A stretch of DNA of 64,000 nt from Deltaproteobacteria bacterium (GCA_026388415.1 JAPLJV010000012.1:1-64000); one strand, 5' to 3'. Counted from the first letter of the stretch, positions 1-64,000 are shown. The notes: generated by a model from the sequence alone, not told the origin. Program-made: numbers and translations.

Positions 1-3000
1 ATCTTTGAACTTGTCAAGGTCAAGCATCATCACGGCAACCTTCTCGTTAAAGCGTTCAGCGTGGGCCATTGCCATAACAAGACGGTCATTAAAGAGTGAA
101 CGGTTGGGCAGGCCAGTCAGGGCATCATGGAACGCCATGTGTCTGATTGCCTCTTCCGTCCTCTTTCGTTCAGTGATATCACGAACTATCCCCTGGTATT
201 GAGTAATCTTCCCTTTTTCGTCCCTTTTACATGTGACAGTTAAAAGACAGTCCATAACCGTCCCGTCCCTTTTTTTCAGTCTAATTTCAAAATCCCTTAT
301 AAAATCATTCTCTTTAATCACCTGTTTGAACCTTTCCCGGTCCTCATCTGTCAAATAAGCGGTTTTTACATTGAGTTTCAGGGTTTCATCCCTTGTATAT
401 CCAAATAGTTCGACAAACGCCTGATTCATATCTATAAAACTGCCCTTCCCTGTAACAATATAGATTGCATCCCGTGAGCTCTCAAAAAGGGAACGAAACC
501 GCTCTTCGCTTTCCTTGAGTTTCCTTTCAATCTTTTTTAATTCGGTCACATCAGTTACTACCGTGACTGCACTCCCATCTTCCAGGTGTGTCGTCTTGAA
601 CTCTATGCCCTTTACCTGTCCATCCTGACATGCAACCTGGCATTCTAAACTCCTTCTTCTTCTTCCTGATAGTGCACCCTTTTTCCACTCATCAGTGACA
701 AACTTCCTGTATGTGGAATCAGGATAGGCCTTCTGAAACCACTGTTTTCCATCGGGCACATCCTCTTTGGTATAACCCGTAATATGCGTAAATTCAGGGT
801 TGACGTAATCAAATCTTCCCTGGCTGTCAACAAGCATAACACCGTCAGGGGAGTTTTCAATGATAGAGAAGAAGGTCTCCCGTTCTTTCCTCAGTTGTTC
901 CTCGGCCCTCTTTAACTCTGTCAAATCCTCAACAAATATAAGCGCTTTTCGTTTACCATCCTCCTCAATGGGGATGCCGGTATATTTCCGTACCGTTTTC
1001 TTATCGCTGAGATGCGAGGTGTATTCAAAAGGTTCTGTTGAGAAGGGAGTTCCGTCCAAGGTGGATTTGATCTTTGCTGCTATCCCGAGGTTCAGATAGG
1101 TGGGGAGATTCAGGACATTAATGGTGTGAAACTGTTTATACTGTTCTATGCCGACACCTGATATCTTGCTCATCGGGAGGTTAGCATACTCAGCAAAGCC
1201 CTCCTCGTTGACGATATAAACCCCAAACGGCGCATTTTCAACGATGGAACGGGTTGTCTGGTATGCATTTTGAGTCGCAACTGCAGCCTCCTTGCGGCTC
1301 GTTATATCAACTATTGTGCCTTCGTAATGGCTTAATATCCCTGATTTATCAAAAATAGCCCGGGCGCTGATAGAAATCCAGATTTTAACGCCACCCTTAC
1401 GATATACCTCGGCCTCAAAAGCCCGTACAAAACCATTTTCTTCAAGAAGCCTCCTGTATCTCATTCGTTCAGAAGGAATTACATAGTGTTGCCCGGCAAT
1501 ATCGGTGAAGGTTTTTACCATCTGGTCAGGTGAATCAAATCCCATCATCCCGGCAAGGGCGGGATTGACGCTGATAAACTGCCCGGCAGGTGTGGTCTGA
1601 AATATGCCTTCCACAGCATTTTCGAAGATACCCCTGTATTTTTCCTCACTCTCCAAAATGCGTGCTTCTGCATTTTTCCGCCCGGTGACATCACGGATGG
1701 ATTCCAGGGCGCCGGTTATCTTGCCCTGAGAATCAAGGAGTTTTGAAGCTGATGCCCATAGATATGCACCCCTGCCGGCATACATGCCTGGAATAAAAAT
1801 CTCCACAAAGTAAGTATTCCCGATCTTGTGCACAAAATCGTACTTTTTCTCAATCTCAACATCTGTTTCAAATAATAAATCAATAAGTATGGGGCGGCGC
1901 TCACCATAAAAAGGGACTGCATAGGCATAATTGCCTTTGCCAATCATCTCTTCCTTGGGTATTCCTGTCATCTCCTCAATTGCCCTGTTCCATGCAACCA
2001 CCCTTCTGTCACGGTCAATCACGAGTGTTGCGTCAGGGAGAAAATCAATGATATCGAAAAGCTGTTTATGTGCTGAGCGTAATTCTTCATTAGCGTTTTT
2101 TCGCCCGGTGATGTCCTGAGAGGTGGTTTCATAGTAAAGCATGGTGCCTGACGAATCACGGATAACACGTGCATTCATGGAGACCCATATTTTATTGCCA
2201 TCTTTGGTGTAATGCTCAACTTCTAAACCTTCAACAAATCCATTACTTTCTATCAGTTCTTTAAGCCGTTTCCGGTCTTCAGGGTGAACATATATCTGAT
2301 GAGCCATGTCTGCGACTGATTGTATCATTTCTTCCTGCGATTTATAACCGTATAGCCTGGCTCCGGCAGGATTGGCACTTAAGTAACGACCATCAGGAGT
2401 GGTTCGGAAAATTCCCATGACAGCATTTTGAAAGATACCAAGGTATTTTTCTCTGCTCTCCCGCAGTGCCTCCTCCACCTGCTTGCGCTCGGTGATGTCG
2501 CGAACAGTAGACTGAAGGTAATATTTACCCATACTGCTGAAGGCGTTCAGACTGACCTCTGCATCAAATAGAGTCCCATCGTAACGACTGTGCGTCCATT
2601 CAACGAACTGCATCTGACCTCTGAGCGCCGCATCGATCTTCTCCTGTGCTTTATCCATGGATTTGCTTCCATCAGGCTGAACCTCCGGGGAGAACCGGTA
2701 AGGAGGCTGCCCGAGGATCTGTTCCCTGGTACAGCCAAACATCTCCAGGGTCTTTGTGTTGCAGTCAATAAAGATATCCTGATCCATCAAGAAAATAGCA
2801 TCGTAGGCAGACTCGAAAAGGGTCCGGAATTTAAATTCGCTTTCCGAGAGCGCCTCCTCCGCCCGTTTAAAGTCAGTGATGTCGTAATCAGAACCACAGT
2901 AGCCGAGAAGCCTGCCGGTATCATCCAGGACAGGTGAGACGTTGGTTGAGACCCATACCTCCCTGCCATCCTTTGTTGCGATCGCATTACGAAGTTCACG

Positions 3001-3243
3001 GAACAGCTCTTTGCGCTCAAACACCTCGAAGGCTGCTCGTCTGAAAGCGTTCCGCCCTTCTTCCGGACAGAGATCGTAGAAGTGCATCTTTCCTGTAAGC
3101 TCTTCAGGGCTATATCCTGTAATCCGTTTACAGTTTGGGCTGACATAGGTATAAAGCCCATCTGCATCCACTTCCCATATCATCTCTCTGGATTGTTCAG
3201 CTATCCGGCTAAACCATTCTTTTTGCTCTCGGTCATCTTTCAT
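1..3243 (-). CDS. Multi-PAS diguanylate cyclase, C-terminus cut by the window edge
   Basis: The open frame starts at ATG 3243 (MKDDREQKEWFSRIAEQ) and runs off the left edge without a stop, giving 1081 visible residues. I read eight successive PAS/PAC units, roughly residues 5-125, 130-248, 250-378, 380-520, 525-648, 655-775, 780-900 and 905-1025. Most are joined by the typical linker D-I-T-x-R/F-K. The frame then enters a GGDEF domain (HDALTGLPNRSLFNDRL at about 1035-1050, then MMLDLDKFKD at the edge), so the protein should make cyclic di-GMP. The GG(D/E)EF active site lies outside the window, and an EAL domain may follow. No transmembrane segment is seen in the visible part, so it is probably a cytoplasmic sensor with stacked PAS domains. 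Ligands cannot be predicted. No clear Shine-Dalgarno supports the start, so another start is possible. Confidence 0.9.
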   Translation of the reverse strand, partial: MKDDREQKEWFSRIAEQSREMIWEVDADGLYTYVSPNCKRITGYSPEELTGKMHFYDLCPEEGRNAFRRAAFEVFERKELFRELRNAIATKDGREVWVSTNVSPVLDDTGRLLGYCGSDYDITDFKRAEEALSESEFKFRTLFESAYDAIFLMDQDIFIDCNTKTLEMFGCTREQILGQPPYRFSPEVQPDGSKSMDKAQEKIDAALRGQMQFVEWTHSRYDGTLFDAEVSLNAFSSMGKYYLQSTVRDITERKQVEEALRESREKYLGIFQNAVMGIFRTTPDGRYLSANPAGARLYGYKSQEEMIQSVADMAHQIYVHPEDRKRLKELIESNGFVEGLEVEHYTKDGNKIWVSMNARVIRDSSGTMLYYETTSQDITGRKNANEELRSAHKQLFDIIDFLPDATLVIDRDRRVVAWNRAIEEMTGIPKEEMIGKGNYAYAVPFYGERRPILIDLLFETDVEIEKKYDFVHKIGNTYFVEIFIPGMYAGRGAYLWASASKLLDSQGKITGALESIRDVTGRKNAEARILESEEKYRGIFENAVEGIFQTTPAGQFISVNPALAGMMGFDSPDQMVKTFTDIAGQHYVIPSERMRYRRLLEENGFVRAFEAEVYRKGGVKIWISISARAIFDKSGILSHYEGTIVDITSRKEAAVATQNAYQTTRSIVENAPFGVYIVNEEGFAEYANLPMSKISGVGIEQYKQFHTINVLNLPTYLNLGIAAKIKSTLDGTPFSTEPFEYTSHLSDKKTVRKYTGIPIEEDGKRKALIFVEDLTELKRAEEQLRKERETFFSIIENSPDGVMLVDSQGRFDYVNPEFTHITGYTKEDVPDGKQWFQKAYPDSTYRKFVTDEWKKGALSGRRRRSLECQVACQDGQVKGIEFKTTHLEDGSAVTVVTDVTELKKIERKLKESEERFRSLFESSRDAIYIVTGKGSFIDMNQAFVELFGYTRDETLKLNVKTAYLTDEDRERFKQVIKENDFIRDFEIRLKKRDGTVMDCLLTVTCKRDEKGKITQYQGIVRDITERKRTEEAIRHMAFHDALTGLPNRSLFNDRLVMAMAHAERFNEKVAVMMLDLDKFKD

Positions 3244-3348
3244 AACAATAACCCCGTATTACTTGATAGCCACTATTTATTTCTCCCCGCTGTGACCGGC
3301 CGGCCCACTTTACCCCTGGCCAGCCTTAATTGAAAGCGTTTCCCCAGA

Positions 3349-4083
3349 TTATCTACGGGCATGGATAAAAAACTCCTTGTTGCCGGCCGGCCCGGCCAGT
3401 TTTGACTCACAGACGCCGGCAACCTCAAGATCATTTTCCTGACAGAAACCGGTAATTTCTTCGATGACCCGGCGATGCAGGGCAGGATCATTCACCACCC
3501 CGCGCCGGCCCACCTCATTTTTGCCCACCTCGAACTGCGGTTTGATCAAAGCCAGTACCGAGGCATCGGCCGCGATAAGTTTCAGCACGGCAGGGATTAC
3601 GAGCGTAAGAGAAATGAAGGAGGCGTCAATCGTGGCCAAACCGATGTTTTCCGCGATGCCTTCACCCGTAAAATAACGGATATTGGCCCTCTCGATGGGC
3701 ACTACCCGGGGGTCATCTCTTAGTTTCCAGGCCAGTTGGCCGTAGCTGACATCCAGGGCGTAAACCTTGGCTGCCCCTTCCTGCAACAGACAATCAGTAA
3801 ATCCGCCCGTGGAAGCACCTACATCGAGAACGACCAGATCGCGGACGGCGATGCGAAAGTTATCCAGAGCGCCCTTCAGCTTCACGCCTCCTCGGCTTAC
3901 ATAGGTAAGATCAGCTCCCTTGATCCGGATTGCTGCTTCCGGAGACACAAGAGCGCCAGCCTTATCCACCACGCTTTCTTTTACGAGCACGCTGCCGGCC
4001 ATAATCAGCGCCTGCGCCCTCTCCAGGCTCGGCGCCATTCCTTTTTGCACCAGCAGGTTGTCTAACCTTACCTTGCTATTCAT
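3349..4083 (-). CDS. tlyA: TlyA family rRNA (cytidine-2'-O)-methyltransferase / hemolysin A
   Basis: The 244-residue protein has an S4 RNA-binding domain at residues 3-62 (VRLDNLLVQKGMAPSLERAQ) and a Rossmann FtsJ-like methyltransferase fold. The SAM motif is VLDVGASTGGFTDCLLQEGA near residue 90, and the KPQFE motif of the family is also present (LIKPQFEVGK). Family members methylate 2'-OH groups of cytidines in 16S/23S rRNA; the old hemolysin name reflects a side phenotype. Length is normal. Its ATG overlaps the dxs stop by 8 bases, so it is translationally coupled as the last gene of the xseA-xseB-ispA-dxs-tlyA operon, an order common in deltaproteobacteria. Confidence 0.93.
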   Translation of the reverse strand: MNSKVRLDNLLVQKGMAPSLERAQALIMAGSVLVKESVVDKAGALVSPEAAIRIKGADLTYVSRGGVKLKGALDNFRIAVRDLVVLDVGASTGGFTDCLLQEGAAKVYALDVSYGQLAWKLRDDPRVVPIERANIRYFTGEGIAENIGLATIDASFISLTLVIPAVLKLIAADASVLALIKPQFEVGKNEVGRRGVVNDPALHRRVIEEITGFCQENDLEVAGVCESKLAGPAGNKEFFIHARR

Positions 4084-5998
4084 CGCGCATCATTTGCCGA
4101 ATGGCAGCGCAGATCCCTTCTTCATCAATGCCGCACATGCTGCGCAATTCCCGCTGGGTGGCATGCTCGACAAAGGCATCCCGGATTCCCAATCGCCTGA
4201 CCTGTACGTTGCGAATACCGCGGCTTTCGAAAAGTTCCAGCACGGCGCTGCCGAATCCCCCCATTAAAACATTTTCTTCCACCGTGAGGACGCGCGACAC
4301 GGAAAGGGCGGTGTCGCAGAGCAACTGCTCATCCAGGGGTTTTACAAAGCGGGCATTGACGACTGTAATGCTGATGCCTTCTTTGAGGAGCGCCGCCGCT
4401 GCCTGCAAGGCCGGATAGACGCAGGCCCCGATCGCAAAAATAGCCAGATCGGAACCCGTGGCCAGAACCTCTCCCCCCCCCAGCCTCAATACCCGGGGCG
4501 CCTCGTCCATGGCTACACCAATGCCATGACCGCGCGGATAGCGAATGGAGGCCGGGTAGCCGCACTGCAAGGCGGTTATGAGCATGTGCTGGAGTTCATT
4601 TTCGTCCTTGGGCGCCATGACAACGATATTGGGAATGGAGCGTAAAAATGCATAATCAAAGATCCCGTGATGCGTGGCGCCATCTTCACCCACCAGGCCG
4701 CCCCGGTCCAGGGCAAACACTACCGGCAGCTTTTGCAGGCAGACATCATGGATGATCTGGTCGTAAGACCTTTGCAGAAAAGTGGAATAGATGGCCACGA
4801 CGGGAAGCAAGGATTGGGTCGCCAGGCCGGCAGCGAAGGTCACCGCATGTTGTTCCGCGATCCCCACGTCAAAGAACCGCGCGGGGAATTTTTTCGCGAA
4901 TTTATCCAGACCCGTACCTTCGCACATGGCGGCCGTAATGGCGACAATCCGCTCATCATCCGTGGCCAGCTTGACGAGGGTCTCGCCAAAAACCCTGGTA
5001 TAGGAAGGTGGCACAGGGATAGTCCGGTCGGCAAGGTCCTCCCCCGTCTCGATATGGAAAGGCGCGATGCCGTGAAAGCGCAACGGATCGTTTTCGGAAA
5101 AATGATAGCCTTTCCCCTTCTTCGTGATCACGTGCACGAGGACAGGACCCCGCAAATGTTTAACGTTATCGAGGTTTTTGATCAGGTGATCCAGACGGTG
5201 TCCTTCCAGGGGACCCACATAGGTAAATCCCAACTCCTCAAAAAGTAGCCCCGGGACCACGAAGGCCTTCAAGGATTCCTCTATTTGCCGGGTAAACCTG
5301 AACATGGGCTCCCCGATGGTAGGAATGGATTTAAGAAAATTTTTAAACTCCGACTTCAACCTGGTGACCGTATGGCCGGTCATAATGCGATTCAGATAAG
5401 AAGACAGGGCGCCGACATTAGGGGAAATGGAAAGTTCATTGTCATTAAGGACGATGATCAAGTCTTTCTTGCGATCCCCGACCCAGTTCAAGCCTTCAAA
5501 GGCCATCCCCGCCGACATGGAGCCATCGCCAATGATGACCACCGTCTTAAAGTCACTGCCTTGCAGATGGCCGGCCTCCGCAATGCCGGCCGCCGCCGAG
5601 ATGGAAGTGCCGCTATGTCCCACGTTGAAGACATCATAGACACTCTCTTCCCGCTTGGGAAAGCCGCTCAGGCCGTCTTTTTGCCGGAGAGTGTCGAACT
5701 TTTCCCTTCTGCCGGTCAATATCTTGTGGGCATAGGTCTGATGGCCGACATCCCAGATCAGCTTATCCTGCGGCGTATTAAATACATAGTGCAGGGCCAT
5801 GGTCAGTTCCACCGCGCCGAGCGACGAAGCCAGATGACCGCCCCGGCGGGAAACAGTTTCAATAATCATGCTCCTGATCTCGGTGGCCAGGGCATTCAAC
5901 TCCGGCAGACTCAAGTGTTTTATATCGTTGGGATAATTTACGTTCGGCAATAATTTTCTCTCGCTTGCCGTCTCTTTTAACAGGGGCGCCTTTTTCAT
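4076..5998 (-). CDS. dxs: 1-deoxy-D-xylulose-5-phosphate synthase
   Basis: A 640-residue thiamine diphosphate enzyme that condenses pyruvate and glyceraldehyde 3-phosphate to DXP, the first step of the MEP isoprenoid pathway (and a source for thiamine and pyridoxal). Visible signatures are DVGHQTYAHKILTGR, the TPP/Mg motif GDGSMSAGMAFEGLN with the downstream Asn (NDNELSIS), the central transketolase Pyr domain (FFDVGIAEQHAVTFAAGLA) and the C-terminal domain (VVNARFVKPLD). Length is normal for the family. It lies one base downstream of ispA, so the first committed enzyme and the prenyl synthase are cotranscribed. Confidence 0.97.
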   Translation of the reverse strand: MKKAPLLKETASERKLLPNVNYPNDIKHLSLPELNALATEIRSMIIETVSRRGGHLASSLGAVELTMALHYVFNTPQDKLIWDVGHQTYAHKILTGRREKFDTLRQKDGLSGFPKREESVYDVFNVGHSGTSISAAAGIAEAGHLQGSDFKTVVIIGDGSMSAGMAFEGLNWVGDRKKDLIIVLNDNELSISPNVGALSSYLNRIMTGHTVTRLKSEFKNFLKSIPTIGEPMFRFTRQIEESLKAFVVPGLLFEELGFTYVGPLEGHRLDHLIKNLDNVKHLRGPVLVHVITKKGKGYHFSENDPLRFHGIAPFHIETGEDLADRTIPVPPSYTRVFGETLVKLATDDERIVAITAAMCEGTGLDKFAKKFPARFFDVGIAEQHAVTFAAGLATQSLLPVVAIYSTFLQRSYDQIIHDVCLQKLPVVFALDRGGLVGEDGATHHGIFDYAFLRSIPNIVVMAPKDENELQHMLITALQCGYPASIRYPRGHGIGVAMDEAPRVLRLGGGEVLATGSDLAIFAIGACVYPALQAAAALLKEGISITVVNARFVKPLDEQLLCDTALSVSRVLTVEENVLMGGFGSAVLELFESRGIRNVQVRRLGIRDAFVEHATQRELRSMCGIDEEGICAAIRQMMRDE

Positions 5999-5999
5999 T

Positions 6000-6914
6000 T
6001 TATGTTTTTCTCTCTATGATGTGCCTGACCAGCATGCGCAGCGGCTCGGTACGCCCGTCAAAGCCGGACAGTGACTGTAAAGCCTGCTCTGCCAGAGCGA
6101 GGGCTTTTTCCCGTGACCTGTCCAGTCCGAAAACGGCAGGGAAGGTTACCTTGCCGCGGGAAGCATCACTGCCGGTGCTCTTGCCGGTCGCGGATCTGTC
6201 GCCTTCCACATTAAGAATATCGTCGGCGATTTGAAATATCAGGCCGATATTGTAACCGTAGCGGGAAAGGGCAGCCAGCGCCTCCGGCCCGGCGCCCGCC
6301 AGTAATGCGCCCGCCCTGATTGAGGCCACGATCATCGCCCCCGTTTTATGGGTATGAATGTAATACAGGGTCTCCTCGTCCACCGCCATTCCCTCGGATC
6401 TTACGTCAACTACCTGCCCCCCGATCATGCCGAAACAACCCGCGGCTGTCGCGATTTCATGTATGACCGCCAGAATTCTTTCCGGAGGAATCCCGGCCAT
6501 AAGTTCCCTTTTGGACAGGAGGCAAAAGGCCTCCGTCAGGAGGGCGTCTCCGGCCAGAATGGCAATATCCTCGCCGAACACCTTGTGGCTCGTCGGTATG
6601 CCCCGGCGGCGATCATCATCGTCCATCGCGGGCAGATCATCATGGATCAGGGAGTAGGTATGAATCATCTCCAGCGCGCAGGCCACGGGCAAAACCGAGC
6701 CCTGGAGACTTTCCGCTCCGAGGGCTTCCAGCGTGGCCAGGCACAGGACCGGCCGGATGCGTTTGCCACCCGCCATCAGACTGTACCGCATGGCTTCAAA
6801 AATTACGGGCGGGTAATTCGCCGGACCGGGCAGGTATTGTTCCAGGGCAGCGTCAATAATCTGCTTTTTTGTCTTGAGATAATCCTCCAGGCAAAAAGCG
6901 ACCTCAGTCTTCAC
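6000..6914 (-). CDS. ispA: Polyprenyl (farnesyl/geranylgeranyl) diphosphate synthase
   Basis: A trans-isoprenyl diphosphate synthase that builds C15/C20 prenyl diphosphates from IPP and DMAPP. It has the first aspartate-rich motif DDLPAMDDDD in LIHDDLPAMDDDDRRRG, the GGKRIRP substrate motif near residue 50 and the second Asp-rich region QIADDILNVEGD. In the latter the last Asp of the usual DDxxD is Asn. I chose GTG 6914, preceded by GGGAGAGG, giving 304 residues; an upstream ATG at 6929 would add five residues. The start overlaps the xseB stop by 11 bases. The two bases before Phe/Leu positions of FARM do not allow a confident C15 versus C20 product call. Confidence 0.93.
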   Translation of the reverse strand: MKTEVAFCLEDYLKTKKQIIDAALEQYLPGPANYPPVIFEAMRYSLMAGGKRIRPVLCLATLEALGAESLQGSVLPVACALEMIHTYSLIHDDLPAMDDDDRRRGIPTSHKVFGEDIAILAGDALLTEAFCLLSKRELMAGIPPERILAVIHEIATAAGCFGMIGGQVVDVRSEGMAVDEETLYYIHTHKTGAMIVASIRAGALLAGAGPEALAALSRYGYNIGLIFQIADDILNVEGDRSATGKSTGSDASRGKVTFPAVFGLDRSREKALALAEQALQSLSGFDGRTEPLRMLVRHIIERKT

Positions 6915-7137
6915 TTGCCTCTCCCGCAAAAGGTTTTATGACCGCCTTGTCATCTTCCCGGAGCAGAATCTCCACCCGCCGCTCCGCTTCGTCCAACCTT
7001 TCCGTACAAAGGCGGGATAGTCGGATGCCCTCCTCAAAGGCCTTCAGAGACTCTTCCAGGGCCAGATCCCCGCCTTCCATTTTTCTCAAGAGTTCTTCCA
7101 ATTTTCTTAACGTATCTTCAAATTTTTCCCTGGCCAT
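6904..7137 (-). CDS. xseB: Exodeoxyribonuclease VII small subunit
   Basis: A 77-residue helical protein. FEDTLRKLEELLRKMEGGDLALEESLKAFEEGIRL is the conserved XseB core (split here: FEDTLRKLEELL, then GDLALEESLKAFEEGIRL). XseB binds the coiled-coil arm of XseA to form the ssDNA exonuclease VII, used in mismatch repair and removal of DNA-protein crosslinks. The acidic C-terminal tail (GEASED) is ordinary. It overlaps the end of xseA by 31 bases and the start of ispA by 11, so the operon is strongly translationally coupled. Confidence 0.93.
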   Translation of the reverse strand: MAREKFEDTLRKLEELLRKMEGGDLALEESLKAFEEGIRLSRLCTERLDEAERRVEILLREDDKAVIKPFAGEASED

Positions 7138-8492
7138 TCATCCTCACTCCCGTAGATTGCTGTAACCTGCGCCTCAAAACCACCCTTTGCCAGCGTGACG
7201 TCCACATTGGCGCCGGCCGTCAGCAGTTGCGTATCCTTTAAAACTATACCTTGCGGTGATAGTCTGGCAATACTGTACCCTCTGCTTAAAACTGCCAGGG
7301 GGCTTAATGTATCCAAGCCGATCAAGCCAGCTTCCAGACGTTTCTTACTTTCCGCCAAAATTGCAGCAGCCGCGGCGACAATATCTTTCCGCAAACTGAC
7401 CAGGATGCCCCGCACCTTTCCGATCTGCCCCAGCGGACTTATATGTCGCAGACGCAACGAGGCCCGATCCATCTGCTGCCGGTGCCGCGCCTGAATCTGA
7501 TCAATAACCGCCTGCATACGGTTCAGGCCGGCGCCGACCGTCAAGCACAGATCTGCTATCATTTTTCCGGGCGCAGGCAACCGCCCGGCAAGATAAAGCG
7601 CCTTTTCGCGGCGGCGTTCCAGCAGGCGTAACTGGTGATTTATTATCCTCGCCCGCGAGGCGGCCACAGTTGCCGCCAGGTCAATCTGCACCGGCACAAC
7701 CAACTCCGCGGCGGCAGAGGGAGTAGGCGCCCGCAGATCGGCGACAAAATCAGCTATGGTAAAATCCGTTTCGTGGCCGACAGCGGAGACAATGGGGATA
7801 CGGGCCTGGAAAATAGCCCGGGCCACTCCTTCGTCGTTGAAAGGGGCCAAGTCTTCCAGTGAACCGCCGCCACGCGCTAAAATGATCACCTCCACATCGC
7901 CATAGGCCTGCAAATCGGCAATGGCCCGGATAATCTCACCGGCCGCCTCGCTTCCCTGCACCCGGACGGGGGCGATTAAGATATCCACCGCGGGGAAGCG
8001 CCGCCGCGTAACATTCAGAATATCCCTGATGACGGCGCCCGTGGGCGAGGTAATCACTCCGATCCGTCGGGGCAGCAGGGGCGGCGTTTGTTTGTGAGCG
8101 GCATCAAACAATCCCTCGACCTGCAGGCGCGCCTTCAACTGTTCGAAAGCCTTCTGGAGGGCGCCTGTCCCCAAAGGTTCCAGATTATCAATCAGGAGCT
8201 GATAATCGCCCCGAGGCTGATAAACGGTCAGCCGGGCGCGGCAGATAATCCTCATCCCGTTTTCCAGATCAAACAACATCCCGGCCCGTGCAAACGGCCT
8301 GTTCCCAATGGCGGCGCGAAAGATGACGGCCCGGATCTGGCTGTTCTCGTCTTTCAGGGTAAAGTACACATGTCCCGAAGCAGGCCGATGCAGATTGGAA
8401 ACCTCGCCTTCCACCCAGAAAAGATCAAAGCTTTCTTCCAGAAGCCGTTTGATCAGGCCATTTAATTCTGTGACGGAAAAAACTTTTTTCAT
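7107..8492 (-). CDS. xseA: Exodeoxyribonuclease VII large subunit
   Basis: A 461-residue protein with the N-terminal OB fold (FSVTELNGLIKRLLEESFDLFWVEGEVSN, residues 4-32) and the catalytic core RIGVITSPTGAVIRDIL, ILARGGGSLEDLAPFNDE and PIVSAVGHETDFTIADFVADLRAPTPSAAAE. A long coiled-coil arm and a C-terminal segment with SRGYSIAR complete it. It is the first gene of the operon and begins at ATG 8492; the promoter is expected in the gap up to 9010. Length and motif order are normal. Confidence 0.96.
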   Translation of the reverse strand: MKKVFSVTELNGLIKRLLEESFDLFWVEGEVSNLHRPASGHVYFTLKDENSQIRAVIFRAAIGNRPFARAGMLFDLENGMRIICRARLTVYQPRGDYQLLIDNLEPLGTGALQKAFEQLKARLQVEGLFDAAHKQTPPLLPRRIGVITSPTGAVIRDILNVTRRRFPAVDILIAPVRVQGSEAAGEIIRAIADLQAYGDVEVIILARGGGSLEDLAPFNDEGVARAIFQARIPIVSAVGHETDFTIADFVADLRAPTPSAAAELVVPVQIDLAATVAASRARIINHQLRLLERRREKALYLAGRLPAPGKMIADLCLTVGAGLNRMQAVIDQIQARHRQQMDRASLRLRHISPLGQIGKVRGILVSLRKDIVAAAAAILAESKKRLEAGLIGLDTLSPLAVLSRGYSIARLSPQGIVLKDTQLLTAGANVDVTLAKGGFEAQVTAIYGSEDEWPGKNLKIR

Positions 8493-8529
8493 AAAGGCTT
8501 AATTCTGCCTTTCACCTGAAATGCATATC

Positions 8530-8609
8530 AAATCCCCCCTTACTCTCCCTTTTCTAAAGGGGGACTCTATTGTTCCCCCTCTTTGGCAAAGAGGGGTTAG
8601 GGGAGATTT
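8530..8609. repeat. MITE/REP-like palindromic intergenic element
   Basis: An 80-base element bounded by near-complementary ends, AAATCCCCCC at 8530-8539 and GGGGAGATTT at 8600-8609. Two internal C-rich/G-rich hairpins (CCCTTTTCTAAAGGGGG, and CCCCCTCTTTGGCAAAGAGGGG without its first bases) sit between them. The pattern of AAATCCCCC ... GGGGGATTT ends around small hairpins is known from many environmental proteobacterial genomes as a non-coding repeat. Only one copy was noticed in this window. It could also act as a bidirectional transcription stop or RNA processing site. Confidence 0.6.
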
Positions 8610-9010
8610 CCATTATCCTTTGTGACGCCGTACCGTCTTGAGTGTTTCATTGAATTACGGACCATAAAAAAATAGCCTTTGATTTATAGCAAGGGCCATA
8701 TTAATTATCAAGGTTAAATGATCCAGCTATGGAAAATCTGGTCAGCTACATCATCCGGGCGTCCTTTTACCAAGAAAGAATGCGGGGATATTCCGGTGAC
8801 ATAATGCCATTATCATTGAATTTTATTTCTTTCTTCCCGCTTATTTAAGCTGCCTTTATTGAGGGTTGGCAATACTGCAAATACAAAGTTGCAATTTTGG
8901 CTATGAAGGTATATTTACCGGGCACCATTTGACTCATGAGATTGTATGGATATTTTTTTAATATGCTCACTCATCCAATTATAATATTCTAATCCTGACG
9001 AGGTGAAAAC
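8610..9010. other. Intergenic stretch, promoter region of the TerC gene
   Basis: About 400 bases with no convincing open frame or RNA gene. It is AT-rich with several T/A runs and a TATAAT-like box around 8974 (CCAATTATAATATTC) upstream of the TerC start, but no good -35 partner at the right distance. I looked for a manganese (yybP-ykoY) riboswitch, which often precedes TerC-family genes, and did not see its conserved core. The xseA promoter must also lie in or near the repeat at its left end. Confidence 0.4.
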
Positions 9011-9724
9011 ATGGATACTGGCACTATAGTAACTGGCTTCAATGGGCCCTTCATTTTTGCGTTCCTGAGCATTATCCTTATTAACTTGATCCTGTCGGGC
9101 GATAATGCGGTTGTCATCGCCATGGCGGTCCGTTCTCTTCCCGCTAAACAGCGGAGGCTCGGCATCGCGTTCGGCACCGCGGCGGCGGTAGTTCTAAGGA
9201 TAGGTCTTACGTTTATTGCAGCAAAGTTGCTCACAGTACAGGGGCTTAAGCTCGGTGGCGGCATCCTCATCGCCTATGTCGCCGTCAAACTCTTCGTGGA
9301 GGGTGCACCTGACGAGAAGCTTTCAGAAGGAGCCGGCACGCTCAAACAGGCAATCATAACAATCATCATTGCTGACCTTGTCATGAGCCTCGATAACATT
9401 CTTGGTGTAGCGGGCGCCTGTAAGGGCAACCTGCCCCTTCTTATCTTCGGATTGGGGTTGAGCATTCCCTTTGTGGTTTTTACGAGTGGCCTTCTCACCA
9501 CGCTTATGGACAAGTACTCCGCTATAGTCTATATCGGCGCAATGATACTGGGAAGAGTAGCGGGTGATATGATAATGACTGATCCTTACACCGAAAGGGT
9601 TCTTCATCCGGGTAAGTTTGCTGAATATGCCGTGCAGATTATTTTTGCGGTTGGTGTTATTATTGTGGGCAAACTCTGGATGAAGTGGAAGATAAAAAGA
9701 GAAGAACAACATTCTACCGAATGA
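9011..9724 (+). CDS. TerC family (YjbE-like) integral membrane protein
   Basis: A 237-residue protein with about seven hydrophobic helices. The TerC/YjbE hallmarks are LSGDNAVVIAMAVRSLP near residue 30 and a second acidic motif, DLVMSLDNILGVAGA, near residue 120; the paired Asp residues in the membrane are thought to bind Mn2+ or other metal ions. Characterised relatives export manganese, often to metallate exoenzymes. The start ATG 9011 follows GAGGTG. The next gene is 60 bases downstream on the same strand and may be cotranscribed. Tellurite resistance is only the historical family name and should not be assumed. Confidence 0.88.
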   Translation: MDTGTIVTGFNGPFIFAFLSIILINLILSGDNAVVIAMAVRSLPAKQRRLGIAFGTAAAVVLRIGLTFIAAKLLTVQGLKLGGGILIAYVAVKLFVEGAPDEKLSEGAGTLKQAIITIIIADLVMSLDNILGVAGACKGNLPLLIFGLGLSIPFVVFTSGLLTTLMDKYSAIVYIGAMILGRVAGDMIMTDPYTERVLHPGKFAEYAVQIIFAVGVIIVGKLWMKWKIKREEQHSTE

Positions 9725-9784
9725 TATATAATTGTAATAAGGCTTTTTTAGTTGTGGGCGATCATATCTAATCAAGGAGGTCAT

Positions 9785-10585
9785 ATGCCAATTCTAACCA
9801 TATCAAGGCAACATGGAAGTACCGGTAAAGAGATAGGGATGGAGATAGCCAAGGACATGGGTTACGAATACATAGCCCACGAGAGGATGATCCAGGATCT
9901 GCAAGAGGGCGGAAACGATTGGCAACAGCTGATCATGGAATTCGAGGAACACGATCCGACTATATGGGAAAGGCACGACTGGGGCTTCAAGGCCTTCATT
10001 GCCATTGTACACAGCCTTATTCTGAAATATGCGCTCAAGGACAACGTGGTCATAATTGGGAGAGGCGCCAATTTTCTCCTGGAGAACGTGCCGTATGCCC
10101 TTAGAGTCCGTTTTGAGGCCCCTCTGGACAAACGGATCAAATATATTATGGATAGAGAGGACATTGATGAGCGAACAGCAAAGTGGTTCATCCAAAAGAT
10201 GGATAAGGAAAGCTGCGGATACGTGAAGGCCGTTTTTAGAAAGAGTTGGGATGACCCAAGATCATACGACCTCGTCATTAATACGGCAGCTCAATCTAAA
10301 GACTTAATTATAAAGGCGATAAAGGATGCCATAGCCGGGAAGAATCGGTACAACACAGAAGAAAACCGCAAAATCATGAAGCTATGGTCAGTTGCAGCAG
10401 ATATACGGGCTGGCATCCTGACAAATGCAAAGATTCACTCCCCTACCCTGCAGGTCGAGCCTGTAGGAGAAGCCATAGTGCTGCGGGGTTTGACACACAG
10501 TCCGAAGGAACATAACGCAATCGAGGCGGAAGCCAAGAGGCTGGCCGGGAACATCCCTATAAAATGTTTGCTCTATTACCGCTGA
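9785..10585 (+). CDS. Cytidylate kinase-like family protein
   Basis: A 266-residue protein starting at ATG 9785 with a strong AAGGAGGT upstream. It opens with the P-loop variant ISRQHGSTGKEIGMEIAKD, where the usual GxGK(S/T) is replaced by the S-R-Q-x-G-S-x-G-K form typical of the cytidylate-kinase-like family. A nucleotide-lid region follows (RVRFEAPLDKRIKYIM ... DREDIDERTAKWFIQKMDKE), then YDLVINTA. Relatives are P-loop kinases of unknown substrate, distinct from Cmk itself. Residues beyond about 200 (MKLWSVAADIRAGILTNAKI...) form a small BON/ACT-like alpha-beta C-terminal extension that I cannot assign. An upstream frame extension to 9752 lacks a ribosome site. Confidence 0.75.
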   Translation: MPILTISRQHGSTGKEIGMEIAKDMGYEYIAHERMIQDLQEGGNDWQQLIMEFEEHDPTIWERHDWGFKAFIAIVHSLILKYALKDNVVIIGRGANFLLENVPYALRVRFEAPLDKRIKYIMDREDIDERTAKWFIQKMDKESCGYVKAVFRKSWDDPRSYDLVINTAAQSKDLIIKAIKDAIAGKNRYNTEENRKIMKLWSVAADIRAGILTNAKIHSPTLQVEPVGEAIVLRGLTHSPKEHNAIEAEAKRLAGNIPIKCLLYYR

Positions 10586-10695
10586 TTTAACGTTCCCCGA
10601 TGGGGATTCTTCGAGCATTCCCTTGCTGCCTTATGGCAGGCACCGGCATAATGTCCGGTCTCGACAAAAGTTTCCATCAGGACCGAAATATTAGC

Positions 10696-10726
10696 TTGAC
10701 ATAGCTTGCGCAATAATGGTTATAAC
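10696..10726 (+). promoter_or_regulatory. Weak candidate sigma-70 promoter for the decarboxylase beta-subunit gene
   Basis: TTGACA at 10696-10701 and TATAAC at 10721-10726 lie upstream of the gene starting at 10760. The individual boxes are good, but the 19-base spacer is longer than the usual 16-18. Confidence 0.3.
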
Positions 10727-10759
10727 GCGGCCATGTAAATTATATGGAAGGAGCTTATT

Positions 10760-11917
10760 ATGAGTTACAATGAAATTTGGGATTTGTTGGTCGGTACTTT
10801 TCAGACTACGGGTCTCCCCATGCTATTTGCGGCTATGGGGTGGAAGTATGTCATAATGTGGGTCATCGGTTGCTTTTTTCTGTATATGGCCATAGCCAAG
10901 AATTTTGAGCCGCTTCTCTTGCTGCCGATCGGTTTCGGTATCTTCCTGGTAAATTTTCCGAATACCCCCTTGATGGGGTTCAATGAACAAGGCGTCCCCC
11001 ATCTGCTGCAATTCTTTTATAAGTACGGAATCTTGTGGGAGGTGATCCCCTGCCTGATCTTCCTCGGTCTCGGGGCCATGACGGATTTTGAGCCGCTGAT
11101 CGCCAACCCGAAGATGCTCCTGATCGGCGCCGGTGCGCAACTCGGCGTCTTTGTTACCTTTACCGGAACGATTCTGCTTGGGTTCACCATTAAGGAGGCG
11201 GCCTCGGTGGGCATTATCGGCGGCGCCGACGGCCCGACGACCATCTACCTTACCGCAAAACTTGCCCCGCACCTTCTCAGCGCGAACACGCTGGCCGCTT
11301 ACTCTTACATGTCCATGGTGCCGCTCATCCAACCACCGATTATGCGAATGATGACCAGCAGCAAGGAGCGGCTCATCAAGATGAAGGTATTGAGAAAGGT
11401 TTCCCCGACGGAAATAGTTCTTTTCCCCATCGTCTGTTCGGCCATCATCGCCCTGCTGGTGCCGGCCGTCATGCCGCTCATGGGCATGCTCATGTTCGGG
11501 AACCTGATGCGGGTAAGCGGCGTCGTGAAGCGCCTGGTTGATACCGCGGCCGGCCCCATGATGGACATGGTAACCATTTTTCTCGGCATCAGCGTCGGCG
11601 CTGCCATGCAGGCGGAGGTCTTTCTGACGTATAAACCCTTGGTGGTTTTCGGCCTCGGTTTACTCGATTTTGTCGTCTGCACGGCGGGCGGCATTTTGAC
11701 CGTGAAGATTATCAACATCTTCGTCAAGGAAAAGATCAATCCGCTGATCGGCAATTCAGGTGTTTCTGCCCTCCCGATGGCGCCGCGGGTTTCCCAGTTG
11801 ATCGGGCGGCAGTATGACAAACACAATTTCCTGCTCGGGCACGCAATGGCAGCTTGCCTGGCCGGTTCCCTCGGCTCGCCTGCTGCAGCAGGCATGCTTC
11901 TGTCCATGTTCCAGTAA
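10760..11917 (+). CDS. Sodium ion-translocating decarboxylase, beta subunit (OadB/GcdB/MmdB family)
   Basis: A 385-residue membrane protein with many helices and the family signature IIGGADGPTTIYLTAKLAP near residue 155, whose buried Asp is essential for Na+ pumping in characterised enzymes. Such subunits couple decarboxylation of a carboxybiotin carrier (oxaloacetate, methylmalonyl-CoA, glutaconyl-CoA or malonate systems) to Na+ export. The start ATG 10760 follows GGAAGGAG. No carboxyltransferase alpha subunit or biotin carrier is in the window, so the substrate is undefined. The next gene, 15 bases downstream, may be its small membrane partner. Confidence 0.92.
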   Translation: MSYNEIWDLLVGTFQTTGLPMLFAAMGWKYVIMWVIGCFFLYMAIAKNFEPLLLLPIGFGIFLVNFPNTPLMGFNEQGVPHLLQFFYKYGILWEVIPCLIFLGLGAMTDFEPLIANPKMLLIGAGAQLGVFVTFTGTILLGFTIKEAASVGIIGGADGPTTIYLTAKLAPHLLSANTLAAYSYMSMVPLIQPPIMRMMTSSKERLIKMKVLRKVSPTEIVLFPIVCSAIIALLVPAVMPLMGMLMFGNLMRVSGVVKRLVDTAAGPMMDMVTIFLGISVGAAMQAEVFLTYKPLVVFGLGLLDFVVCTAGGILTVKIINIFVKEKINPLIGNSGVSALPMAPRVSQLIGRQYDKHNFLLGHAMAACLAGSLGSPAAAGMLLSMFQ

Positions 11918-11932
11918 ACGAAGGAGGACCAC

Positions 11933-12430
11933 ATGAAGACAATAAAGTTCATATATGCGATATTCTTTAGTTTGATGGTTGTTGTTACCTTCTCAGCGGT
12001 TTTACTTGCCGCAGACGCTCCTCTGCAGGATAAGCAGTGGGAAGCGCCGGTGATGCCGGGGGGCACTCTCGTGAAGACCGAGGACACGGCGGTTTTAATA
12101 TCTTATAACCTGACCTATGAGCAAGTGTTGGCGTGGTACAAGAAATCCCTGGAGAATTACAAGGATGAGAAGTACCGGGATTGGAAGGAACAGATGTACA
12201 TAGAGGATCAGGGCGGTGCCAAGTGGCACTCGATCGGCATCTACAAGGATGGCGGAGCCAGTACTACCGTGAAAATCGTAACAGACAACTGGACGTGGAT
12301 TTTCAGCACACTCTTTATCCGATTTGCCGGAGTTTTTGTTATCCTTATAATTCTGTGGATATTACTCAGTATCTCGAATGCTATTATGAAGAAGGCCTTC
12401 GCCAAGGAAGCGGTTAAACCTAAGGCCTGA
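11933..12430 (+). CDS. Small exported-domain membrane protein, possible decarboxylase partner
   Basis: A 165-residue protein starting at ATG 11933 with GGAGG upstream. It has an N-terminal signal or anchor (IYAIFFSLMVVVTFSAVLLAADA, quoted here only as its hydrophobic span at residues 8-28), a soluble region of about 90 residues with YNLTYEQVLAWYKKSLENYK, and a C-terminal helix FAGVFVILIILWILLSIS followed by a basic tail. The helix plus basic tail is reminiscent of the gamma subunits (OadG/MmdC) that hold Na+-decarboxylases together, but those carry the helix at the N-terminus. Partnership with the beta subunit is inferred from adjacency. No function is recognised for the soluble domain. Confidence 0.7.
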   Translation: MKTIKFIYAIFFSLMVVVTFSAVLLAADAPLQDKQWEAPVMPGGTLVKTEDTAVLISYNLTYEQVLAWYKKSLENYKDEKYRDWKEQMYIEDQGGAKWHSIGIYKDGGASTTVKIVTDNWTWIFSTLFIRFAGVFVILIILWILLSISNAIMKKAFAKEAVKPKA

Positions 12431-12442
12431 CGAGATGCATCA

Positions 12443-12475
12443 CCTCTCATCCTCCGACAGGCTCAGGATGAGAGG
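12443..12475. repeat. REP-like perfect palindrome
   Basis: CCTCTCATCCT (12443-12453) and AGGATGAGAGG (12465-12475) form a perfect 11-bp stem around CCGACAGGCTC. The CGACAGGCTCAGGA core resembles a widespread intergenic repetitive palindrome. It lies just after the stop of the preceding gene and has no T-run, so it looks more like a repeat than a terminator. Confidence 0.55.
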
Positions 12476-12502
12476 GAACATACTTTATAAATTACCGCAA
12501 TT

Positions 12503-12553
12503 AAAGAACTCCGTTCATGGTGAGCTTGTCGAGCCATAAATGGAGTTCTTTTT
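12503..12553 (+). terminator. Stem-loop terminator built on a second REP-like palindrome
   Basis: AAAGAACTCC (12503-12512) pairs with GGAGTTCTTT (12542-12551) and is followed by T residues. The loop carries TTCATGGTGAGCTTGTCG-type sequence, the other half of the same repeat family as the palindrome at 12443. It would stop transcription from the decarboxylase genes, and can also serve the convergent gene ending at 12590. Confidence 0.6.
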
Positions 12554-12589
12554 AATTTCGAAGCAGCCGTCATACCTTACTAAAAACCT

Positions 12590-12955
12590 TCATTCGAGTG
12601 TTCCGGTCCGCAGCAAGTGCTCCTGCTTTGCAGCTTTCTTTCGCCTCGATGAATCAATTCTTATGATTCCCATATAAACCAGGATTACTGTGACGACCAG
12701 GAAGAGCCTTAAAGGTATTTTATTAGGTATCAGTTTAGAAAAATTTGGCTTTCTCCAATTTATTTTACCAATTATTTTAGGTGGTTGATTTGCCGTATCG
12801 CTCTTTGTATCTTGCTTGATTTGAATACCTGCCTGGTAGAAGTTTTCAATAATGCCTTTATCCTTGGCGTATCCGGAAAGATACGGAAAGGTTGCAAGAG
12901 GGATGCAGATGCCGAGAATGATGAGTATAATACCTGTCTTTGTTTCTCTATCCAT
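12590..12955 (-). CDS. Hypothetical protein with two membrane segments
   Basis: A 121-residue protein with one hydrophobic helix near residues 8-25 (GIILIILGICIPLATFPYL) and another near 82-98 (LRLFLVVTVILVYMGII), separated by a polar, Lys/Asn-rich loop and followed by a basic tail. I recognise no family. It starts 5 bases after the stop of the formyl-THF cyclo-ligase gene, so the two are very likely cotranscribed. The topology suggests a small inner-membrane protein with its central loop exposed outside. Confidence 0.6.
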   Translation of the reverse strand: MDRETKTGIILIILGICIPLATFPYLSGYAKDKGIIENFYQAGIQIKQDTKSDTANQPPKIIGKINWRKPNFSKLIPNKIPLRLFLVVTVILVYMGIIRIDSSRRKKAAKQEHLLRTGTLE

Positions 12956-12960
12956 GTCTT

Positions 12961-13536
12961 TTATAACCCCACGTTAATATATTCTTTTTCAGTTATAATA
13001 CCCTGTACCGCCAGATCGTATTTCTCCACCGGGGCTGTCGTAATGATCTGGCAGTCAAACGCCAGCCCGATCGTGGGAACATCCATGCCGGCCAGAAATC
13101 TATCGTAATAGCCGCCGCCGTACCCGACGCGGTATCCCCGCCTGTCAAATGCCACGGCCGGAACTGCCACAAGATCAATGACCTCCCTGGCGACAAGAGG
13201 GCGCAAGCCCCTTTTAGGTTCGCGAATGCCGAAATATCCCGTTTCCAGATCGGCAAAGTTGGCGATGGAAAAAATATCCATCCCCCGTGTCTCCGGTTTA
13301 CACAAGGGGACCAAAACCCTTTTTTTCTGTTTCCACAACCACTCGATAATGTAATCCGTATTGATTTCACTGCCGAAACTTAAAAAAATCATGACAGACG
13401 CACAATCCGAGAGCGGCGACAAATTAGTAAAATTACTGCATATTATCCGGCTCATCGCTTCCCGCTCTGTCCGTGGCAAGGCATTTCTCACGGTCAGGAT
13501 ATCTTTTCTGATCTTTTTTTTATCCTCGTCCAGCAT
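12961..13536 (-). CDS. 5-formyltetrahydrofolate cyclo-ligase
   Basis: A 191-residue enzyme that converts 5-formyl-THF to 5,10-methenyl-THF with ATP hydrolysis (MTHFS/YgfA family). Signatures are the N-terminal KKKIRKDILTVRNALP, the central VLVPLCKPETRGM, and the C-terminal active-site block PAVAFDRRGYRVGYGGGYYDRFL. Length is normal. In many bacteria a 6S RNA gene precedes this gene; I looked at 13537-13790 and could not recognise the long 6S hairpin. Confidence 0.93.
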   Translation of the reverse strand: MLDEDKKKIRKDILTVRNALPRTEREAMSRIICSNFTNLSPLSDCASVMIFLSFGSEINTDYIIEWLWKQKKRVLVPLCKPETRGMDIFSIANFADLETGYFGIREPKRGLRPLVAREVIDLVAVPAVAFDRRGYRVGYGGGYYDRFLAGMDVPTIGLAFDCQIITTAPVEKYDLAVQGIITEKEYINVGL

Positions 13537-13697
13537 TCTGAGCCATGCCCCCTTGTTTTCCTTCTATAGGTATAGGAAAGAGCTCCGCGTATGTCAAGAA
13601 AAATGGACGCAGGATACCCGGTGATAAATTCTCGAAAAGATAGTCCATCAGGTGACATTATCATTGACATGTCACTACGCCTCTCATTATACTCGGC

Positions 13698-13768
13698 AAC
13701 CCCGATAAACGGGAAAAGCGCGTTAACGGAGTTGCTTACTGCCGGTAAACAATTTCTAACTCACTAAG
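13698..13768. repeat. Dispersed hairpin repeat, copy 1
   Basis: It begins AACCCCGATAAACGGG, itself a small CCCG/CGGG hairpin. GCGTTAACG follows, then an imperfect hairpin (GTTGCTTAC, loop TGCCG, GTAAACAAT) and the tail CTAACTCACTAAG. The first 31 bases match copy 2 at 28488 almost exactly, while the main stem sequence differs. It sits just upstream of the DedA gene. Confidence 0.7.
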
Positions 13769-13790
13769 CACGCGGTGGAAAGGTTGGCTC

Positions 13791-14438
13791 ATGGAATGGA
13801 TTACCTGGTTAATTGATGTATTTCTACACCTTGATCGGTACTTGGACATGATCATTAAATATTTTGGCCTCTGGACGTATCTTATTGTTTTCTTAGTCAT
13901 TTTTTGCGAAACTGGCCTTGTTGTGACGCCAATTCTTCCGGGCGACTCCTTCCTTTTTGCCCTCGGTACGATTGCCGCCCTGGGCAGCCTGGAAATCAGA
14001 CTGCTCATGATAGTCCTGATCGTGGCGGCAATTGCCGGAGATTCGGTCAACTATACCCTGGGTAAATTTTTTGGTCCCCGCGTCTTTCATCAACCGGGCG
14101 GACGATTTTTCAAACGGGAATACCTCGATAAAACTCATAAATTCTATGAAAAGCACGGCGGCAAGACCATTTTTCTGGCCCGCTTCATCCCGATTATCCG
14201 CACCTTTGCCCCTTTTGTGGCCGGCATTGGGAGCATGCAATACCGTCGTTTCCTGTTTTACAATATTTCCGGCGGAGTCGCCTGGACTGTTTTTTTTGCC
14301 CTCGGCGGCTACTACTTTGGCAATATCCCCCTGGTAAAACGTAATTTCACGATAGTGATCATGGCGATAATAATTATTTCCATCCTTCCGGGGATCATTG
14401 AATTCTTTCGTCAGCGCAGGGCATCCGCAGTATCATAG
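13791..14438 (+). CDS. DedA family membrane protein
   Basis: A 215-residue protein with several membrane helices and the DedA/SNARE-associated motifs. These are FCETGLVVTPILPGDSFLFALG, shortened here to ETGLVVTPILPGDS, at about residue 42, the R-F-I-P-I-I-R motif in ARFIPIIRTFAPFVAGIG near residue 125, and G-x-x-x-W in GGVAWTVFFALGGYYFG. DedA proteins are half-transporters needed for envelope integrity and proton-motive-force-linked lipid carrier recycling. The start follows a weak AAAGG. A repeat hairpin ends 22 bases upstream, so it may contribute to the 5' leader. Confidence 0.92.
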   Translation: MEWITWLIDVFLHLDRYLDMIIKYFGLWTYLIVFLVIFCETGLVVTPILPGDSFLFALGTIAALGSLEIRLLMIVLIVAAIAGDSVNYTLGKFFGPRVFHQPGGRFFKREYLDKTHKFYEKHGGKTIFLARFIPIIRTFAPFVAGIGSMQYRRFLFYNISGGVAWTVFFALGGYYFGNIPLVKRNFTIVIMAIIIISILPGIIEFFRQRRASAVS

Positions 14439-14503
14439 CCCCCTGCACCAAGGAAGGACAGTTATTTTCTTATTTTTTAATTGAATAGAAAGGCAAACCG
14501 GGT

Positions 14504-15400
14504 ATGAAAAAAGTTCTGTTCTGCGTATTAATCGCCGGGTGGTTAATCAGTTCCGGCGCTCCCGCCCGAGCTGAGAATAACAATATCGTGAAGATCGGCG
14601 GCGATGTCACGATTACGGAGGGCGTCAAGGTAAAAAATGCCGTCGCCGTGGGCGGACAAATCACGGTCCGGGGTACGATTACCGGTCACGTCATGTCCAT
14701 CGGCGGTTCTGTCGTGTTGACCAAAACCGCCCTGGTGGAGGGTAACGCCATTTCCGTAGGCGGGGTCGTTATCATGGGAAAGGGCGCCCGGGTTTACGGC
14801 AGCATAAAGGAGATCAACGCCTCCGATCTCTCCCAGTCACTGGCCTCCGTGTTGAACGAGGATTGGGAAGGCTGGTCCTGGGTTTTTGCCATCCTTTCCT
14901 TGCTCGTTTTTATCGGTATTCTCCTCGTCGCCCTCCTCATCGTTACCCTGCTCCCCAGGCCTGTGCGCAGCGTGGCTGAGGCGATCAAATACTCCCTCTT
15001 CAAGGCCTTCCTGTGGGGCCTCGTGGTGCTAGTGTCGGTGGTGCCGCTGGCCATATTGTTGACCATTTCCGTCCTCGGGATCGTCCTCATTCCGCTGGAA
15101 ATGGCTATCGTCGTCGGTTCGGCCCTGATCGGGTTCATTGCCGCCGCCCAGTTGGCCGGAGAAAAGTTTTTTGCCCTTCTGAAAAAGCGGGATCAGAGCG
15201 TAATCACCGATATTTTCTGGGGATTAGTCATATTTTGGGCCATCGGTTGGATACCCCAATTCGGCTGGACGATCAAGGTCATTGCCGTGGTAATCGGTTT
15301 GGGAGGCGTCCTGATCTCCTGTCTGGGCGCCAGACAAAAATGGAAGAAAACGCACAGCAGCGGGGGAGAAGCAGATGGAGGCGGAACGCTCAGCGCTTGA
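14504..15400 (+). CDS. Bactofilin-like polymer-forming domain with C-terminal membrane region
   Basis: A 298-residue protein. After a signal peptide (cleavage near APARA, residue 23) comes a beta-helical region of about 85 residues with repeated V-x-x-G-G/V-x-G patterns (IVKIGGDVTITEGVKV, AVAVGGQITVRGTITG, MSIGGSVVLTKTALVE, ISVGGVVIMGKGARV), as in bactofilins. About four hydrophobic segments follow from residue 125 on (WVFAILSLLVFIGILLVALL, then three more), with a short Ser/Gly-rich tail. The order beta-helix then membrane helices is found in polymer-forming cytoskeletal relatives anchored in the envelope. The beta-helix should face the periplasm if the signal is cleaved. Function is unknown. 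Confidence 0.8.
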   Translation: MKKVLFCVLIAGWLISSGAPARAENNNIVKIGGDVTITEGVKVKNAVAVGGQITVRGTITGHVMSIGGSVVLTKTALVEGNAISVGGVVIMGKGARVYGSIKEINASDLSQSLASVLNEDWEGWSWVFAILSLLVFIGILLVALLIVTLLPRPVRSVAEAIKYSLFKAFLWGLVVLVSVVPLAILLTISVLGIVLIPLEMAIVVGSALIGFIAAAQLAGEKFFALLKKRDQSVITDIFWGLVIFWAIGWIPQFGWTIKVIAVVIGLGGVLISCLGARQKWKKTHSSGGEADGGGTLSA

Positions 15401-15467
15401 AAATCGCGCTCGCCCTTTTGCTCCACCAGAAACGCCAGAGCAAACCGTTAGCGGTGCAGATGTGTAG

Positions 15468-15488
15468 CCCCCCTTCCCGAAGCGGGGG
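15468..15488. terminator. G+C-rich hairpin between convergent genes
   Basis: GCCCCCC ... GCGGGGGC surrounds CTTCCCGAA between the stops of the bactofilin-like gene (+) and malic enzyme (-). A T-tract is missing on either strand, so termination is only suggested by position. Confidence 0.35.
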
Positions 15489-15503
15489 CCAGCGTAAAAT
15501 GAC

Positions 15504-16961
15504 TCATTGCTTTACCACCTCAATCGCTTTGGCAAGAGCTGATTCCAGCATGCCCATATCTGGTTTCTTAATCAGACCATGCTCCATCATCAGGTCTATC
15601 CCCTGGCGGGCTTCCAGGATATCGTGCCGGGTTTGGTTGTAAACGGCATCCCTGGTGAGCTGAAGGCGTGCGACTCCGTTCTTGATAGCTTCCATGGCCA
15701 CATCGGCGGCCACGTGGGCGAAGACATCGGTTTCATCCATGGTGGGCATGATGTAATCCGGGCTCAAACCTTTATTTTCGGCAAAACGCGCCACCGAATA
15801 GGAAGCTGCGATAGCCATTTCGTCGGTCACCTTGCGGGCGCGAACCAGAAGCGAGCCCTTCAGAATACCCGGAAACCCGATAGAGTTATTTACCTGGTTG
15901 GGGAAGTCACCCCGGCCGGTCGCCACCACGTATGCCCCGGCCTCCTTGGCGGCATAGGGGTAAATTTCGGGTATCGGATTGGCGCAGGCAAAAACAATGG
16001 ATTTGTCAGCCATACTGCTGATCCAGGCGGGTTTTATCACATCAGGGCCCGACTGGCTGAGGGAAATAAGAACATCTGCCCCCCGGGAAGCCTCTTCAAT
16101 AGCGTTTATTTTTTGCGGATTTGTGGCCTCACACAATTCCCATTTGCGGTAAAAACGGGCGTCGGCCTTGATATCCTCCCGTCCCGTATGTAAACCGCCG
16201 GTAGAATCGAACAGAATTATTCTACCGGGATCGCCACCGGCTTTGATGATCAGGCGGGCAATGGTGGCATTCGCTGCACCGGCCCCAAAGAAAACGATCC
16301 GTACCTTATCCAGGTCCTTGTGCACAATTTTCAAGGCATTGATAAGACCGGCCAAGGTTACGGAACCGGTCCCCTGAGCATCATCGTGCCAAACGGGTAT
16401 TTGGCACTCTTCCCGTAAAACATCCAGTACTTTGTAACAGTTAGGCTGCGATATGTCCTCGAGGTTCACGGCGCCGAAACTGGGCTGAAGCATCTTGACA
16501 AAATCTATGATCTTGTCAGGATCGTGCTCGCCTTGTTTATTATAGCTGTCAATACAAAGGGCAACGGCATCTATACCTCCCAGATATTTCATCAAAAAGG
16601 CCTTCCCTTCCATTACCCCCAAACCACCGGACGGCGTACAATCCCCATCACCCAGAACACGGGTGGAATCGGAAACCACCGCCACCAGATTGCCTCGATT
16701 CGTTAAGTCAAACGAGGAGTCGCTGTGAGCGCGAATGTTGGTCGAAATCTCAGAAACTCCGGGGGTGTACCATACATTAAACCAGTTGAAACCATATACC
16801 CCGGCCTTAGGCATGGTTTGTATCTTGCCGCCGTAAAATTTGTGAGCCAGTAACGATAATTCTTTAAGAAAGACGGTTTGCGCCCGGGCAATCTGTTCCT
16901 GCGTAAAATTTTCCGGGAATAGCTCGTTGATGTTCTTGAGTGAAAAATCAATTTTCGACAT
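15504..16961 (-). CDS. NAD(P)-dependent malic enzyme
   Basis: A 485-residue enzyme oxidatively decarboxylating malate to pyruvate. Motifs include WYTPGVSEIS with the catalytic Tyr at about residue 65, the catalytic Lys block GGLGVMEGKAFLMKYLGGIDAV, the metal-binding PVWHDDAQGTGSVTLAGLINAL region (without its first residue a 20-mer) and the dinucleotide fold VFFGAGAANATIARLI. CANPIPEIYPYAA matches the family substrate loop. The N-terminal extension of about 45 residues before the catalytic domain is slightly unusual for the short bacterial type. The enzyme links C4 acids to pyruvate, fitting the decarboxylase and succinyl-CoA synthetase genes nearby. Confidence 0.92.
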   Translation of the reverse strand: MSKIDFSLKNINELFPENFTQEQIARAQTVFLKELSLLAHKFYGGKIQTMPKAGVYGFNWFNVWYTPGVSEISTNIRAHSDSSFDLTNRGNLVAVVSDSTRVLGDGDCTPSGGLGVMEGKAFLMKYLGGIDAVALCIDSYNKQGEHDPDKIIDFVKMLQPSFGAVNLEDISQPNCYKVLDVLREECQIPVWHDDAQGTGSVTLAGLINALKIVHKDLDKVRIVFFGAGAANATIARLIIKAGGDPGRIILFDSTGGLHTGREDIKADARFYRKWELCEATNPQKINAIEEASRGADVLISLSQSGPDVIKPAWISSMADKSIVFACANPIPEIYPYAAKEAGAYVVATGRGDFPNQVNNSIGFPGILKGSLLVRARKVTDEMAIAASYSVARFAENKGLSPDYIMPTMDETDVFAHVAADVAMEAIKNGVARLQLTRDAVYNQTRHDILEARQGIDLMMEHGLIKKPDMGMLESALAKAIEVVKQ

Positions 16962-16984
16962 AGTGCCTCCTAATAGATCATCTT

Positions 16985-18058
16985 TTAAGGTTCTGTTTGA
17001 TTCTCTTGTTGATCTCCTGACTCGTCAATGCCCGTTACGTCCCGCCAGATTGTGGTGAGGATGGCGAAGAAAAGCGGCCCCAGAATCAGACCGATAAGGC
17101 CCATAGCAACCACTCCGCTCACCACTCCGAGGATGATAGCCAAAGCAGAAATATTGCTTTTCCCTCCGATGACCAGCGGACGAATCAAGTTATCGGAGAG
17201 ACTAACAACAATAGCGCACCACAACAATAACGCCACCGCCTTGGCATAGGAAACGTTAATGGCAACAATGACGACGAGCGGCACCCAGATAATGGCCGTG
17301 CCCACGGTTGGCAAAACTGCCGCCACAGCCGTGAGGATGGCGCACAGAACCGGCGCCGGGACGTCGGCGAAAAAATAGCCGATTCCGGCGAGTGCCCCCT
17401 GCAAAAGGCAAGTCAGCAGGGTGCCGACAATGACCGATGTTGTTGTCTCTCGAATATTTTGCAGATAATGGATGATTTTTTTCTGGTGAGTGGCAAAGAG
17501 CTTGAGACCGGCAAACAAAATCTTTTCACCGTCACGGTAAATGAAAAAGAGGATAAACATCGACAGTACCAGCACAAAAAAAAGTTCTGCCATGTTTTTG
17601 GCTGTGCTGGTTGCCACATCGAGAAGAAATTGTGAGGCGTTGGCCGCATATTGTGCCGGATAACTGGTAAGGTCAATGCCAAGCTTTGTTCCCAAGGCGA
17701 TGAGCTTGCCGCCCAGAGGAAGATGGCTGAGAAAGCTCGACACAGACTGAGTAAAAACCAGTACGAGCCGCTCGCTCTCGCTGTACCATTCGGTAGCGTT
17801 TTGAGCAATCATTACGAACGGGGCGGCTACCGGCAGCATGATACAGAGTGTTATGACAAGAACCATGATGCCGGCCGAACAATTGGGGTGACGGGGTAAC
17901 TGGCGGGCCAGTTTCTCGTAATGGGGAATGGTCGCAATGCCGATGATGAGCGACCAGGCCAGCGACTTGCCAAAGGGCGCCACAAAAAAGGCGAGCAGCC
18001 AAAGGGCGGCGACCGTTGCCAGGGCAGCCATTATGCTCAGGTATATTTTCCTGTCCAT
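16985..18058 (-). CDS. AI-2E family transporter (YdiK/TqsA/PerM-like permease)
   Basis: I chose the internal ATG at 18058 (MDRKIYLSIMAALATVAALW), giving 357 residues; an upstream start at 18097 is possible but overlaps the small gene 18075-18245. There are about eight hydrophobic helices, with the usual early pair, a long middle region and the late conserved block NLIRPLVIGGKSNISALAIILGVVSG (quoted up to RPLVIGGKSNISALAIILGV). Members export autoinducer-2 or exchange Na+/H+, and most are uncharacterised. The acidic, Gln-rich tail DESGDQQENQTEP is ordinary. No Shine-Dalgarno is strong. Confidence 0.85.
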   Translation of the reverse strand: MDRKIYLSIMAALATVAALWLLAFFVAPFGKSLAWSLIIGIATIPHYEKLARQLPRHPNCSAGIMVLVITLCIMLPVAAPFVMIAQNATEWYSESERLVLVFTQSVSSFLSHLPLGGKLIALGTKLGIDLTSYPAQYAANASQFLLDVATSTAKNMAELFFVLVLSMFILFFIYRDGEKILFAGLKLFATHQKKIIHYLQNIRETTTSVIVGTLLTCLLQGALAGIGYFFADVPAPVLCAILTAVAAVLPTVGTAIIWVPLVVIVAINVSYAKAVALLLWCAIVVSLSDNLIRPLVIGGKSNISALAIILGVVSGVVAMGLIGLILGPLFFAILTTIWRDVTGIDESGDQQENQTEP

Positions 18059-18074
18059 GGATTTTGTCTCATAA

Positions 18075-18245
18075 TCATAAAATAGTAGCGCACGCAACGG
18101 CGCTATCCCGGCTTTCGGTCCTTAGCCAGGAATAAGATAACCTCAGCATGATGGCTACCCCTATCCATACGGCCCCGGCAAGCAGCAGCAGAGCGCTTTT
18201 CGGCACACCCCGCTTCCAGGCTATTTTGGGATTATTGGCAGGCAT
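18075..18245 (-). CDS. Small single-helix membrane protein, possibly a truncated larger gene
   Basis: A 56-residue frame starting at ATG 18245, with AGAG just upstream. It reads MPANNPKIAWKRGVPKSALL followed by LLAGAVWIGVAIMLRLSYSW and ends RTESRDSAVACATIL. One strong transmembrane helix spans residues 19-36. The W-K-R-G-x-P-K then L-L-L-L-A-G-x-V-W-x-G-V pattern reminds me of the N-terminus of a longer four-helix membrane protein, so it may be a frameshifted or truncated copy. It ends 17 bases before the AI-2E start and would be in its operon. It could be a genuine micropeptide; codon use is consistent with its neighbours. Confidence 0.4.
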   Translation of the reverse strand: MPANNPKIAWKRGVPKSALLLLAGAVWIGVAIMLRLSYSWLRTESRDSAVACATIL

Positions 18246-18272
18246 CTCTTTACAGCAATGTTTTCCGACTTA

Positions 18273-18569
18273 CTAAAAACGACGCCCGCCGCCACCGCCA
18301 CGTCGTCCACCGCCTCTGCTACCCTCAACACGGGGACGAGCTTCATTGACGTCAAGGGCCTGGCCATTCATATCTTTGCCGTGCAGTTGACTCATCGCTG
18401 ATTTGGCTTCCTCGGCGGAAGGCATCTCCACGAACCCGAATCCTTTCGACTGGCTGGTATACTTGTCTTTGATGATATTGACTGCATCAACCTTGCCGAA
18501 GGCCGCAAAGGCCGTGCGCAATTCATCTTCCGTGACACTCTGTGCCAACTTGCCTACATAGATATTCAT
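18273..18569 (-). CDS. RRM-type RNA-binding protein
   Basis: A 98-residue protein from ATG 18569, chosen because AAAGGAG lies 9 bases upstream; seven more residues are possible. One RRM fills residues 1-78 with RNP2 (IYVGKL) and RNP1 (KGFGFVEM), each carrying the aromatic RNA-contacting residues. It is followed by a Gly/Arg-rich tail (GSRGGGRRGGGGGRRF). This is the short bacterial glycine-rich RNA-binding protein family, often cold-induced and thought to act as RNA chaperones. A promoter candidate with a roughly 70-base leader lies upstream. Confidence 0.93.
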   Translation of the reverse strand: MNIYVGKLAQSVTEDELRTAFAAFGKVDAVNIIKDKYTSQSKGFGFVEMPSAEEAKSAMSQLHGKDMNGQALDVNEARPRVEGSRGGGRRGGGGGRRF

Positions 18570-18645
18570 TTGGGGCTCCTTTGGTAGCAAATTAAATGGT
18601 TATCGTTACTTAACATCACTTCTCTTAAATTTATTTACTGCAGCG

Positions 18646-18674
18646 ACTCTAATTAGATATGCCGGCTCTGTCAA
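18646..18674 (-). promoter_or_regulatory. Candidate promoter of the RRM gene
   Basis: On the minus strand TTGACA (18674-18669) and TAGAGT (18651-18646) are separated by 17 bases. The -35 is perfect and the -10 matches at four of six positions. It would give an untranslated leader of roughly 70 bases. Confidence 0.45.
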
Positions 18675-18763
18675 GCTTAATCGTGAAAATACTAAGTACG
18701 TTCAATCATGCTGATTGAAAATTTTCTCCTTTCCCTGCACGGGGTTTTTTATTGCCTGACAAG

Positions 18764-18802
18764 AAAAAAGGGATTGACCGTCAATCGGAAAATCCCTTTT
18801 AA
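18764..18802 (-). terminator. Rho-independent terminator of the tRNA-Gln gene
   Basis: On the minus strand, AAAAGGGATT pairs with AATCCCTTTT and the T-run continues into TTTTTTC. The loop contains a nested GATTGA/TCAATC pairing that offers an alternative fold. It lies 8 bases beyond the tRNA 3' end. Confidence 0.75.
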
Positions 18803-18809
18803 TTTCTTA

Positions 18810-18883
18810 TGGCTGGGGGAGAGGGGCTCGAACCCCCATTCACGGAGTCAGAGTCCGTTGTCCTACCATTGAACGATCCCCCA
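18810..18883 (-). tRNA. tRNA-Gln (anticodon CUG)
   Basis: The 74-base cloverleaf has a 7-bp acceptor stem (TGGGGGA with TCCCCCA), discriminator G and an encoded CCA. The anticodon stem ACGGA/TCCGT holds the loop CTCTGAG, giving anticodon CTG. The T arm reads GGGGGTTCGAGCCCC. A strong promoter lies just upstream. Confidence 0.97.
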
Positions 18884-18906
18884 GCAGTAATGGTCTGTTG
18901 CCGGCA

Positions 18907-18935
18907 TCTATAACAAAAACTAATTTTATTATCAA
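18907..18935 (-). promoter_or_regulatory. Promoter of tRNA-Gln
   Basis: On the minus strand TTGATA (18935-18930) and TATAGA (18912-18907) are spaced by exactly 17 bases. Expected transcription start is about 18900, 17 bases before the mature tRNA 5' end. Confidence 0.6.
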
Positions 18936-18995
18936 TAGTAAAAAACTCGCGGAATTTTACTTGACAAAAAGCTTAAATATTAAGAGAAAAACAGT

Positions 18996-19991
18996 ATGAA
19001 AAAGAGAACTGTGGGGTTATTCTTTGGGGGCATAAGTAATGAGGCTGACATATCAATAATTTCGGCCAAGAATATAATTAAATATTTTGATTATAAAAAA
19101 TATAATTTAGTTCTGGTTTATTGGCACAAAAATAATCAATTTTATATTTTGAAAAACGCAGAAGAAATAAATAGTATTTCTGAAAAAAATAATATTAATG
19201 TTGGAGATTTTTCAAGACTATTTGATGTCGCTCTGCCGATTACTCATGGTAAATATGGAGAAGATGGCGCATTACAAGGACTTTTAGAAATCCAGAAAGT
19301 GCCATATTGTGGCTGCCGGGTTTTGAGTTCGAGTTTATGTATGGATAAAGCTGTCTTCAAAACATTTTTGGCGGGATATAAGATCAATCAGGTAAATTTT
19401 GATTTTATAGATCTGCGGGACAAAACACAAAGCGATGTTGAAAAGTGGATAGCAAAAATAAAAAATAATTTTGAATTGCCAGTTTATATCAAGCCTTCAA
19501 ATTCTGGTTCTTCAGTCGGTATTAATAAAGTTACTGATTTTAAAAATCTGAAAAAAGCCGTAAGGGATGCGGCTCGGCATGATGATAAAATATTGGTCGA
19601 GCAAGGGCTTGTAAACCCCAGGGAAATTGAGGTGGCAGTGTTAGGTAATGAAGAATTAACAATATCTGATCCAGGGGAACTTGTTTTGGATGGAGCTTTC
19701 TATGATTTTGATGAAAAATATGAAAAAAACAGGACACAGGTAGCAATTCCAGCCAAGCTTGATTCTAAAACTAAACAAGAAATTAAAAATCTGGCAGAGA
19801 AAGTTTATCATCTTTGTGACTGCAAAGGCTTTGCCAGAGTAGATTTTTTTATAAATAATAACAGAGTATATTTGAATGAAATAAACACACTGCCCGGTTT
19901 TACGGATATTTCTATGTTTCCGCTGCTAATGAAAAGTGCGGGTATCTATTATAAAAACCTGATAAATATAATTATCAAATTAGCGAATTAA
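18996..19991 (+). CDS. ddl: D-alanine--D-alanine ligase-like ATP-grasp enzyme, AT-rich and probably acquired
   Basis: A 331-residue protein with Ddl features: the N-terminal KKRTVGLFFGGISNEADISI, ITHGKYGEDGALQGLLEIQKVPYCG, YIKPSNSGSSVGINKV, the Asp ligand block GFARVDFFINNNRVYLNEINTLPGFTD (quoted as GFARVDFF and NEINTLPGFT). Family members join two D-Ala residues for peptidoglycan using ATP. The gene is strikingly AT-rich with Lys/Asn/Ile-biased codons, unlike its G+C-rich neighbours, and lies exactly between two tRNA genes. Both facts suggest horizontal acquisition. It is not next to mur genes, so it may be a spare or resistance-type ligase, or use another substrate. The start ATG 18996 has only AGAG upstream. 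Confidence 0.88.
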   Translation: MKKRTVGLFFGGISNEADISIISAKNIIKYFDYKKYNLVLVYWHKNNQFYILKNAEEINSISEKNNINVGDFSRLFDVALPITHGKYGEDGALQGLLEIQKVPYCGCRVLSSSLCMDKAVFKTFLAGYKINQVNFDFIDLRDKTQSDVEKWIAKIKNNFELPVYIKPSNSGSSVGINKVTDFKNLKKAVRDAARHDDKILVEQGLVNPREIEVAVLGNEELTISDPGELVLDGAFYDFDEKYEKNRTQVAIPAKLDSKTKQEIKNLAEKVYHLCDCKGFARVDFFINNNRVYLNEINTLPGFTDISMFPLLMKSAGIYYKNLINIIIKLAN

Positions 19992-20005
19992 GATTTGTTC
20001 CACAG

Positions 20006-20028
20006 ACCCGCTATTTCTAACGGGTTTT
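20006..20028 (+). terminator. Short terminator-like hairpin after the AT-rich ligase gene
   Basis: ACCCG (20006-20010) and CGGGT (20021-20025) with a 10-base loop are followed by TTT. The stem is only five pairs. Confidence 0.4.
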
Positions 20029-20059
20029 GCACGGTATGAAACTGTGTTGGATTGTTAAA

Positions 20060-20136
20060 TGGTGGCGGTGCAGGGAATCGGACCCCGGACACTACGGATA
20101 TGAGCCGTATGCTCTAACCATCTGAGCTACACCGCC
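20060..20136 (-). tRNA. tRNA-Met (anticodon CAU)
   Basis: The 77-base cloverleaf has acceptor GGCGGTG/CACCGCC, discriminator A and an encoded CCA. The anticodon stem TACGG/CCGTA holds loop CTCATAT, giving CAT. The D arm reads GTAGCTCAGATGGTTAGAGC, as in elongator tRNA-Met. An Ile2 tRNA with lysidine also carries CAT, but its acceptor usually differs; the initiator form is excluded by the paired first acceptor base. A TATAAT box on the minus strand (20057-20052 plus 100: at 20157-20152) lies 16 bases upstream of the 5' end. Confidence 0.93.
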
Positions 20137-20309
20137 TTCCGAGCGTCCTTTATTATAGTTGGGGCTCCTTGTCAACCCCCGATTGACGCTTTTGGAAAGC
20201 AAAGCTAAGGCCGCAAAATTAAAGGATATTATTTCTGCCTGATAGTCGCCGCTGCAATTTGCCAATGAAGAAGACGGTTCGGCGAATTTTTGGATGGATA
20301 CAAGGATTA

Positions 20310-21065
20310 ATGAGCAAAATTAAAGGGAAACAATATCCATCCGTTACGCAGGCAACGAACGCCGAGCACATCGGCATGGTGAAGGAAATATTCGGCGCCA
20401 TCACCGAGAGGTATGACTTTCTGAATCATTTCCTCAGCTTAAGACGTGACTTCTTTTGGCGGCGCTTTGCCGTTCAGCACATGCGTTTTTTCCAGACACA
20501 GCGGTTGCTGGATGTGGCCTGCGGCACCGGCGATCTGGCCATGGATGCCGCCATGCGCTACCCTCATATCGAGGCCGTGGGGCTGGATTTTGTGCGGGAA
20601 ATGATCGTCAAGGCCCAGCCCAAGCTGGGCAAGGCCGGCCTTAACCGCCGCATCCGGCTGGTCCTGGGCGACGCCACCTGGATGCCTTTTGCCGATGACA
20701 GCTTTGACGTCGTTTCGACCGGCTTTGGCATCCGCAATATTCCCGATCGGCTCCGGGCGCTGCAGGAAATGATCCGGGTGGCGGCGCCAGGAGGGCAGGT
20801 GCTGGTCCTGGAGATGACCGTGCCCCGCAACAAAGTCTTCAGGATTTTGCACATTTTTTATCTGGAGCAAATACTACCCCGTCTGGCGAAGGCATTTACC
20901 GCCAACGCCAATGCCTATATTTATCTGGCCGATTCCATAAAAAATTTCCCGCCGCCCGATCAATTTGCCGCCCTGATGGCCGAGGCAGGCCTGATCGAGG
21001 TCAAAAAATACCCCTTGACCTTCGGCATTACCTATCTGTTTTCAGGCGTTAAACCCTCTGTTTGA
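20310..21065 (+). CDS. ubiE: Demethylmenaquinone/ubiquinone C-methyltransferase
   Basis: From ATG 20310 (AAGGA upstream) the protein has 251 residues; TTG 20259 or ATG 20265 would extend it by 15-17. It matches UbiE/MenG: MVKEIFGAITERYDFLNHFLSL, the SAM motif LLDVACGTGDLAMDAA, GDATWMPFADDSFDVVSTGFG and GIRNIPDRLRALQEM. It carries out the last methylation of menaquinone (expected here) or the C-methylation of ubiquinone. No other men or ubi genes are in the window. Its stop overlaps the convergent Na/Pi transporter gene by 17 bases. Confidence 0.93.
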   Translation: MSKIKGKQYPSVTQATNAEHIGMVKEIFGAITERYDFLNHFLSLRRDFFWRRFAVQHMRFFQTQRLLDVACGTGDLAMDAAMRYPHIEAVGLDFVREMIVKAQPKLGKAGLNRRIRLVLGDATWMPFADDSFDVVSTGFGIRNIPDRLRALQEMIRVAAPGGQVLVLEMTVPRNKVFRILHIFYLEQILPRLAKAFTANANAYIYLADSIKNFPPPDQFAALMAEAGLIEVKKYPLTFGITYLFSGVKPSV

Positions 21066-22656
21066 GTTCGGCGGCATATTCGGCAATACTCTGGCAATGA
21101 TCGGAAATTTGTTCCAGATAGATCATAATTTCCACAAATATCGGCCCCGCCTCGGCGTTGCACACCTTTTCGCAAAACCTCACCAGATGTGATTCTCGGG
21201 CTGATTTTACTCGGGCGTCAATCTCTTCTTCCAGCCGGAAAAGCAAGGCGCTCTCTGCTTCATCCGGCTTGGCCAGCAAGTGCCCGGCATGCGCCAGGTT
21301 GTCCGCCACCAGATGGGCGATCTCCTGCAACTGGATTTGGGCGACAGGAGAAAAATCTACGTTTTTCTCAGCCTTGTCCTTCATCAGCCCGACGACGACA
21401 ACTATCTGGTCGCTGATCCGGGTGATGTCATCCACTAAGCCTGTGAAAGCAAATAACTTGGCCGAGAGCGCCGGTGTGAGGTGATAGGTTGACACCTGAC
21501 GCAGGTACTGCACTATTTCCTTGCGTAAATGGCTGACCGCCCAGGCGATATAAAGCACCTTCCGGCCCTTGCCCTCCCGGTATTCATCAATCATATTGAT
21601 CAGTTCGGCGTACATACTTTGAGTCAGCATCATTTCTCGCGCCAGCTCTTTATGAACGCAGTCCAGGGCCTCACCGGCGTTGGCTAAACATTTTTCGTCG
21701 AGATATTCGGGCCAGAGCGGCAGCACCTGGTCTTCACCCGGCAGATACTTTTCGACCATGCGGGCGAAGGGGCGCAAAAAAAAGATGAAAGTAAGGGCGA
21801 TCAAGAGGTTGAATAAAAAATGCCCCAGAGCGATCTGTTGCGCCGGCTGGCTCGCCAGGAATTGTATCAGCCCGATGAAATAAGGCAGCGCTAAAAAACA
21901 TATTATGGCCCCGGCTAACTTAAAAAGAAAGTGCGCCAGGGCGCTTTTTCTGGCGCTGAGGCTTCCGGAAACGGCGCCGGCCATCAACGCGGTGACAGTG
22001 GTGCCGATATTAGCCCCGATCACCACCGGCAGGGCATTGGGCAAGGTGACAAGGCCCTGTTGGGCCAGAATTACCAGGATACTGATCGGGATGGCCGAGG
22101 CATGGATAAGACCCGTAAAGAGCAGCCCGATGCCCAATCCCAGGAGGGGATTGTTCGTTTCCTGCAAAAACCGGATCAGGGCCGGATTGTCGCGTAAAGG
22201 CGCCGTGGCCTGAGCAGCCAGATGCAAACCAAAAAAAAGGAGTCCAAAGCAAAAAACCACCTCCCCGCCGGAAGCCCATTTAGTTTTTCCCGCTAACCAG
22301 AGCGTACCGCCGACAATGATAAAAAGCGGGGATAAATCGGTGACTTTCCAGACCACTAACTGTACGGTCAGGGTAGTGCCGATATCGGCGCCCAGGATCA
22401 TCCCGAGGGAGTGGTAAAAACTGATCAAGCCCGCGCTGACCATGCCGATAATCAAAACGGTAGTGGCGGAACTGCTCTGCAGGGCGATAGTGGAAGCCAC
22501 ACCCGTAAGCAAACCATAGACCGGCTTCCGGACGGCGTATTTTATATAAGCGCGTATCCGGGCGGTAAAAAGCAGTTGCATCTTGGCGCTCAGCTTCATC
22601 ATCCCGAAAAGGAACAAGACGATGCCGGTAGCGAGCAGCACTATCCCCTGCAGCAC
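21049..22656 (-). CDS. Na/Pi cotransporter family protein with PhoU-like tail
   Basis: A 535-residue protein. The N-terminal ~310 residues hold the duplicated Na/Pi cotransporter repeats (LQSSSATTVLIIGMVSAGLI and GANIGTTVTALMAGAVSG), each with the Q-S-S-S or G-T-T motif. Residues about 340-530 are helical and PhoU-like (ELINMIDEYREGKG, LVDDITRISDQIVVVVG, EQISDHCQSIAEYAAELK). The combination is the YjbB/NptA family, which moves phosphate, probably outward or Na+-coupled. It is monocistronic and convergent with ubiE. A second phosphate system (Pit) occurs at 47487. Confidence 0.93.
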   Translation of the reverse strand: MLQGIVLLATGIVLFLFGMMKLSAKMQLLFTARIRAYIKYAVRKPVYGLLTGVASTIALQSSSATTVLIIGMVSAGLISFYHSLGMILGADIGTTLTVQLVVWKVTDLSPLFIIVGGTLWLAGKTKWASGGEVVFCFGLLFFGLHLAAQATAPLRDNPALIRFLQETNNPLLGLGIGLLFTGLIHASAIPISILVILAQQGLVTLPNALPVVIGANIGTTVTALMAGAVSGSLSARKSALAHFLFKLAGAIICFLALPYFIGLIQFLASQPAQQIALGHFLFNLLIALTFIFFLRPFARMVEKYLPGEDQVLPLWPEYLDEKCLANAGEALDCVHKELAREMMLTQSMYAELINMIDEYREGKGRKVLYIAWAVSHLRKEIVQYLRQVSTYHLTPALSAKLFAFTGLVDDITRISDQIVVVVGLMKDKAEKNVDFSPVAQIQLQEIAHLVADNLAHAGHLLAKPDEAESALLFRLEEEIDARVKSARESHLVRFCEKVCNAEAGPIFVEIMIYLEQISDHCQSIAEYAAELKQRV

Positions 22657-22677
22657 TATCCCCCCATCAAATTTGTT

Positions 22678-23175
22678 TTATTCCACTTTTTTAAAGGCCT
22701 TGCCCTTGGTGCCGCAGACGGGGCAGGTCTCCGGCGCCTCTTTTTCGGACGTGTAGCCGCAAAGAGGGCAGACGTAGTAAGCGTAGCTCTCCCCTGCTTT
22801 CCCCAGGTTGTCCAGCAGCGTCTGGTAAAGCGCGGCGTGAATCTTCTCCACTTCGTTGGCCCAATGGAAGGTTTGCCCGGCCTCCTTGTTGCTCTCCGCC
22901 TTGGCCGCAGCAATCATGTCGGGATACATGTGCTTGAATTCATGCGTCTCCCCGTTGACGGCGGCCTGCAAGTTTTCCTTCGTGCTTGAAATCCCCTTCA
23001 GCGCCTTCAAATGATTGAGGGCATGCACCGTTTCTGCCTCCGCCGCGGCACGAAAAAGTCTGGCTGCCTGCGGAAATCCCTCCTTGTCCGCCTTGGCGGC
23101 AAAGGCCAGATACTTCCTGTTAGCCTGTGACTCACCGGCAAAAGCCTCTCTTAAATTCTCCTCTGATTTTGACAT
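22678..23175 (-). CDS. rbr: Rubrerythrin
   Basis: I start at ATG 23175, which follows AAGGAG; the result is 165 residues. The ferritin-like diiron domain contains the paired Glu motifs (EENLREAFAGESQANRKY, FRAAAEAETVHALNHL, ETHEFKHMYPDMIAAA, NEVEKIHAALYQ). The C-terminal rubredoxin-like domain has two CxxCG-type knuckles, CPLCGY and CPVCGT. It reduces hydrogen peroxide in anaerobes. The rubredoxin spacing is short (CPLCG-x10-CPVCG), as in the reversed or small rubrerythrin variants. Confidence 0.95.
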   Translation of the reverse strand: MSKSEENLREAFAGESQANRKYLAFAAKADKEGFPQAARLFRAAAEAETVHALNHLKALKGISSTKENLQAAVNGETHEFKHMYPDMIAAAKAESNKEAGQTFHWANEVEKIHAALYQTLLDNLGKAGESYAYYVCPLCGYTSEKEAPETCPVCGTKGKAFKKVE

Positions 23176-23241
23176 GGCTGGTTTCTCCTTTCTGTTGATG
23201 AAAAATTTTCTTGTTTGCATCGCCTTTTTCATGATGGCACT

Positions 23242-23502
23242 AACTGGCGAAGATCATGACTGTTTTTCCCCAGACCTTGATCAACGTGGCCGTCACCAGA
23301 AAAGATGATCCTGCTTCCATACCGGAACTCATCCGGAGGCATTAAGGATGTGGACAATAAATTAGGCGCCGAGGGCCGGGTACTCGTCCGCTATTCGGGA
23401 ACGCAAAATTTATGTCGCTTCATGGTCGAGGGGCCCAATGCCGATTTGACGGAGCGTCACTGCCGTCAGATCGCGGCTGTGGTGCAGGAAAAGCTTACCT
23501 GA
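23242..23502 (+). pseudogene. Decayed copy of the 3' end of glmM
   Basis: These 261 bases align throughout with the last 260 bases of the intact glmM at 32222-32481, including AACTGGCG at the left end, the encoded GRVLVRYSGTQNLCR and the end near the stop codon. One extra base near 23335 (the stretch before CATTAAGGATGTGG) shifts the frame, and many substitutions have accumulated. Only the C-terminal phosphate-binding domain is represented, so no active protein can be made. Homology stops sharply on both sides. Confidence 0.88.
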
Positions 23503-23559
23503 CGTCGTGGCGCTCGTCACGCTGGACCGGGCCATGGGAATAATGTATGACCCCATTCG

Positions 23560-24594
23560 TTAGCTCGGCAATATATAGCCGTCATCTTGAAATAGTTTCA
23601 GGCATGCATCCGCAACATCTCTATCATAGAGGATGCCCTTATCCTTGGCAATTTCACTCAGCGCCACGTCAATCCCAAGGGCAGGACGGTAGGGCCGGTG
23701 CGAAGCGATCGCCTCCACCACATCGGCCACTGCAATAATCCGGGATTCCAAGAGAATGTCATCTCCCCTGAGCCCACGCGGATATCCGGAACCATTCATC
23801 TTCTCGTGATGCTCCAGCACCATCCGTGCAACCGGCCAGGGGAAATCGATGTCTTTCAAAATGTCATATCCGGACTGGGAGTGAACTTTGATCAGGCTGA
23901 ATTCAATCTTAGATAAAGTTGTGGGTTTGCTGAGGATCTCTGCGGGAACGGATATCTTGCCGATATCATGAATAGTGCCTGCCGTCCGGATGCCGTCAAT
24001 CTGATCACTTCTGAGGCCAATCTTCGCCGCAATAGAGCGGGCAAGATCGGCTACTCTGCGTTGGTGACCGGCCGTATAGGGATCTCTGATTTCAGCAGTT
24101 ACGGCCAGGGCCTGAACAGTTGCCCCCAAAGCCTTTCGCAAACTTTGAAAACTATCATCTCGATCTTTCTCTGCCTGTTGGCGCTTATATGAAATAGCGC
24201 GTTCCCGAAGAATGCGCTTCAATCTGATAATCAGCTCTGTGGGCCGCACGGGTTTTTCGATGAAGTCATTGGCGCCGTTCTCTATCGCCTGTTCATAGGT
24301 GAAATCTTCATAGTAGCCTGTAACGACTATAACTCCGGAATCATATTTTTCCTTGATAATCCTTGTCAACTCAAGCCCGCTCATATCGGGCATTTTAATG
24401 TCCGTTATAATCACATCGAAAACTTTCTCCTCCAAAGCCCGCAAGGCCTCTCCGGCGCTATTACAATAGATACAATCGAATCCGGTGCATTTGCTTATGA
24501 AATTCATAAGCATTTCCCCGAGCGACCTGTCGTCATCTACGATCAAAACATGAGCAGGATATAATTCGCTTTCATTTATGCTGAGTTTGTTCAT
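23560..24594 (-). CDS. Response regulator with HD-GYP cyclic di-GMP phosphodiesterase domain
   Basis: A 344-residue protein. The receiver domain at residues 12-130 includes LIVDDDRSLGEML, the phosphoacceptor in DVIITDIKMPDMSG and the Lys in NDFIEKPVRP. A linker helix is followed by an HD-GYP domain with YTAGHQRRVADLARSIA, HDIGKISVPAEILSKP, HSQSGYDIL and HHEKMNGSGYPRGL. HD-GYP proteins hydrolyse cyclic di-GMP. It begins 84 bases after the radical SAM maturase and may belong to the same transcript. No cognate kinase is adjacent. Confidence 0.95.
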   Translation of the reverse strand: MNKLSINESELYPAHVLIVDDDRSLGEMLMNFISKCTGFDCIYCNSAGEALRALEEKVFDVIITDIKMPDMSGLELTRIIKEKYDSGVIVVTGYYEDFTYEQAIENGANDFIEKPVRPTELIIRLKRILRERAISYKRQQAEKDRDDSFQSLRKALGATVQALAVTAEIRDPYTAGHQRRVADLARSIAAKIGLRSDQIDGIRTAGTIHDIGKISVPAEILSKPTTLSKIEFSLIKVHSQSGYDILKDIDFPWPVARMVLEHHEKMNGSGYPRGLRGDDILLESRIIAVADVVEAIASHRPYRPALGIDVALSEIAKDKGILYDRDVADACLKLFQDDGYILPS

Positions 24595-24677
24595 GTTTCA
24601 GATTTCTCCGGAGATAAATTTTGGCTTGCGATCATAATTGTGTAGCATGAATGGGAGGAAAAGACAAATAAAGTACA

Positions 24678-25982
24678 TTATTTCTGCAACCGGTACCGGA
24701 TATCCTGCTTCAGCAGCGTCTCCAGAGAGGCATCAAAATATTCTTTTTTACAATCGAGTTTGTCGATGTTTCCGTCCCGAACATAGGTCATATACCGGCA
24801 ACCGCCGAAACAAAGGGGCAAATACACGCAGGCGGCGCATTCCGGGTTTTTATAAATGCCCAGCTTAAGAGCTGCGTAATAATCACTGACTCCTGTTTCC
24901 AGATTTCCCGCGGCAAAATCTTTTTTACCGATAAAGGCCGGGCACTTATAGATAACCCCGTCATAATTGACCACATAAGCATCCGTGGTTTCGATCATGC
25001 AGGCCAGAGGGGTCGGCTTGGGCGTATGGTACCCCCGCTTGAGAATCTCTTCCCGCAAGAAGGCTCCCGCTTTTAGCAGCCAGGGTTCTTTAATGGAAAC
25101 ACAGCCGCTGGTATATTCGATGGGCGACATGCCGTCTTGCGGCCGGTTGACAACGGCGTCAAATTTCACATAGGCAATTTTATCCGGCGTAAGTCCTTCT
25201 GCCTCCAGATAATCGAGAAGCAGTACGAACCTTTCATAATTATGTTCCGTAAAATTTCCACCGATGCCGACCTTCACCAAGTCACAGGTAGCTTTAATAT
25301 TCCTGATAATGGCGTCAAAACTGCCTGCGCCGGACTTAAAAGGACGCTGGGCGTTGTGAATTTCCGCCGGTCCATCTAGGGTGATCTTGACGCTTTTCAG
25401 GCCCAGGGGAACCAGTATGCCGGCCGCCTTTCTGGTAAAGAGCGATCCGTTGGTGACCAGCGTAAAAGAATACACCGCACCCCGGCTGGCGGCAAAAGAT
25501 CTCGCTGCTTGAGAAATATATTGAATAAGATCAAGGCTGAGAAGGGGTTCTCCGCCGTAAAAATCAATGAGTAGCGTATCCTGATTATCTCTGAAATTGT
25601 CTTTGATAAAGGCAAGTAAGCGATCCGCCGTGGCCTCGGATAGGTATAGGTTTCCCTTGAGGCCTTCTTCAAAACAGTAGGGGCAGGCAAAATTGCAATC
25701 CAGGTTCAGGACGGCAATAATGTTTAACCCCCTATTGTGGGGATTCCGCTCATCCAAAAAACCGAGCATGACTCGTTTTTCCGCATCTCTATCCGCCACG
25801 ACCATGCCTAATGATGCTAACTTGGCCTCAGCGGCGGGGGAAAGTGTTCCTCTCTCCATGGATTGATATGTTTCTCGATCCAGCAGAATTGCGGATGCTT
25901 TTTTGGTAGAAAAGACCAGGAGCTGACCGGGGTTATCCGGGTAGGGATATGTCTTCAGATAATAGGAGGGCTGCATATTCAT
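24678..25982 (-). CDS. Radical SAM/SPASM peptide maturase (geopeptide type)
   Basis: A 434-residue protein. An N-terminal ~85-residue region resembles a peptide-recognition domain (YYLKTYPYPDNPGQLLVFST). The radical SAM core has C96-C100-C103 in LDCNFACPYCFEEG and LLIDFYGGEPLLS. A Cys-rich SPASM C-terminus (YKCPAFIG, NPECAACVYLPLCFGGC, DKLDCKKEYFD) would hold auxiliary Fe-S clusters. This architecture modifies ribosomal peptides, commonly forming thioether or C-C crosslinks. The expected substrate is the 42-residue precursor at 26134-26262, whose gene immediately precedes it with a hairpin between. The resemblance to the Geobacter geopeptide maturases is from memory of the family. Confidence 0.88.
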   Translation of the reverse strand: MNMQPSYYLKTYPYPDNPGQLLVFSTKKASAILLDRETYQSMERGTLSPAAEAKLASLGMVVADRDAEKRVMLGFLDERNPHNRGLNIIAVLNLDCNFACPYCFEEGLKGNLYLSEATADRLLAFIKDNFRDNQDTLLIDFYGGEPLLSLDLIQYISQAARSFAASRGAVYSFTLVTNGSLFTRKAAGILVPLGLKSVKITLDGPAEIHNAQRPFKSGAGSFDAIIRNIKATCDLVKVGIGGNFTEHNYERFVLLLDYLEAEGLTPDKIAYVKFDAVVNRPQDGMSPIEYTSGCVSIKEPWLLKAGAFLREEILKRGYHTPKPTPLACMIETTDAYVVNYDGVIYKCPAFIGKKDFAAGNLETGVSDYYAALKLGIYKNPECAACVYLPLCFGGCRYMTYVRDGNIDKLDCKKEYFDASLETLLKQDIRYRLQK

Positions 25983-26093
25983 TAAGAAAGGTTACATACC
26001 CGCATCAGCCTATAATACCCCGCCGCAAGAGGACGTATCCGCTCACGCACACTATACGCCACACAGGGCGGAGAGTAAAACCCCGGATGATTG

Positions 26094-26132
26094 AAAAAAG
26101 GGGCGCTTGATAGGCAGTTGCGCCCCTTTTTC
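26094..26132 (-). terminator. Intercistronic terminator/attenuator between precursor and maturase
   Basis: A perfect 12-bp stem, AAAAAGGGGCGC (26095-26106) with GCGCCCCTTTTT (26120-26131), encloses a 13-base loop. It starts right after the precursor stop codon. With U-runs available on both strands, it probably stops most transcripts so that more precursor than maturase is made, the common design in peptide operons. Confidence 0.8.
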
Positions 26133-26133
26133 C

Positions 26134-26262
26134 TTAATTCCCTCTATACGGCATGAATATCGACCAACAACATACCGACAGTGGCCCTATCAATGCCTCC
26201 ATGTCGATCCCCTCATCGAGAACAATAATTTCCTGCTTGGTCTCTTTTTTTTCCTCTTTCAT
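26134..26262 (-). CDS. Candidate modified-peptide precursor (geopeptide-like), 42 residues
   Basis: An open frame too short for ordinary gene callers. ATG 26262 is preceded by GGGAGGG with 4-5 bases spacing. The leader MKEEKKETKQEIIVLDEGID is highly charged. The following MEALIGPLSVCCWSIFMPYR and final GN form a hydrophobic core with a Cys-Cys-Trp pair and aromatic residues. A charged leader, a short Cys/aromatic core, a terminator after the stop and a SPASM radical SAM enzyme as next gene together are diagnostic of a ribosomally made, post-translationally modified peptide. The family name follows my memory of Geobacter precursors with a similar CCW core. The modification itself is not predictable. 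Confidence 0.82.
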   Translation of the reverse strand: MKEEKKETKQEIIVLDEGIDMEALIGPLSVCCWSIFMPYRGN

Positions 26263-26385
26263 TTGTCCCTCCCGTTATAAGTGGTTAAGAGGCTGCCATG
26301 CCAAAATAGAAGTTATTCTGTCACGGCAAGTCCGATCCAATGTATAATTATGTACTCTTAGTAATTTACAGCATAAAAGGCAAGC

Positions 26386-28338
26386 TTAAAAGGTGGTTTT
26401 TATTCCTGCCTCGACCCAGCGTCCCGGATTCTTACTATCGGCCAGGGTATACTGATCGCCGTCAAAAATGTTGTGGGCCGTCAAAAAGAGTTGGGCGGCA
26501 AATTGCCGGGTATCTATAATCTTTCTCGCCAGATTCAGGTCCCAGATAAAGTCGCCATAATCGGCCTGAAAAGCCCCATCCAAGTCCCACCAGATATAGT
26601 GCCCGAACAACTGGGCCTGCCAGGATTTCCGGTCGTCATATTTCACCCCGAGGTTATAGGCGTACCTGCCTCGGGATTCTGTTTCACTGTCAGACTTGAT
26701 CGCGACATAGGCGAACCCCGCGATCGCGGAGACGTTATGCCAGGGCAGCGTTTCCGCTTCCAGTTCCAGACCCTGTCGCCGGCTGTTGCCTTTATTGACG
26801 ATCAGATCATTGTTGGTAGGCGGTCCGGCGGCGCCCGCTTCCCTCATCAGTTGATTATCCAGCTTGTGATAAAAGATGGTGCCCTTTATCCAGAGATAGT
26901 GGGTTATGGCGGATTCCAGGCCGGCCTGATAGGACCAGACGCTTTCATGCTGAAGGGCTGGGTTGGGCTCCAGAAACAAGCCGCCGGATGAAGTCGCCGA
27001 TAGCGGCGGCAGCGTGAAGCCTCTGGCTACAGACGCCCGGGCCAGGGAATTTTCTCCCAGTTTGTAGGTAACACCCAGGCTCGGACTCACAAAGGAGCCG
27101 ATAATGCTGTTGTAATCATACCGGATGCCCGGGGTTATGGTCCACCGGTCCAGGGCGATGGTGTCGTTGGCATAGAGGGCCCATTTGGTTATGGCCGGCT
27201 GGACAGCCGATGTTGCCGGAAGACCGAAGGATTGCAGAGTTGGCCCAGCCTGCAGCGTTTGATCAAGTGTCCCCCGGTCCGCATCAATCCCCAGCACGGC
27301 CGTGTGCAACCCCTTGGTCCACACCAGTTTACCCCTTGCCCCCGTGGTTCGCTCGTCGGCTGTATTCTCTAATAAAAACTGCGGCGTAGGGGATAAAATT
27401 CCCAGTCCCAATGTATCCGTGCTCAGACTGGTTTTCTGTTCCACCGTGTGCACCGAGAGGCTCAGGTCGAGATCCGGGGTCAGTGAGGCCCTAATCGTGG
27501 CAGCCAGGAAAGAGGAACGGGCATCCGATGACGTTGTTGTATCGCCGCTGGGAACATCACCAAAGTGGTTTTTCGGCTTGCTTATGCCCATGGTCAAGCC
27601 AAGGTCAATGCCCTTCGCCACGGGGATGCTGAACTTGGAAAAATAACTTTCGGAAGCAAATCCCTTGGAGGATTTCAGACCATCCGACTCCTGGCGACCG
27701 GCAAAGAGATAATACCCCACCGGCCCGGCCAGGCCGGAGACCTGGGCGCTGTAATCCTGGGTATTCCCCTTACCGTAGGAAGCTTTTACCATGCCGGTAG
27801 GTTTCTCCGTTGTTCCGGCGGACTTGGTCAGGATATTGATTACGCCGCCCAGGGAAGACCCCCAGGCCGACGACGCCGGTCCTTTAATGATCTCGATGCG
27901 CTCGATGATGCCGACGGGGATTGAATTGGTCTCGGCGCTGCCTTCGGACAGGAAATTCCAGGGGATGCCGTCAACGAGCACCAGGACGTGCCGTTGTTCG
28001 GAACCCTGAATACTAATCAGAGAATTTGCGCCGAAATCCTGGTTGAAATTGACGAAAAGGCCCGGTACCCGGTTCAATACCTCGGCCACGGTATGGGCAT
28101 TCATCGCCTCGATGTCCTGGGCCCTGATCACGGTGACATTTTCCGCCACCTGGGAAACAGGTTTCGGATTTCTGGTGGCCGAGATCACCAGATCTTTTTC
28201 CTGATAAAAGAGGCGGAGGGTTTGCATCTCCTCCTGGGACTGGGCGGATGCGGTACGGCAAAAACCGATCCCCGTCAGAAAAAAAGCGGTTAAGAAAATA
28301 CCGGTAGTTAATAAGCGACGCTGCACTATATTCCCCAT
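26386..28338 (-). CDS. TonB-dependent outer-membrane receptor
   Basis: I place the start at ATG 28338, which gives a clear signal peptide (RRLLTTGIFLTAFFLTGIGF, cleavage near ASAQ) and 650 residues; the frame is open to 28416 and would add 26 residues. The plug domain follows (ISATRNPKPVSQVAENVTVI, AEVLNRVPGLFVNFNQDFG, IEIIKGPASSAWGSSLGGVI), then the beta-barrel ending in a C-terminal aromatic Phe (AGIKTTF). Substrate class is unclear; the barrel resembles vitamin B12/colicin-type receptors. It is upstream of, and in the same direction as, the peptide precursor and maturase, so it may take part in export or uptake of that product, which is inference. Confidence 0.92.
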   Translation of the reverse strand: MGNIVQRRLLTTGIFLTAFFLTGIGFCRTASAQSQEEMQTLRLFYQEKDLVISATRNPKPVSQVAENVTVIRAQDIEAMNAHTVAEVLNRVPGLFVNFNQDFGANSLISIQGSEQRHVLVLVDGIPWNFLSEGSAETNSIPVGIIERIEIIKGPASSAWGSSLGGVINILTKSAGTTEKPTGMVKASYGKGNTQDYSAQVSGLAGPVGYYLFAGRQESDGLKSSKGFASESYFSKFSIPVAKGIDLGLTMGISKPKNHFGDVPSGDTTTSSDARSSFLAATIRASLTPDLDLSLSVHTVEQKTSLSTDTLGLGILSPTPQFLLENTADERTTGARGKLVWTKGLHTAVLGIDADRGTLDQTLQAGPTLQSFGLPATSAVQPAITKWALYANDTIALDRWTITPGIRYDYNSIIGSFVSPSLGVTYKLGENSLARASVARGFTLPPLSATSSGGLFLEPNPALQHESVWSYQAGLESAITHYLWIKGTIFYHKLDNQLMREAGAAGPPTNNDLIVNKGNSRRQGLELEAETLPWHNVSAIAGFAYVAIKSDSETESRGRYAYNLGVKYDDRKSWQAQLFGHYIWWDLDGAFQADYGDFIWDLNLARKIIDTRQFAAQLFLTAHNIFDGDQYTLADSKNPGRWVEAGIKTTF

Positions 28339-28470
28339 GGAGAACAAGAGAAAAATTTTTATTTTCAGAACGATAAACTTGTGGTAGTTTATATAGCGTT
28401 CATTTAACTTTTTCAAGAGTTTATTTGCATCTGCATTTTTAAATTTTCAACACCGGTAACAAGGATTATA

Positions 28471-29493
28471 GTGGGAAAAAGGATCCTAACCCCGATAAAC
28501 GGGATAAGTGCGTTAACGCATTTGCTTTCTGCTCGAAAGCAAATGCTAACTACTAATAAGTTTACAAAATTATTTTTTGCCGGAAAAACGCAAAAAATAA
28601 TTTCTAACTTACTAATACTTCTGTTGCTTTTAGCATCCTTAATCGCGTCGGCAGAAGCCGGACAGAAGGTCCTGGCTATCCAGAGCGTCCCGGTTGCGCC
28701 CTATGAGCAAGCCATTAAGGGATTTGAGCATGTTTACGGCTCAGCGGTCGAACGGCTTCTTATCTCCGATTTGAAAGAAATAGATGTTCTTAAGAAGATT
28801 CGTGAGATCAGGCCGGATATGCTGCTTGCCGTGGGCAGGGATGCCCTGTTAAGTGTCAAACACCTTACAACCATACCGGTTATCTATTGTATGGTTTTGA
28901 ATCCCCGCTCCCTCCTTTCCGATGAGAAAAATATCAGCGGCGTCAGCATGAATCTGCCGCCGGAGAAACAGTTGAGCGAGCTTTTAAAGATGCTTCCAGC
29001 CGCACGTGACATTGGCCTCCTCTATGATCCTGATCAAACCGGCATTTTCGTTCAGGGGGTGCGCAATGCCGCCGTCAGGATGAACGTCAATTTGACGGCA
29101 ACGGCGGTGCACCGTTCCGGGGACGTCCCAGCGCTCCTCAATACGATGAAAGGCAAGGCAAACGTCTTTTGGATGCTTCCGGACATCACAGTGATAACTC
29201 CGGAAACACTTAAATCCATACTTCTCTTATCCCTGGAAAATAAAATGCCGATCCTCACATTTTCAGAAAAATACCTGGAACTCGGGGCCATGCTCTCTAT
29301 CGGGATCGATCCCTTCGATGTGGGGTCCCAAGCGGGAGAGATGGCGCAAAAGATCTTTTCAGGCGGCAATTTTATGGAACCCCAGCATGTTGATGCCCGC
29401 AAGGCATCGCTGTCTATTAATGTAGGCATAGCCAGGAAATTCGGCATTGTTCTTGATCAACAAGTTATCAGAGACGTCAAGATCATCCGGTGA
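28471..29493 (+). CDS. ABC-type substrate-binding protein (COG2984 family)
   Basis: The frame opens at GTG 28471 after AAGGA and spans 340 residues; an internal ATG at 28543 leaves a tidier signal peptide. The hydrophobic span ISNLLILLLLLASLIASAEA is followed by the mature domain: VLAIQSVPVAPYEQAIKGFE, PDMLLAVGRDALLSVKHLTTIP and GLLYDPDQTGIFVQGVRNAA. Periplasmic proteins of this family bind aromatic amino acids or unknown ligands for ABC importers. No permease or ATPase is adjacent. A histidine kinase gene begins 10 bases downstream, so this protein probably acts as the ligand sensor for the kinase. Two repeat hairpins overlap the start of the reading frame. Confidence 0.82.
   Translation: MGKRILTPINGISALTHLLSARKQMLTTNKFTKLFFAGKTQKIISNLLILLLLLASLIASAEAGQKVLAIQSVPVAPYEQAIKGFEHVYGSAVERLLISDLKEIDVLKKIREIRPDMLLAVGRDALLSVKHLTTIPVIYCMVLNPRSLLSDEKNISGVSMNLPPEKQLSELLKMLPAARDIGLLYDPDQTGIFVQGVRNAAVRMNVNLTATAVHRSGDVPALLNTMKGKANVFWMLPDITVITPETLKSILLLSLENKMPILTFSEKYLELGAMLSIGIDPFDVGSQAGEMAQKIFSGGNFMEPQHVDARKASLSINVGIARKFGIVLDQQVIRDVKIIR
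28488..28615. repeat. Dispersed hairpin repeats, copies 2 and 3 in tandem
   Basis: Copy 2 begins AACCCCGATAAACGGG at 28488 and has a perfect 12-bp stem, GCATTTGCTTTC (28518-28529) with GAAAGCAAATGC (28535-28546), then TAACTACTAATAAG. Copy 3 has a perfect 14-bp stem, AAATTATTTTTTGC (28567-28580) with GCAAAAAATAATTT (28590-28603), then CTAACTTACTAA. The stems have unrelated sequence but each is exactly self-complementary. Both lie inside the predicted N-terminus of the substrate-binding protein frame. Confidence 0.75.
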
Positions 29494-29503
29494 GGTATAT
29501 TAC

Positions 29504-31072
29504 ATGCGGTTTAAGTTTATGAAGATCTTCAAGAAAAAATTTGGCGTTAAAATTTTCGTGATTTTTTCCTTATTCATGTTTGTCATCACATTCTCTTTTG
29601 CTGCCTTCTTTTATTATCATCAGAGTAAGTCGTTGACCGATGGGCTTGTACAAAACAACCTCTTGCTTACCGGCATCCTGGCCTACAATTCAAAAATCGG
29701 CGTGTTTTCTGAAAATGAAGAACTGCTCAAAACCCCTGTGGATGGGATATTTCAGCAGGAGGAGATCGTGGAAATATCCATCTACAATCAGCAAGGGCGT
29801 CTGCTCTTGAGGCGGGAAAGGTCCGGGACAGAGGCTGGGAAAAAACAGGCGCAAGCGGTGGAAAACGGTGGACGAGTTGAAGCCGGGATATTACTTAAGG
29901 CATCTAAGGCACCTTCCCCCTTTTATCTTGCCGGCGGGGATAAAATGGAATTCTGGTCGCCTGTCGTCGCAAGTTCAGGGTATAAGACCGCCGAATCCTT
30001 GTTTATAGATAAAGAATCGCTGGCAGGCGAGAAACGTATTATCGGATTTGTCCGGATAACTGTGGGTAAGGCGGCCCTTAATAAAAAGCTTGGCGCCCTT
30101 TTAGTGAAAAGCTCCTTGATCGGCATTGTCTTTTCGTTTGCCGGTTTTGGAATTATCTATTTCCTGGCGAAACGGATAGTGATTCCGCTTAACAGATTGA
30201 TAGAAAAAGTGCAAATCGTGGGAAAAGGAAACTTTGGTGAAAGGGTCTCTGTCGAGATGGAGGATGAAATCGGCCAGTTGGCCATGGCCTTTAATCAAAT
30301 GTCTGAATCCTTGCAGAGACGGGAGGAGGAAAAAAGGCGTCTTGAAGAACAGCTCAGGCATTCACAAAGGATGGAAGCGATCGGTACGCTTGCTGGAGGC
30401 ATCGCCCACGACTTTAATAATATCATCGGAATTATTATGGGGTATGCGCAGTCGGGACTGCTGACTAATCCCGGGAAGACCGAGATGGACCATCATTTAA
30501 AAGAGATTTTCCAGGCCAGCAACCGCGCCAAAGACCTGGTAAAGCAGATCCTCACCTTCAGTCGTCAGGGCAAACAGGAACGAAACCCTATCCTGATCAG
30601 ACCTATTGTCGAAGAAGCCCTGAAAATGGTGCGCACGGCATTGCCGGACACCATCGAGATACGCCCTGACTTCAAATCCGGTCTGTCCCCTGTTTTGTCC
30701 GATCCATCGCAGATCCATCAAGTGCTGATGAACCTGTGCACCAACGCAGGTCATGCCATGCAAGACAGCGGGGGGGTGTTGGAGGTGAAGCTGGACGAAT
30801 GGGAGATCAATGCCGGCGATCCTGACCTGTCTATCGATATGAAGCCCGGACGATACCAGGCACTGACCATGAGCGACACTGGCCATGGCATGGATGCTTC
30901 CGTCAAGGAACGGATTTTTGATCCCTTTTTTACAACAAAAGGGCCGGGGAAGGGAACCGGCATGGGGCTGTCGGTCGTCCATGGAATCGTAAAAACCCAT
31001 GGCGGCAACATTACCTGCCACAGCGAACCGGGAAAAGGGACGACCTTTAAAGTATTTTTCCCCACGATTTAA
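29504..31072 (+). CDS. Membrane sensor histidine kinase
   Basis: A 522-residue protein from ATG 29504 (GAGGT upstream; an earlier in-frame ATG overlaps the previous gene). It has one N-terminal helix (VKIFVIFSLFMFVITFSFAA), a periplasmic sensor region of about 150 residues and a second helix near 205-222. A HAMP linker follows (KRIVIPLNRLIEKVQIVGKG, FGERVSVEMEDEIGQLAMAF). The DHp has the phospho-acceptor in GGIAHDFNNIIGIIMGYAQS at about residue 303, and the ATPase has N (NLCTNAGHAMQD), G1 (DTGHGMD) and G2 (GTGMGLSVVHGIVK) boxes. No response regulator is next to it. It is paired with the binding protein upstream and a hairpin repeat sits right after its stop. Confidence 0.94.
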   Translation: MRFKFMKIFKKKFGVKIFVIFSLFMFVITFSFAAFFYYHQSKSLTDGLVQNNLLLTGILAYNSKIGVFSENEELLKTPVDGIFQQEEIVEISIYNQQGRLLLRRERSGTEAGKKQAQAVENGGRVEAGILLKASKAPSPFYLAGGDKMEFWSPVVASSGYKTAESLFIDKESLAGEKRIIGFVRITVGKAALNKKLGALLVKSSLIGIVFSFAGFGIIYFLAKRIVIPLNRLIEKVQIVGKGNFGERVSVEMEDEIGQLAMAFNQMSESLQRREEEKRRLEEQLRHSQRMEAIGTLAGGIAHDFNNIIGIIMGYAQSGLLTNPGKTEMDHHLKEIFQASNRAKDLVKQILTFSRQGKQERNPILIRPIVEEALKMVRTALPDTIEIRPDFKSGLSPVLSDPSQIHQVLMNLCTNAGHAMQDSGGVLEVKLDEWEINAGDPDLSIDMKPGRYQALTMSDTGHGMDASVKERIFDPFFTTKGPGKGTGMGLSVVHGIVKTHGGNITCHSEPGKGTTFKVFFPTI

Positions 31073-31073
31073 C

Positions 31074-31114
31074 GAAGTTGCTTGCCACCGGCAAGCAACT
31101 TCTAACTTACTAAG
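31074..31114. repeat. Dispersed hairpin repeat, copy 4
   Basis: A perfect 13-bp stem, GAAGTTGCTTGCC (31074-31086) with GGCAAGCAACTTC (31090-31102), around the loop ACC, then the tail TAACTTACTAAG. It begins one base after the histidine kinase stop codon. The preceding bases TTAACG match the border seen in copies 1 and 2. Confidence 0.75.
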
Positions 31115-31128
31115 AAACGAGGTAGCAG

Positions 31129-32481
31129 ATGGGCAGATTGTTCGGGACAGACGGAATAAGAGGCCAGGCCAACTCCTATCCCTTGACGGTGGAGATGTTT
31201 ATCAATATCGGCAGGGCCTTGGCCCACCTTTACCGTCAGCCCGGACAGCACGTTCCGCAGATAATCATCGGGCGGGATACGCGCCTCTCCAATGATATGC
31301 TGGAGAGTGCCCTCGCGGCCGGCATCTGTTCCGCCGGGGGCAATGCCTTGATAGCCGGTGTGCTGCCGACACCCGGGGTCGCTTTTTTGACCGGCAGACT
31401 GCCGGCTGATGCCGGGGTTGTCATCTCGGCCTCCCATAACCCCTTTGAGGATAACGGCATCAAAATATTCGGCCCGGGCGGATGGAAACTTGCCGATGAA
31501 AACGAGCTGGACATTGAATCGTGGCTGCTGGACCAGGATGCATCGTTCCTGAGCGTGGCGCCCGATCAGTGCGGCCGGATTTCCCGGCTTGTTGACGCCG
31601 AAACGCGCTATATGGATTTTGTCAAAAGATCCTTTCTGCCGACCACCAATCTCGACGGGGTCAACATCGTTCTGGATTGCTCCCACGGCGCCGCATCGTA
31701 CATAGCGCCCGAGACTTTCCGGCAGTTAGGCGTGCGGGTCTCGACTCTCTTTAACACGCCCAACGGCGTCAATATTAATCTGCACTGCGGTTCTCAGCAT
31801 CCGGAGGCCCTGGCCCGGGCCGTGGTGGAACAGGGCGCCGCCGCGGGTTTTGCCTTCGATGGCGACGCCGATCGGTTGATTGCCGTGGATGAAAAAGGGA
31901 CCGTGCTGACGGGGGACCAGATTTTGACCATCTGCGCGGCAGCGCTGAAAAAGGCCGGGCGGCTCACAAACAATCTGGTTGTCCGGACAGTCATGAGCAA
32001 TTGCGGCATGGGGGTTGCCTTGCAGTCCCTGGGCATTGATTCGGTCATGACCGATGTGGGAGATCGGGCGGTTCTCCTGGCAATGCAGAACCGGGGCGCC
32101 GTCATCGGCGGCGAAGATTCGGGACATCTCATATTTTTAGAACATCATAACACGGGGGACGGTATGATTACCGCGTTGCAGGTGCTGGCCGTCATGCTGC
32201 AGGAAGGCCGCCCCCTGTCGGAACTGGCGCAGGTCATGACTGTTTTCCCCCAGACCTTGATAAACGTGGCCGTCACCAGAAAAGATGACCCCGATACGAT
32301 ACCGGAACTTGTCAAAATCATTAAAGATGTGGAAAATAAACTGGGTGCGGCGGGCCGGGTGCTCGTCCGCTATTCGGGCACGCAGAATTTATGCCGTGTC
32401 ATGGTTGAGGGGCCGAACGCCGATTTCACGGAACGTTACTGCCGTCAGATCGCCGCCGTGGCGCAGGAAAAACTGGCCTGA
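31129..32481 (+). CDS. glmM: Phosphoglucosamine mutase
   Basis: A 450-residue alpha-D-phosphohexomutase converting glucosamine 6-phosphate to glucosamine 1-phosphate for UDP-GlcNAc synthesis. Signatures are GRLFGTDGIRGQAN at the start, the catalytic Ser102 in VVISASHNPFEDNGIKIFG, the Mg loop GFAFDGDADRLIAVDE, the sugar loop GGEDSGHLIFLEHH and the phosphate loop RVLVRYSGTQNLCRVMVEG. Start ATG 31129 follows CGAGGTAG. A truncated relic of its 3' end lies at 23242-23502. It is followed closely by a DUF1232 gene. Confidence 0.97.
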   Translation: MGRLFGTDGIRGQANSYPLTVEMFINIGRALAHLYRQPGQHVPQIIIGRDTRLSNDMLESALAAGICSAGGNALIAGVLPTPGVAFLTGRLPADAGVVISASHNPFEDNGIKIFGPGGWKLADENELDIESWLLDQDASFLSVAPDQCGRISRLVDAETRYMDFVKRSFLPTTNLDGVNIVLDCSHGAASYIAPETFRQLGVRVSTLFNTPNGVNINLHCGSQHPEALARAVVEQGAAAGFAFDGDADRLIAVDEKGTVLTGDQILTICAAALKKAGRLTNNLVVRTVMSNCGMGVALQSLGIDSVMTDVGDRAVLLAMQNRGAVIGGEDSGHLIFLEHHNTGDGMITALQVLAVMLQEGRPLSELAQVMTVFPQTLINVAVTRKDDPDTIPELVKIIKDVENKLGAAGRVLVRYSGTQNLCRVMVEGPNADFTERYCRQIAAVAQEKLA

Positions 32482-32502
32482 CAACGCATAAGGAGGACAC
32501 GC

Positions 32503-32898
32503 GTGCACTCATCCGGTTCCTGGAAGGAGCGGGCGCGGGTCTTGAAGCAAGAGACCTTCACGCTCGTCGTCGCCTGCCGTCACCCCCGCGTCCCCTGGTA
32601 TGCAAAGGCGCTGGCCCTGCTCGTCGTCGGCTACGCCCTCTCCCCGATTGATCTCATCCCCGACTTCATCCCCGTCCTTGGCTATCTGGACGATCTGGTT
32701 TTGATACCGCTGGGAATCCTGCTCGTCATCCGACTGATCCCGGAGGAGGTCCTCGCAGAGTGCCGCCGGCAAGCGGAGGAGATCGTCGGACGGGCGACGC
32801 GGGCGGGCAAGATTGCGGCGGTGGTCATCGTAGCTATCTGGGTCGTGACTGCGGCCCTGCTCCTCTGGTTGATATTCCGGGCGCTAAATCGCCCCTGA
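32503..32898 (+). CDS. DUF1232 (YkvA-like) membrane protein
   Basis: A 131-residue protein starting at GTG 32503 after AAGGAGGA. The family core is [20 protein letters not shown] followed by [20 protein letters not shown], with the conserved P-I-D-L-I-P-D motif. A second C-terminal helix is near residues 105-126. Function is unknown; members are small membrane proteins. It may be cotranscribed with glmM. The gene is followed after 53 bases by the defence-like island. Confidence 0.88.
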
Positions 32899-32951
32899 TC
32901 TTACCGGAAGCATATAAGCCATCCTGAAGATCATAATTTCCTTGCAATATA

Positions 32952-35900
32952 ATGTGTTTAGGGGTAGCCGTAGCCATGGTAACGGAACGATTGCCGGCTA
33001 AGGCTGGAAGCGAACTATTTATCGTTGACAACAGCGATAAGGACTGGAAGGTCCGGAACTACTTGGAACAGTGGGCCGACCTGTCCGTCTCTTTCGATAT
33101 TGCCACCGGCTACTTTGAGATCGGCGCCCTGCTCGCCCTGGACGGCCAATGGCAGAAGCTCGAAAAGCTGCGCATCCTCATGGGTGATGAAGTTTCACGG
33201 CGGACAAAGCAAGCCCTGATGGCCGGCGTCCAAACAGCCGGGACGATCCTCGACGCCAGTATTGAGAAGGAAAAGGAACGCGACGATTTTCTGTCAGGTG
33301 TGCCTCCCATTGTTGATGCCCTCCGGAAGCGGCAGATCGAATGCCGTATCTATACCAAAGAAAAATTTCACGCCAAAGCCTATATCACCCATGCGAAGCA
33401 CGCCGTCGTCGGTTCGGCGGCCCTCGTTGGTTCCAGCAACTTCACCCATCCCGGACTGACGGACAACGTGGAGCTGAACATCCAGGTGCGGCGGGAGGTT
33501 GAGTTGCTTCAGGAGTGGTATGACCGGCACTGGAACGAAGCCCATGAAATAACGGAAGAAATCCTCCGGATTATCGAGCGTCACACAAGGGAATACAGCC
33601 CGTTCGAGATCTATGCCAAGGCCCTGCAGGAATTTTTCCGCGCTCATGAGATGACGACGGGCGAATGGGAAAATGGCACTTCCCGCATGTATCCCGTCCT
33701 CGACCAATATCAAAAGGAAGGCTACCAATCCCTGATGAAAATCTCCGGCCAGCACGGCGGCGCCTTTCTATGCGACGGCGTCGGTTTGGGGAAGACCTTT
33801 ATCGGCCTGATGGTCATCGAGCGGCTTGTCGTTTACGAGCGGAAACGGGTTATGCTGCTCGTGCCGAAGGCGGCGCGCAAGCCCGTCTGGGAGAGCGCCA
33901 TCCGTCGCTACCTGCCCCATCTTGGCGGCGGGGATTTTAGCAATCTGGCGATCTACAACCATACCGATCTGCTCCGTGCGGGTGAATTTCCGGCCCGTCT
34001 CGAACGCATCAAGGAGATGGCCGATGCCATAGTCATTGACGAAGCCCATCACTTTCGCAATCCGGGTGTCAAAGGGGAAAAATCAGGCAGGATCACCCGT
34101 TATCGCCACCTGTACGATATTGCAGATGGCAAAAGCATGTTTCTGCTGACGGCCACGCCCATAAACAACCGCCTCCTTGACCTCCAGCACATGATCGAAC
34201 TATTTACCCGCCTCAAACCCGATTTTTTTAAATCTACCCTGGGAATCCACTCCCTCGCCGGCCACTTCCGCAAGATGGAAAAAGATCTGGAACAGATCGT
34301 TTTTGGGCAAGCGGCAGAGAATGACGGCATGGAAACCAATGCCGTGGAAGCGGAGAGGGTTCTGCTGAACGACAATCTATTCCGAGCGCTCGTTGTGCAA
34401 CGCAGCCGTGCCTACGTGAAGGCCAGCCAGCTCCAGCAAGGCGGCTATGCAGCCCTATTCCCCCGGCGGGGAGATCCCCAGGTTGCTCACTACTCCATCA
34501 AGAAGACGTACGGCCGGCTCCTGTCCATGCTGGAAGAGGCTTTCTCCAGGGAGAAACCTCTGTTTTCACTGGCGATGTACTATCCCCTGGCCTATTACAA
34601 AGGCCCCGACACCACGATTGATCCCCTGAAGGCAGGGCGGCAGCGGGAAGTGGTGGGACTGATCAGGACTCTGTTCCTCAAGCGCTTTGAGAGTTCCGTC
34701 TATGCTTTCAATCTATCATGCAACGCCCTGCTGGTTAAGCTCCTGGCCTTCGCCACGAAGAACAGCAAAACCTCCTCGGAATCCAACCGTCTGGACCGCT
34801 GGAAGGCCCAGCATGGGGATTCTATCCGTCATGTAAGCGAACAACGGAATGACTTCTTCGGAGGGGATCGGGAGGAACTGGGCGAAGATGAACTCGTCAC
34901 CGAGGAGATGCTGGAGGACGTGGAAGAGCTCAACCGGGATGAATACCGCGTGGAAGAGATCCTGACCGAGATTTTTCTCGACATGGATCAGCTCACCGAA
35001 TTTATTAAAGAACTTGAGAAATTCAAGCCCTCTCACGATGACAAGCTCCTCGCCCTGATTCGCCTGCTTAAAAACGATGCCGTCCTCAAGAAACATAAGG
35101 TCATGATCTTCACGGAGTATCTGTCCACGGCGCGCTATCTGAAGAAAGAGCTCCTGGAAGCCGGAATAGAGGGCATTGACGAGGTGGACAGCGCCACGTC
35201 GCGTGATCGGGGCGAGATCATTCGGCAATTCGCGCCCTATTACAATGATGCCTCGTCTGCCACGCTAAAAGAGGAAAGCCTCACTGAATCCAGAGTTCTC
35301 ATCGCCACGGATGTGCTTTCCGAAGGCCTGAACCTGCAGGATGCAACGCGCCTGATCAATTACGATATTCACTGGAACCCGGTCCGCCTCATGCAGCGCA
35401 TCGGCCGTGTTGATCGGCGGCTGAACCCGGAGATCGAAGAAAAAATTCTGACCGACCACCCCGACCAGAAAATGATCCGGGGCGCCGTGGCGTACTGGAA
35501 CTTCCTGCCGCCTGATGAACTGAATATCCTGCTGAGCCTGTACAGCAGGGTCACCCACAAGACATTGCGGATATCCAAGACCTTCGGCATCGAAGGCAAG
35601 AAGCTTCTAACCCCGGAAGACGATTACGATGCCCTGAAGGATTTCAATCATGCCTATGAAGGAACGACATCCATTCTCGAGGGTATGCACCTCGAATACC
35701 AGCAACTCCTGAAGGACTACCCCGATCTCGCGGCGCGCCTGGCGCTTCTGCCCGGCCGGGTCTTCAGCGGCAAGGCCCACCCCCAAACCGATGCCAGAGC
35801 GGTCTTTTTCTGCTGGGCGCTTCCCGCCCTGAGCAAGAAACCGGATGGATCGGAGACCTGGAGCGAAGAAAACGGCACAACGGGCTGGTACCTCTACGAT

Positions 35901-36113
35901 CTCATCGGAGAGCGCATCATTTCGGAGCCGGCGGACATCATTGGCCTGATCCGCAGCAAGCCGGAAACACCGCGTAAGCGGGCAATACCGGACAAAACTC
36001 TCGCTGAAATAAGAACATCCGTGGAAAAGCACATCAAGAATACCTACTTCAAGCGGGTGCAGGCCCCTATCGGCGTGAAGGCCATCCTCAAGGCCTGGAT
36101 GGAGCTGGGATGA
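32952..36113 (+). CDS. PLD-nuclease/SNF2 helicase of a defence system
   Basis: A protein of up to 1053 residues; start 32952 or 32976 (MVTERLPAKAG). N-terminal residues 30-190 form a phospholipase-D-like nuclease with a single HxK-type motif (KFHAKAYITHAKHAVV, then GSSNFTHPGL), so it would dimerise to form one active site. Residues about 250-460 are a helicase first half: Walker A GVGLGKTFIGLMVIERL, DEAH box VIDEAHHFRNP, motif III LLTATPINNRLLDLQ. Residues about 690-860 carry the second half with ATDVLSEGLNLQDATRLINY and motif VI QRIGRVDRR. It plausibly translocates on DNA and cleaves it, with the methylase downstream marking self DNA. Cleavage activity is not proven. No SD is strong at 32952. 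Confidence 0.9.
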   Translation: MCLGVAVAMVTERLPAKAGSELFIVDNSDKDWKVRNYLEQWADLSVSFDIATGYFEIGALLALDGQWQKLEKLRILMGDEVSRRTKQALMAGVQTAGTILDASIEKEKERDDFLSGVPPIVDALRKRQIECRIYTKEKFHAKAYITHAKHAVVGSAALVGSSNFTHPGLTDNVELNIQVRREVELLQEWYDRHWNEAHEITEEILRIIERHTREYSPFEIYAKALQEFFRAHEMTTGEWENGTSRMYPVLDQYQKEGYQSLMKISGQHGGAFLCDGVGLGKTFIGLMVIERLVVYERKRVMLLVPKAARKPVWESAIRRYLPHLGGGDFSNLAIYNHTDLLRAGEFPARLERIKEMADAIVIDEAHHFRNPGVKGEKSGRITRYRHLYDIADGKSMFLLTATPINNRLLDLQHMIELFTRLKPDFFKSTLGIHSLAGHFRKMEKDLEQIVFGQAAENDGMETNAVEAERVLLNDNLFRALVVQRSRAYVKASQLQQGGYAALFPRRGDPQVAHYSIKKTYGRLLSMLEEAFSREKPLFSLAMYYPLAYYKGPDTTIDPLKAGRQREVVGLIRTLFLKRFESSVYAFNLSCNALLVKLLAFATKNSKTSSESNRLDRWKAQHGDSIRHVSEQRNDFFGGDREELGEDELVTEEMLEDVEELNRDEYRVEEILTEIFLDMDQLTEFIKELEKFKPSHDDKLLALIRLLKNDAVLKKHKVMIFTEYLSTARYLKKELLEAGIEGIDEVDSATSRDRGEIIRQFAPYYNDASSATLKEESLTESRVLIATDVLSEGLNLQDATRLINYDIHWNPVRLMQRIGRVDRRLNPEIEEKILTDHPDQKMIRGAVAYWNFLPPDELNILLSLYSRVTHKTLRISKTFGIEGKKLLTPEDDYDALKDFNHAYEGTTSILEGMHLEYQQLLKDYPDLAARLALLPGRVFSGKAHPQTDARAVFFCWALPALSKKPDGSETWSEENGTTGWYLYDLIGERIISEPADIIGLIRSKPETPRKRAIPDKTLAEIRTSVEKHIKNTYFKRVQAPIGVKAILKAWMELG

Positions 36114-36138
36114 AGTATTGCGAACCTTGGCCTGACAG

Positions 36139-36303
36139 ATGATAAAGAAAACTAATTTTGATCAATACTTGGAGGAGAAGCTCCAGGACGAGGACTTCAA
36201 CGATCGCTTTCGGAAGGCAGATAAAAATTGGGATAAGATTCTGAAGGTGAAGTCTTCCCCTGAAAAGGATATTCAGGAACCCGGAGGCATTGATGACCCC
36301 TGA
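36139..36303 (+). CDS. Small protein within the defence operon
   Basis: A 54-residue frame between helicase and methylase, too short for common gene callers. It reads MIKKTNFDQYLEEKLQDEDF, then NDRFRKADKNWDKILKV and an acidic, Pro-rich tail. The F-D-x-Y-L-x-x-x-L-x-D-x-x-F pattern is like the N-terminal helix of many XRE-type antitoxins, but the helix-turn-helix part is absent. The frame ends inside the methylase start, overlapping it by 11 bases, so translation is probably coupled. A regulator or antitoxin-like role is only inference. Confidence 0.6.
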   Translation: MIKKTNFDQYLEEKLQDEDFNDRFRKADKNWDKILKVKSSPEKDIQEPGGIDDP

Positions 36304-39300
36304 CCCTCTCGACCGCATCCGTTCCATCCGTGACATTCCCGCCCTGATCGCATATCTCCGCGACGAACTGGACTGGCCCATCGAAGCGGACGATTTTGAT
36401 AAGTTTACTTTCGACTATGAGCCTGAAGAACTGGGTATTGATGCTTCAACCGCCACGCAAATCGAAGAGATCAAGCAACTGCGCCCCCTCGTTTCAAACC
36501 AGCCCTGGGGTATTTTCTTTATCCGCTTTGAACCAAAACGCCTGCCGGTCGTTGTCCTCCGCCGGATACTGAGCCAACTGGTTGTCCGGAAGCGCGCCTC
36601 GGCAAGTAAATCAGATCTGGCCACCTGGAACCTCCATGACCTTCTCTTCATTTCCAATTACGGGGAAGACGACCAGCGCCAGATCACCTTTGCCCATTTC
36701 ACTCAGGATGCCACCTCCGGCGATCTGCCTACCCTGAAGGTGCTCGGCTGGGACGATGCCGCCACGGCCCTCCACATTAGCAACGTTCACCACGAACTGA
36801 AGGAAAAGCTCCACTGGCCGGAGAATGAAAAGGACCTGGACAGCTGGCGGGAGAGATGGTCATCCGCCTTTACCCTGCGTCATCGGCAGGTCATCACGAC
36901 GTCGAAAGATTTGGCCATCCGTCTTGCCGACCTGGCCCGCCGCATCCGCCGCCGCGCCGGTCAGGTGCTGGCCGTGGAAACGGAACGCGGCCCGCTGCGC
37001 AAGCTGCACAAAGCCTTCCGCGCTGCCCTGATTCATGACCTTTCGGAAGACGACTTTGCCGACATGTACGCCCAGACCATCGCCTACGGCCTGCTGGCGG
37101 CCCGCGTCTCCCGCCCGATGGGTATCATCGCGGAAAACGTGACCGACATGGTCCCGGTGACCAATCCTTTTCTTCGGGAGATGCTGGGGACATTTCTCAC
37201 CATCGGCGGCCGGAAGGGCAAGATGGATTTCGACGAGTTGGGCATTCAGGACGTCGTTGATCTCCTCAACAGCCCGGACACCCATATGGAGGCGATCCTC
37301 CGCGACTTCGGCAATCGCACCCGACAGGAGGACCCCGTCATTCACTTTTACGAGCTCTTCCTGGCCGAATACGACAAGAAAATGAAAGTTAAGCGGGGCG
37401 TCTTCTACACCCCGCAACCCGTGGTCTCCTATATCGTCCGCAGTGTCCACGAACTCCTGCAAACTGAATTCGGTCTCGCCGACGGCCTGGCCGACACGAC
37501 TACCTGGGGCGAGATGGCAAAAAGAAACCCTGCCATCAAAATCCCGGAGGGCGTATCCGAGGAGGAACCTTTTGTTCAGATCCTTGATGTTGCCACCGGC
37601 ACGGCCACCTTTCTCGTGGAAGTGATTGATATCATCCACAAAACAATGACGGCCAAATGGGAAAGGGAGAAACGTCTGGAGCTGGAATTCGATCGGCTCT
37701 GGAATGAGTATGTGCCGAAACATCTCCTCCCCCGGCTCTACGGCTACGAACTGATGATGGCTCCCTACGCCATTGCCCACATGAAGATCGGCCTGAAACT
37801 CTTTGAAACGGGCTACCGTTTCGGCTCCAACGAACGTGCCCATGTCTACCTGACCAATGCCCTCGAACCGCCGTCAATACTGGCTGAGCAGGCTGCCGCG
37901 AACTTGTTCGAGGCGCTTGGCCACGAGGCACAGGCCGTCAATGCAATCAAAAGCAACAAACGCTTCACCGTCATCATCGGCAATCCGCCGTATTCCAATT
38001 TATCAGCTAATCTAAGCCCTGAATTACGTGTTCCTGTTGAAAAATACAAGTTTATTGATGAGGAACGTATTAGAGAACGTGGTGCATTGTCTCTTGAGAA
38101 AAACATTAACGACGACTACGTGAAATTTGTCCGCTATGCACAATTAGCTGTTCAGCAGATGGGAATTTATGGCCTCGTTACAAACAATGGATTTATGGCT
38201 AACCCAACATTGCGGGGCATGCGTTACAGCTTGATCAACTCGTTCCCAAAGTTCTATATTTTGAATCTTCTCGGATATGCAGGCACAAGTACACGTAGAA
38301 TGAGCGAAACGCCTGATGTAAATATTTTCGATATAGCAAACGCCGGCGTTGCTATTCATTTAGGATGTCGCGGGCCAAAGGAGCACGCTTTTGTCGGGTA
38401 TGCAGAGATGATAGGTTCAAGAGAAGCAAAATATAGATTTCTCTCTGATCACACGGTACAATCAACACCATTTGTCTCTGTTAACCCCGAGCTACCTTTC
38501 TTTTTGATGGAACCAACAGATACAATAACAAAGAAAGAGTACGAAACTGGCATGCCTCTTCTCCAACTTTTTAAAGTTAACAGCACAGGCATAAGAACGC
38601 TTAGAGATGATTTTGTAGTAGACTTTGAGGAAAAACCAATTCTTGACCGAGTATCGAGATTTAGAGACTCTAATGCATCGGATAAGGATTTATGCGGCGA
38701 ACTAGGGCTTGAAATGCCCGGATGGTGGAACATCGCGAAATCACGGCAAAGTATTCGCCGGGAAAGTGGCCCAAAGCAATTTATTCGGCTCTTCAACTAT
38801 CGCCCTTTTGACGTTCGGCGGTTATTCTACCATGATTCTCTTGTTGGCTCTCCAAGGCGACCTATTATGCAGCATATGGAGCCAAGAAGTAAGAATTTAG
38901 CCCTTCATATATGCAGACAGCTTTCAAGCCCAACGTGGCAGCATGTCTTTATAACACGAGGGTTGACAGATGACTGCTACGTTTCAAACCGGACTAAAGA
39001 GCGCGGTTATACTCTCCCACTTTACTTGACTTCAGCAACCGGACAACTTGGATTAGGTGATATAGCGACGAATTTTAATCTAGAATTCTTTAAGAACAAA
39101 CTGCCACATGAGTTTAGCGAAGCCTCAGAAAAGACAATCCTATATTATGTGTACTGCATTCTTTTCAGTCCATCTTACCGTTGCCGGTATTCCGATTTTC
39201 TTAAGAGAGACTTCCCCTGCCTGCCACTAACAAGCAGCATAGAACTGTTCAATTCGCTTGCAGAACTCGGCAGCGAGCTTGTCGCCCTCCACCTCGTCGA

Positions 39301-39721
39301 AGCCCCGGTGCAGACGGGCATTTCCATCCAGTATGATAAGATCGACGGCTGGACCTTTGCTTACACCACACCGCCACCTGTTTGCATCGCCTTCGCCGGC
39401 CCGGCGGAACCGGTGGTTGACAAGGTAGGCTGGTCCGACAGTACCGTCTGGATCAATGCCATCAAGCCGAAGAAGGGCGCAACTGACATAAAAGTCACCG
39501 GCACGGTCGGCTTCCGCGGCGTGCCGGAGGAGGTCTGGAACTTCCATATCGGCGGCTACCAGGTCTGCCAAAAATGGCTCAAGGACCGGAAGGGAAGGAC
39601 GCTCGGCGCCGACGATCTCGTCCATTACCATCGCATCGTCGTGGCCCTCCACGAAACGATCCGCCTCATGGCCGAGATCGACCGCGTCATCGACGCCCAC
39701 GGCGGCTGGCCGATAAAATAA
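36293..39721 (+). CDS. Large N6-adenine DNA methyltransferase (Eco57I/type ISP-like)
   Basis: A 1142-residue protein from ATG 36293, with GGAGG at 36283-36287; TTG 36290 is also possible. The N-terminal ~350 residues are alpha-helical (DIPALIAYLRDELDWPIEAD; HDLSEDDFADMYAQTIAYGLLAARVS) and resemble the N-terminal module of type I/ISP methylases. The SAM motif is ILDVATGTATFLVEVID near residue 430, and the N6-adenine motif IV is GNPPYSN at about residue 563. Residues about 570-980 are coded in AT-rich DNA and probably hold the target recognition domain. The last ~150 residues are G+C-rich again (HLVEAPVQTGISIQYDKIDG, VPEEVWNFHIGGYQVCQKWL). No separate nuclease domain is seen; cutting would depend on the helicase/PLD protein. 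Confidence 0.9.
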   Translation: MTPDPLDRIRSIRDIPALIAYLRDELDWPIEADDFDKFTFDYEPEELGIDASTATQIEEIKQLRPLVSNQPWGIFFIRFEPKRLPVVVLRRILSQLVVRKRASASKSDLATWNLHDLLFISNYGEDDQRQITFAHFTQDATSGDLPTLKVLGWDDAATALHISNVHHELKEKLHWPENEKDLDSWRERWSSAFTLRHRQVITTSKDLAIRLADLARRIRRRAGQVLAVETERGPLRKLHKAFRAALIHDLSEDDFADMYAQTIAYGLLAARVSRPMGIIAENVTDMVPVTNPFLREMLGTFLTIGGRKGKMDFDELGIQDVVDLLNSPDTHMEAILRDFGNRTRQEDPVIHFYELFLAEYDKKMKVKRGVFYTPQPVVSYIVRSVHELLQTEFGLADGLADTTTWGEMAKRNPAIKIPEGVSEEEPFVQILDVATGTATFLVEVIDIIHKTMTAKWEREKRLELEFDRLWNEYVPKHLLPRLYGYELMMAPYAIAHMKIGLKLFETGYRFGSNERAHVYLTNALEPPSILAEQAAANLFEALGHEAQAVNAIKSNKRFTVIIGNPPYSNLSANLSPELRVPVEKYKFIDEERIRERGALSLEKNINDDYVKFVRYAQLAVQQMGIYGLVTNNGFMANPTLRGMRYSLINSFPKFYILNLLGYAGTSTRRMSETPDVNIFDIANAGVAIHLGCRGPKEHAFVGYAEMIGSREAKYRFLSDHTVQSTPFVSVNPELPFFLMEPTDTITKKEYETGMPLLQLFKVNSTGIRTLRDDFVVDFEEKPILDRVSRFRDSNASDKDLCGELGLEMPGWWNIAKSRQSIRRESGPKQFIRLFNYRPFDVRRLFYHDSLVGSPRRPIMQHMEPRSKNLALHICRQLSSPTWQHVFITRGLTDDCYVSNRTKERGYTLPLYLTSATGQLGLGDIATNFNLEFFKNKLPHEFSEASEKTILYYVYCILFSPSYRCRYSDFLKRDFPCLPLTSSIELFNSLAELGSELVALHLVEAPVQTGISIQYDKIDGWTFAYTTPPPVCIAFAGPAEPVVDKVGWSDSTVWINAIKPKKGATDIKVTGTVGFRGVPEEVWNFHIGGYQVCQKWLKDRKGRTLGADDLVHYHRIVVALHETIRLMAEIDRVIDAHGGWPIK

Positions 39722-39787
39722 CGCTGGAGTCTGACGGTGTTTTATAGGAAACTTGATTTAAACCACTTCAAATTGGGGATAGACTAA

Positions 39788-41542
39788 ATGATTACAAAAC
39801 TGACTCTGCGCAATTTTAAGAGCATAAATGAACAATCATATGAATTTACAAAATTTGATTTGCTGGTGGGAAGAAATAATTGTGGTAAAAGTACCATTCT
39901 GCAGGCCCTTGCCATATGGCAGTTTTGTCTCGATGAATTTCATCGATCCAATCGGAGCGGATCGAAAGGTATCCAGGTTATTTTACCCAACTTTACTGCA
40001 TTACCATTACCGGAATTCAATTTATTATGGCGCAATCGCACGGATCGTGAATGGCCACCTGATGAAAAGGGTGTAAAACGTCAAAAATACATTCTTATTG
40101 AGATTCATGTGGATTGGCAGGGTATAGATGGAAAGTCAGATACATTTGGCGTTCAACTGAGATATAGCTCGCCCCAAACCATATATGCCATCCCCACAGA
40201 GGGTTGGGAAAAATTCAGGGATTTAGAAAAAAAGGGATCCCTACCAATTATTGCATATGTCCCCCCATTCTCCGGTCTTGAACCTTCTGAGGAATGGCGC
40301 GACGATGGCCCCCTGAGGAAACAAGTGGGTAAAGCCCAGCCCGGCAGCGTCCTTCGCAATCTTCTCTTACGTGTGGCACAAAAGGATGTGGCTGATCCTT
40401 CAACGCCCACAAAAAAAACTTACAAAGCGCCACCCGACTGGAATGAAATCAAAGAAATGATTTTAAAATGGTTTTCCGTTAAATTGAGAGAACCAAAGTA
40501 TATACGTGGAGTTGATACGCAGATCACTTGTGAGTACATTCAAAATGATAAAGCTTATGACTTGATAGCAGGCGGCAGCGGTTTTCATCAGACCCTGACC
40601 CTGCTGGCATTTCTCTACGGATATTGTCCAACTACAATACTTCTTGATGAACCGGATGCACATCTGCATGTAAATCTACAGAGAGAAATTCTCGATTATT
40701 TCAAACGCAAATCGAATGAACGAAACGTGCAGTTCCTGATTGGTACGCATGCTGAGGAATTTGTCCGAGGTGTTGATGTCAGCCAGTTAATCTCCATGCT
40801 TGGTCAGATCCCCAAACGGGTGGAATCCACCCCTCAAGTTCTTCAAGCGATGGCTGAAGTGTCCAATGCCGAATTAGCTCAATTATGGTCTTCTCCAGTT
40901 ATCCTATACGTTGAGGGAGAAAGTGATGAACGCATCTTACGTGGATGGGCAAAAACATGCGGAGCGGAAGAGGCCTTTGATAAGGTTTGCTTTAGATCAA
41001 TGGGTGGCGGCAGCAAAAGCCAAATGAAAGACAATGCGGACAGGCATTTTAATGCTTTAAGACAAATTATCCCCAAGGTGCAGCGTATAATGCTGTTTGA
41101 TTATGACGACAGCGAAAGCGCATTTCACCCAGATACTGATAACCTTGCATTATACGAATGGAAACGTAAGAATATTGAGAATTATTTACTGGTACCCGAT
41201 GCATGGATACGAGCAACGGCCAAACAACTTGGCATTGAAAATGATGATCTCTTTGTCCAACCTTTCATAGATCGAATACGTGATTTTTTTAGTAGTGAAA
41301 ACCTAACCCTGCCTGAAGGTAAAAGTTGGGGAAATCTCAAGGCGAATATTTTTATGGTTGTAGATGGGAAAAAAATACTATTTGAAAACAAAGACGCTCT
41401 CTTTCAGCAACTGCGCAAAGAAAATCCATCAGTAGAATTAATCAGAGAAGCCGTAGCAACAAACATGAACTTTAATGAAATTCATGAGGACGTCAAAGTT
41501 TTTTTTGAAAGGCTTAAAAAAGTGGTCGAAGAAATTTCATAG
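39788..41542 (+). CDS. OLD-family ATPase/TOPRIM nuclease
   Basis: A 584-residue protein. The ABC-like ATPase has Walker A GRNNCGKSTILQALAIWQF at residues 28-46, an ABC signature region near 265 (LIAGGSGFHQTLTLLAFLYG) and Walker B TILLDEPDAHLHVNLQ near 285. The TOPRIM domain follows from about 370: ILYVEGESDERILRGWAKTC and MLFDYDDSESAF. OLD proteins are DNA nucleases that act in phage exclusion or as partners of other defence genes. The gene is AT-rich relative to flanking genes. After its stop a short remnant of the methylase 3' end reappears, suggesting it was inserted there. Start ATG 39788 has AGAC upstream, weak SD. Confidence 0.9.
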   Translation: MITKLTLRNFKSINEQSYEFTKFDLLVGRNNCGKSTILQALAIWQFCLDEFHRSNRSGSKGIQVILPNFTALPLPEFNLLWRNRTDREWPPDEKGVKRQKYILIEIHVDWQGIDGKSDTFGVQLRYSSPQTIYAIPTEGWEKFRDLEKKGSLPIIAYVPPFSGLEPSEEWRDDGPLRKQVGKAQPGSVLRNLLLRVAQKDVADPSTPTKKTYKAPPDWNEIKEMILKWFSVKLREPKYIRGVDTQITCEYIQNDKAYDLIAGGSGFHQTLTLLAFLYGYCPTTILLDEPDAHLHVNLQREILDYFKRKSNERNVQFLIGTHAEEFVRGVDVSQLISMLGQIPKRVESTPQVLQAMAEVSNAELAQLWSSPVILYVEGESDERILRGWAKTCGAEEAFDKVCFRSMGGGSKSQMKDNADRHFNALRQIIPKVQRIMLFDYDDSESAFHPDTDNLALYEWKRKNIENYLLVPDAWIRATAKQLGIENDDLFVQPFIDRIRDFFSSENLTLPEGKSWGNLKANIFMVVDGKKILFENKDALFQQLRKENPSVELIREAVATNMNFNEIHEDVKVFFERLKKVVEEIS

Positions 41543-41882
41543 ACATAAGGTTTCCGGGTGTGCCGGAGGAGGTCTGGAACTTCCACATTGGCGGCACCAA
41601 ACATTTTTTTCAAGTAATAGACAATGGATTCGGTGGCTGCAATATCGCCGCCAAGTGTGTGAAGAATTAAGTCGAGGCTCAGATAAAACTTTGTTCCAAG
41701 TTGGCATATTCTCCGCCTATTTAAAGCCGAAGGGGGGGTTGGTTGGGTGGTATAGGGAAAAAATTTTTGTATGTCAATGCAAAACTGGATTTTGTTCAGG
41801 TCAAAATGTCTACGCCATCAGGGACGGATGCCTATCTGGCCCTCTTAATTTCATCGGGAAGCTTAAAAAGCTGAACTGTTTC
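41543..41882 (+). other. Gene-free stretch beginning with a remnant of the methylase 3' end
   Basis: Bases about 41551-41592 match 39510-39553 of the upstream methylase, encoding FPGVPEEVWNFHIGG where the intact gene has FRGVPEEVWNFHIGG. The frame continues with unrelated residues to a stop near 41669. The remaining ~200 bases contain no frame or RNA that I recognise and include poly-G and poly-T runs. This looks like a scar from insertion and deletion at the edge of the island. Confidence 0.6.
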
Positions 41883-42677
41883 CTACTTCTGACAGCCCGG
41901 ACAAAAAAAGGTGCCCCTCCCTCCCAACTTGAGCCGCGTTACGGTACCCCCACAATGTGAACAAGGCTCCCCGGCCCGCCCATAAACCTGCAGGTGGTGC
42001 TGGTATTCCCCCTGCTGTCCAAAGAGGTCGCGCCAATCCGAGACGCTTGTGCCGCGGCAGACTATGGCCTTCCGCAAAATCGCCTTGGCCGTCTTGGCCA
42101 GCTTCTGCCATTCCGCGAGCGACAAATCGCTGGTGGGTCGCCAGGGATTGATGGAGGCGCGGTGGAGGATCTCACAGGCATAAATATTGCCGATCCCGGC
42201 AACGGCGCGCTGATCCAGGAGAAATGATTTAATAGGCAGTCTTTTACTGCGCACACTTGACCACAAAAGGCGGGGCGAGAATTTCTCCAGGGGATCAAAG
42301 GGCGCCCGCGTAGGAGGAGTATCGTCCGTCAAGGCCAGCGTGGCAAAGCGACGCGGATCAATCAAGGCCAACCGGCCGTGGCTGAAGGTCATTACGAAGC
42401 GGGTATGGGGCAGTTCGGGGGGTGGCTGGTCCGCCGACTGATTCGGCAGCCACAGCAGCCGGCCCGTCATGCGCAGATGCAACCGGAGCGCCTTTCCGTC
42501 GCCCAGAGGCAGATTGAGACCTTTGCCGGTGCGATAGGGCGCGGCCATAGTTCGGCCGGCCAATTTTCCCAACCGGCCCAACTTGGAGTCAAGTATGCGT
42601 GCTGACAGGATTATCTCCCCGGATACAACCTCTTGCAGTTGTCTGCATAACGTCTCAACTTCGGGCAGCTCAGGCAC
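41883..42677 (-). CDS. mutM: Formamidopyrimidine-DNA glycosylase
   Basis: A 264-residue protein starting at GTG 42677, chosen because Pro must follow the initiator Met (PELPEVETLCRQL) and AGGAGG lies 8 bases upstream. Pro2 is the catalytic nucleophile and Glu3 assists. The Lys motif LRLHLRMTGRL, the helix-two-turn-helix region (LLDQRAVAGIGNIYACEILH, INPWRPTSDLS) and a C-terminal zinc finger (CSHCGG ... FFCPGCQK) are all present. It removes 8-oxoguanine and nicks the abasic site. It diverges from the kamA cassette. Confidence 0.95.
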   Translation of the reverse strand: MPELPEVETLCRQLQEVVSGEIILSARILDSKLGRLGKLAGRTMAAPYRTGKGLNLPLGDGKALRLHLRMTGRLLWLPNQSADQPPPELPHTRFVMTFSHGRLALIDPRRFATLALTDDTPPTRAPFDPLEKFSPRLLWSSVRSKRLPIKSFLLDQRAVAGIGNIYACEILHRASINPWRPTSDLSLAEWQKLAKTAKAILRKAIVCRGTSVSDWRDLFGQQGEYQHHLQVYGRAGEPCSHCGGTVTRLKLGGRGTFFCPGCQK

Positions 42678-42768
42678 CTGTTTTCCTCCTATTTTGCTCT
42701 TTTGACCTCCTTTCATTTTCCCCCGGTTCATGTCAAGAAATTTTCTTTAAAAAAATGCAAAATATATA

Positions 42769-42797
42769 TTGACACGCCGATTCAATGAGAGTAGAGC
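42769..42797 (+). promoter_or_regulatory. Weak candidate promoter of the kamA operon
   Basis: TTGACA (42769-42774) and TAGAGC (42792-42797), 17 bases apart, precede the gene starting at 42939. The -10 is weak. Two AGGAGG-like stretches (42897 and 42924) follow in the leader. Confidence 0.35.
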
Positions 42798-42938
42798 GAC
42801 GCAAAGAAAACGATGAGTTATGAACGGTAGCCGGTGCTCTATTTCAAGTCCGTTCATAAGAAAAAAGCGGCATCGTGTAGGGGTGGTTTAACAAGAGGAG
42901 GTAGAATTTTACAATAACATGGTAAAGGAGGTAAAATA

Positions 42939-44246
42939 ATGGAAGAAGACCCCCTGTTTGTAGAAGAGGCAGAGCCTCCAGGTAGGTCAACCAGTTCGCA
43001 AGATTTAATAAACTCCGGGGCAGATTTTTTTCCAACTCCACCTGTTCTGTCCCATCCCCCCGCTTTTCTTATGAAAACTAAGGGTAAGCCCGTAGTTTTC
43101 CAAGAAAACCCCGTATCTCGCAGCTTTCGTAAACGTTTTTACCCCACCACCACTTACCAGGCCTGGAATGATTGGCGCTGGCAATTACGAAACCGCATCA
43201 CCAATGTAGCCAAGTTAGCAGAATTGATAAGCCTCTCCGGCATGGAACGATTTGCCGTGGCGAATGGCACGTCACTGCCTTTAGCGATTACGCCTTACTA
43301 TGCCAGTCTGCTCAGTGTCTCCGAGGCCGATGATCGCCTGCGTCGCACGGTCATCCCCTCCCTGGAGGAAGGCACGTTAAGCAGCGGAGAGCAGGATGAT
43401 CCGCTGGCAGAAGAACGTGACAGCCCCGTCCCCGGCATCGTCCACCGCTATCCCGATCGCGTCCTGTTTCTGGTCACTGATTACTGTTCAACTTATTGCC
43501 GCTACTGCACGCGCTCGCGGATGGTGGGCGGCAGCCATCAGTACCATGACGATGCCCGGCAGTGGGAGCAAGGCCTCGCCTACATAGCGGGCAATCCCGA
43601 TATTCGTGATGTGCTGCTTTCCGGCGGTGATCCGCTGACTTTAAGCGATGAAAAGCTGGATTGGCTTTTGTCGCGTCTGCAAATGATCCCGCATGTGGAA
43701 ATAGTGAGGATCGGCACCAAGGTACCGGCCGTAATGCCGCAGCGCATCACGCCGGACTTGATTCGCGTCCTCAAACGTCATCATCCGTTGTGGATGAGCA
43801 TCCACGTAACCCATCCCGATGAGTTGACGCCCGAGATGTATCGGGCCTGCAAGCGCCTGGCCGATGCCGGTATTCCGCTCGGCTCGCAGACGGTCCTTTT
43901 GGCCGGAATCAACGACGATGTAGAGACGATGAAGCGCTTGATGCGCGGCCTGCTTCAGTTCCGGGTCAAGCCGTACTATCTCTACCAGTGCGATCCCATT
44001 CCCGGTTCGTCGCATTTTCGCACCCCCATCAGTAAGGGGTTGGAAATAATCGAGGGATTACGCGGACATACGACCGGTTATGCCGTTCCCTCCTATGTGA
44101 TTGACGCTCCCGGCGGCGGCGGCAAGATCCCCCTGTTACCGGAATACTTAGTGGGCAGGGAGGGTAATGATTTGATCCTCCGGAATTATGTCGGCGGATT
44201 TTACCGTTATACGGACTGCATCCAGCCCCAGGTGATTGTTCATTGA
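42939..44246 (+). CDS. kamA: KamA family lysine 2,3-aminomutase-like radical SAM enzyme
   Basis: A 435-residue protein starting at ATG 42939 with AAGGAGG upstream. The SAM cluster motif is C-S-T-Y-C-R-Y-C in DYCSTYCRYCTRSRMVGG (residues about 182-199), and the PLP lysine motif is APGGGGKIPLLPEYLVGREG near 385. QVLPHVE-type substrate positions, DPLTLSDEKLDWLLSRLQ and GTKVPAVMPQRI agree with lysine 2,3-aminomutases, which make L-beta-lysine from L-lysine. It heads a four-gene cassette with two ATP-grasp ligases and a GNAT protein whose frames overlap by 4 bases each. The substrate lysine is likely, but other aminomutase substrates (Glu) exist in the family. A long N-terminal extension of about 65 residues precedes the core. 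Confidence 0.9.
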   Translation: MEEDPLFVEEAEPPGRSTSSQDLINSGADFFPTPPVLSHPPAFLMKTKGKPVVFQENPVSRSFRKRFYPTTTYQAWNDWRWQLRNRITNVAKLAELISLSGMERFAVANGTSLPLAITPYYASLLSVSEADDRLRRTVIPSLEEGTLSSGEQDDPLAEERDSPVPGIVHRYPDRVLFLVTDYCSTYCRYCTRSRMVGGSHQYHDDARQWEQGLAYIAGNPDIRDVLLSGGDPLTLSDEKLDWLLSRLQMIPHVEIVRIGTKVPAVMPQRITPDLIRVLKRHHPLWMSIHVTHPDELTPEMYRACKRLADAGIPLGSQTVLLAGINDDVETMKRLMRGLLQFRVKPYYLYQCDPIPGSSHFRTPISKGLEIIEGLRGHTTGYAVPSYVIDAPGGGGKIPLLPEYLVGREGNDLILRNYVGGFYRYTDCIQPQVIVH

Positions 44247-45241
44247 GGAACATCGGCATCACCTATGACCTGCGCGACGATTATCTGGCTGCTGGATACT
44301 CTAAAGAGGAAACCGCGGAATTTGATCGCGTGGATACGATTGATGCGCTGGAAGGATCTCTTTTGGAGCATGGTTACTCCGTGCAGCGCATCGGCAATAT
44401 CAGAGCTCTCGTAGAACATCTGGCGGCCGGTGAACGCTGGGATATGGTCTTCAATATTGCTGAAGGTCTGCACGGCTTCGGCCGGGAGGCCCAGATACCG
44501 GCCTTGCTGGAGGCTTACCGCATCCCTTATACTTTTTCCGATTCCTTGGTGCTGAGTCTGACACTCCATAAAGGGATGACCAAGGACGTTGTCCGCGCCC
44601 TGGGCATTCCCACGCCTGATTTTTTCGTTTTGCATACCCTTGATGACCTTCCGCTGGTGCAGCTACCCTTCCCGCTCTTCGCCAAGCCCGTGGCGGAAGG
44701 AACAGGGAAGGGCATCAATGCCGCGTCCAGGATATCTTCGCCCGCAGACCTGGAGATGATTTGCCGGCAGTTGCTCGAAAAATTCGATCAGCCGGTCCTG
44801 GTGGAGACTTACCTGCCCGGACGGGAATTTACCGTGGGCATCGTGGGTACAGGCCCTGAGGCGGTGGTGCTGGGCGTGGTGGAGGTTATGCTCAAGGACA
44901 ATGCCGAGCAAAACGCCTATTCCTACGTTAATAAGGAACGTTACGCAGAGCTCGTGGAGTACCGTCTTGTTGATGATGAGGCCGCCGGGCGGGCGGCGGA
45001 GATTGCCCTCGCGGCCTGGCGCGGGCTCGGCTGCCGTGATGGGGGCCGGGTAGACCTGCGTGCCGACGCTGAGGGACAGCCCTGCTTTATCGAAGTAAAT
45101 CCATTAGCGGGCTTGCATCCCCGGCATTCTGATCTGCCCATTATTTGCACCCTGAAGGGCATCAGTTACCACCAGTTGATCGGGTTTATCATGGATTCGG
45201 CCTGGAAGCGCCAGGGTATGCTTAGGGGCAATGCTGCGTGA
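44243..45241 (+). CDS. D-Ala-D-Ala-ligase-like ATP-grasp enzyme, first of two
   Basis: A 332-residue ATP-grasp protein starting at TTG 44243, overlapping the kamA stop (TTGA). Features: the N-terminal domain RNIGITYDLRDDYLAAGYSK, FNIAEGLHGFGREAQIPALL, the ATP-binding lysine block LFAKPVAEGTGKGINAASRI, the hinge PVLVETYLPGREFTVGIVGT, and the metal-ligand block RVDLRADAEGQPCFIEVNPL followed by GLHPRHSDLP. Enzymes of this fold form a peptide or amide bond through an acyl phosphate. Sequence blocks differ from true Ddl (for example the substrate loop is GLHPRHSDLP), so a non-alanine substrate, perhaps beta-lysine, is inferred from the operon. Confidence 0.85.
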   Translation: MRNIGITYDLRDDYLAAGYSKEETAEFDRVDTIDALEGSLLEHGYSVQRIGNIRALVEHLAAGERWDMVFNIAEGLHGFGREAQIPALLEAYRIPYTFSDSLVLSLTLHKGMTKDVVRALGIPTPDFFVLHTLDDLPLVQLPFPLFAKPVAEGTGKGINAASRISSPADLEMICRQLLEKFDQPVLVETYLPGREFTVGIVGTGPEAVVLGVVEVMLKDNAEQNAYSYVNKERYAELVEYRLVDDEAAGRAAEIALAAWRGLGCRDGGRVDLRADAEGQPCFIEVNPLAGLHPRHSDLPIICTLKGISYHQLIGFIMDSAWKRQGMLRGNAA

Positions 45242-46230
45242 AGGTCGCCGTTCTACATGGCAAGGTTATGGCCGGCGCCGCCCAGGACGAGCAGGATGTG
45301 CTGGTGCAAGTTGCCTGCGTTTCCCAGGCCCTGGCCCAATTGGGATATGAGCCTGTCCCGGTTGCCCTCTCCCTGAACATGACCGAGGCGGCCGATAATT
45401 TGCTGGCCGTAAAACCTGCTTTTGTCTTTAACCTAGTGGAGGCAATCGAAGGCCGGGGCAACTTGATCCCCTGTGCGCCTCTGCTCCTGGACGCCCTCCA
45501 GTTGCCCTATACGGGGGCCCAAGCCGAGGCCATGTTCTTGAGCTCGGGAAAAATCACGGCTAAAAACATCATGCGCATGGCCGGAATCGCCACACCGGAC
45601 TGTTTATCTGTTGACGGCCCCTGGCCGGCCGCGCTGAAGATGACCCGGTACATCATTAAGTCAGAGTGGGAGCATGCCTCCCTGGGGCTCGATGAGAGCG
45701 CTGTATTCTATCCCTCTGACATCGAACAATTACGGAGTAAAATCCTGGCCTTGCGTGAGCGTCTCGGTGGCGCCTGCTTTGCAGAGGCCTTTGTAGACGG
45801 CAGAGAGCTGAATATTGCCCTGCTGGCCCGTGCAGCAGGCGTCGAGGTTTTGCCCCCGGCCGAAATAATCTTTGCCGATTATCCCCCCGACAAGGTGCGC
45901 ATGCTTTGCTACGACGCCAAATGGACGCCTGATTCTTTTGAATACGAACACACCCGGCGCACGTTTGATTTCCCCCCGCAGGATGAACCATTGTTGAGAC
46001 AACTATCCGCTATTTCCACTCACTGCTGGGAAGTATTTAAGCTGCGCGGTTATGCCCGCGTTGATTTTCGGATTGACGAGGCCGGCCAACCCTGGGTACT
46101 GGAGATAAACGCCAATCCCTGCCTGTCGCCCGACGGCGGTTTTGTGGCGGCCGCGGCGAGGGACGGCCTGGACTATAACGGACTGATCGGCAGGATCATC
46201 CAGGATATCCCGCAGAAAGAAGGGGCATGA
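45238..46230 (+). CDS. D-Ala-D-Ala-ligase-like ATP-grasp enzyme, second of two
   Basis: A 330-residue ATP-grasp protein starting at GTG 45238, overlapping the previous stop (GTGA). It has KVAVLHGKVMAGAAQDEQDV, FVFNLVEAIEGRGNLIPCAP, YIIKSEWEHASLGLDESAVF as the ATP-binding block, CFAEAFVDGRELNIALLARA and the metal site VDFRIDEAGQPWVLEINANP. It is only distantly like its upstream neighbour, so the pair is not a simple recent duplication. The glycine-rich loop is replaced by SEWEHAS, unlike Ddl. It could add a second amino acid or link the product to another molecule. Confidence 0.83.
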   Translation: MKVAVLHGKVMAGAAQDEQDVLVQVACVSQALAQLGYEPVPVALSLNMTEAADNLLAVKPAFVFNLVEAIEGRGNLIPCAPLLLDALQLPYTGAQAEAMFLSSGKITAKNIMRMAGIATPDCLSVDGPWPAALKMTRYIIKSEWEHASLGLDESAVFYPSDIEQLRSKILALRERLGGACFAEAFVDGRELNIALLARAAGVEVLPPAEIIFADYPPDKVRMLCYDAKWTPDSFEYEHTRRTFDFPPQDEPLLRQLSAISTHCWEVFKLRGYARVDFRIDEAGQPWVLEINANPCLSPDGGFVAAAARDGLDYNGLIGRIIQDIPQKEGA

Positions 46231-46715
46231 AGGCATCCGGTTTAACTTATCGCGAGGAAGTTATTGCCGCAGACCAGGAGGCCGTCCGCGCCATCGTCAA
46301 GGCCAGCGGCTTTTTTTCGGACGACGAGGTCGCCATTGCCGCCGAGTTAGTGGAAGCACGATTGTCAGAGGGCGAGGAGAGCGGCTACTATTTTCTCTTT
46401 GCCGAACAGGCGGGCAAAGTGGCCGGTTATACCTGTTTCGGACCCATACCGGGCAGCCTCCATAGCTATGATTTATACTGGATCGCCGTAGCCAACCATC
46501 TTCGCCAGCGCGGCATCGGAAAGGACCTCCTGTCACGGAGTGAAGCCCTGATCCGGAAGCGGGGCGGCAGCAGGATTTACATCGAGACCTCGGCCCGCCC
46601 GCAATATGAAAAGACGGTGGCCTTTTATCTCGCCTGCGGCTACCGTCAGGAGGCCTTTCTGGAAGATTTTTACGCCCCCGGCGATAGCAAGATTATCTTT
46701 GTGAAGGCCCTTTAA
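46227..46715 (+). CDS. GNAT family N-acetyltransferase
   Basis: A 162-residue protein starting at ATG 46227 with the typical ATGA overlap to the preceding gene. The acetyl-CoA motif is RQRGIGKDLLSRSEALIRKR, preceded by DLYWIAVANHL and followed by IYIETSARPQYEKTVAFYLA. GNAT proteins acetylate amines. Together with KamA this resembles the AblA/AblB pair that makes N-epsilon-acetyl-beta-lysine, except that two ligases lie between them. The role in acetylating a peptide or beta-amino acid is inferred. Confidence 0.87.
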   Translation: MKASGLTYREEVIAADQEAVRAIVKASGFFSDDEVAIAAELVEARLSEGEESGYYFLFAEQAGKVAGYTCFGPIPGSLHSYDLYWIAVANHLRQRGIGKDLLSRSEALIRKRGGSRIYIETSARPQYEKTVAFYLACGYRQEAFLEDFYAPGDSKIIFVKAL

Positions 46716-46726
46716 GCGCCATCAAA

Positions 46727-46783
46727 CAATTATCCTGTGGAGTCCCTCGGCACAAAAACATATTGCTTTTTTTAGGATAATTG
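46727..46783. repeat. Perfect 10-bp inverted repeat upstream of the phosphate operon
   Basis: CAATTATCCT (46727-46736) and AGGATAATTG (46774-46783) flank 37 bases that end in a T-run. It lies between the GNAT stop and the DUF47/Pit genes. It could be the terminator of the kamA operon (the T-run is on the inner side, so it is not classical) or an operator. Confidence 0.4.
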
Positions 46784-46873
46784 GATAGAAATCACCCTAT
46801 ATATTTGGCACAGATTATTTAATTACCTGCCGACGATTACCAACAGTTTTTGCAAATGAGAAGGAGATAGGGG

Positions 46874-47494
46874 ATGCGTTTTATACCCAAAGAGGAGAAG
46901 TTTTTTGATCTTTTTGAGGAACTGGCCGCGAAGATCGAAGAAGGGGTAAAATTCTTTCTGGCCATGGTAGAGAAGTACGAATATTCCGATGAGGATATTG
47001 CCCGCCTGAAGCAGATAGAGCATGAGGCCGATAGTATCACCCATAAAACGTACGAGAAGATGCATAAAACCTTTCTCACCCCGTTGGATCGCGAGGATAT
47101 TTACGCCCTGGTCAACAAGATGGACAGTGTAATAGATATGATCGAGGCATCCGCCATGCGGCTGAACCTTTATAAAGTCAAGCGTCCGTCGGAAGCGATT
47201 ATCTTGCTGGCCCGGATACTCGACAAGGCCGTGCAAAAGATAATAATCATTGTCCATGGCATGCGAGACATGAAGAATGCGCGAATGATTCTGGATGCCT
47301 GCGTGGAAGTCAATACCCTGGAAAACGATGGCGATGTAGTTTTAAGAACGACTATTGCCGAATTGTTTGAAAAGGAAAAAGACGTCTTTGAGTTGATCAA
47401 GTGGAAGGAAATCTACGAAAGGCTCGAAGAAGCCATTGATGTCTGTGAAGATGTTTCCAACATTGCCGAGGGTATCGTTCTGAAAAATGGATAA
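46874..47494 (+). CDS. PhoU-like phosphate transport regulator (DUF47 family)
   Basis: A 206-residue helical protein starting at ATG 46874, with AAGGAGATAGGGG upstream. It is of the type RFIPKEEKFFDLFEELAAKI, EADSITHKTYEKMHKTFLTP, LDREDIYALVNKMDSVIDMI and VCEDVSNIAEGIVLKNG. Such DUF47 proteins adjoin Pit transporters and are thought to control phosphate uptake or a bound metal. Its stop overlaps the start of the transporter by 8 bases, indicating a coupled pair. Confidence 0.92.
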   Translation: MRFIPKEEKFFDLFEELAAKIEEGVKFFLAMVEKYEYSDEDIARLKQIEHEADSITHKTYEKMHKTFLTPLDREDIYALVNKMDSVIDMIEASAMRLNLYKVKRPSEAIILLARILDKAVQKIIIIVHGMRDMKNARMILDACVEVNTLENDGDVVLRTTIAELFEKEKDVFELIKWKEIYERLEEAIDVCEDVSNIAEGIVLKNG

Positions 47495-48485
47495 CTCCCT
47501 GCTGTTCGTCATTTTTGTGGTTCTGGTGGCCTTATCCTTCGATTATATCAATGGCTTCCACGACTCGGCCAACTCCATTTCCACGATAGTTTCCACCCGG
47601 GTGCTGTCCCCCCGGTATGCCGTCATCTGGGCGGCTTTTTTTAATTTTGCGGCTGCCTTTCTCGTCGGCACCAGCGTGGCCGAGACCATCGGAACCGGCA
47701 TCATCCATCCCGACATGATTGAAGATCATCTGATCCTGGCTGCCTTGGGCGGCGCGATTATCTGGAACCTGTTGACCTGGTACTTCGGATTGCCCAGTAG
47801 TTCGTCCCACGCCCTGATCGGGGGCCTCATCGGCGTCGGGCTGGTCAAAGGCGGCACGGGGGCCCTCGTTTTTGCCGGAATAGCCAAGACGACCATTTTT
47901 ATTATTCTTTCCCCTGCGATAGGTCTTGTTCTGGGCCTGTTGATGATGGTTGCGGTTCTGAATCTCAGTCGTAATTCCAACGTTGCCAAAGCGGATAAAC
48001 TGTTCCGCAAGCTGCAGTTATTATCGGCGGCGATGTACAGCCTCGGCCACGGCATGAACGACGCCCAGAAAACCATGGGTATCATCGCCATGATTCTCTT
48101 CAGCCGTGGTTACCTGGGACCCAAGTTCTATATACCTTTCTGGATTGTGCTGCTCTGCTATGTCTTTATTGCCCTGGGAACGATGGCCGGCGGCTGGCGG
48201 ATTGTCAAAACCATGGGTACAAAAATCACCAAGCTCCGACCCATGGGGGGGTTCTGCGCCGAAACGGCGGCCGCTGTCGCCCTCTTCGGGGCATCATATG
48301 CCGGCATTCCCGTCAGCACGACCCACACCATTACCGGCGCCATCATGGGGGTCGGTGCTACCCATAGACTTACCGCCGTCCGCTGGGGAATAGTCGGCGC
48401 CATCATCTGGGCATGGGTGTTAACCATTCCCGTCTGCGCCATGCTTGCCGCTTCTCTTTTCCTGATCCTGGAAAGCTTCTTTTAA
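47487..48485 (+). CDS. pit: Low-affinity inorganic phosphate transporter (PiT family)
   Basis: A 332-residue membrane protein with duplicated PiT signatures: the N-terminal DYINGFHDSANSISTIVSTR (near residue 20) and a second copy MYSLGHGMNDAQKTMGIIAM (near 190). SSSHALIGGLIGVGLVKGG and GIPVSTTHTITGAIMGVGAT are also present, as expected. Members import phosphate, sometimes as a metal-phosphate, with protons or Na+. Length is normal for the short type. The gene's end faces a two-component system whose control of it is possible but unproven. Confidence 0.95.
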   Translation: MDNSLLFVIFVVLVALSFDYINGFHDSANSISTIVSTRVLSPRYAVIWAAFFNFAAAFLVGTSVAETIGTGIIHPDMIEDHLILAALGGAIIWNLLTWYFGLPSSSSHALIGGLIGVGLVKGGTGALVFAGIAKTTIFIILSPAIGLVLGLLMMVAVLNLSRNSNVAKADKLFRKLQLLSAAMYSLGHGMNDAQKTMGIIAMILFSRGYLGPKFYIPFWIVLLCYVFIALGTMAGGWRIVKTMGTKITKLRPMGGFCAETAAAVALFGASYAGIPVSTTHTITGAIMGVGATHRLTAVRWGIVGAIIWAWVLTIPVCAMLAASLFLILESFF

Positions 48486-48513
48486 TAATCCGATAATCAT
48501 GTCGCAGGTTGTT

Positions 48514-49242
48514 TCAGATATGAGGCTCCGGGTGGTCAAACATGTATCCGACGGAGCGGAGGCTCTTGAAATAGACTGGGTTTTGCGGATCCGCTTCGAA
48601 ATATTTGCGGAGCCGGACGACGAAGTTGTCCACGGTACGGGTGGTGACGATCCCCGTGTATCCCCAGCCTATTTCCAGGATCTGCTTTCTTGAGAGCGGC
48701 TGGCCCCGGTGGGAAATGAAGAGCTTTAAAAGCTTCACTTCCTGTTCCGTAAGTGCGATCTGGCTGCCGCGGACATAGGCCGTGGCAGTGCTGAAATCAA
48801 TCCGGTTGCTGCCGAAGTTGTATTCGGGGGGTGTCGAAATGTTTTTGTCCCCGTTGTCGGCCCAGGAGGCGCGGGCCAGGAGTCTTTCCACGCGCAGCAA
48901 GAACTCTTCCAGATTGAACGGTTTGGCCAGATAGTCGTCCACGCCGCAGGTCAGGCCCTTGACCCGGTCTTCCAGGCTGCCGCGGGCCGAGAGAATAAGG
49001 ACCGGCAACCGCTCATCCTGCAGTCGGATGCTCTGCAAGACAGAAAAGCCGTCCATACCGGGCATCATGATGTCGAGGATAATCAAATGGGGCTGGCCGG
49101 TCTGCCATTTCTGCAAGCCTGCGACCCCGTCCGGGGCGATATCCACCTCATACCCCTGCAGCAGGAGATTCAGCTTGATGCCCTCGGCAATATGGCTGTC
49201 GTCTTCAATGATGAGGATACGTTTTTTGCCTGAAGATTCCAT
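48514..49242 (-). CDS. OmpR/PhoB-family response regulator
   Basis: A 242-residue protein. The receiver domain has acidic IIEDDSHIAEGIKLNLL, the phosphoacceptor Asp in LIILDIMMPGMDGFSVLQSI, and LAKPFNLEEFLLRVERLL with the conserved Lys. A winged-helix DNA-binding domain of about 95 residues follows (ALTEQEVKLLKLFISHRGQP, VVRLRKYFEADPQNPVYFKS). Its gene follows the kinase gene with a 49-base gap, so the pair is one operon. It is convergent with the phosphate transporter genes. Confidence 0.95.
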   Translation of the reverse strand: MESSGKKRILIIEDDSHIAEGIKLNLLLQGYEVDIAPDGVAGLQKWQTGQPHLIILDIMMPGMDGFSVLQSIRLQDERLPVLILSARGSLEDRVKGLTCGVDDYLAKPFNLEEFLLRVERLLARASWADNGDKNISTPPEYNFGSNRIDFSTATAYVRGSQIALTEQEVKLLKLFISHRGQPLSRKQILEIGWGYTGIVTTRTVDNFVVRLRKYFEADPQNPVYFKSLRSVGYMFDHPEPHI

Positions 49243-49291
49243 GTTTTCAACCCCTGTTATATTTCGTGACGCAACCGACCCCCACGACCAA

Positions 49292-50251
49292 TCAGACCCG
49301 CTGAGCAGGCAGGATGAGGGTAAACACCGCCCCCGCTTCCGGCCGATTGGCCGCGATGACCTTTCCCTTGTGCATCCGGGCGATATTCTGGACCAGATAA
49401 AGACCCAGCCCGCTGCCCCTGGGCAACAAACTTTCCGGCCGACCGGCGGCGGCCTGGTAAAATTTCCGAAAAATCTTTTTTAAGTCCCCCTTTTCTATGC
49501 CGATGCCGTTATCTTCAAACCGGATGTGCAGTTTATTTTTTATCCGCACAAAACGAATATCAATAACGGGCTGCTCACTGTCGTTGTATTTAATGCCATT
49601 AGTGAGGATATTCATCACGAGCATCTCAAAGAGGGGTTGGTTAATCGGGTATAAGAAAGCCTTACCAGGATCGTGTATCCGGATAATGCAATTCCTGAAG
49701 AGATGAATGTTGTGCTGTTGGAATTGCTGCACCGTTTGCACCAGGTCGGCAGTGACAAACTCCCCCCCGTAGGTCTTCGTTTCGATCTTGGCTAGATTCA
49801 GGATCCGGTTGATATGTTCCGCCAGACGTTCCGTATCCTGAAGCATATAACGGATGTATTTGATCTGTTCTTCTCGCGTCAGTTCATGCTTTAAAAACGT
49901 TTCTAAATAGAGCTTCAGGGAAGTGACCGGAGTTTTCAATTCATGCGTGAAGTTATTGATGAATTCGTGCTGCAGCCAGTTAAGACGCACCATCTTCTGG
50001 CTGTAAATAAAGATGATGAGGGTGCCGGTCAGGATGATAGCGACCAGGATCGAGAGGACGAGAATGACCACCCAAGTTTGGGCCTCCAGGAACTGGCTGG
50101 CGTCAAGATTGTAACGGCGCACCAGGGCCTGCAGCCCCGTGCTGACTCTGATGTACCAGTAGATATAAAGAAAGAGAGAAGTCGCCAGCGCCAGGATGGA
50201 AAAAATAAAAATAAAAACTGGGTGTAAAAACCATGGAAATCGCTTGACCAT
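49292..50251 (-). CDS. Membrane sensor histidine kinase, partner of the OmpR-type regulator
   Basis: A 319-residue protein starting at ATG 50251. Two transmembrane helices (about residues 11-31 and 60-82) enclose a short periplasmic loop of about 30 residues, which leaves little sensing domain. There is no HAMP domain between helix 2 and the H box. The dimerisation domain has FINNFTHELKTPVTSLKLYL with the phospho-His, and the ATPase has N, G1 and G2 boxes (NILTNGIKYND, DNGIGIEKGD, GSGLGLYLVQNIARMHKG). A membrane or partner-protein signal is more likely than a soluble periplasmic ligand. The gene diverges from the B12 radical SAM gene with a shared intergenic region 50252-50465. Confidence 0.92.
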   Translation of the reverse strand: MVKRFPWFLHPVFIFIFSILALATSLFLYIYWYIRVSTGLQALVRRYNLDASQFLEAQTWVVILVLSILVAIILTGTLIIFIYSQKMVRLNWLQHEFINNFTHELKTPVTSLKLYLETFLKHELTREEQIKYIRYMLQDTERLAEHINRILNLAKIETKTYGGEFVTADLVQTVQQFQQHNIHLFRNCIIRIHDPGKAFLYPINQPLFEMLVMNILTNGIKYNDSEQPVIDIRFVRIKNKLHIRFEDNGIGIEKGDLKKIFRKFYQAAAGRPESLLPRGSGLGLYLVQNIARMHKGKVIAANRPEAGAVFTLILPAQRV

Positions 50252-50465
50252 GGTTTATTTTTACACAATCGAAAAAAAGAGTCAACTGGTAACCCGATAA
50301 TCTGATTTGTAAAACTTTTGTAAAACGTAAATTACCGCTTTCATTAGATAATCACTCCTTGTAGGATGTCCGAAAGTCACCAGGGAATATTCGGCGCCTC
50401 CCTTTAGTAGTAAATGGGGGAGGCGGTATTGGCAGGTTGAACAGACAAGCGATCAGGAGGCAAAC

Positions 50466-52220
50466 ATGAATTCGGAGGTAACCATTTCCCCCCGGGGGAA
50501 AGAGACGCGTATTTTACTGGCGAGTGTTTTCGGGCCTTATGCCCGGGATGACGAATATGGCAGCCGTGCCATCAACCCCATGGAACTCTATCAGAATCAG
50601 GTCACCAGGGAGCAGGGCGGCTTTTCGTTGCGCATGTTTCATCGCACCTTTGGACTGCTAATGATCCAGGCCAACATTGACGCCCCCTGTACGCTGCTGG
50701 ATTTTCCTTCCCAGGAACGTTTTATCCAAGAAATCAGAGAACATGAGTATGATGTCATCGGTATTGGCGCCATTATTCCCAATGTGGGGAAGGTGCAACG
50801 GATGTGCAAACTAATCCGGCAATACAGCCCGCAGACCCTGATTGTGATCGGAGGCCATATTGCCGGTAAGGACGACATCGGCCAGATGATTGACGCCGAT
50901 GTCATTGTCAAGGGCGACGGCATCCGCTGGTTCCGCCGTTTCTTAGGAGAAGCGGAAGACGCTGCGATTCGCCATCCAGCGGTCATTTCCGGTTTGGGCG
51001 GCCGGATGATGGGCATTAATCTTAACGCGAGACCGGGCGGAACAGCGGCCATCCTCATCCCTTCCGTCGGCTGTCCGGTGGGCTGTAATTTCTGTTCCAC
51101 CTCGGCCCTCTTCGGCGGCAAAGGCAATTTCATTAACTTTTTTGAAACGGGCGACGAGCTTTTTGCCACTATGTCCCGGATTGCCGACGAACTGAAAACC
51201 AACTCCTTTTTTGTTCTCGATGAAAATTTTCTGCTCCACAAAAAGCGGGCCCTGCGTCTCCTGGAATTGATGGCCAGCCATCAGAAAAGCTGGTCTCTAT
51301 ACGTTTTCAGTTCCGCGCGAGTTCTGGAATCATATACCATCGAGCAATTGGTAGAGCTGGGGATCGGCTGGGTCTGGATGGGGCTGGAAGGCAAGCAGAG
51401 CAGTTATCAGAAGCTCAGCGGGGTGGATACGCATCAGCTCGTGCAGCGTATGCAGGCGCACGGGATCCGGGTGCTCGGCTCCTCCATCATCGGCCTGGAC
51501 GATCATACCCCGGAGAATATCGAGGCCGTTATCGAGCATGCCGTGAGCCACAACACGGTCTTTCACCAGTTCATGCTCTATATGCCGAACCCGGGGACGC
51601 CCCTCTACGAAACACGCCGCCGCGAGGGCACGCTTTTCCCGGAGACCGAATTTCCTCTGGCCGACGGACATGGTCAATATCGTTTCAGTTATCGCCACAA
51701 TAATATCAAAAACGGAGATGAAGAACGCTTCCTCCTCGCCGCCTTTAAGCGGGATTTTGCGCTGAATGGTCCCAGTCTGGCCCGTCTGATTGACGTCCTG
51801 CTGCGGGGTTGGCAGCGGTATAAAGATCATCCGGATCGGCGGGTGCGGCAGCGTTTTGCACGGGAGGTCTTTCCCGTCCGTTCGACCTATGCGGGCGCCG
51901 TCTGGGCCATGAAAAAGTGGTATCGCGGCAATGACCGTCTGGCCGGCAAGATGGATGCACTGCTGCAGGATATCTATGCCACCTTTGGTTTGGTAACAAG
52001 AATAGCCGCTCCACTGATCGGGCGCTTTGCCTACTGGTCTTTGAGAAAAGAGGAGGCCCGTCTGGCTAAAGGTTTGACCTATGAGCCTGCTTGCGCCTAT
52101 GAGAAGAATGCCGCCGCCCTGACGCTGGAAAATCGTCACCCCGGGCGCGTAAAAATACCCGTGCCGCAAACAACCTGGGATTCCGGAAGCCCGGCGCCGG
52201 TGCTGGAAAGCTCCACATGA
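50466..52220 (+). CDS. B12-binding domain radical SAM protein
   Basis: A 584-residue protein starting at ATG 50466 after CAGGAGG. The N-terminal cobalamin-binding-like domain (EHEYDVIGIGAIIPNVGKVQ, PQTLIVIGGHIAGKDD) lacks an obvious DxHxxG, so it may bind cobalamin weakly or not use the His ligand. The radical SAM core has CPVGCNFCSTSALFGGKGNF with the CxxxCxxC. The C-terminal region of about 180 residues is helical (AFKRDFALNGPSLARLIDVL; AVWAMKKWYRGNDRLAGKMD). Members methylate unactivated carbons or do other difficult chemistry, and the substrate here is unknown. No obvious pathway partner is adjacent; the next gene is a stress protein. Confidence 0.88.
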   Translation: MNSEVTISPRGKETRILLASVFGPYARDDEYGSRAINPMELYQNQVTREQGGFSLRMFHRTFGLLMIQANIDAPCTLLDFPSQERFIQEIREHEYDVIGIGAIIPNVGKVQRMCKLIRQYSPQTLIVIGGHIAGKDDIGQMIDADVIVKGDGIRWFRRFLGEAEDAAIRHPAVISGLGGRMMGINLNARPGGTAAILIPSVGCPVGCNFCSTSALFGGKGNFINFFETGDELFATMSRIADELKTNSFFVLDENFLLHKKRALRLLELMASHQKSWSLYVFSSARVLESYTIEQLVELGIGWVWMGLEGKQSSYQKLSGVDTHQLVQRMQAHGIRVLGSSIIGLDDHTPENIEAVIEHAVSHNTVFHQFMLYMPNPGTPLYETRRREGTLFPETEFPLADGHGQYRFSYRHNNIKNGDEERFLLAAFKRDFALNGPSLARLIDVLLRGWQRYKDHPDRRVRQRFAREVFPVRSTYAGAVWAMKKWYRGNDRLAGKMDALLQDIYATFGLVTRIAAPLIGRFAYWSLRKEEARLAKGLTYEPACAYEKNAAALTLENRHPGRVKIPVPQTTWDSGSPAPVLESST

Positions 52221-52323
52221 GCAGTTTGCCGATCGGCCCGGACCTCTTAAAAAAAAGTATTGGCTTGGTATTTTTACAACTTTACCTATAGGATAGACGT
52301 AACATCATGCGAGACGAATGGCC

Positions 52324-52364
52324 AAGGAAATGGGACCGCTCGTGAGCGGCTGTATAATTTCCTT
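52324..52364. repeat. Nested palindrome in an intergenic gap
   Basis: AAGGAAAT (52324-52331) and ATTTCCTT (52357-52364) enclose a second hairpin, CCGCTC-GT-GAGCGG (52336-52349). It lies in the ~290-base gap between the B12 radical SAM and UspA genes. The remainder of that gap contains no recognised frame. It could be a structured leader or a repeat. Confidence 0.4.
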
Positions 52365-52512
52365 AACCAATCGCATCGCCAACCCCTGCTTTTTGATACC
52401 AAAATATCCCTTGACAAGCCAAAACGGCCGCCCTATACTCGCCAAACAGCGAAAGCAATACCTTATTAGAAAAACAGAACATTTAACGGAATAAGAAAGG
52501 GGTGAACGAAAA

Positions 52513-52980
52513 ATGATTGAGTATCCAAAGTACAAAAAAGTGCTCTTCTGTACCGATTTTTCTGAAAATTCGGATTGTGCCTTTGATTATGCTTTCGGTA
52601 TTGCCAAGAGAGATGAGGCTGTCCTCTATATCCTTCACATTATATCCGTCAATCCCCATTCGAGCTATGTAGACAATTACATGACCAGGGATTATTGGGA
52701 CAAATTAAAGGTAACCATTCAGGAAGATATTGATAAAAAATATAACGATCAATATTTGAATAAGATCAAAGATAAGACTAAAGTCAAATTTGTTTCCAAA
52801 TCCGGTCGAGAAGATGAGGAAATCCTTAAATTCTGTCGGGAGGAAAATATGGATATTATCGTAATAGGCACGCACGGGAGAACGGGAGTGGACTATCTCT
52901 TTATTGGAAGCGTAGCCGAAAAAATCGTCAGACGCAGTCCCATCCCGGTCTTTATCATCCCCTGCAAAAATAAAGCTTAA
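52513..52980 (+). CDS. Universal stress protein (UspA family)
   Basis: A 155-residue UspA fold protein starting at ATG 52513 after AAAGGGG. The nucleotide-binding signature is GTHGRTGVDYLFIGSVAEKI followed by VRRSPIPVFIIP, the ATP-binding subtype pattern G-2x-G-9x-G-(S/T). The N-terminus reads KVLFCTDFSENSDCAFDYAF. The gene is AT-richer than neighbours but not strikingly so. It has its own strong terminator downstream. Confidence 0.95.
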   Translation: MIEYPKYKKVLFCTDFSENSDCAFDYAFGIAKRDEAVLYILHIISVNPHSSYVDNYMTRDYWDKLKVTIQEDIDKKYNDQYLNKIKDKTKVKFVSKSGREDEEILKFCREENMDIIVIGTHGRTGVDYLFIGSVAEKIVRRSPIPVFIIPCKNKA

Positions 52981-53034
52981 CCTCGACTCATCCAGATGAA
53001 CACCCCTATTTTAGGGCGGATTGAGTAAGAAACA

Positions 53035-53077
53035 GGGCTCCCGGTTGGCATGCAGACCAACAAGGGAGCCTTTTTTT
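53035..53077 (+). terminator. Rho-independent terminator after the stress protein gene
   Basis: GGCTCCC and GGGAGCC, with an inner GGTTGG/CCAAC pairing, form a strong stem-loop followed by TTTTTTT. It is the clearest terminator in the window. Confidence 0.85.
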
Positions 53078-53225
53078 GAGACAGGATGGTCAAGTTAGAA
53101 AAATACGGATGGAATGAAAACGCTTGGCCCTGTTTTTTCTTCAAAACCGATCTTACGCCGTGTTTTCAACGACGGCAACTCATGATAAGAGATTCCTCCG
53201 CTTCGCAAAATGGAAACGATGCAAG

Positions 53226-54764
53226 ATGGCAGACAATATCATGACCGACGCAGATTTGCAGCAGCTTAAAAAAATAGGCATATCCCCCGACCAGGTGCGC
53301 ACCCAGGTTGCCCTGCTGAAAAGCGGGTTGCCGCCGCTCAGGCTGAACCGGCCCGCCACGCGCGGCGACGGGATCGTTGTCATTTCCGAGGCCGAGCAGG
53401 CGGAGTTGGTTAAGCTCCATGACGCCGCCGCCAGTCGCGGCAGGTTTATGAAATTCGTACCCGCTTCCGGGGCGGCCAGCCGCATGTTCATCAATTGGCA
53501 GAGCGCCATGGTCCGGGGCGGCTTTGGAAAAACAACCGGGGCGGCTGAATTTGCCGGCAATTTGCCCAGGTTTGCCTTCTTTCCGGAACTGCAGGAAGCA
53601 GTCGCGCTCCGGGGCGAAAACATGGAAACCCTGCTCCAAGACGGAAATATGGCGCAGATTCTGCGATATATCCTGACCCCGCAGGGGCTAAACTATACCA
53701 AGCTGCCAAAAGCACTGATTAAATTCCACGCCTATGATCACGGCCGCCACAGCCGCACGGCCCTTGAGGAGCACTTGGTCGAAGCGGCCCTGTACGCGGC
53801 CGACAACCGCAAGGAATGTAGCCTCCATTTCACCGTTTCCGAAGAGCATCTGTCCGTCATCTCCCCTTTCCTGGAAGAGATAAGGCCCGGCTACGAACAG
53901 CAATTCGGCGTGACATTCCATTCAGAACTTTCCTGTCAGTCCGGCGCCAGCAACACGGTTGCCCTCGAGGGGCAGGAACTTTACCGCGACGGCGCGGGAC
54001 GTCTCATCCTGCGGCCCGGAGGACACGGGGCGCTGCTTTCGAACTTGCAGGCCCTCGACGGGGATATCGTTTTTATAAAAAACATTGACAATGTTGCGCC
54101 GGACCGGTTGAAGCCTGCCATAATATTACACAAGAAAATTCTGGGGGGATATTTTATCCGTTTGGAAGAAGCAATTTTTCGCCATCTGCGGAATCTGACG
54201 GGGGGAGATATTGCGGAGGCACAGGTCCTCCGGGAAGCGCTGCTTTTCTGTCGGCAGAAGCTCCAGTGGAACTTGCCCGTGGCGTTTACCGGGTCGTCGC
54301 TGCCGCAACAGCGTGAGGCGATTATCCAGAAACTAAACCGCCCACTGCGCGTCTGCGGCATGGTGAGAAACGAGGGGGAACCAGGCGGCGGGCCCTTCTG
54401 GATTGACGGCGAGGAGGGGCAGTCCCTGCAGATTGTCGAGGCTCAACAGATAGATGCGGGCAGCAAGCAACAAAAAGCCGTCTGGTCGGCGGCCACCCAT
54501 TTTAATCCTGTTGATCTGGTTTGCGGTTTGCGGAATTATCGGGCGCAAAAATTTGATCTGCCCCGCTTTTCCGATCCACAGACGGCGACCTTGACCCAGA
54601 AAACGGAAGGAGTAAGAAAGATTACGGTGCTGGAGCATCCCGGCCTCTGGAACGGTTCGATGGCCCGCTGGAATACCGTTTTTGTAGAAGTGCCCATCGC
54701 CACCTTTAATCCGGTCAAGATCATCGCCGATCTGCTGCGCCCCCAGCACCTGCCGGAAGGCTGA
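53226..54764 (+). CDS. DUF4301 family protein
   Basis: A 512-residue protein from ATG 53226 (MADNIMTDADLQQLKKIGIS); the frame is open to 53124 but those 34 residues look unlike a protein N-terminus. Core blocks: GDGIVVISEAEQAELVKLHD, FMKFVPASGAASRMFINWQS, ALIKFHAYDHGRHSRTALEE, RPGGHGALLSNLQALDGDIV, FIKNIDNVAPDRLKPAIILH. The P-A-S-G-A-A-S-R-M and R-P-G-G-H-G-A-L patterns match DUF4301, whose fold is nucleotidyltransferase-like, but the reaction is not known to me. It stands alone between a terminator and the converging LysM gene. Confidence 0.82.
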   Translation: MADNIMTDADLQQLKKIGISPDQVRTQVALLKSGLPPLRLNRPATRGDGIVVISEAEQAELVKLHDAAASRGRFMKFVPASGAASRMFINWQSAMVRGGFGKTTGAAEFAGNLPRFAFFPELQEAVALRGENMETLLQDGNMAQILRYILTPQGLNYTKLPKALIKFHAYDHGRHSRTALEEHLVEAALYAADNRKECSLHFTVSEEHLSVISPFLEEIRPGYEQQFGVTFHSELSCQSGASNTVALEGQELYRDGAGRLILRPGGHGALLSNLQALDGDIVFIKNIDNVAPDRLKPAIILHKKILGGYFIRLEEAIFRHLRNLTGGDIAEAQVLREALLFCRQKLQWNLPVAFTGSSLPQQREAIIQKLNRPLRVCGMVRNEGEPGGGPFWIDGEEGQSLQIVEAQQIDAGSKQQKAVWSAATHFNPVDLVCGLRNYRAQKFDLPRFSDPQTATLTQKTEGVRKITVLEHPGLWNGSMARWNTVFVEVPIATFNPVKIIADLLRPQHLPEG

Positions 54765-54802
54765 GAGCTTACCGGAGAAACTTCTTCAGTAACCACCCTG
54801 AC

Positions 54803-56506
54803 TTAGTAGCGCATCATGTTCAATTTCCAATGCCCCGTCAGAAGTTCATATATTTCCTTGCCGATCTCATAGTCTATTAAATAGGTGGAGCCTTTTTCTC
54901 CGACAACTTGCAGGGCAGGGAAAGAAACATTGACTCTGGTCTTTTCTTGCGGTGGAGGCAAAGAAAAAATGGCAAATTGGGACGGAATATCGAGGGCGGC
55001 CAGAACGCCTTGCAGGATGCTTATTTTCGTTGCCCCCGGAGCCGGGGAAAAGGATGTCATCCCCTCCTGCTTCAATCTCTCGCTGAACTGCTGCGGCAAT
55101 TTGTTTTTCGTAATCAAGATGGTTTTGCCGCCCATCTGCATCATGTATTCGGCTTTGATGGCCAGATCGAAGCCATCCTTCCGGCTGTCGAATATCTTCA
55201 CTTCCCTGTTCGGCAGGGGACCCAACCCGAGATAAACAAGAAAATTATAGAGTAGTTCATCATTGCTGCCCCCCTTGATCTGCGGGAGTGGCGGGATTTC
55301 AGCGGTGTCCGGGGCGCCGGCCTGCACCTTATCCCCCAGAATCTCGCAGATACGGATGCCTTTTTTCAGTGCGTACTTAAATATTGCCGGACTTGGCAGC
55401 AACTGTGATTTGTCGGCAGCAAAAATCAGGCCCAACTGAGAAAACGCACTTCCGGCGGCAGACTTCCTGGTGATTAGCCAGTCCAAAGATAGCTTGACCT
55501 GCGGGAGATCATCAAAAGATAACGGCGTCCCAACCTTCACCATCTGGAAGGATGGGGAAGAAAGTATTATTTTCTGCAGGACAGAGGCAAAATCCTGACC
55601 GCCAGCAAACTTCACTATGTGATAATTTTTCCAGTGCACCTGGATAATGCTTGCCAGAGCATCCGGCAGACGTCCCGCAAAATCCAGCAGAATCGTCGTC
55701 CCATCGCCCAGTTCTACAACCGGTATGGTAGCGCAGTCTATGGAAACCTGACCGGATTCGGGCAGGGGAATATAATGGTTGCCATTAGTAATTACCTTGC
55801 CATTTAATTGCTCAATTACATGACGGATAATGGGTAAATATTTCTCCGTAGCAGGGGCTTTCATGGCTAGGACTTTCTCTTCTTTAGCGTCTGCCGGGGT
55901 GGAAAGAGGGAGATGGTCACTATCACCGCCACGAGTGAATTTTATAACCTGTCCGGGATAAATCTTATTTAAATCATCAACTTCCGGGTTCGTCTGTTTA
56001 ATCAATCTTAATATTTTTGCCAGCTCCGTTGGCCTGGCTTGCAGCTCGGAGATGATGATGCGGGTTAGGGAATCACCTTTTTTAGCCGTGTAATTAATCA
56101 CCCCCGGCGCATCGCCCGTGGCGCCTTCTTGTTGTTCCGGATGCGGCAGGAGGAGCTTCTGTCCGGGATAAATCCGGTTTAAATCAGGGATGTGAGGATT
56201 GAGCTGCTTGATCTCCTTGTAACGCCGCGTGGCTGGCCAGCCCAGTTTGCGGACGATGCGGGCAATCGTGTCCCCGCTTCTGATAATATAGACTTTTTCA
56301 TTATCCTTACTGAGAATCGCCTTGCGAAAGGTAAGATGAGCAGTACCCTCGGTCGCTCGAAGTGATACGGCCGGCAAGACAAGCAGCAATGACAGTACCC
56401 AAAAAAACAGGGAAAACTTGCGGCTGCGCAAGGGATAACAACCTTCTCGGGAACAGATTTCAAATCTGCCCCCGCCTGCTTCCACTTTTTTTATTGCCTG
56501 ACACAT
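54803..56506 (-). CDS. Large LysM-domain protein, exported
   Basis: A 567-residue protein with an N-terminal hydrophobic segment near residues 30-48 (FSLFFWVLSLLLVLPAVSLR). Two LysM-type modules follow, YIIRSGDTIARIVRKLGWPA (residues about 73-122) and YTAKKGDSLTRIIISELQA (about 140-195), which bind peptidoglycan glycan strands. The ~360-residue C-terminal part is of unknown type and carries repeated alpha-beta patterns (GDGTTILLDFAGRLPDALAS, KVGTPLSFDDLPQVKLSLDW). It is probably periplasmic. The next gene upstream on this strand, sucC-sucD, is separate. Confidence 0.8.
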   Translation of the reverse strand: MCQAIKKVEAGGGRFEICSREGCYPLRSRKFSLFFWVLSLLLVLPAVSLRATEGTAHLTFRKAILSKDNEKVYIIRSGDTIARIVRKLGWPATRRYKEIKQLNPHIPDLNRIYPGQKLLLPHPEQQEGATGDAPGVINYTAKKGDSLTRIIISELQARPTELAKILRLIKQTNPEVDDLNKIYPGQVIKFTRGGDSDHLPLSTPADAKEEKVLAMKAPATEKYLPIIRHVIEQLNGKVITNGNHYIPLPESGQVSIDCATIPVVELGDGTTILLDFAGRLPDALASIIQVHWKNYHIVKFAGGQDFASVLQKIILSSPSFQMVKVGTPLSFDDLPQVKLSLDWLITRKSAAGSAFSQLGLIFAADKSQLLPSPAIFKYALKKGIRICEILGDKVQAGAPDTAEIPPLPQIKGGSNDELLYNFLVYLGLGPLPNREVKIFDSRKDGFDLAIKAEYMMQMGGKTILITKNKLPQQFSERLKQEGMTSFSPAPGATKISILQGVLAALDIPSQFAIFSLPPPQEKTRVNVSFPALQVVGEKGSTYLIDYEIGKEIYELLTGHWKLNMMRY

Positions 56507-56661
56507 ATATTCCCCCTGATGGAATCTCCCTCCATAGGTCTACATTATTCTTCTTGGGATATAAAATTACCATCAACAGTATCATAGGTCAACCTAAAAT
56601 ACTTGTCCGCAGGGCGCTTTTTCTTCACACATACCCCTTTTACTACAACCTTAAGGATTCT

Positions 56662-57534
56662 TTATTTTTGCATTATTTTCTTAATCTGCCCGGGTATCAT
56701 TTCCGGATAATCAACAACCGGAATGCCCGCATTTTCAAGCGTTGCTATCTTTTGCGCCGCTGTGCCCGAACCGCCGGAGACGATCGCGCCCGCATGCCCC
56801 ATGCGCCGGCCGGGAGGCGCCGTCTTGCCGGCAATGAAGGCTACGATCGGCTTCTTCATGTTCTTATTGAAGAAGGCGGCCGCATCCTCTTCGGCCGTTC
56901 CCCCGATCTCACCGATCATGACCACCGCTTCTGTCTGCGGATCCGCTTCAAACATCCCCAGCAGATCAACGAAATTGAGCCCGATGATGGGGTCGCCGCC
57001 GATACCCACGCAGGTGGACTGTCCGAGGCCGCTCTTAGTCAAAAAGTCCACCGCCTCGTAGGTCAGGGTTCCACTCCGCGAGATCACGCCGATGCTGCCC
57101 TGCTTATGGATGTAGCCGGCCATGACGCCGATCTTGCACCTCCCCGGCGAGATAATGCCTGGCGTGTTGGGACCAATCAGCTTGATATCTTTCCCCTTCA
57201 GATAGATCTTCACCTGCATCATTTCCAGGGTGGGGATGCCCTCGGTCAGGCAGACGATATTTTTCACCCCTGCATCGGCCGCTTCCATGATGGCGTCGGC
57301 CGAAAAGGGCGGCGGGACAAAGATGACCGACGTATCGGCCCCCGTTGCCTGCACCGCTGTAGCCACGGTATTAAAAACAGGGATATTTTCCACTGTTTGT
57401 CCGCCCTTGCCGGGGGTTACGCCACCAACTATTTTCGTGCCGTATTCCACCATCTGCCGGGTGTGAAAGAGGCCTTCATTGCCCGTCATGCCCTGTACCA
57501 CAACTTTTGTTTTTTCATCTATGATTATGCTCAT
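56662..57534 (-). CDS. sucD: Succinate--CoA ligase, alpha subunit
   Basis: A 290-residue protein converting succinyl-CoA and NDP/phosphate to succinate and NTP. It has the CoA fold ([20 protein letters not shown]), [40 protein letters not shown] and the active-site loop with the phospho-His in [20 protein letters not shown]. Length is normal. It starts 22 bases after the sucC stop, so the two subunits are cotranscribed. Confidence 0.97.
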
Positions 57535-57556
57535 TGGCTTTCCCTCAGTTCTTGGG

Positions 57557-58720
57557 TTAATTGCGAATCGCGGCGATCACTTTTTGCGCCGCTTCCTGCA
57601 TGGTGGCCGCAACCATCAGTTTCAACCCCGATTCATTCAACAGCTTCCGGCCCTGCTCCACATTGGTGCCTTCCATCCTGATCACCAGGGGCAATTTGAC
57701 TTCCACCTCGGCAATGGCTTCAATCAATCCCTTTGCCAGGGTGTCGCAACGCAGGATACCGCCGAAGATATTGATGAAGACAGCCTTCACCTTGGGATCG
57801 GAAATGAGAATTTTGATGCCGTTTTTGACCATATCGGAGGTAGCGCCGCCGCCGACATCGAGAAAGTTGGCCGGTTCACCGCCGGCCAGCTTGATGACGT
57901 CCATAGTCGCCATGGCCAGACCGGCGCCGTTCACCATGCAGCCCACATTGCCGTCTAACTTGATATAATTAAGGTTGTGCCTGGCGGCTTCCACCTCCAG
58001 CGGTTCCTCTTCCAGAACATCGCGCAGCTCGGCCATTTCCTTATGCTTATATAGCGCATTATCATCGAAATTGATTTTCCCATCGAGCGCCACAAGCTGC
58101 TCTTCTTTCGTGATGACGAGCGGGTTAATCTCGACCAGCGAGCAGTCCTTCTCGACAAATATTTTATAGAGGGCCGCGATAAGCTGGGTCATCGGCTTTC
58201 TCAATCCGGCATCCAGATCCAGGGCAAAGACGATCTTGTTGATTTGAAAGGCGCGCAGCCCGACACTGAAGTCCACACGTTCCTTGATAATCTTTTCCGG
58301 TGATGTTCTGGCCAGCTCTTCGATCTCCACACCGCCTTCCCGGCTGGCAATAATGACGGGGCATTCGTTGGCGCGATCCACGGTAATACCCAGGTAGATC
58401 TCCCGGGCAATGTTCACTCCTTCCTCAACCAGCACCTTATTGACCTGCTTTCCCCCGGCGCCCGTCTGCGGCGTTATCAATCGCATACCGATCAAATCCT
58501 TGGCGATTTCTTCCACTTCGGCCGGCGTCGCGGCAGTCTTGATTCCTCCGCCCTTGCCACGGCCCCCCGCGTGCACTTGCGCTTTCACCACCAAGACACT
58601 GCCGCTGATGCCGGCTGCCACCTTTCCTGCCGCCGCCGCCGTATCTGCCACACCGCCGTTCGGGACAGGAATATTATAATTCCTCATGATTTGCTTCGCC
58701 TGATACTCGTGGATTTTCAT
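57557..58720 (-). CDS. sucC: Succinate--CoA ligase, beta subunit
   Basis: A 387-residue protein with the ATP-grasp domain ([40 protein letters not shown]), [20 protein letters not shown] for metal binding, and the C-terminal domain [20 protein letters not shown] with [20 protein letters not shown]. It binds nucleotide and pairs with SucD. ADP or GDP preference cannot be told by eye. Upstream, at 58747-58821, lies a short frame resembling a CaiB-type C-terminus. Confidence 0.97.
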
Positions 58721-58746
58721 TATATCCCCCCCTAATTAACCATTAT

Positions 58747-58821
58747 TTAAGCGATTACGCCTTCCTTGACCAGACGATCGTATTCTGCCGCCGGAAAACC
58801 AGGAAATTCCTTGAAAACCAA
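58747..58821 (-). pseudogene. Possible remnant of a CaiB-type CoA-transferase C-terminus
   Basis: On the minus strand a short frame reads VFKEFPGFPAAEYDRLVKEGVIA and then stops. The E-x-x-x-L-x-x-x-G-V-I ending with A-A-E-Y-D-R-L is typical of the last residues of CaiB/BaiF CoA-transferases. No upstream part of such a gene exists, because mutS ends at 58860. The match is short and could be chance. Confidence 0.35.
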
Positions 58822-58859
58822 AATTATTGTCAAGCAATATTCAGCCGGGGCCGACAACC

Positions 58860-61490
58860 TCAGGACATCAGCTTCTGCTTCCAGTTGCTCAACCACTGCA
58901 GCGCTTCCAGCGGGGTCATATTCATGATGTTCAATTCCCTCAGGGCAGTGAGGAGCGCCCCTTCATCATCCATAAAAAGGCTCAACTGGGCCTTGCCCTT
59001 GGCCGACCCCTTTTTGCCCTGGGCAATTTTCGGCATCCCCAGCTCGTCCAGCTCGCCCTTTTCCAGATTACGCAGGATTTCCCTGGCGCGCACGATCACC
59101 TCTTCCGGAACCCCGGCCAACTGCGCCACCTGGATACCGTAACTGCGGTTGGCCGATCCTTCTACAATCTTTCTCAAGAAAATTATCCGTTCTCCCATTT
59201 CCTTGACCGCGACATTGTAATTTTTCACCCCCTCCTTGGTGCGGGAAAGGTCCGTTAATTCATGGTAATGGGTGGCAAAAAGCGTGCGCGCCCCCAACTG
59301 TTTGGCATCGTGGATATATTCCGCCACTGCCCAGGCAATGCTGAGACCGTCGAAGGTGCTGGTCCCCCTGCCCACCTCATCGAGAATGATCAGGCTGCGG
59401 GAGGTCGCATGCTGCAGGATATTGGCCACCTCGGTCATTTCCACCATAAAGGTGCTTTGTCCTTTGGCCAGACTGTCCGCCGCGCCGATGCGCGTGAATA
59501 TCCTGTCCACCACGCCAATCGAGGCCTTTACGGCCGGCACAAAGCTGCCCATTTGCGCCATCAGGACAATAAGCGCCACCTGCCTGATATACGTGGATTT
59601 CCCCGCCATATTGGGACCCGAGATGATCAGCAGCCTGTTACGATGCGCGTCCAGAGAGATATCATTCGGAACAAAGCCGTGCGAAAGGGGCATCCTTTCC
59701 ACTACCGGGTGCCGGCCATCGGTGATGGTGATAGCATCCTCTTCATCAATATGGGGACAGGTGTACTTGTGACGTTCGGCAACATCGGCCAGCGAAGCGA
59801 TGGCATCGAGATCGGCAATCAGGGAGGCCGTGTCCTGGATTCTTTTTATCTCGCCGGCAATTTTGCTTCTGATGGCGATGAAGAGGTCATATTCCCTTTC
59901 TTTCCTGCGGTCTTCGGCATGCAAAACGACATCCTCATATTCCTTCAGCTCCTGGTTGATATATCTTTCGGCGTTGACGAGGGTCTGCTTCCGGATATAA
60001 CTGTCCGGGACCTTGTCGGCATTGGCCTTCGTAACTTCCAGATAATAGCCGAACACGCTGTTAAAACCGACCTTGAGAGAATTGATTCCCGTTTTTTGCC
60101 GTTCCTTTTCCTCCAGCAGCGCTATCCACTGCTTGCCATCCCGCATGGCGGCAATAAGCTTGTCCAACTCCTGATCGTAGCCTTCCTTGACAATGCCCCC
60201 CTCCCGCAGCGTAAAGGGCGGATTTTCGGCGATGGTTTTCTCGATCAAGTCGGCAATATCCAACATCTCGTCCAGGCCGGCGTTAAGCGAACAGAGACGG
60301 GGGGCCGAGAATTTTTGCAGGATCGTCCGGATACCGGGCAGAACCAGGAGGGAATTTTTCAGGGCGATCAGATCGCGCCCGTTGGCGACGCCCAGGGCAA
60401 TGCGTCCGGCAAGCCTTTCCAGATCATAAATTGAGGATAAGTTCTTGCGCAGTTCTTCACGGAGCAGATGACTTTCCTTAATCTCGCCGACGGCCCCCAG
60501 CCTTTGCCTGATTTTGCCCGGTTCCATGAGCGGGTAGTTCAACCACCAGCGCAGGCGACGCGAACCCATGGCAGTTACCGTCGCATTAAGGACATGAAAG
60601 AGCGAGCCTTCCCGGCGGTTGTCGGCAATCGTGGTAAAAAGTTCGAGATTGCGCCTGGCAATGTCGTCGAGGACTAAGTAGCCGGCCGTCTCATACCACT
60701 GGATCATGTTGATGTGGGGGGGATGAGTTTTTTGCGTCTCCAGCACGTAGCGCAGCACGGCGCCGGCCGCAGCCGCGGCCGCCGGGCGCCTGTCAAAAGC
60801 CATTTTTTCGAGCTGCGGCCCCGGAAAATGTTGCGAAAGCAGAGAAAAAGCCTGATCGTGATCGAAGTAAGATTCCGGGACAAAATTCAGGCGGCGCTGT
60901 TTTCCGGCCTGGGAAAGGGCGTCAACGAGCGGCTGATCGCGCCAGGCCTCCGGCAGCAGAATTTCCCGAAAATCGAGGCTGGCCGCCTGGACCAGGAAAA
61001 ACTCCCGATCCTCTCCTTGAGCGACCCGGAATTCACCCGTAGAAATATCGAGAAAGGCCATCCCCATCTGTTCCTGCACCAAAGACAGGGCTGCCAGATA
61101 ATTGTTCTCGCCGGCCTGAAGATTATCAGTATCCACAGCGAGACCGGGGGTAACCACGCGCGCCACCTCCCTTTTTACCACTCCCTTGGCCAGTTTCGGG
61201 TCTTCCACCTGCTCACAGATGGCCACCTTGAAACCCTTTTCGATAAGCTTGGTTATGTAGGGAGACGCCGCATGATAGGGGAAGCCGCACATGGGGATAC
61301 TGTCTTCCTTGCTCTTGCTTCTTGACGTCAGGGTAATATCCAGTACCTTGGCGGCCGTCACGGCGTCTTCAAAGAAGATCTCGTAGAAATCCCCCATCCG
61401 GAAAAAAAGGATGCAGTCCTCGTAACCGGCCTTGATCTCTACATACTGGCGCATGGCCGGAGGCAAACTCGCGAGCTCCATTATCCCCAT
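58860..61490 (-). CDS. mutS: DNA mismatch recognition protein MutS
   Basis: An 876-residue mismatch-binding ATPase. The N-terminal mismatch motif [20 protein letters not shown] (here preceded by AGYED) contains the Phe-x-Glu reader. Domain II-IV helices follow, and the ATPase has Walker [41 protein letters not shown], Walker [21 protein letters not shown] and the late [12 protein letters not shown]. The C-terminus has the beta-clamp-linked tail region. No mutL is adjacent. It begins 3 bases after the mtgA stop, so they are cotranscribed. Confidence 0.97.
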
Positions 61491-61493
61491 TGA

Positions 61494-62249
61494 TCATTCC
61501 TTCGTTTCAATAACAACATCATCTGTTACTTCCATGACCGTCTCGTATTCCGGAATGACAATGCCGCGCCGCACCATGATTTGGTAGATGATTTCACTGC
61601 GCTTTTCCAGATACTTAGATGTCCTAAACTGCTGATATTTAAGGGGACTGGGCAACATCACCGCTAGTCTGGCCGCCTCGGGCGCCGTCAGAGATAACGC
61701 CGGTTTTCCGTAATAATGGCGGGCCGCCGCCTCAACTCCGAACAGGCCGTCACCCCATTCCGCCACATTTAGATAAAGTTCGATAATCCTCTTCTTGGAC
61801 AGCTTTCGCTCGATCCGCCAGGTGATGATCGCCTCCTTCATTTTGCGGATAATGCTTTTCTCCGGCAGCAGATAGAGATTCTTCACCAACTGCTGGCTGA
61901 TGGTACTGCCGCCGACCCGGAACTTTCTCTTTTCTATGTCCTTGGCCAGGGCTTTTTGCATCGCCTCAAAATCGAAGCCCTCATGGGACCAGAATTTGTC
62001 ATCTTCCGCAATGATCACGGCTTTTATAACATAAGGAGAAATTTGCGGCAAACTAACCCAGGTCTGTTGTATTTTTTTCTTCCGGCTCTGCTTTTCCCAC
62101 TGTTGCAACCGGTATTCCATGAAAGACGTCCGGGGAGGATGCCACTTCTTCAGTCGGGCCACATCGGGGACAAAGAAATAATAGCCCACATAGCAAAAAG
62201 GCCAGGCCAGAACAATAAATAACATGATGCGCAAATATTTTTTAACCAT
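61494..62249 (-). CDS. mtgA: Monofunctional biosynthetic peptidoglycan transglycosylase
   Basis: A 251-residue inner-membrane protein with an N-terminal helix (LRIMLFIVLAWPFCYVGYYF). It has the family 51 glycosyltransferase motifs AEDDKFWSHEGFDFEAMQKA with the catalytic Glu, GGSTISQQLVKNLYL, KMKEAIITWRIERKLSKKRI and ELYLNVAEWGDGLFGVEAAA. It polymerises lipid II without a transpeptidase domain. Length is normal. It heads the mtgA-mutS unit. Confidence 0.95.
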   Translation of the reverse strand: MVKKYLRIMLFIVLAWPFCYVGYYFFVPDVARLKKWHPPRTSFMEYRLQQWEKQSRKKKIQQTWVSLPQISPYVIKAVIIAEDDKFWSHEGFDFEAMQKALAKDIEKRKFRVGGSTISQQLVKNLYLLPEKSIIRKMKEAIITWRIERKLSKKRIIELYLNVAEWGDGLFGVEAAARHYYGKPALSLTAPEAARLAVMLPSPLKYQQFRTSKYLEKRSEIIYQIMVRRGIVIPEYETVMEVTDDVVIETKE

Positions 62250-62474
62250 CGCTATTCTTTCTTATCTCATCTCGCCCTTTTTTAAAAGTTTTTACCGTCG
62301 GCAAACGTAGTTTTTTATCACACTCCCGGCCCCTAAAAAAATGTTTTGACTTCGCGCCACATTTCCGGTAAAGGAGACAAACATTTCAGTGTACAGTTTG
62401 TCATCCCTCGTCAAAATCTGTGCACCGTTGCAGTAGTGGGGCAACCCCCGATTAAAAAAATGAGGAGGTACTTC

Positions 62475-63443
62475 ATGATGAAACGGCGGATTTTTCCGTG
62501 GATGGGACTGATTGTCCTGTTCTTGTCGTTTGGCCTTGGCCAGGAAATACTTGCCAAGGAGGTTTACACTGTAAAACGCGGTGATACCGTGGCGCTGATT
62601 GCGGAAAAGTTTGCTGTCAGCCAGGAAGCATTAAAAGAAATCAACCATTTGCGCGGGAACAGCATCAAGAACAAGCAAGTTCTCACCATTCCTGCTACCG
62701 GAGCAAAACAGGGAACCAGACAAAGCACAGCCAAAGCTATAACAGCCTCTGCGCCTTTGTCGTCCTATACGGTCAAAAAAGGTGACAGTCTCTACAGCAT
62801 TGCCAAAAAAACGGGTATTTCCGTTAGTGCCCTCAAAGAAGCAAACCACCTGCGCAGCAACGCGCTGAAACCCGGGCGAAAAATCATGCTGGCGAAAGCC
62901 GGTCCGACGCTGGAGAAGAAGGTTCAATCCGCGCAACAGTCCGATCTCGATGAAGAAGATGACGGCTTGCTCGATGAGCCCCTCGCCGCTCTTTCCCCGG
63001 TCGAAGCGGAAAACGCTCTCGCCTCCAGCGCCGAGCTGCTGGGTAAATGGCATAACCCTGAGGAAAAGAAACTCTTTGTGAAGGTAGCCACGGCGTTTCT
63101 GGGCGCCCCCTACCGCTGGGGCGGTGTTTCCCTGAAGGGTCTCGATTGCTCGGCCTTCGTGAAAAAAATATATGAACTTTTTGATGTCACTCTGCCCCGC
63201 ACGGCCCGTGAACAGGCCTATGTGGGGGCCACTGTAGCCAGGGAGGACATGATCGAAGGGGACCTGGTTTTCTTTAATACCAGACGCTCTTTCGGCCACG
63301 TCGGCATCTACATCGGCAATAACGAGTTTGTCCACGCCTCATCTGGCAACAGGATCGTAAGAATTGACAACCTGAATGAATCCTACTTCAATAAACGCTT
63401 TGTGAAAGCCGTCCGGCTGAAGGGCCTGGACGAAGTTTTATAA
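62475..63443 (+). CDS. LysM and NlpC/P60 cell-wall hydrolase
   Basis: A 322-residue protein from ATG 62475, chosen because GAGGAGGT lies just upstream; the frame is open to 62346. A signal peptide (WMGLIVLFLSFGLGQEILAK) is followed by two LysM modules, YTVKRGDTVALIAEKFAVSQ and YTVKKGDSLYSIAKKTGISV. An acidic linker precedes the NlpC/P60 domain with the nucleophile in GLDCSAFVKKIYELFDV and the His in FGHVGIYIGNNEFVHASSGN. It should cleave peptidoglycan peptide stems. Confidence 0.94.
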   Translation: MMKRRIFPWMGLIVLFLSFGLGQEILAKEVYTVKRGDTVALIAEKFAVSQEALKEINHLRGNSIKNKQVLTIPATGAKQGTRQSTAKAITASAPLSSYTVKKGDSLYSIAKKTGISVSALKEANHLRSNALKPGRKIMLAKAGPTLEKKVQSAQQSDLDEEDDGLLDEPLAALSPVEAENALASSAELLGKWHNPEEKKLFVKVATAFLGAPYRWGGVSLKGLDCSAFVKKIYELFDVTLPRTAREQAYVGATVAREDMIEGDLVFFNTRRSFGHVGIYIGNNEFVHASSGNRIVRIDNLNESYFNKRFVKAVRLKGLDEVL

Positions 63444-63553
63444 AACTCCCGGCACGTTTTAAGTATTATCTTTGGCGTCTTTTTTCTTGCTTTATCCACC
63501 TGTTTTTTTAGCGCGACTGCTTCGCTATTCCCCACTGACGAAAAGAAGTTTAT

Positions 63554-64000
63554 ATGTCTTTCAGTAATAAAATCAAGGTAGGAACCCCCATCGTGGAGAT
63601 GGACGGCGATGAAATGACCCGCATCATGTGGCAGATGGTGAAGGATAAGCTGCTCCTGCCCTATCTGGATATTAAGCTCGATTATTATGACCTGCACGTC
63701 AAGCATCGCGACGAAACAGATGATCAGGTTACCATTGCTGCCGCCGCTGCGATTAAAAAATACGGGGTCGGGGTAAAGTGCGCCACCATTACGCCCAACG
63801 CGGAGCGGGTGCAGGAATATCATTTGAAAACGGCTTGGAAGAGCCCCAACGGCACGATCCGGGGCATTCTGGACGGCACGGTATTCAGAAAGCCGATCCT
63901 CACGAAAAACGTCCGTCCCGTTGTCTCTGCCTGGCAGAAGCCGATCATCATCGGTCGGCACGCCTACGGTGACATGTACAGCAATGTGGAAATGCAGGTC
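63554..64000 (+). CDS. icd: NADP-type isocitrate dehydrogenase, cut by the window edge
   Basis: The open frame starts at ATG 63554 and runs off the right end, with 149 residues visible. [20 protein letters not shown] and [20 protein letters not shown] match the eukaryote-like (type II) NADP isocitrate dehydrogenases. Substrate-binding [10 protein letters not shown] and [12 protein letters not shown]-type positions ([20 protein letters not shown]) are also seen. It oxidatively decarboxylates isocitrate to 2-oxoglutarate. The catalytic Lys and Tyr lie outside the window. With sucCD nearby it represents part of a citric-acid-cycle set. Confidence 0.93.

Follow-up and report, generated by a model that had tools for sequence, protein, structure and literature searches.

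The window, a stretch of 64,000 nucleotides of DNA from a Deltaproteobacteria bacterium, carries a geopeptide locus in which a 42-residue precursor and its radical SAM maturase are encoded beside a TonB-dependent receptor, an orphan periplasmic binding protein and a sensor histidine kinase (Table 1), and across related loci the receptor, the binding protein and, mostly, the kinase are kept together with the maturase. The reading that we favour, with a probability of roughly 0.6, is that the product is a Cys-Cys RiPP which is exported and then recaptured and sensed, acting as a metallophore-like carrier or as an autoinducer.

Table 1. Features of the geopeptide locus; positions are counted from the first nucleotide of the window.
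Feature	Position	Strand	Remarks
Response regulator with HD output domain	23560..24594	-	Pfam; possible partner of the kinase
Radical SAM/SPASM geopeptide maturase with N-terminal RRE-like fold	24678..25982	-	TIGR04280; AlphaFold2; Foldseek
GC-rich hairpin with T-rich 3' arm	26093..26133	-	Directly 3' of the precursor stop codon; folding z = -3.4
Geopeptide precursor, 42 aa	26134..26262	-	Leader ~1-29, core around CCWSIFMPYRGN; homologous precursors beside related maturases
Shine-Dalgarno GGGAGGG	26267..26273	-	Read from the sequence; 4 nt 5' of the precursor ATG
TonB-dependent receptor	26386..28338	-	Pfam plug and barrel; no N-terminal signalling domain found
Periplasmic solute-binding protein, ABC_sub_bind (PF04392)	28471..29493	+	Start may be ATG 28543; no adjoining ABC permease
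Sensor histidine kinase	29447..31072	+	HAMP, HisKA, HATPase_c (Pfam)

The maturase and the precursor of the window

A preliminary description of the interval 24678-28338 had proposed a geopeptide-like RiPP locus, and this assignment held up on the family of the maturase and on the precursors found beside nearly all of its homologues. The maturase scored 561.7 bits against TIGR04280 (cut-off 400) over positions 1-428 of the 428 in the model, with the next family at 163 bits. It contains CxxxCxxC and seven SPASM cysteines, confirming the Cys-rich SPASM domain that had been seen earlier, and 43 homologues all retain the three radical SAM cysteines as well as the seven of the SPASM domain. The AlphaFold2 model (pLDDT 91) has an RRE-like N-terminus of three strands and three helices, a likeness judged by secondary structure and by the match to CteB and not via an RRE model. 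CteB was the top match both in Foldseek (5WHY/5WGG) and in the profile search, and the window enzyme has the combination by which sactipeptide and ranthipeptide maturases are recognised, a radical SAM and SPASM enzyme with an RRE. CteB forms a Cys-Thr thioether (PMC11002830) and, because it is the nearest solved relative by sequence and by fold, a thioether would be the likeliest bond made by the window maturase. The likeness to the SCIFF/ranthipeptide maturases (CteB, 5WGG) covers the RRE-like N-terminus, the radical SAM core and the SPASM cysteines for two auxiliary clusters; however, SCIFF peptides have six cysteines in about 45 residues whereas the window peptide has two adjacent ones, and with a TIGR03974 score of 101.8 bits against 425, membership of that family was rejected. 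A paralogue of the maturase was looked for in its own genome, where only weak radical SAM matches were obtained. In three relatives the maturase ORF has approximately 260-290 extra C-terminal residues with no Pfam match (L112:3628-5793, L114:5019-7100 and L115:7001-9181), and these extensions are alike.

The uncalled 42-codon frame was present as described, with its strong ribosome site, and translates as MKEEKKETKQEIIVLDEGIDMEALIGPLSVCCWSIFMPYRGN. In a profile search it scored 13.3 bits against TIGR04229 (cut-off 30, E 0.055, model positions 3-20 of 22), and by this model alone no call would be made. The window is assigned as a geopeptide locus because of the family of the maturase and the layout of the precursor, a short frame adjoining the maturase whose VLDxG leader and CC pair are positioned as in geopeptides, and not because of the TIGR04229 score; the peptide is a divergent, below-cut-off member of the family. 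Its long hydrophobic core (CCWSIFMPYRGN) contrasts with short cores rich in Gly and Ser, for example CCSGNTARSA. In the comparison with its nearest relative (G009), the leader gave pS of 0.55 and pN of 0.13 over 22 codons, a pattern that indicates purifying selection in this pair. In other precursor pairs, too, pN was lower than pS.

The perfect 12-bp hairpin reported directly 3' of the frame was likewise borne out. The core extends to 14 pairs around a 13-nt loop, and the 61-nt region has an MFE of -23.8 kcal/mol, a stability matched by none of 200 dinucleotide shuffles. It was not listed by a simple terminator scan because the 13-nt loop is above the limit of that scan. Of 37 gaps between precursor and maturase, 28 likewise contain stable structure, mostly a GC-rich hairpin (z of approximately -2 or below against mononucleotide shuffles), and the window hairpin is a probable partial terminator or 3' stabiliser.

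The precursor family in relatives

Small ORFs were searched for in the flanks fetched around further copies of the maturase. A first search, which required the leader motif and any later Cys, gave 14 distinct geopeptide-like ORFs 5' of a maturase, all 14 with CC, and its remaining matches were longer unrelated or shadow ORFs; a second search, in which CC and a ribosome site were required, supplied most of the other precursors. CC was present in 40/40 putative precursors, a count that is partly by construction as the second search demanded it. As a control, the 300 nt upstream of each gene were compared: a small ORF having both CC and a ribosome site was present there for 31/44 maturases and for 8/314 other genes from the same neighbourhoods. 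Aligned, the precursors read [I/V]xVL[D/E]xG ... CC ... R, in which CC never varies and the leader Gly hardly does. Numbered from the first Cys as position 0, Arg occupies +9 in 25 of the 40 and Pro occupies +7 in 18. The cores were of two types, hydrophobic with P-x-R, as in the window, or short and rich in Gly, Ser and Thr. The check proposed earlier was to look for homologues beside related maturases and for a conserved C-C-W core. The layout recurs next to nearly all of the maturase homologues, but of the core only CC is kept: Trp directly follows CC in 5/40 precursors, and elsewhere the residue is variable. The proposed crosslinking of a Cys/Trp/Tyr region by the maturase was consequently unsupported, and a bond to Trp or Tyr was dropped as these residues are not conserved among the precursors. 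At E<=10, TIGR04229 recognised 16 of 38 precursor homologues, the best with an E of 3.9e-7; this 22-position model therefore misses over half of the precursors collected in relatives.

The explanation that the 42-residue frame is a chance ORF, which its score under the TIGR04229 cut-off might seem to favour, has a negligible probability and is already refuted by the comparative data, that is, the precursors of the same layout beside nearly all homologues, the conservation of the leader, the hairpin and the difference between maturases and control genes.

Two tandem precursors precede one maturase in L130 (6612-6725 and the following copy). In L132 and L135, small ORFs with a KKG leader, a single Cys and an aromatic core (MKLQVIKKGTRKDDKKTLYCAWFVST; MKLKVVKKGSKEDKKVLWCFWYLYV) lie 3' of maturases that are themselves below the cut-off, and these are possibly a sister peptide family.

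Conservation of the receptor, binding protein and kinase

In a phylum sample of 395 genomes the maturase was found above the cut-off in 31 and at E<=1e-80 in 35; in the class to which the window belongs it was present in 2 of 155 genomes, and two close relatives stem from metagenome assemblies labelled Nitrospirae. Neighbouring genes were detected by translated searches with the proteins of the window and of its relatives. The preliminary description had named a TonB receptor on the far side of the precursor from the maturase, which the Pfam plug and barrel domains confirmed, and had suggested that it may move the product; that it belongs to the system is now strongly supported, as the receptor was present at each of the 31 loci that have an above-cut-off maturase and 5 kb or more of upstream sequence, and its divergence follows that of the maturase. 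At the same 31 loci the PF04392 binding protein was also always present and a histidine kinase was found in 29, making these two genes conserved neighbours that lie outside the interval first described. With a requirement of at least 2.2 kb upstream, the receptor was found in 37 of 37 loci. Three arrangements were seen: the kinase and binding protein divergent from receptor, precursor and maturase, as in the window; receptor, binding protein and kinase divergent from precursor and maturase (e.g. L100); and all genes on one strand (e.g. L123). In the four sub-cut-off relatives there was no binding protein, and the nearest receptor, if any, was farther off.

Viewed from the binding protein, nine of the 13 proteins most similar to that of the window were near a maturase and the other four were at contig ends, whereas more distant ones also occurred without a maturase, some adjoining a TonB receptor. 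No geopeptide-like ORF was found in 19 binding-protein loci without a maturase. The twentieth (L182:890-1824) has a precursor and the receptor module by a partly matched maturase (187 bits), which is possibly truncated or decaying. Pairs of a receptor and a PF04392-type protein were repeated without a geopeptide at L170, L171, L173, L176, L177 and L180 (G184, G220 and G237).

Across 25 loci, maturase distances correlated with those of the receptor (0.64), the binding protein (0.47) and the ribosomal marker rplB (0.30), while correlations with rplB were 0.12 for the receptor and 0.08 for the binding protein. Partial correlations given rplB were again 0.64 and 0.47, and 0/1000 permutations were as high in either case, a count to be taken as a guide only since pairwise distances are not independent. 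These values indicate that receptor and binding-protein sequences diverge in step with the maturase rather than with rplB. All of the TonB receptors found in G009 (one) and in the single-contig genome G250 (two) were inside geopeptide loci, and homologues of TonB_C and ExbD are present in both; the genome of the window has three TonB receptors.

Other neighbours were less constant. The response regulator of the window also lies downstream of the maturase in G009 (L136) and is absent from most loci, and the types of kinase and response regulator differ between loci. No exporter or leader peptidase was seen at the window locus, and neither a peptidase nor an immunity gene recurred among the neighbours of the maturase loci; in a single case (L108) the downstream protein looks by eye like an M16 peptidase. 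No metal-related gene was consistently nearby, and metal efflux was rejected as a candidate, the RND pumps of L121 and L009 being non-recurrent and scoring higher with multidrug permeases than with CusA/CzcA. Rfam gave two tRNAs only between 18000 and 36000, with no riboswitch near the receptor, and no common operator was found 5' of the receptor across 13 loci. Three consecutive palindromes lie between the receptor and the binding protein (28506-28603), one with arms of 12 bp at 28518-28546, one with arms of 14 bp at 28567-28603, and a third, overlapping palindrome at 28506-28523. They extend over the start annotated for the binding-protein ORF, and palindromes of this length were absent 5' of the receptor in 12 other loci examined. 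Farther off, 32952-36113 encodes a 1053-residue ORF that appears by eye to be helicase-like with an N-terminal nuclease-like region.

Proposed export, recapture and sensing of the peptide

Because the receptor, the binding protein and mostly the kinase adjoin the maturase, the cell probably releases the peptide and afterwards recovers or senses it, and secretion followed by recapture and sensing would explain why these genes stay together. In this scheme the maturase would bind the precursor by its leader, using the RRE-like domain, and would modify the core around the Cys-Cys pair, most likely via thioether links. The leader would then be cut off and the peptide exported by functions encoded away from the window locus. 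Outside the cell the peptide would be a metallophore-like carrier or a signal, and the dedicated TonB receptor would return it, or what it has bound, to the periplasm, where the orphan binding protein would catch it and signal to the histidine kinase, which would adjust expression. LuxP-LuxQ and TorT-TorS are binding protein-kinase pairs that offer an analogy for this last step. Secretion is supported by genes of MFS type at some loci, an MFS_3-type gene in L117, L118, L124, L126 and L130 (by Pfam for L118 and L130, by BLAST clustering for the others) and, 3' of the maturase in L006, L007 and L114, an MFS gene of half length. Such exporters are found in a minority of relatives, however, and the lack of an exporter and a peptidase at the window locus is a weak point of the scheme, as are the variety of kinases and regulators and the want of a consistent metal gene.

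In a different explanation, the receptor, binding protein and kinase would serve to take up and detect some other nutrient or cofactor (a metal, a cobalamin-like compound or an aromatic), and the modified peptide, never secreted, would handle this cargo after uptake, inside the cell or in the periplasm. Two of the points in its favour also weigh against export and recapture: the model of the binding protein (m5e565c9e4d44) resembles 6HNJ (TM 0.69) and 3LFT, so that its fold is closest to those of proteins that bind one amino acid (3LFT with L-Trp) and of similar proteins (6HNJ), and not to those of known peptide binders; and receptor/binding-protein pairs are known without a geopeptide. In addition, the best NCBIfam match of the receptor is a B12 receptor, at 139.7 of 599.7 bits, far below the cut-off, and no exporter is universal. 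We nevertheless regard this explanation as unlikely, given that above-cut-off maturases never occur without the receptor where the flanks allow it to be seen, that receptor divergence follows the maturase and that some loci do have MFS exporter genes. Export and recapture could also serve signalling only, a sub-case of the favoured reading in which the secreted peptide has no cargo and, once imported, reports density or diffusion to the binding protein and kinase. The conservation of the kinase beside the binding protein, the LuxR- and NtrC-type response regulators near it in L113, L115, L120 and L103, and the diversity of the cores apart from CC are consistent with such an autoinducer, which we consider possible but doubtful, TonB-energised uptake being costly for a pure signal and an invariant CC being less suited to a specificity tag than to chemistry or the binding of a metal. 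Antibacterial activity has precedents among the thioether RiPPs of radical SAM enzymes (ruminococcin C, PMC6779426), but a peptide that entered competitors via TonB receptors, with the linked receptor as target or decoy, seems very improbable here, as it would leave the binding protein and kinase unexplained and no immunity gene recurs.

The systems most similar to the window locus also differ from it. Methanobactin operons share a small Cys-containing peptide, a TonB-dependent transporter and, in some, dedicated regulation (PMC3621798), but have MbnB/MbnC in place of a radical SAM enzyme and a FecIR-like sigma/anti-sigma pair in place of the kinase and binding protein; no MbnB (MNIO) or MbnC domain was present in the genes tested around the precursor, and membership was rejected. 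The Itf cluster of Bacteroides likewise links a TonB-dependent transporter to radical SAM RiPP genes (PMC11002830), but has a YcaO enzyme, an ABC transporter/C39 peptidase and another precursor, and a binding protein-kinase pair is not mentioned there. For geopeptides themselves, the NCBIfam entries as returned name no module of receptor, binding protein and kinase, and a literature search for geopeptides, TIGR04229 and TIGR04280, with subscription literature and NCBIfam comment text outside its range, found no paper or function. We believe the conserved uptake-and-sensing module and the functional hypothesis to be new, although they may be known to the authors of the NCBIfam models.

More tentatively, and with somewhat less than even confidence, geopeptides may be an unrecognised group of radical SAM peptides that are secreted, recovered by a dedicated TonB receptor and read by a binding protein and kinase, a methanobactin-like circuit with a thioether carrier across a large phylum. 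Through the tie of the maturase to a receptor, a binding protein and mostly a kinase, a specific hypothesis of uptake and sensing that can be tested is now available for an orphan RiPP, and the binding protein provides a route to the ligand by way of purified protein.
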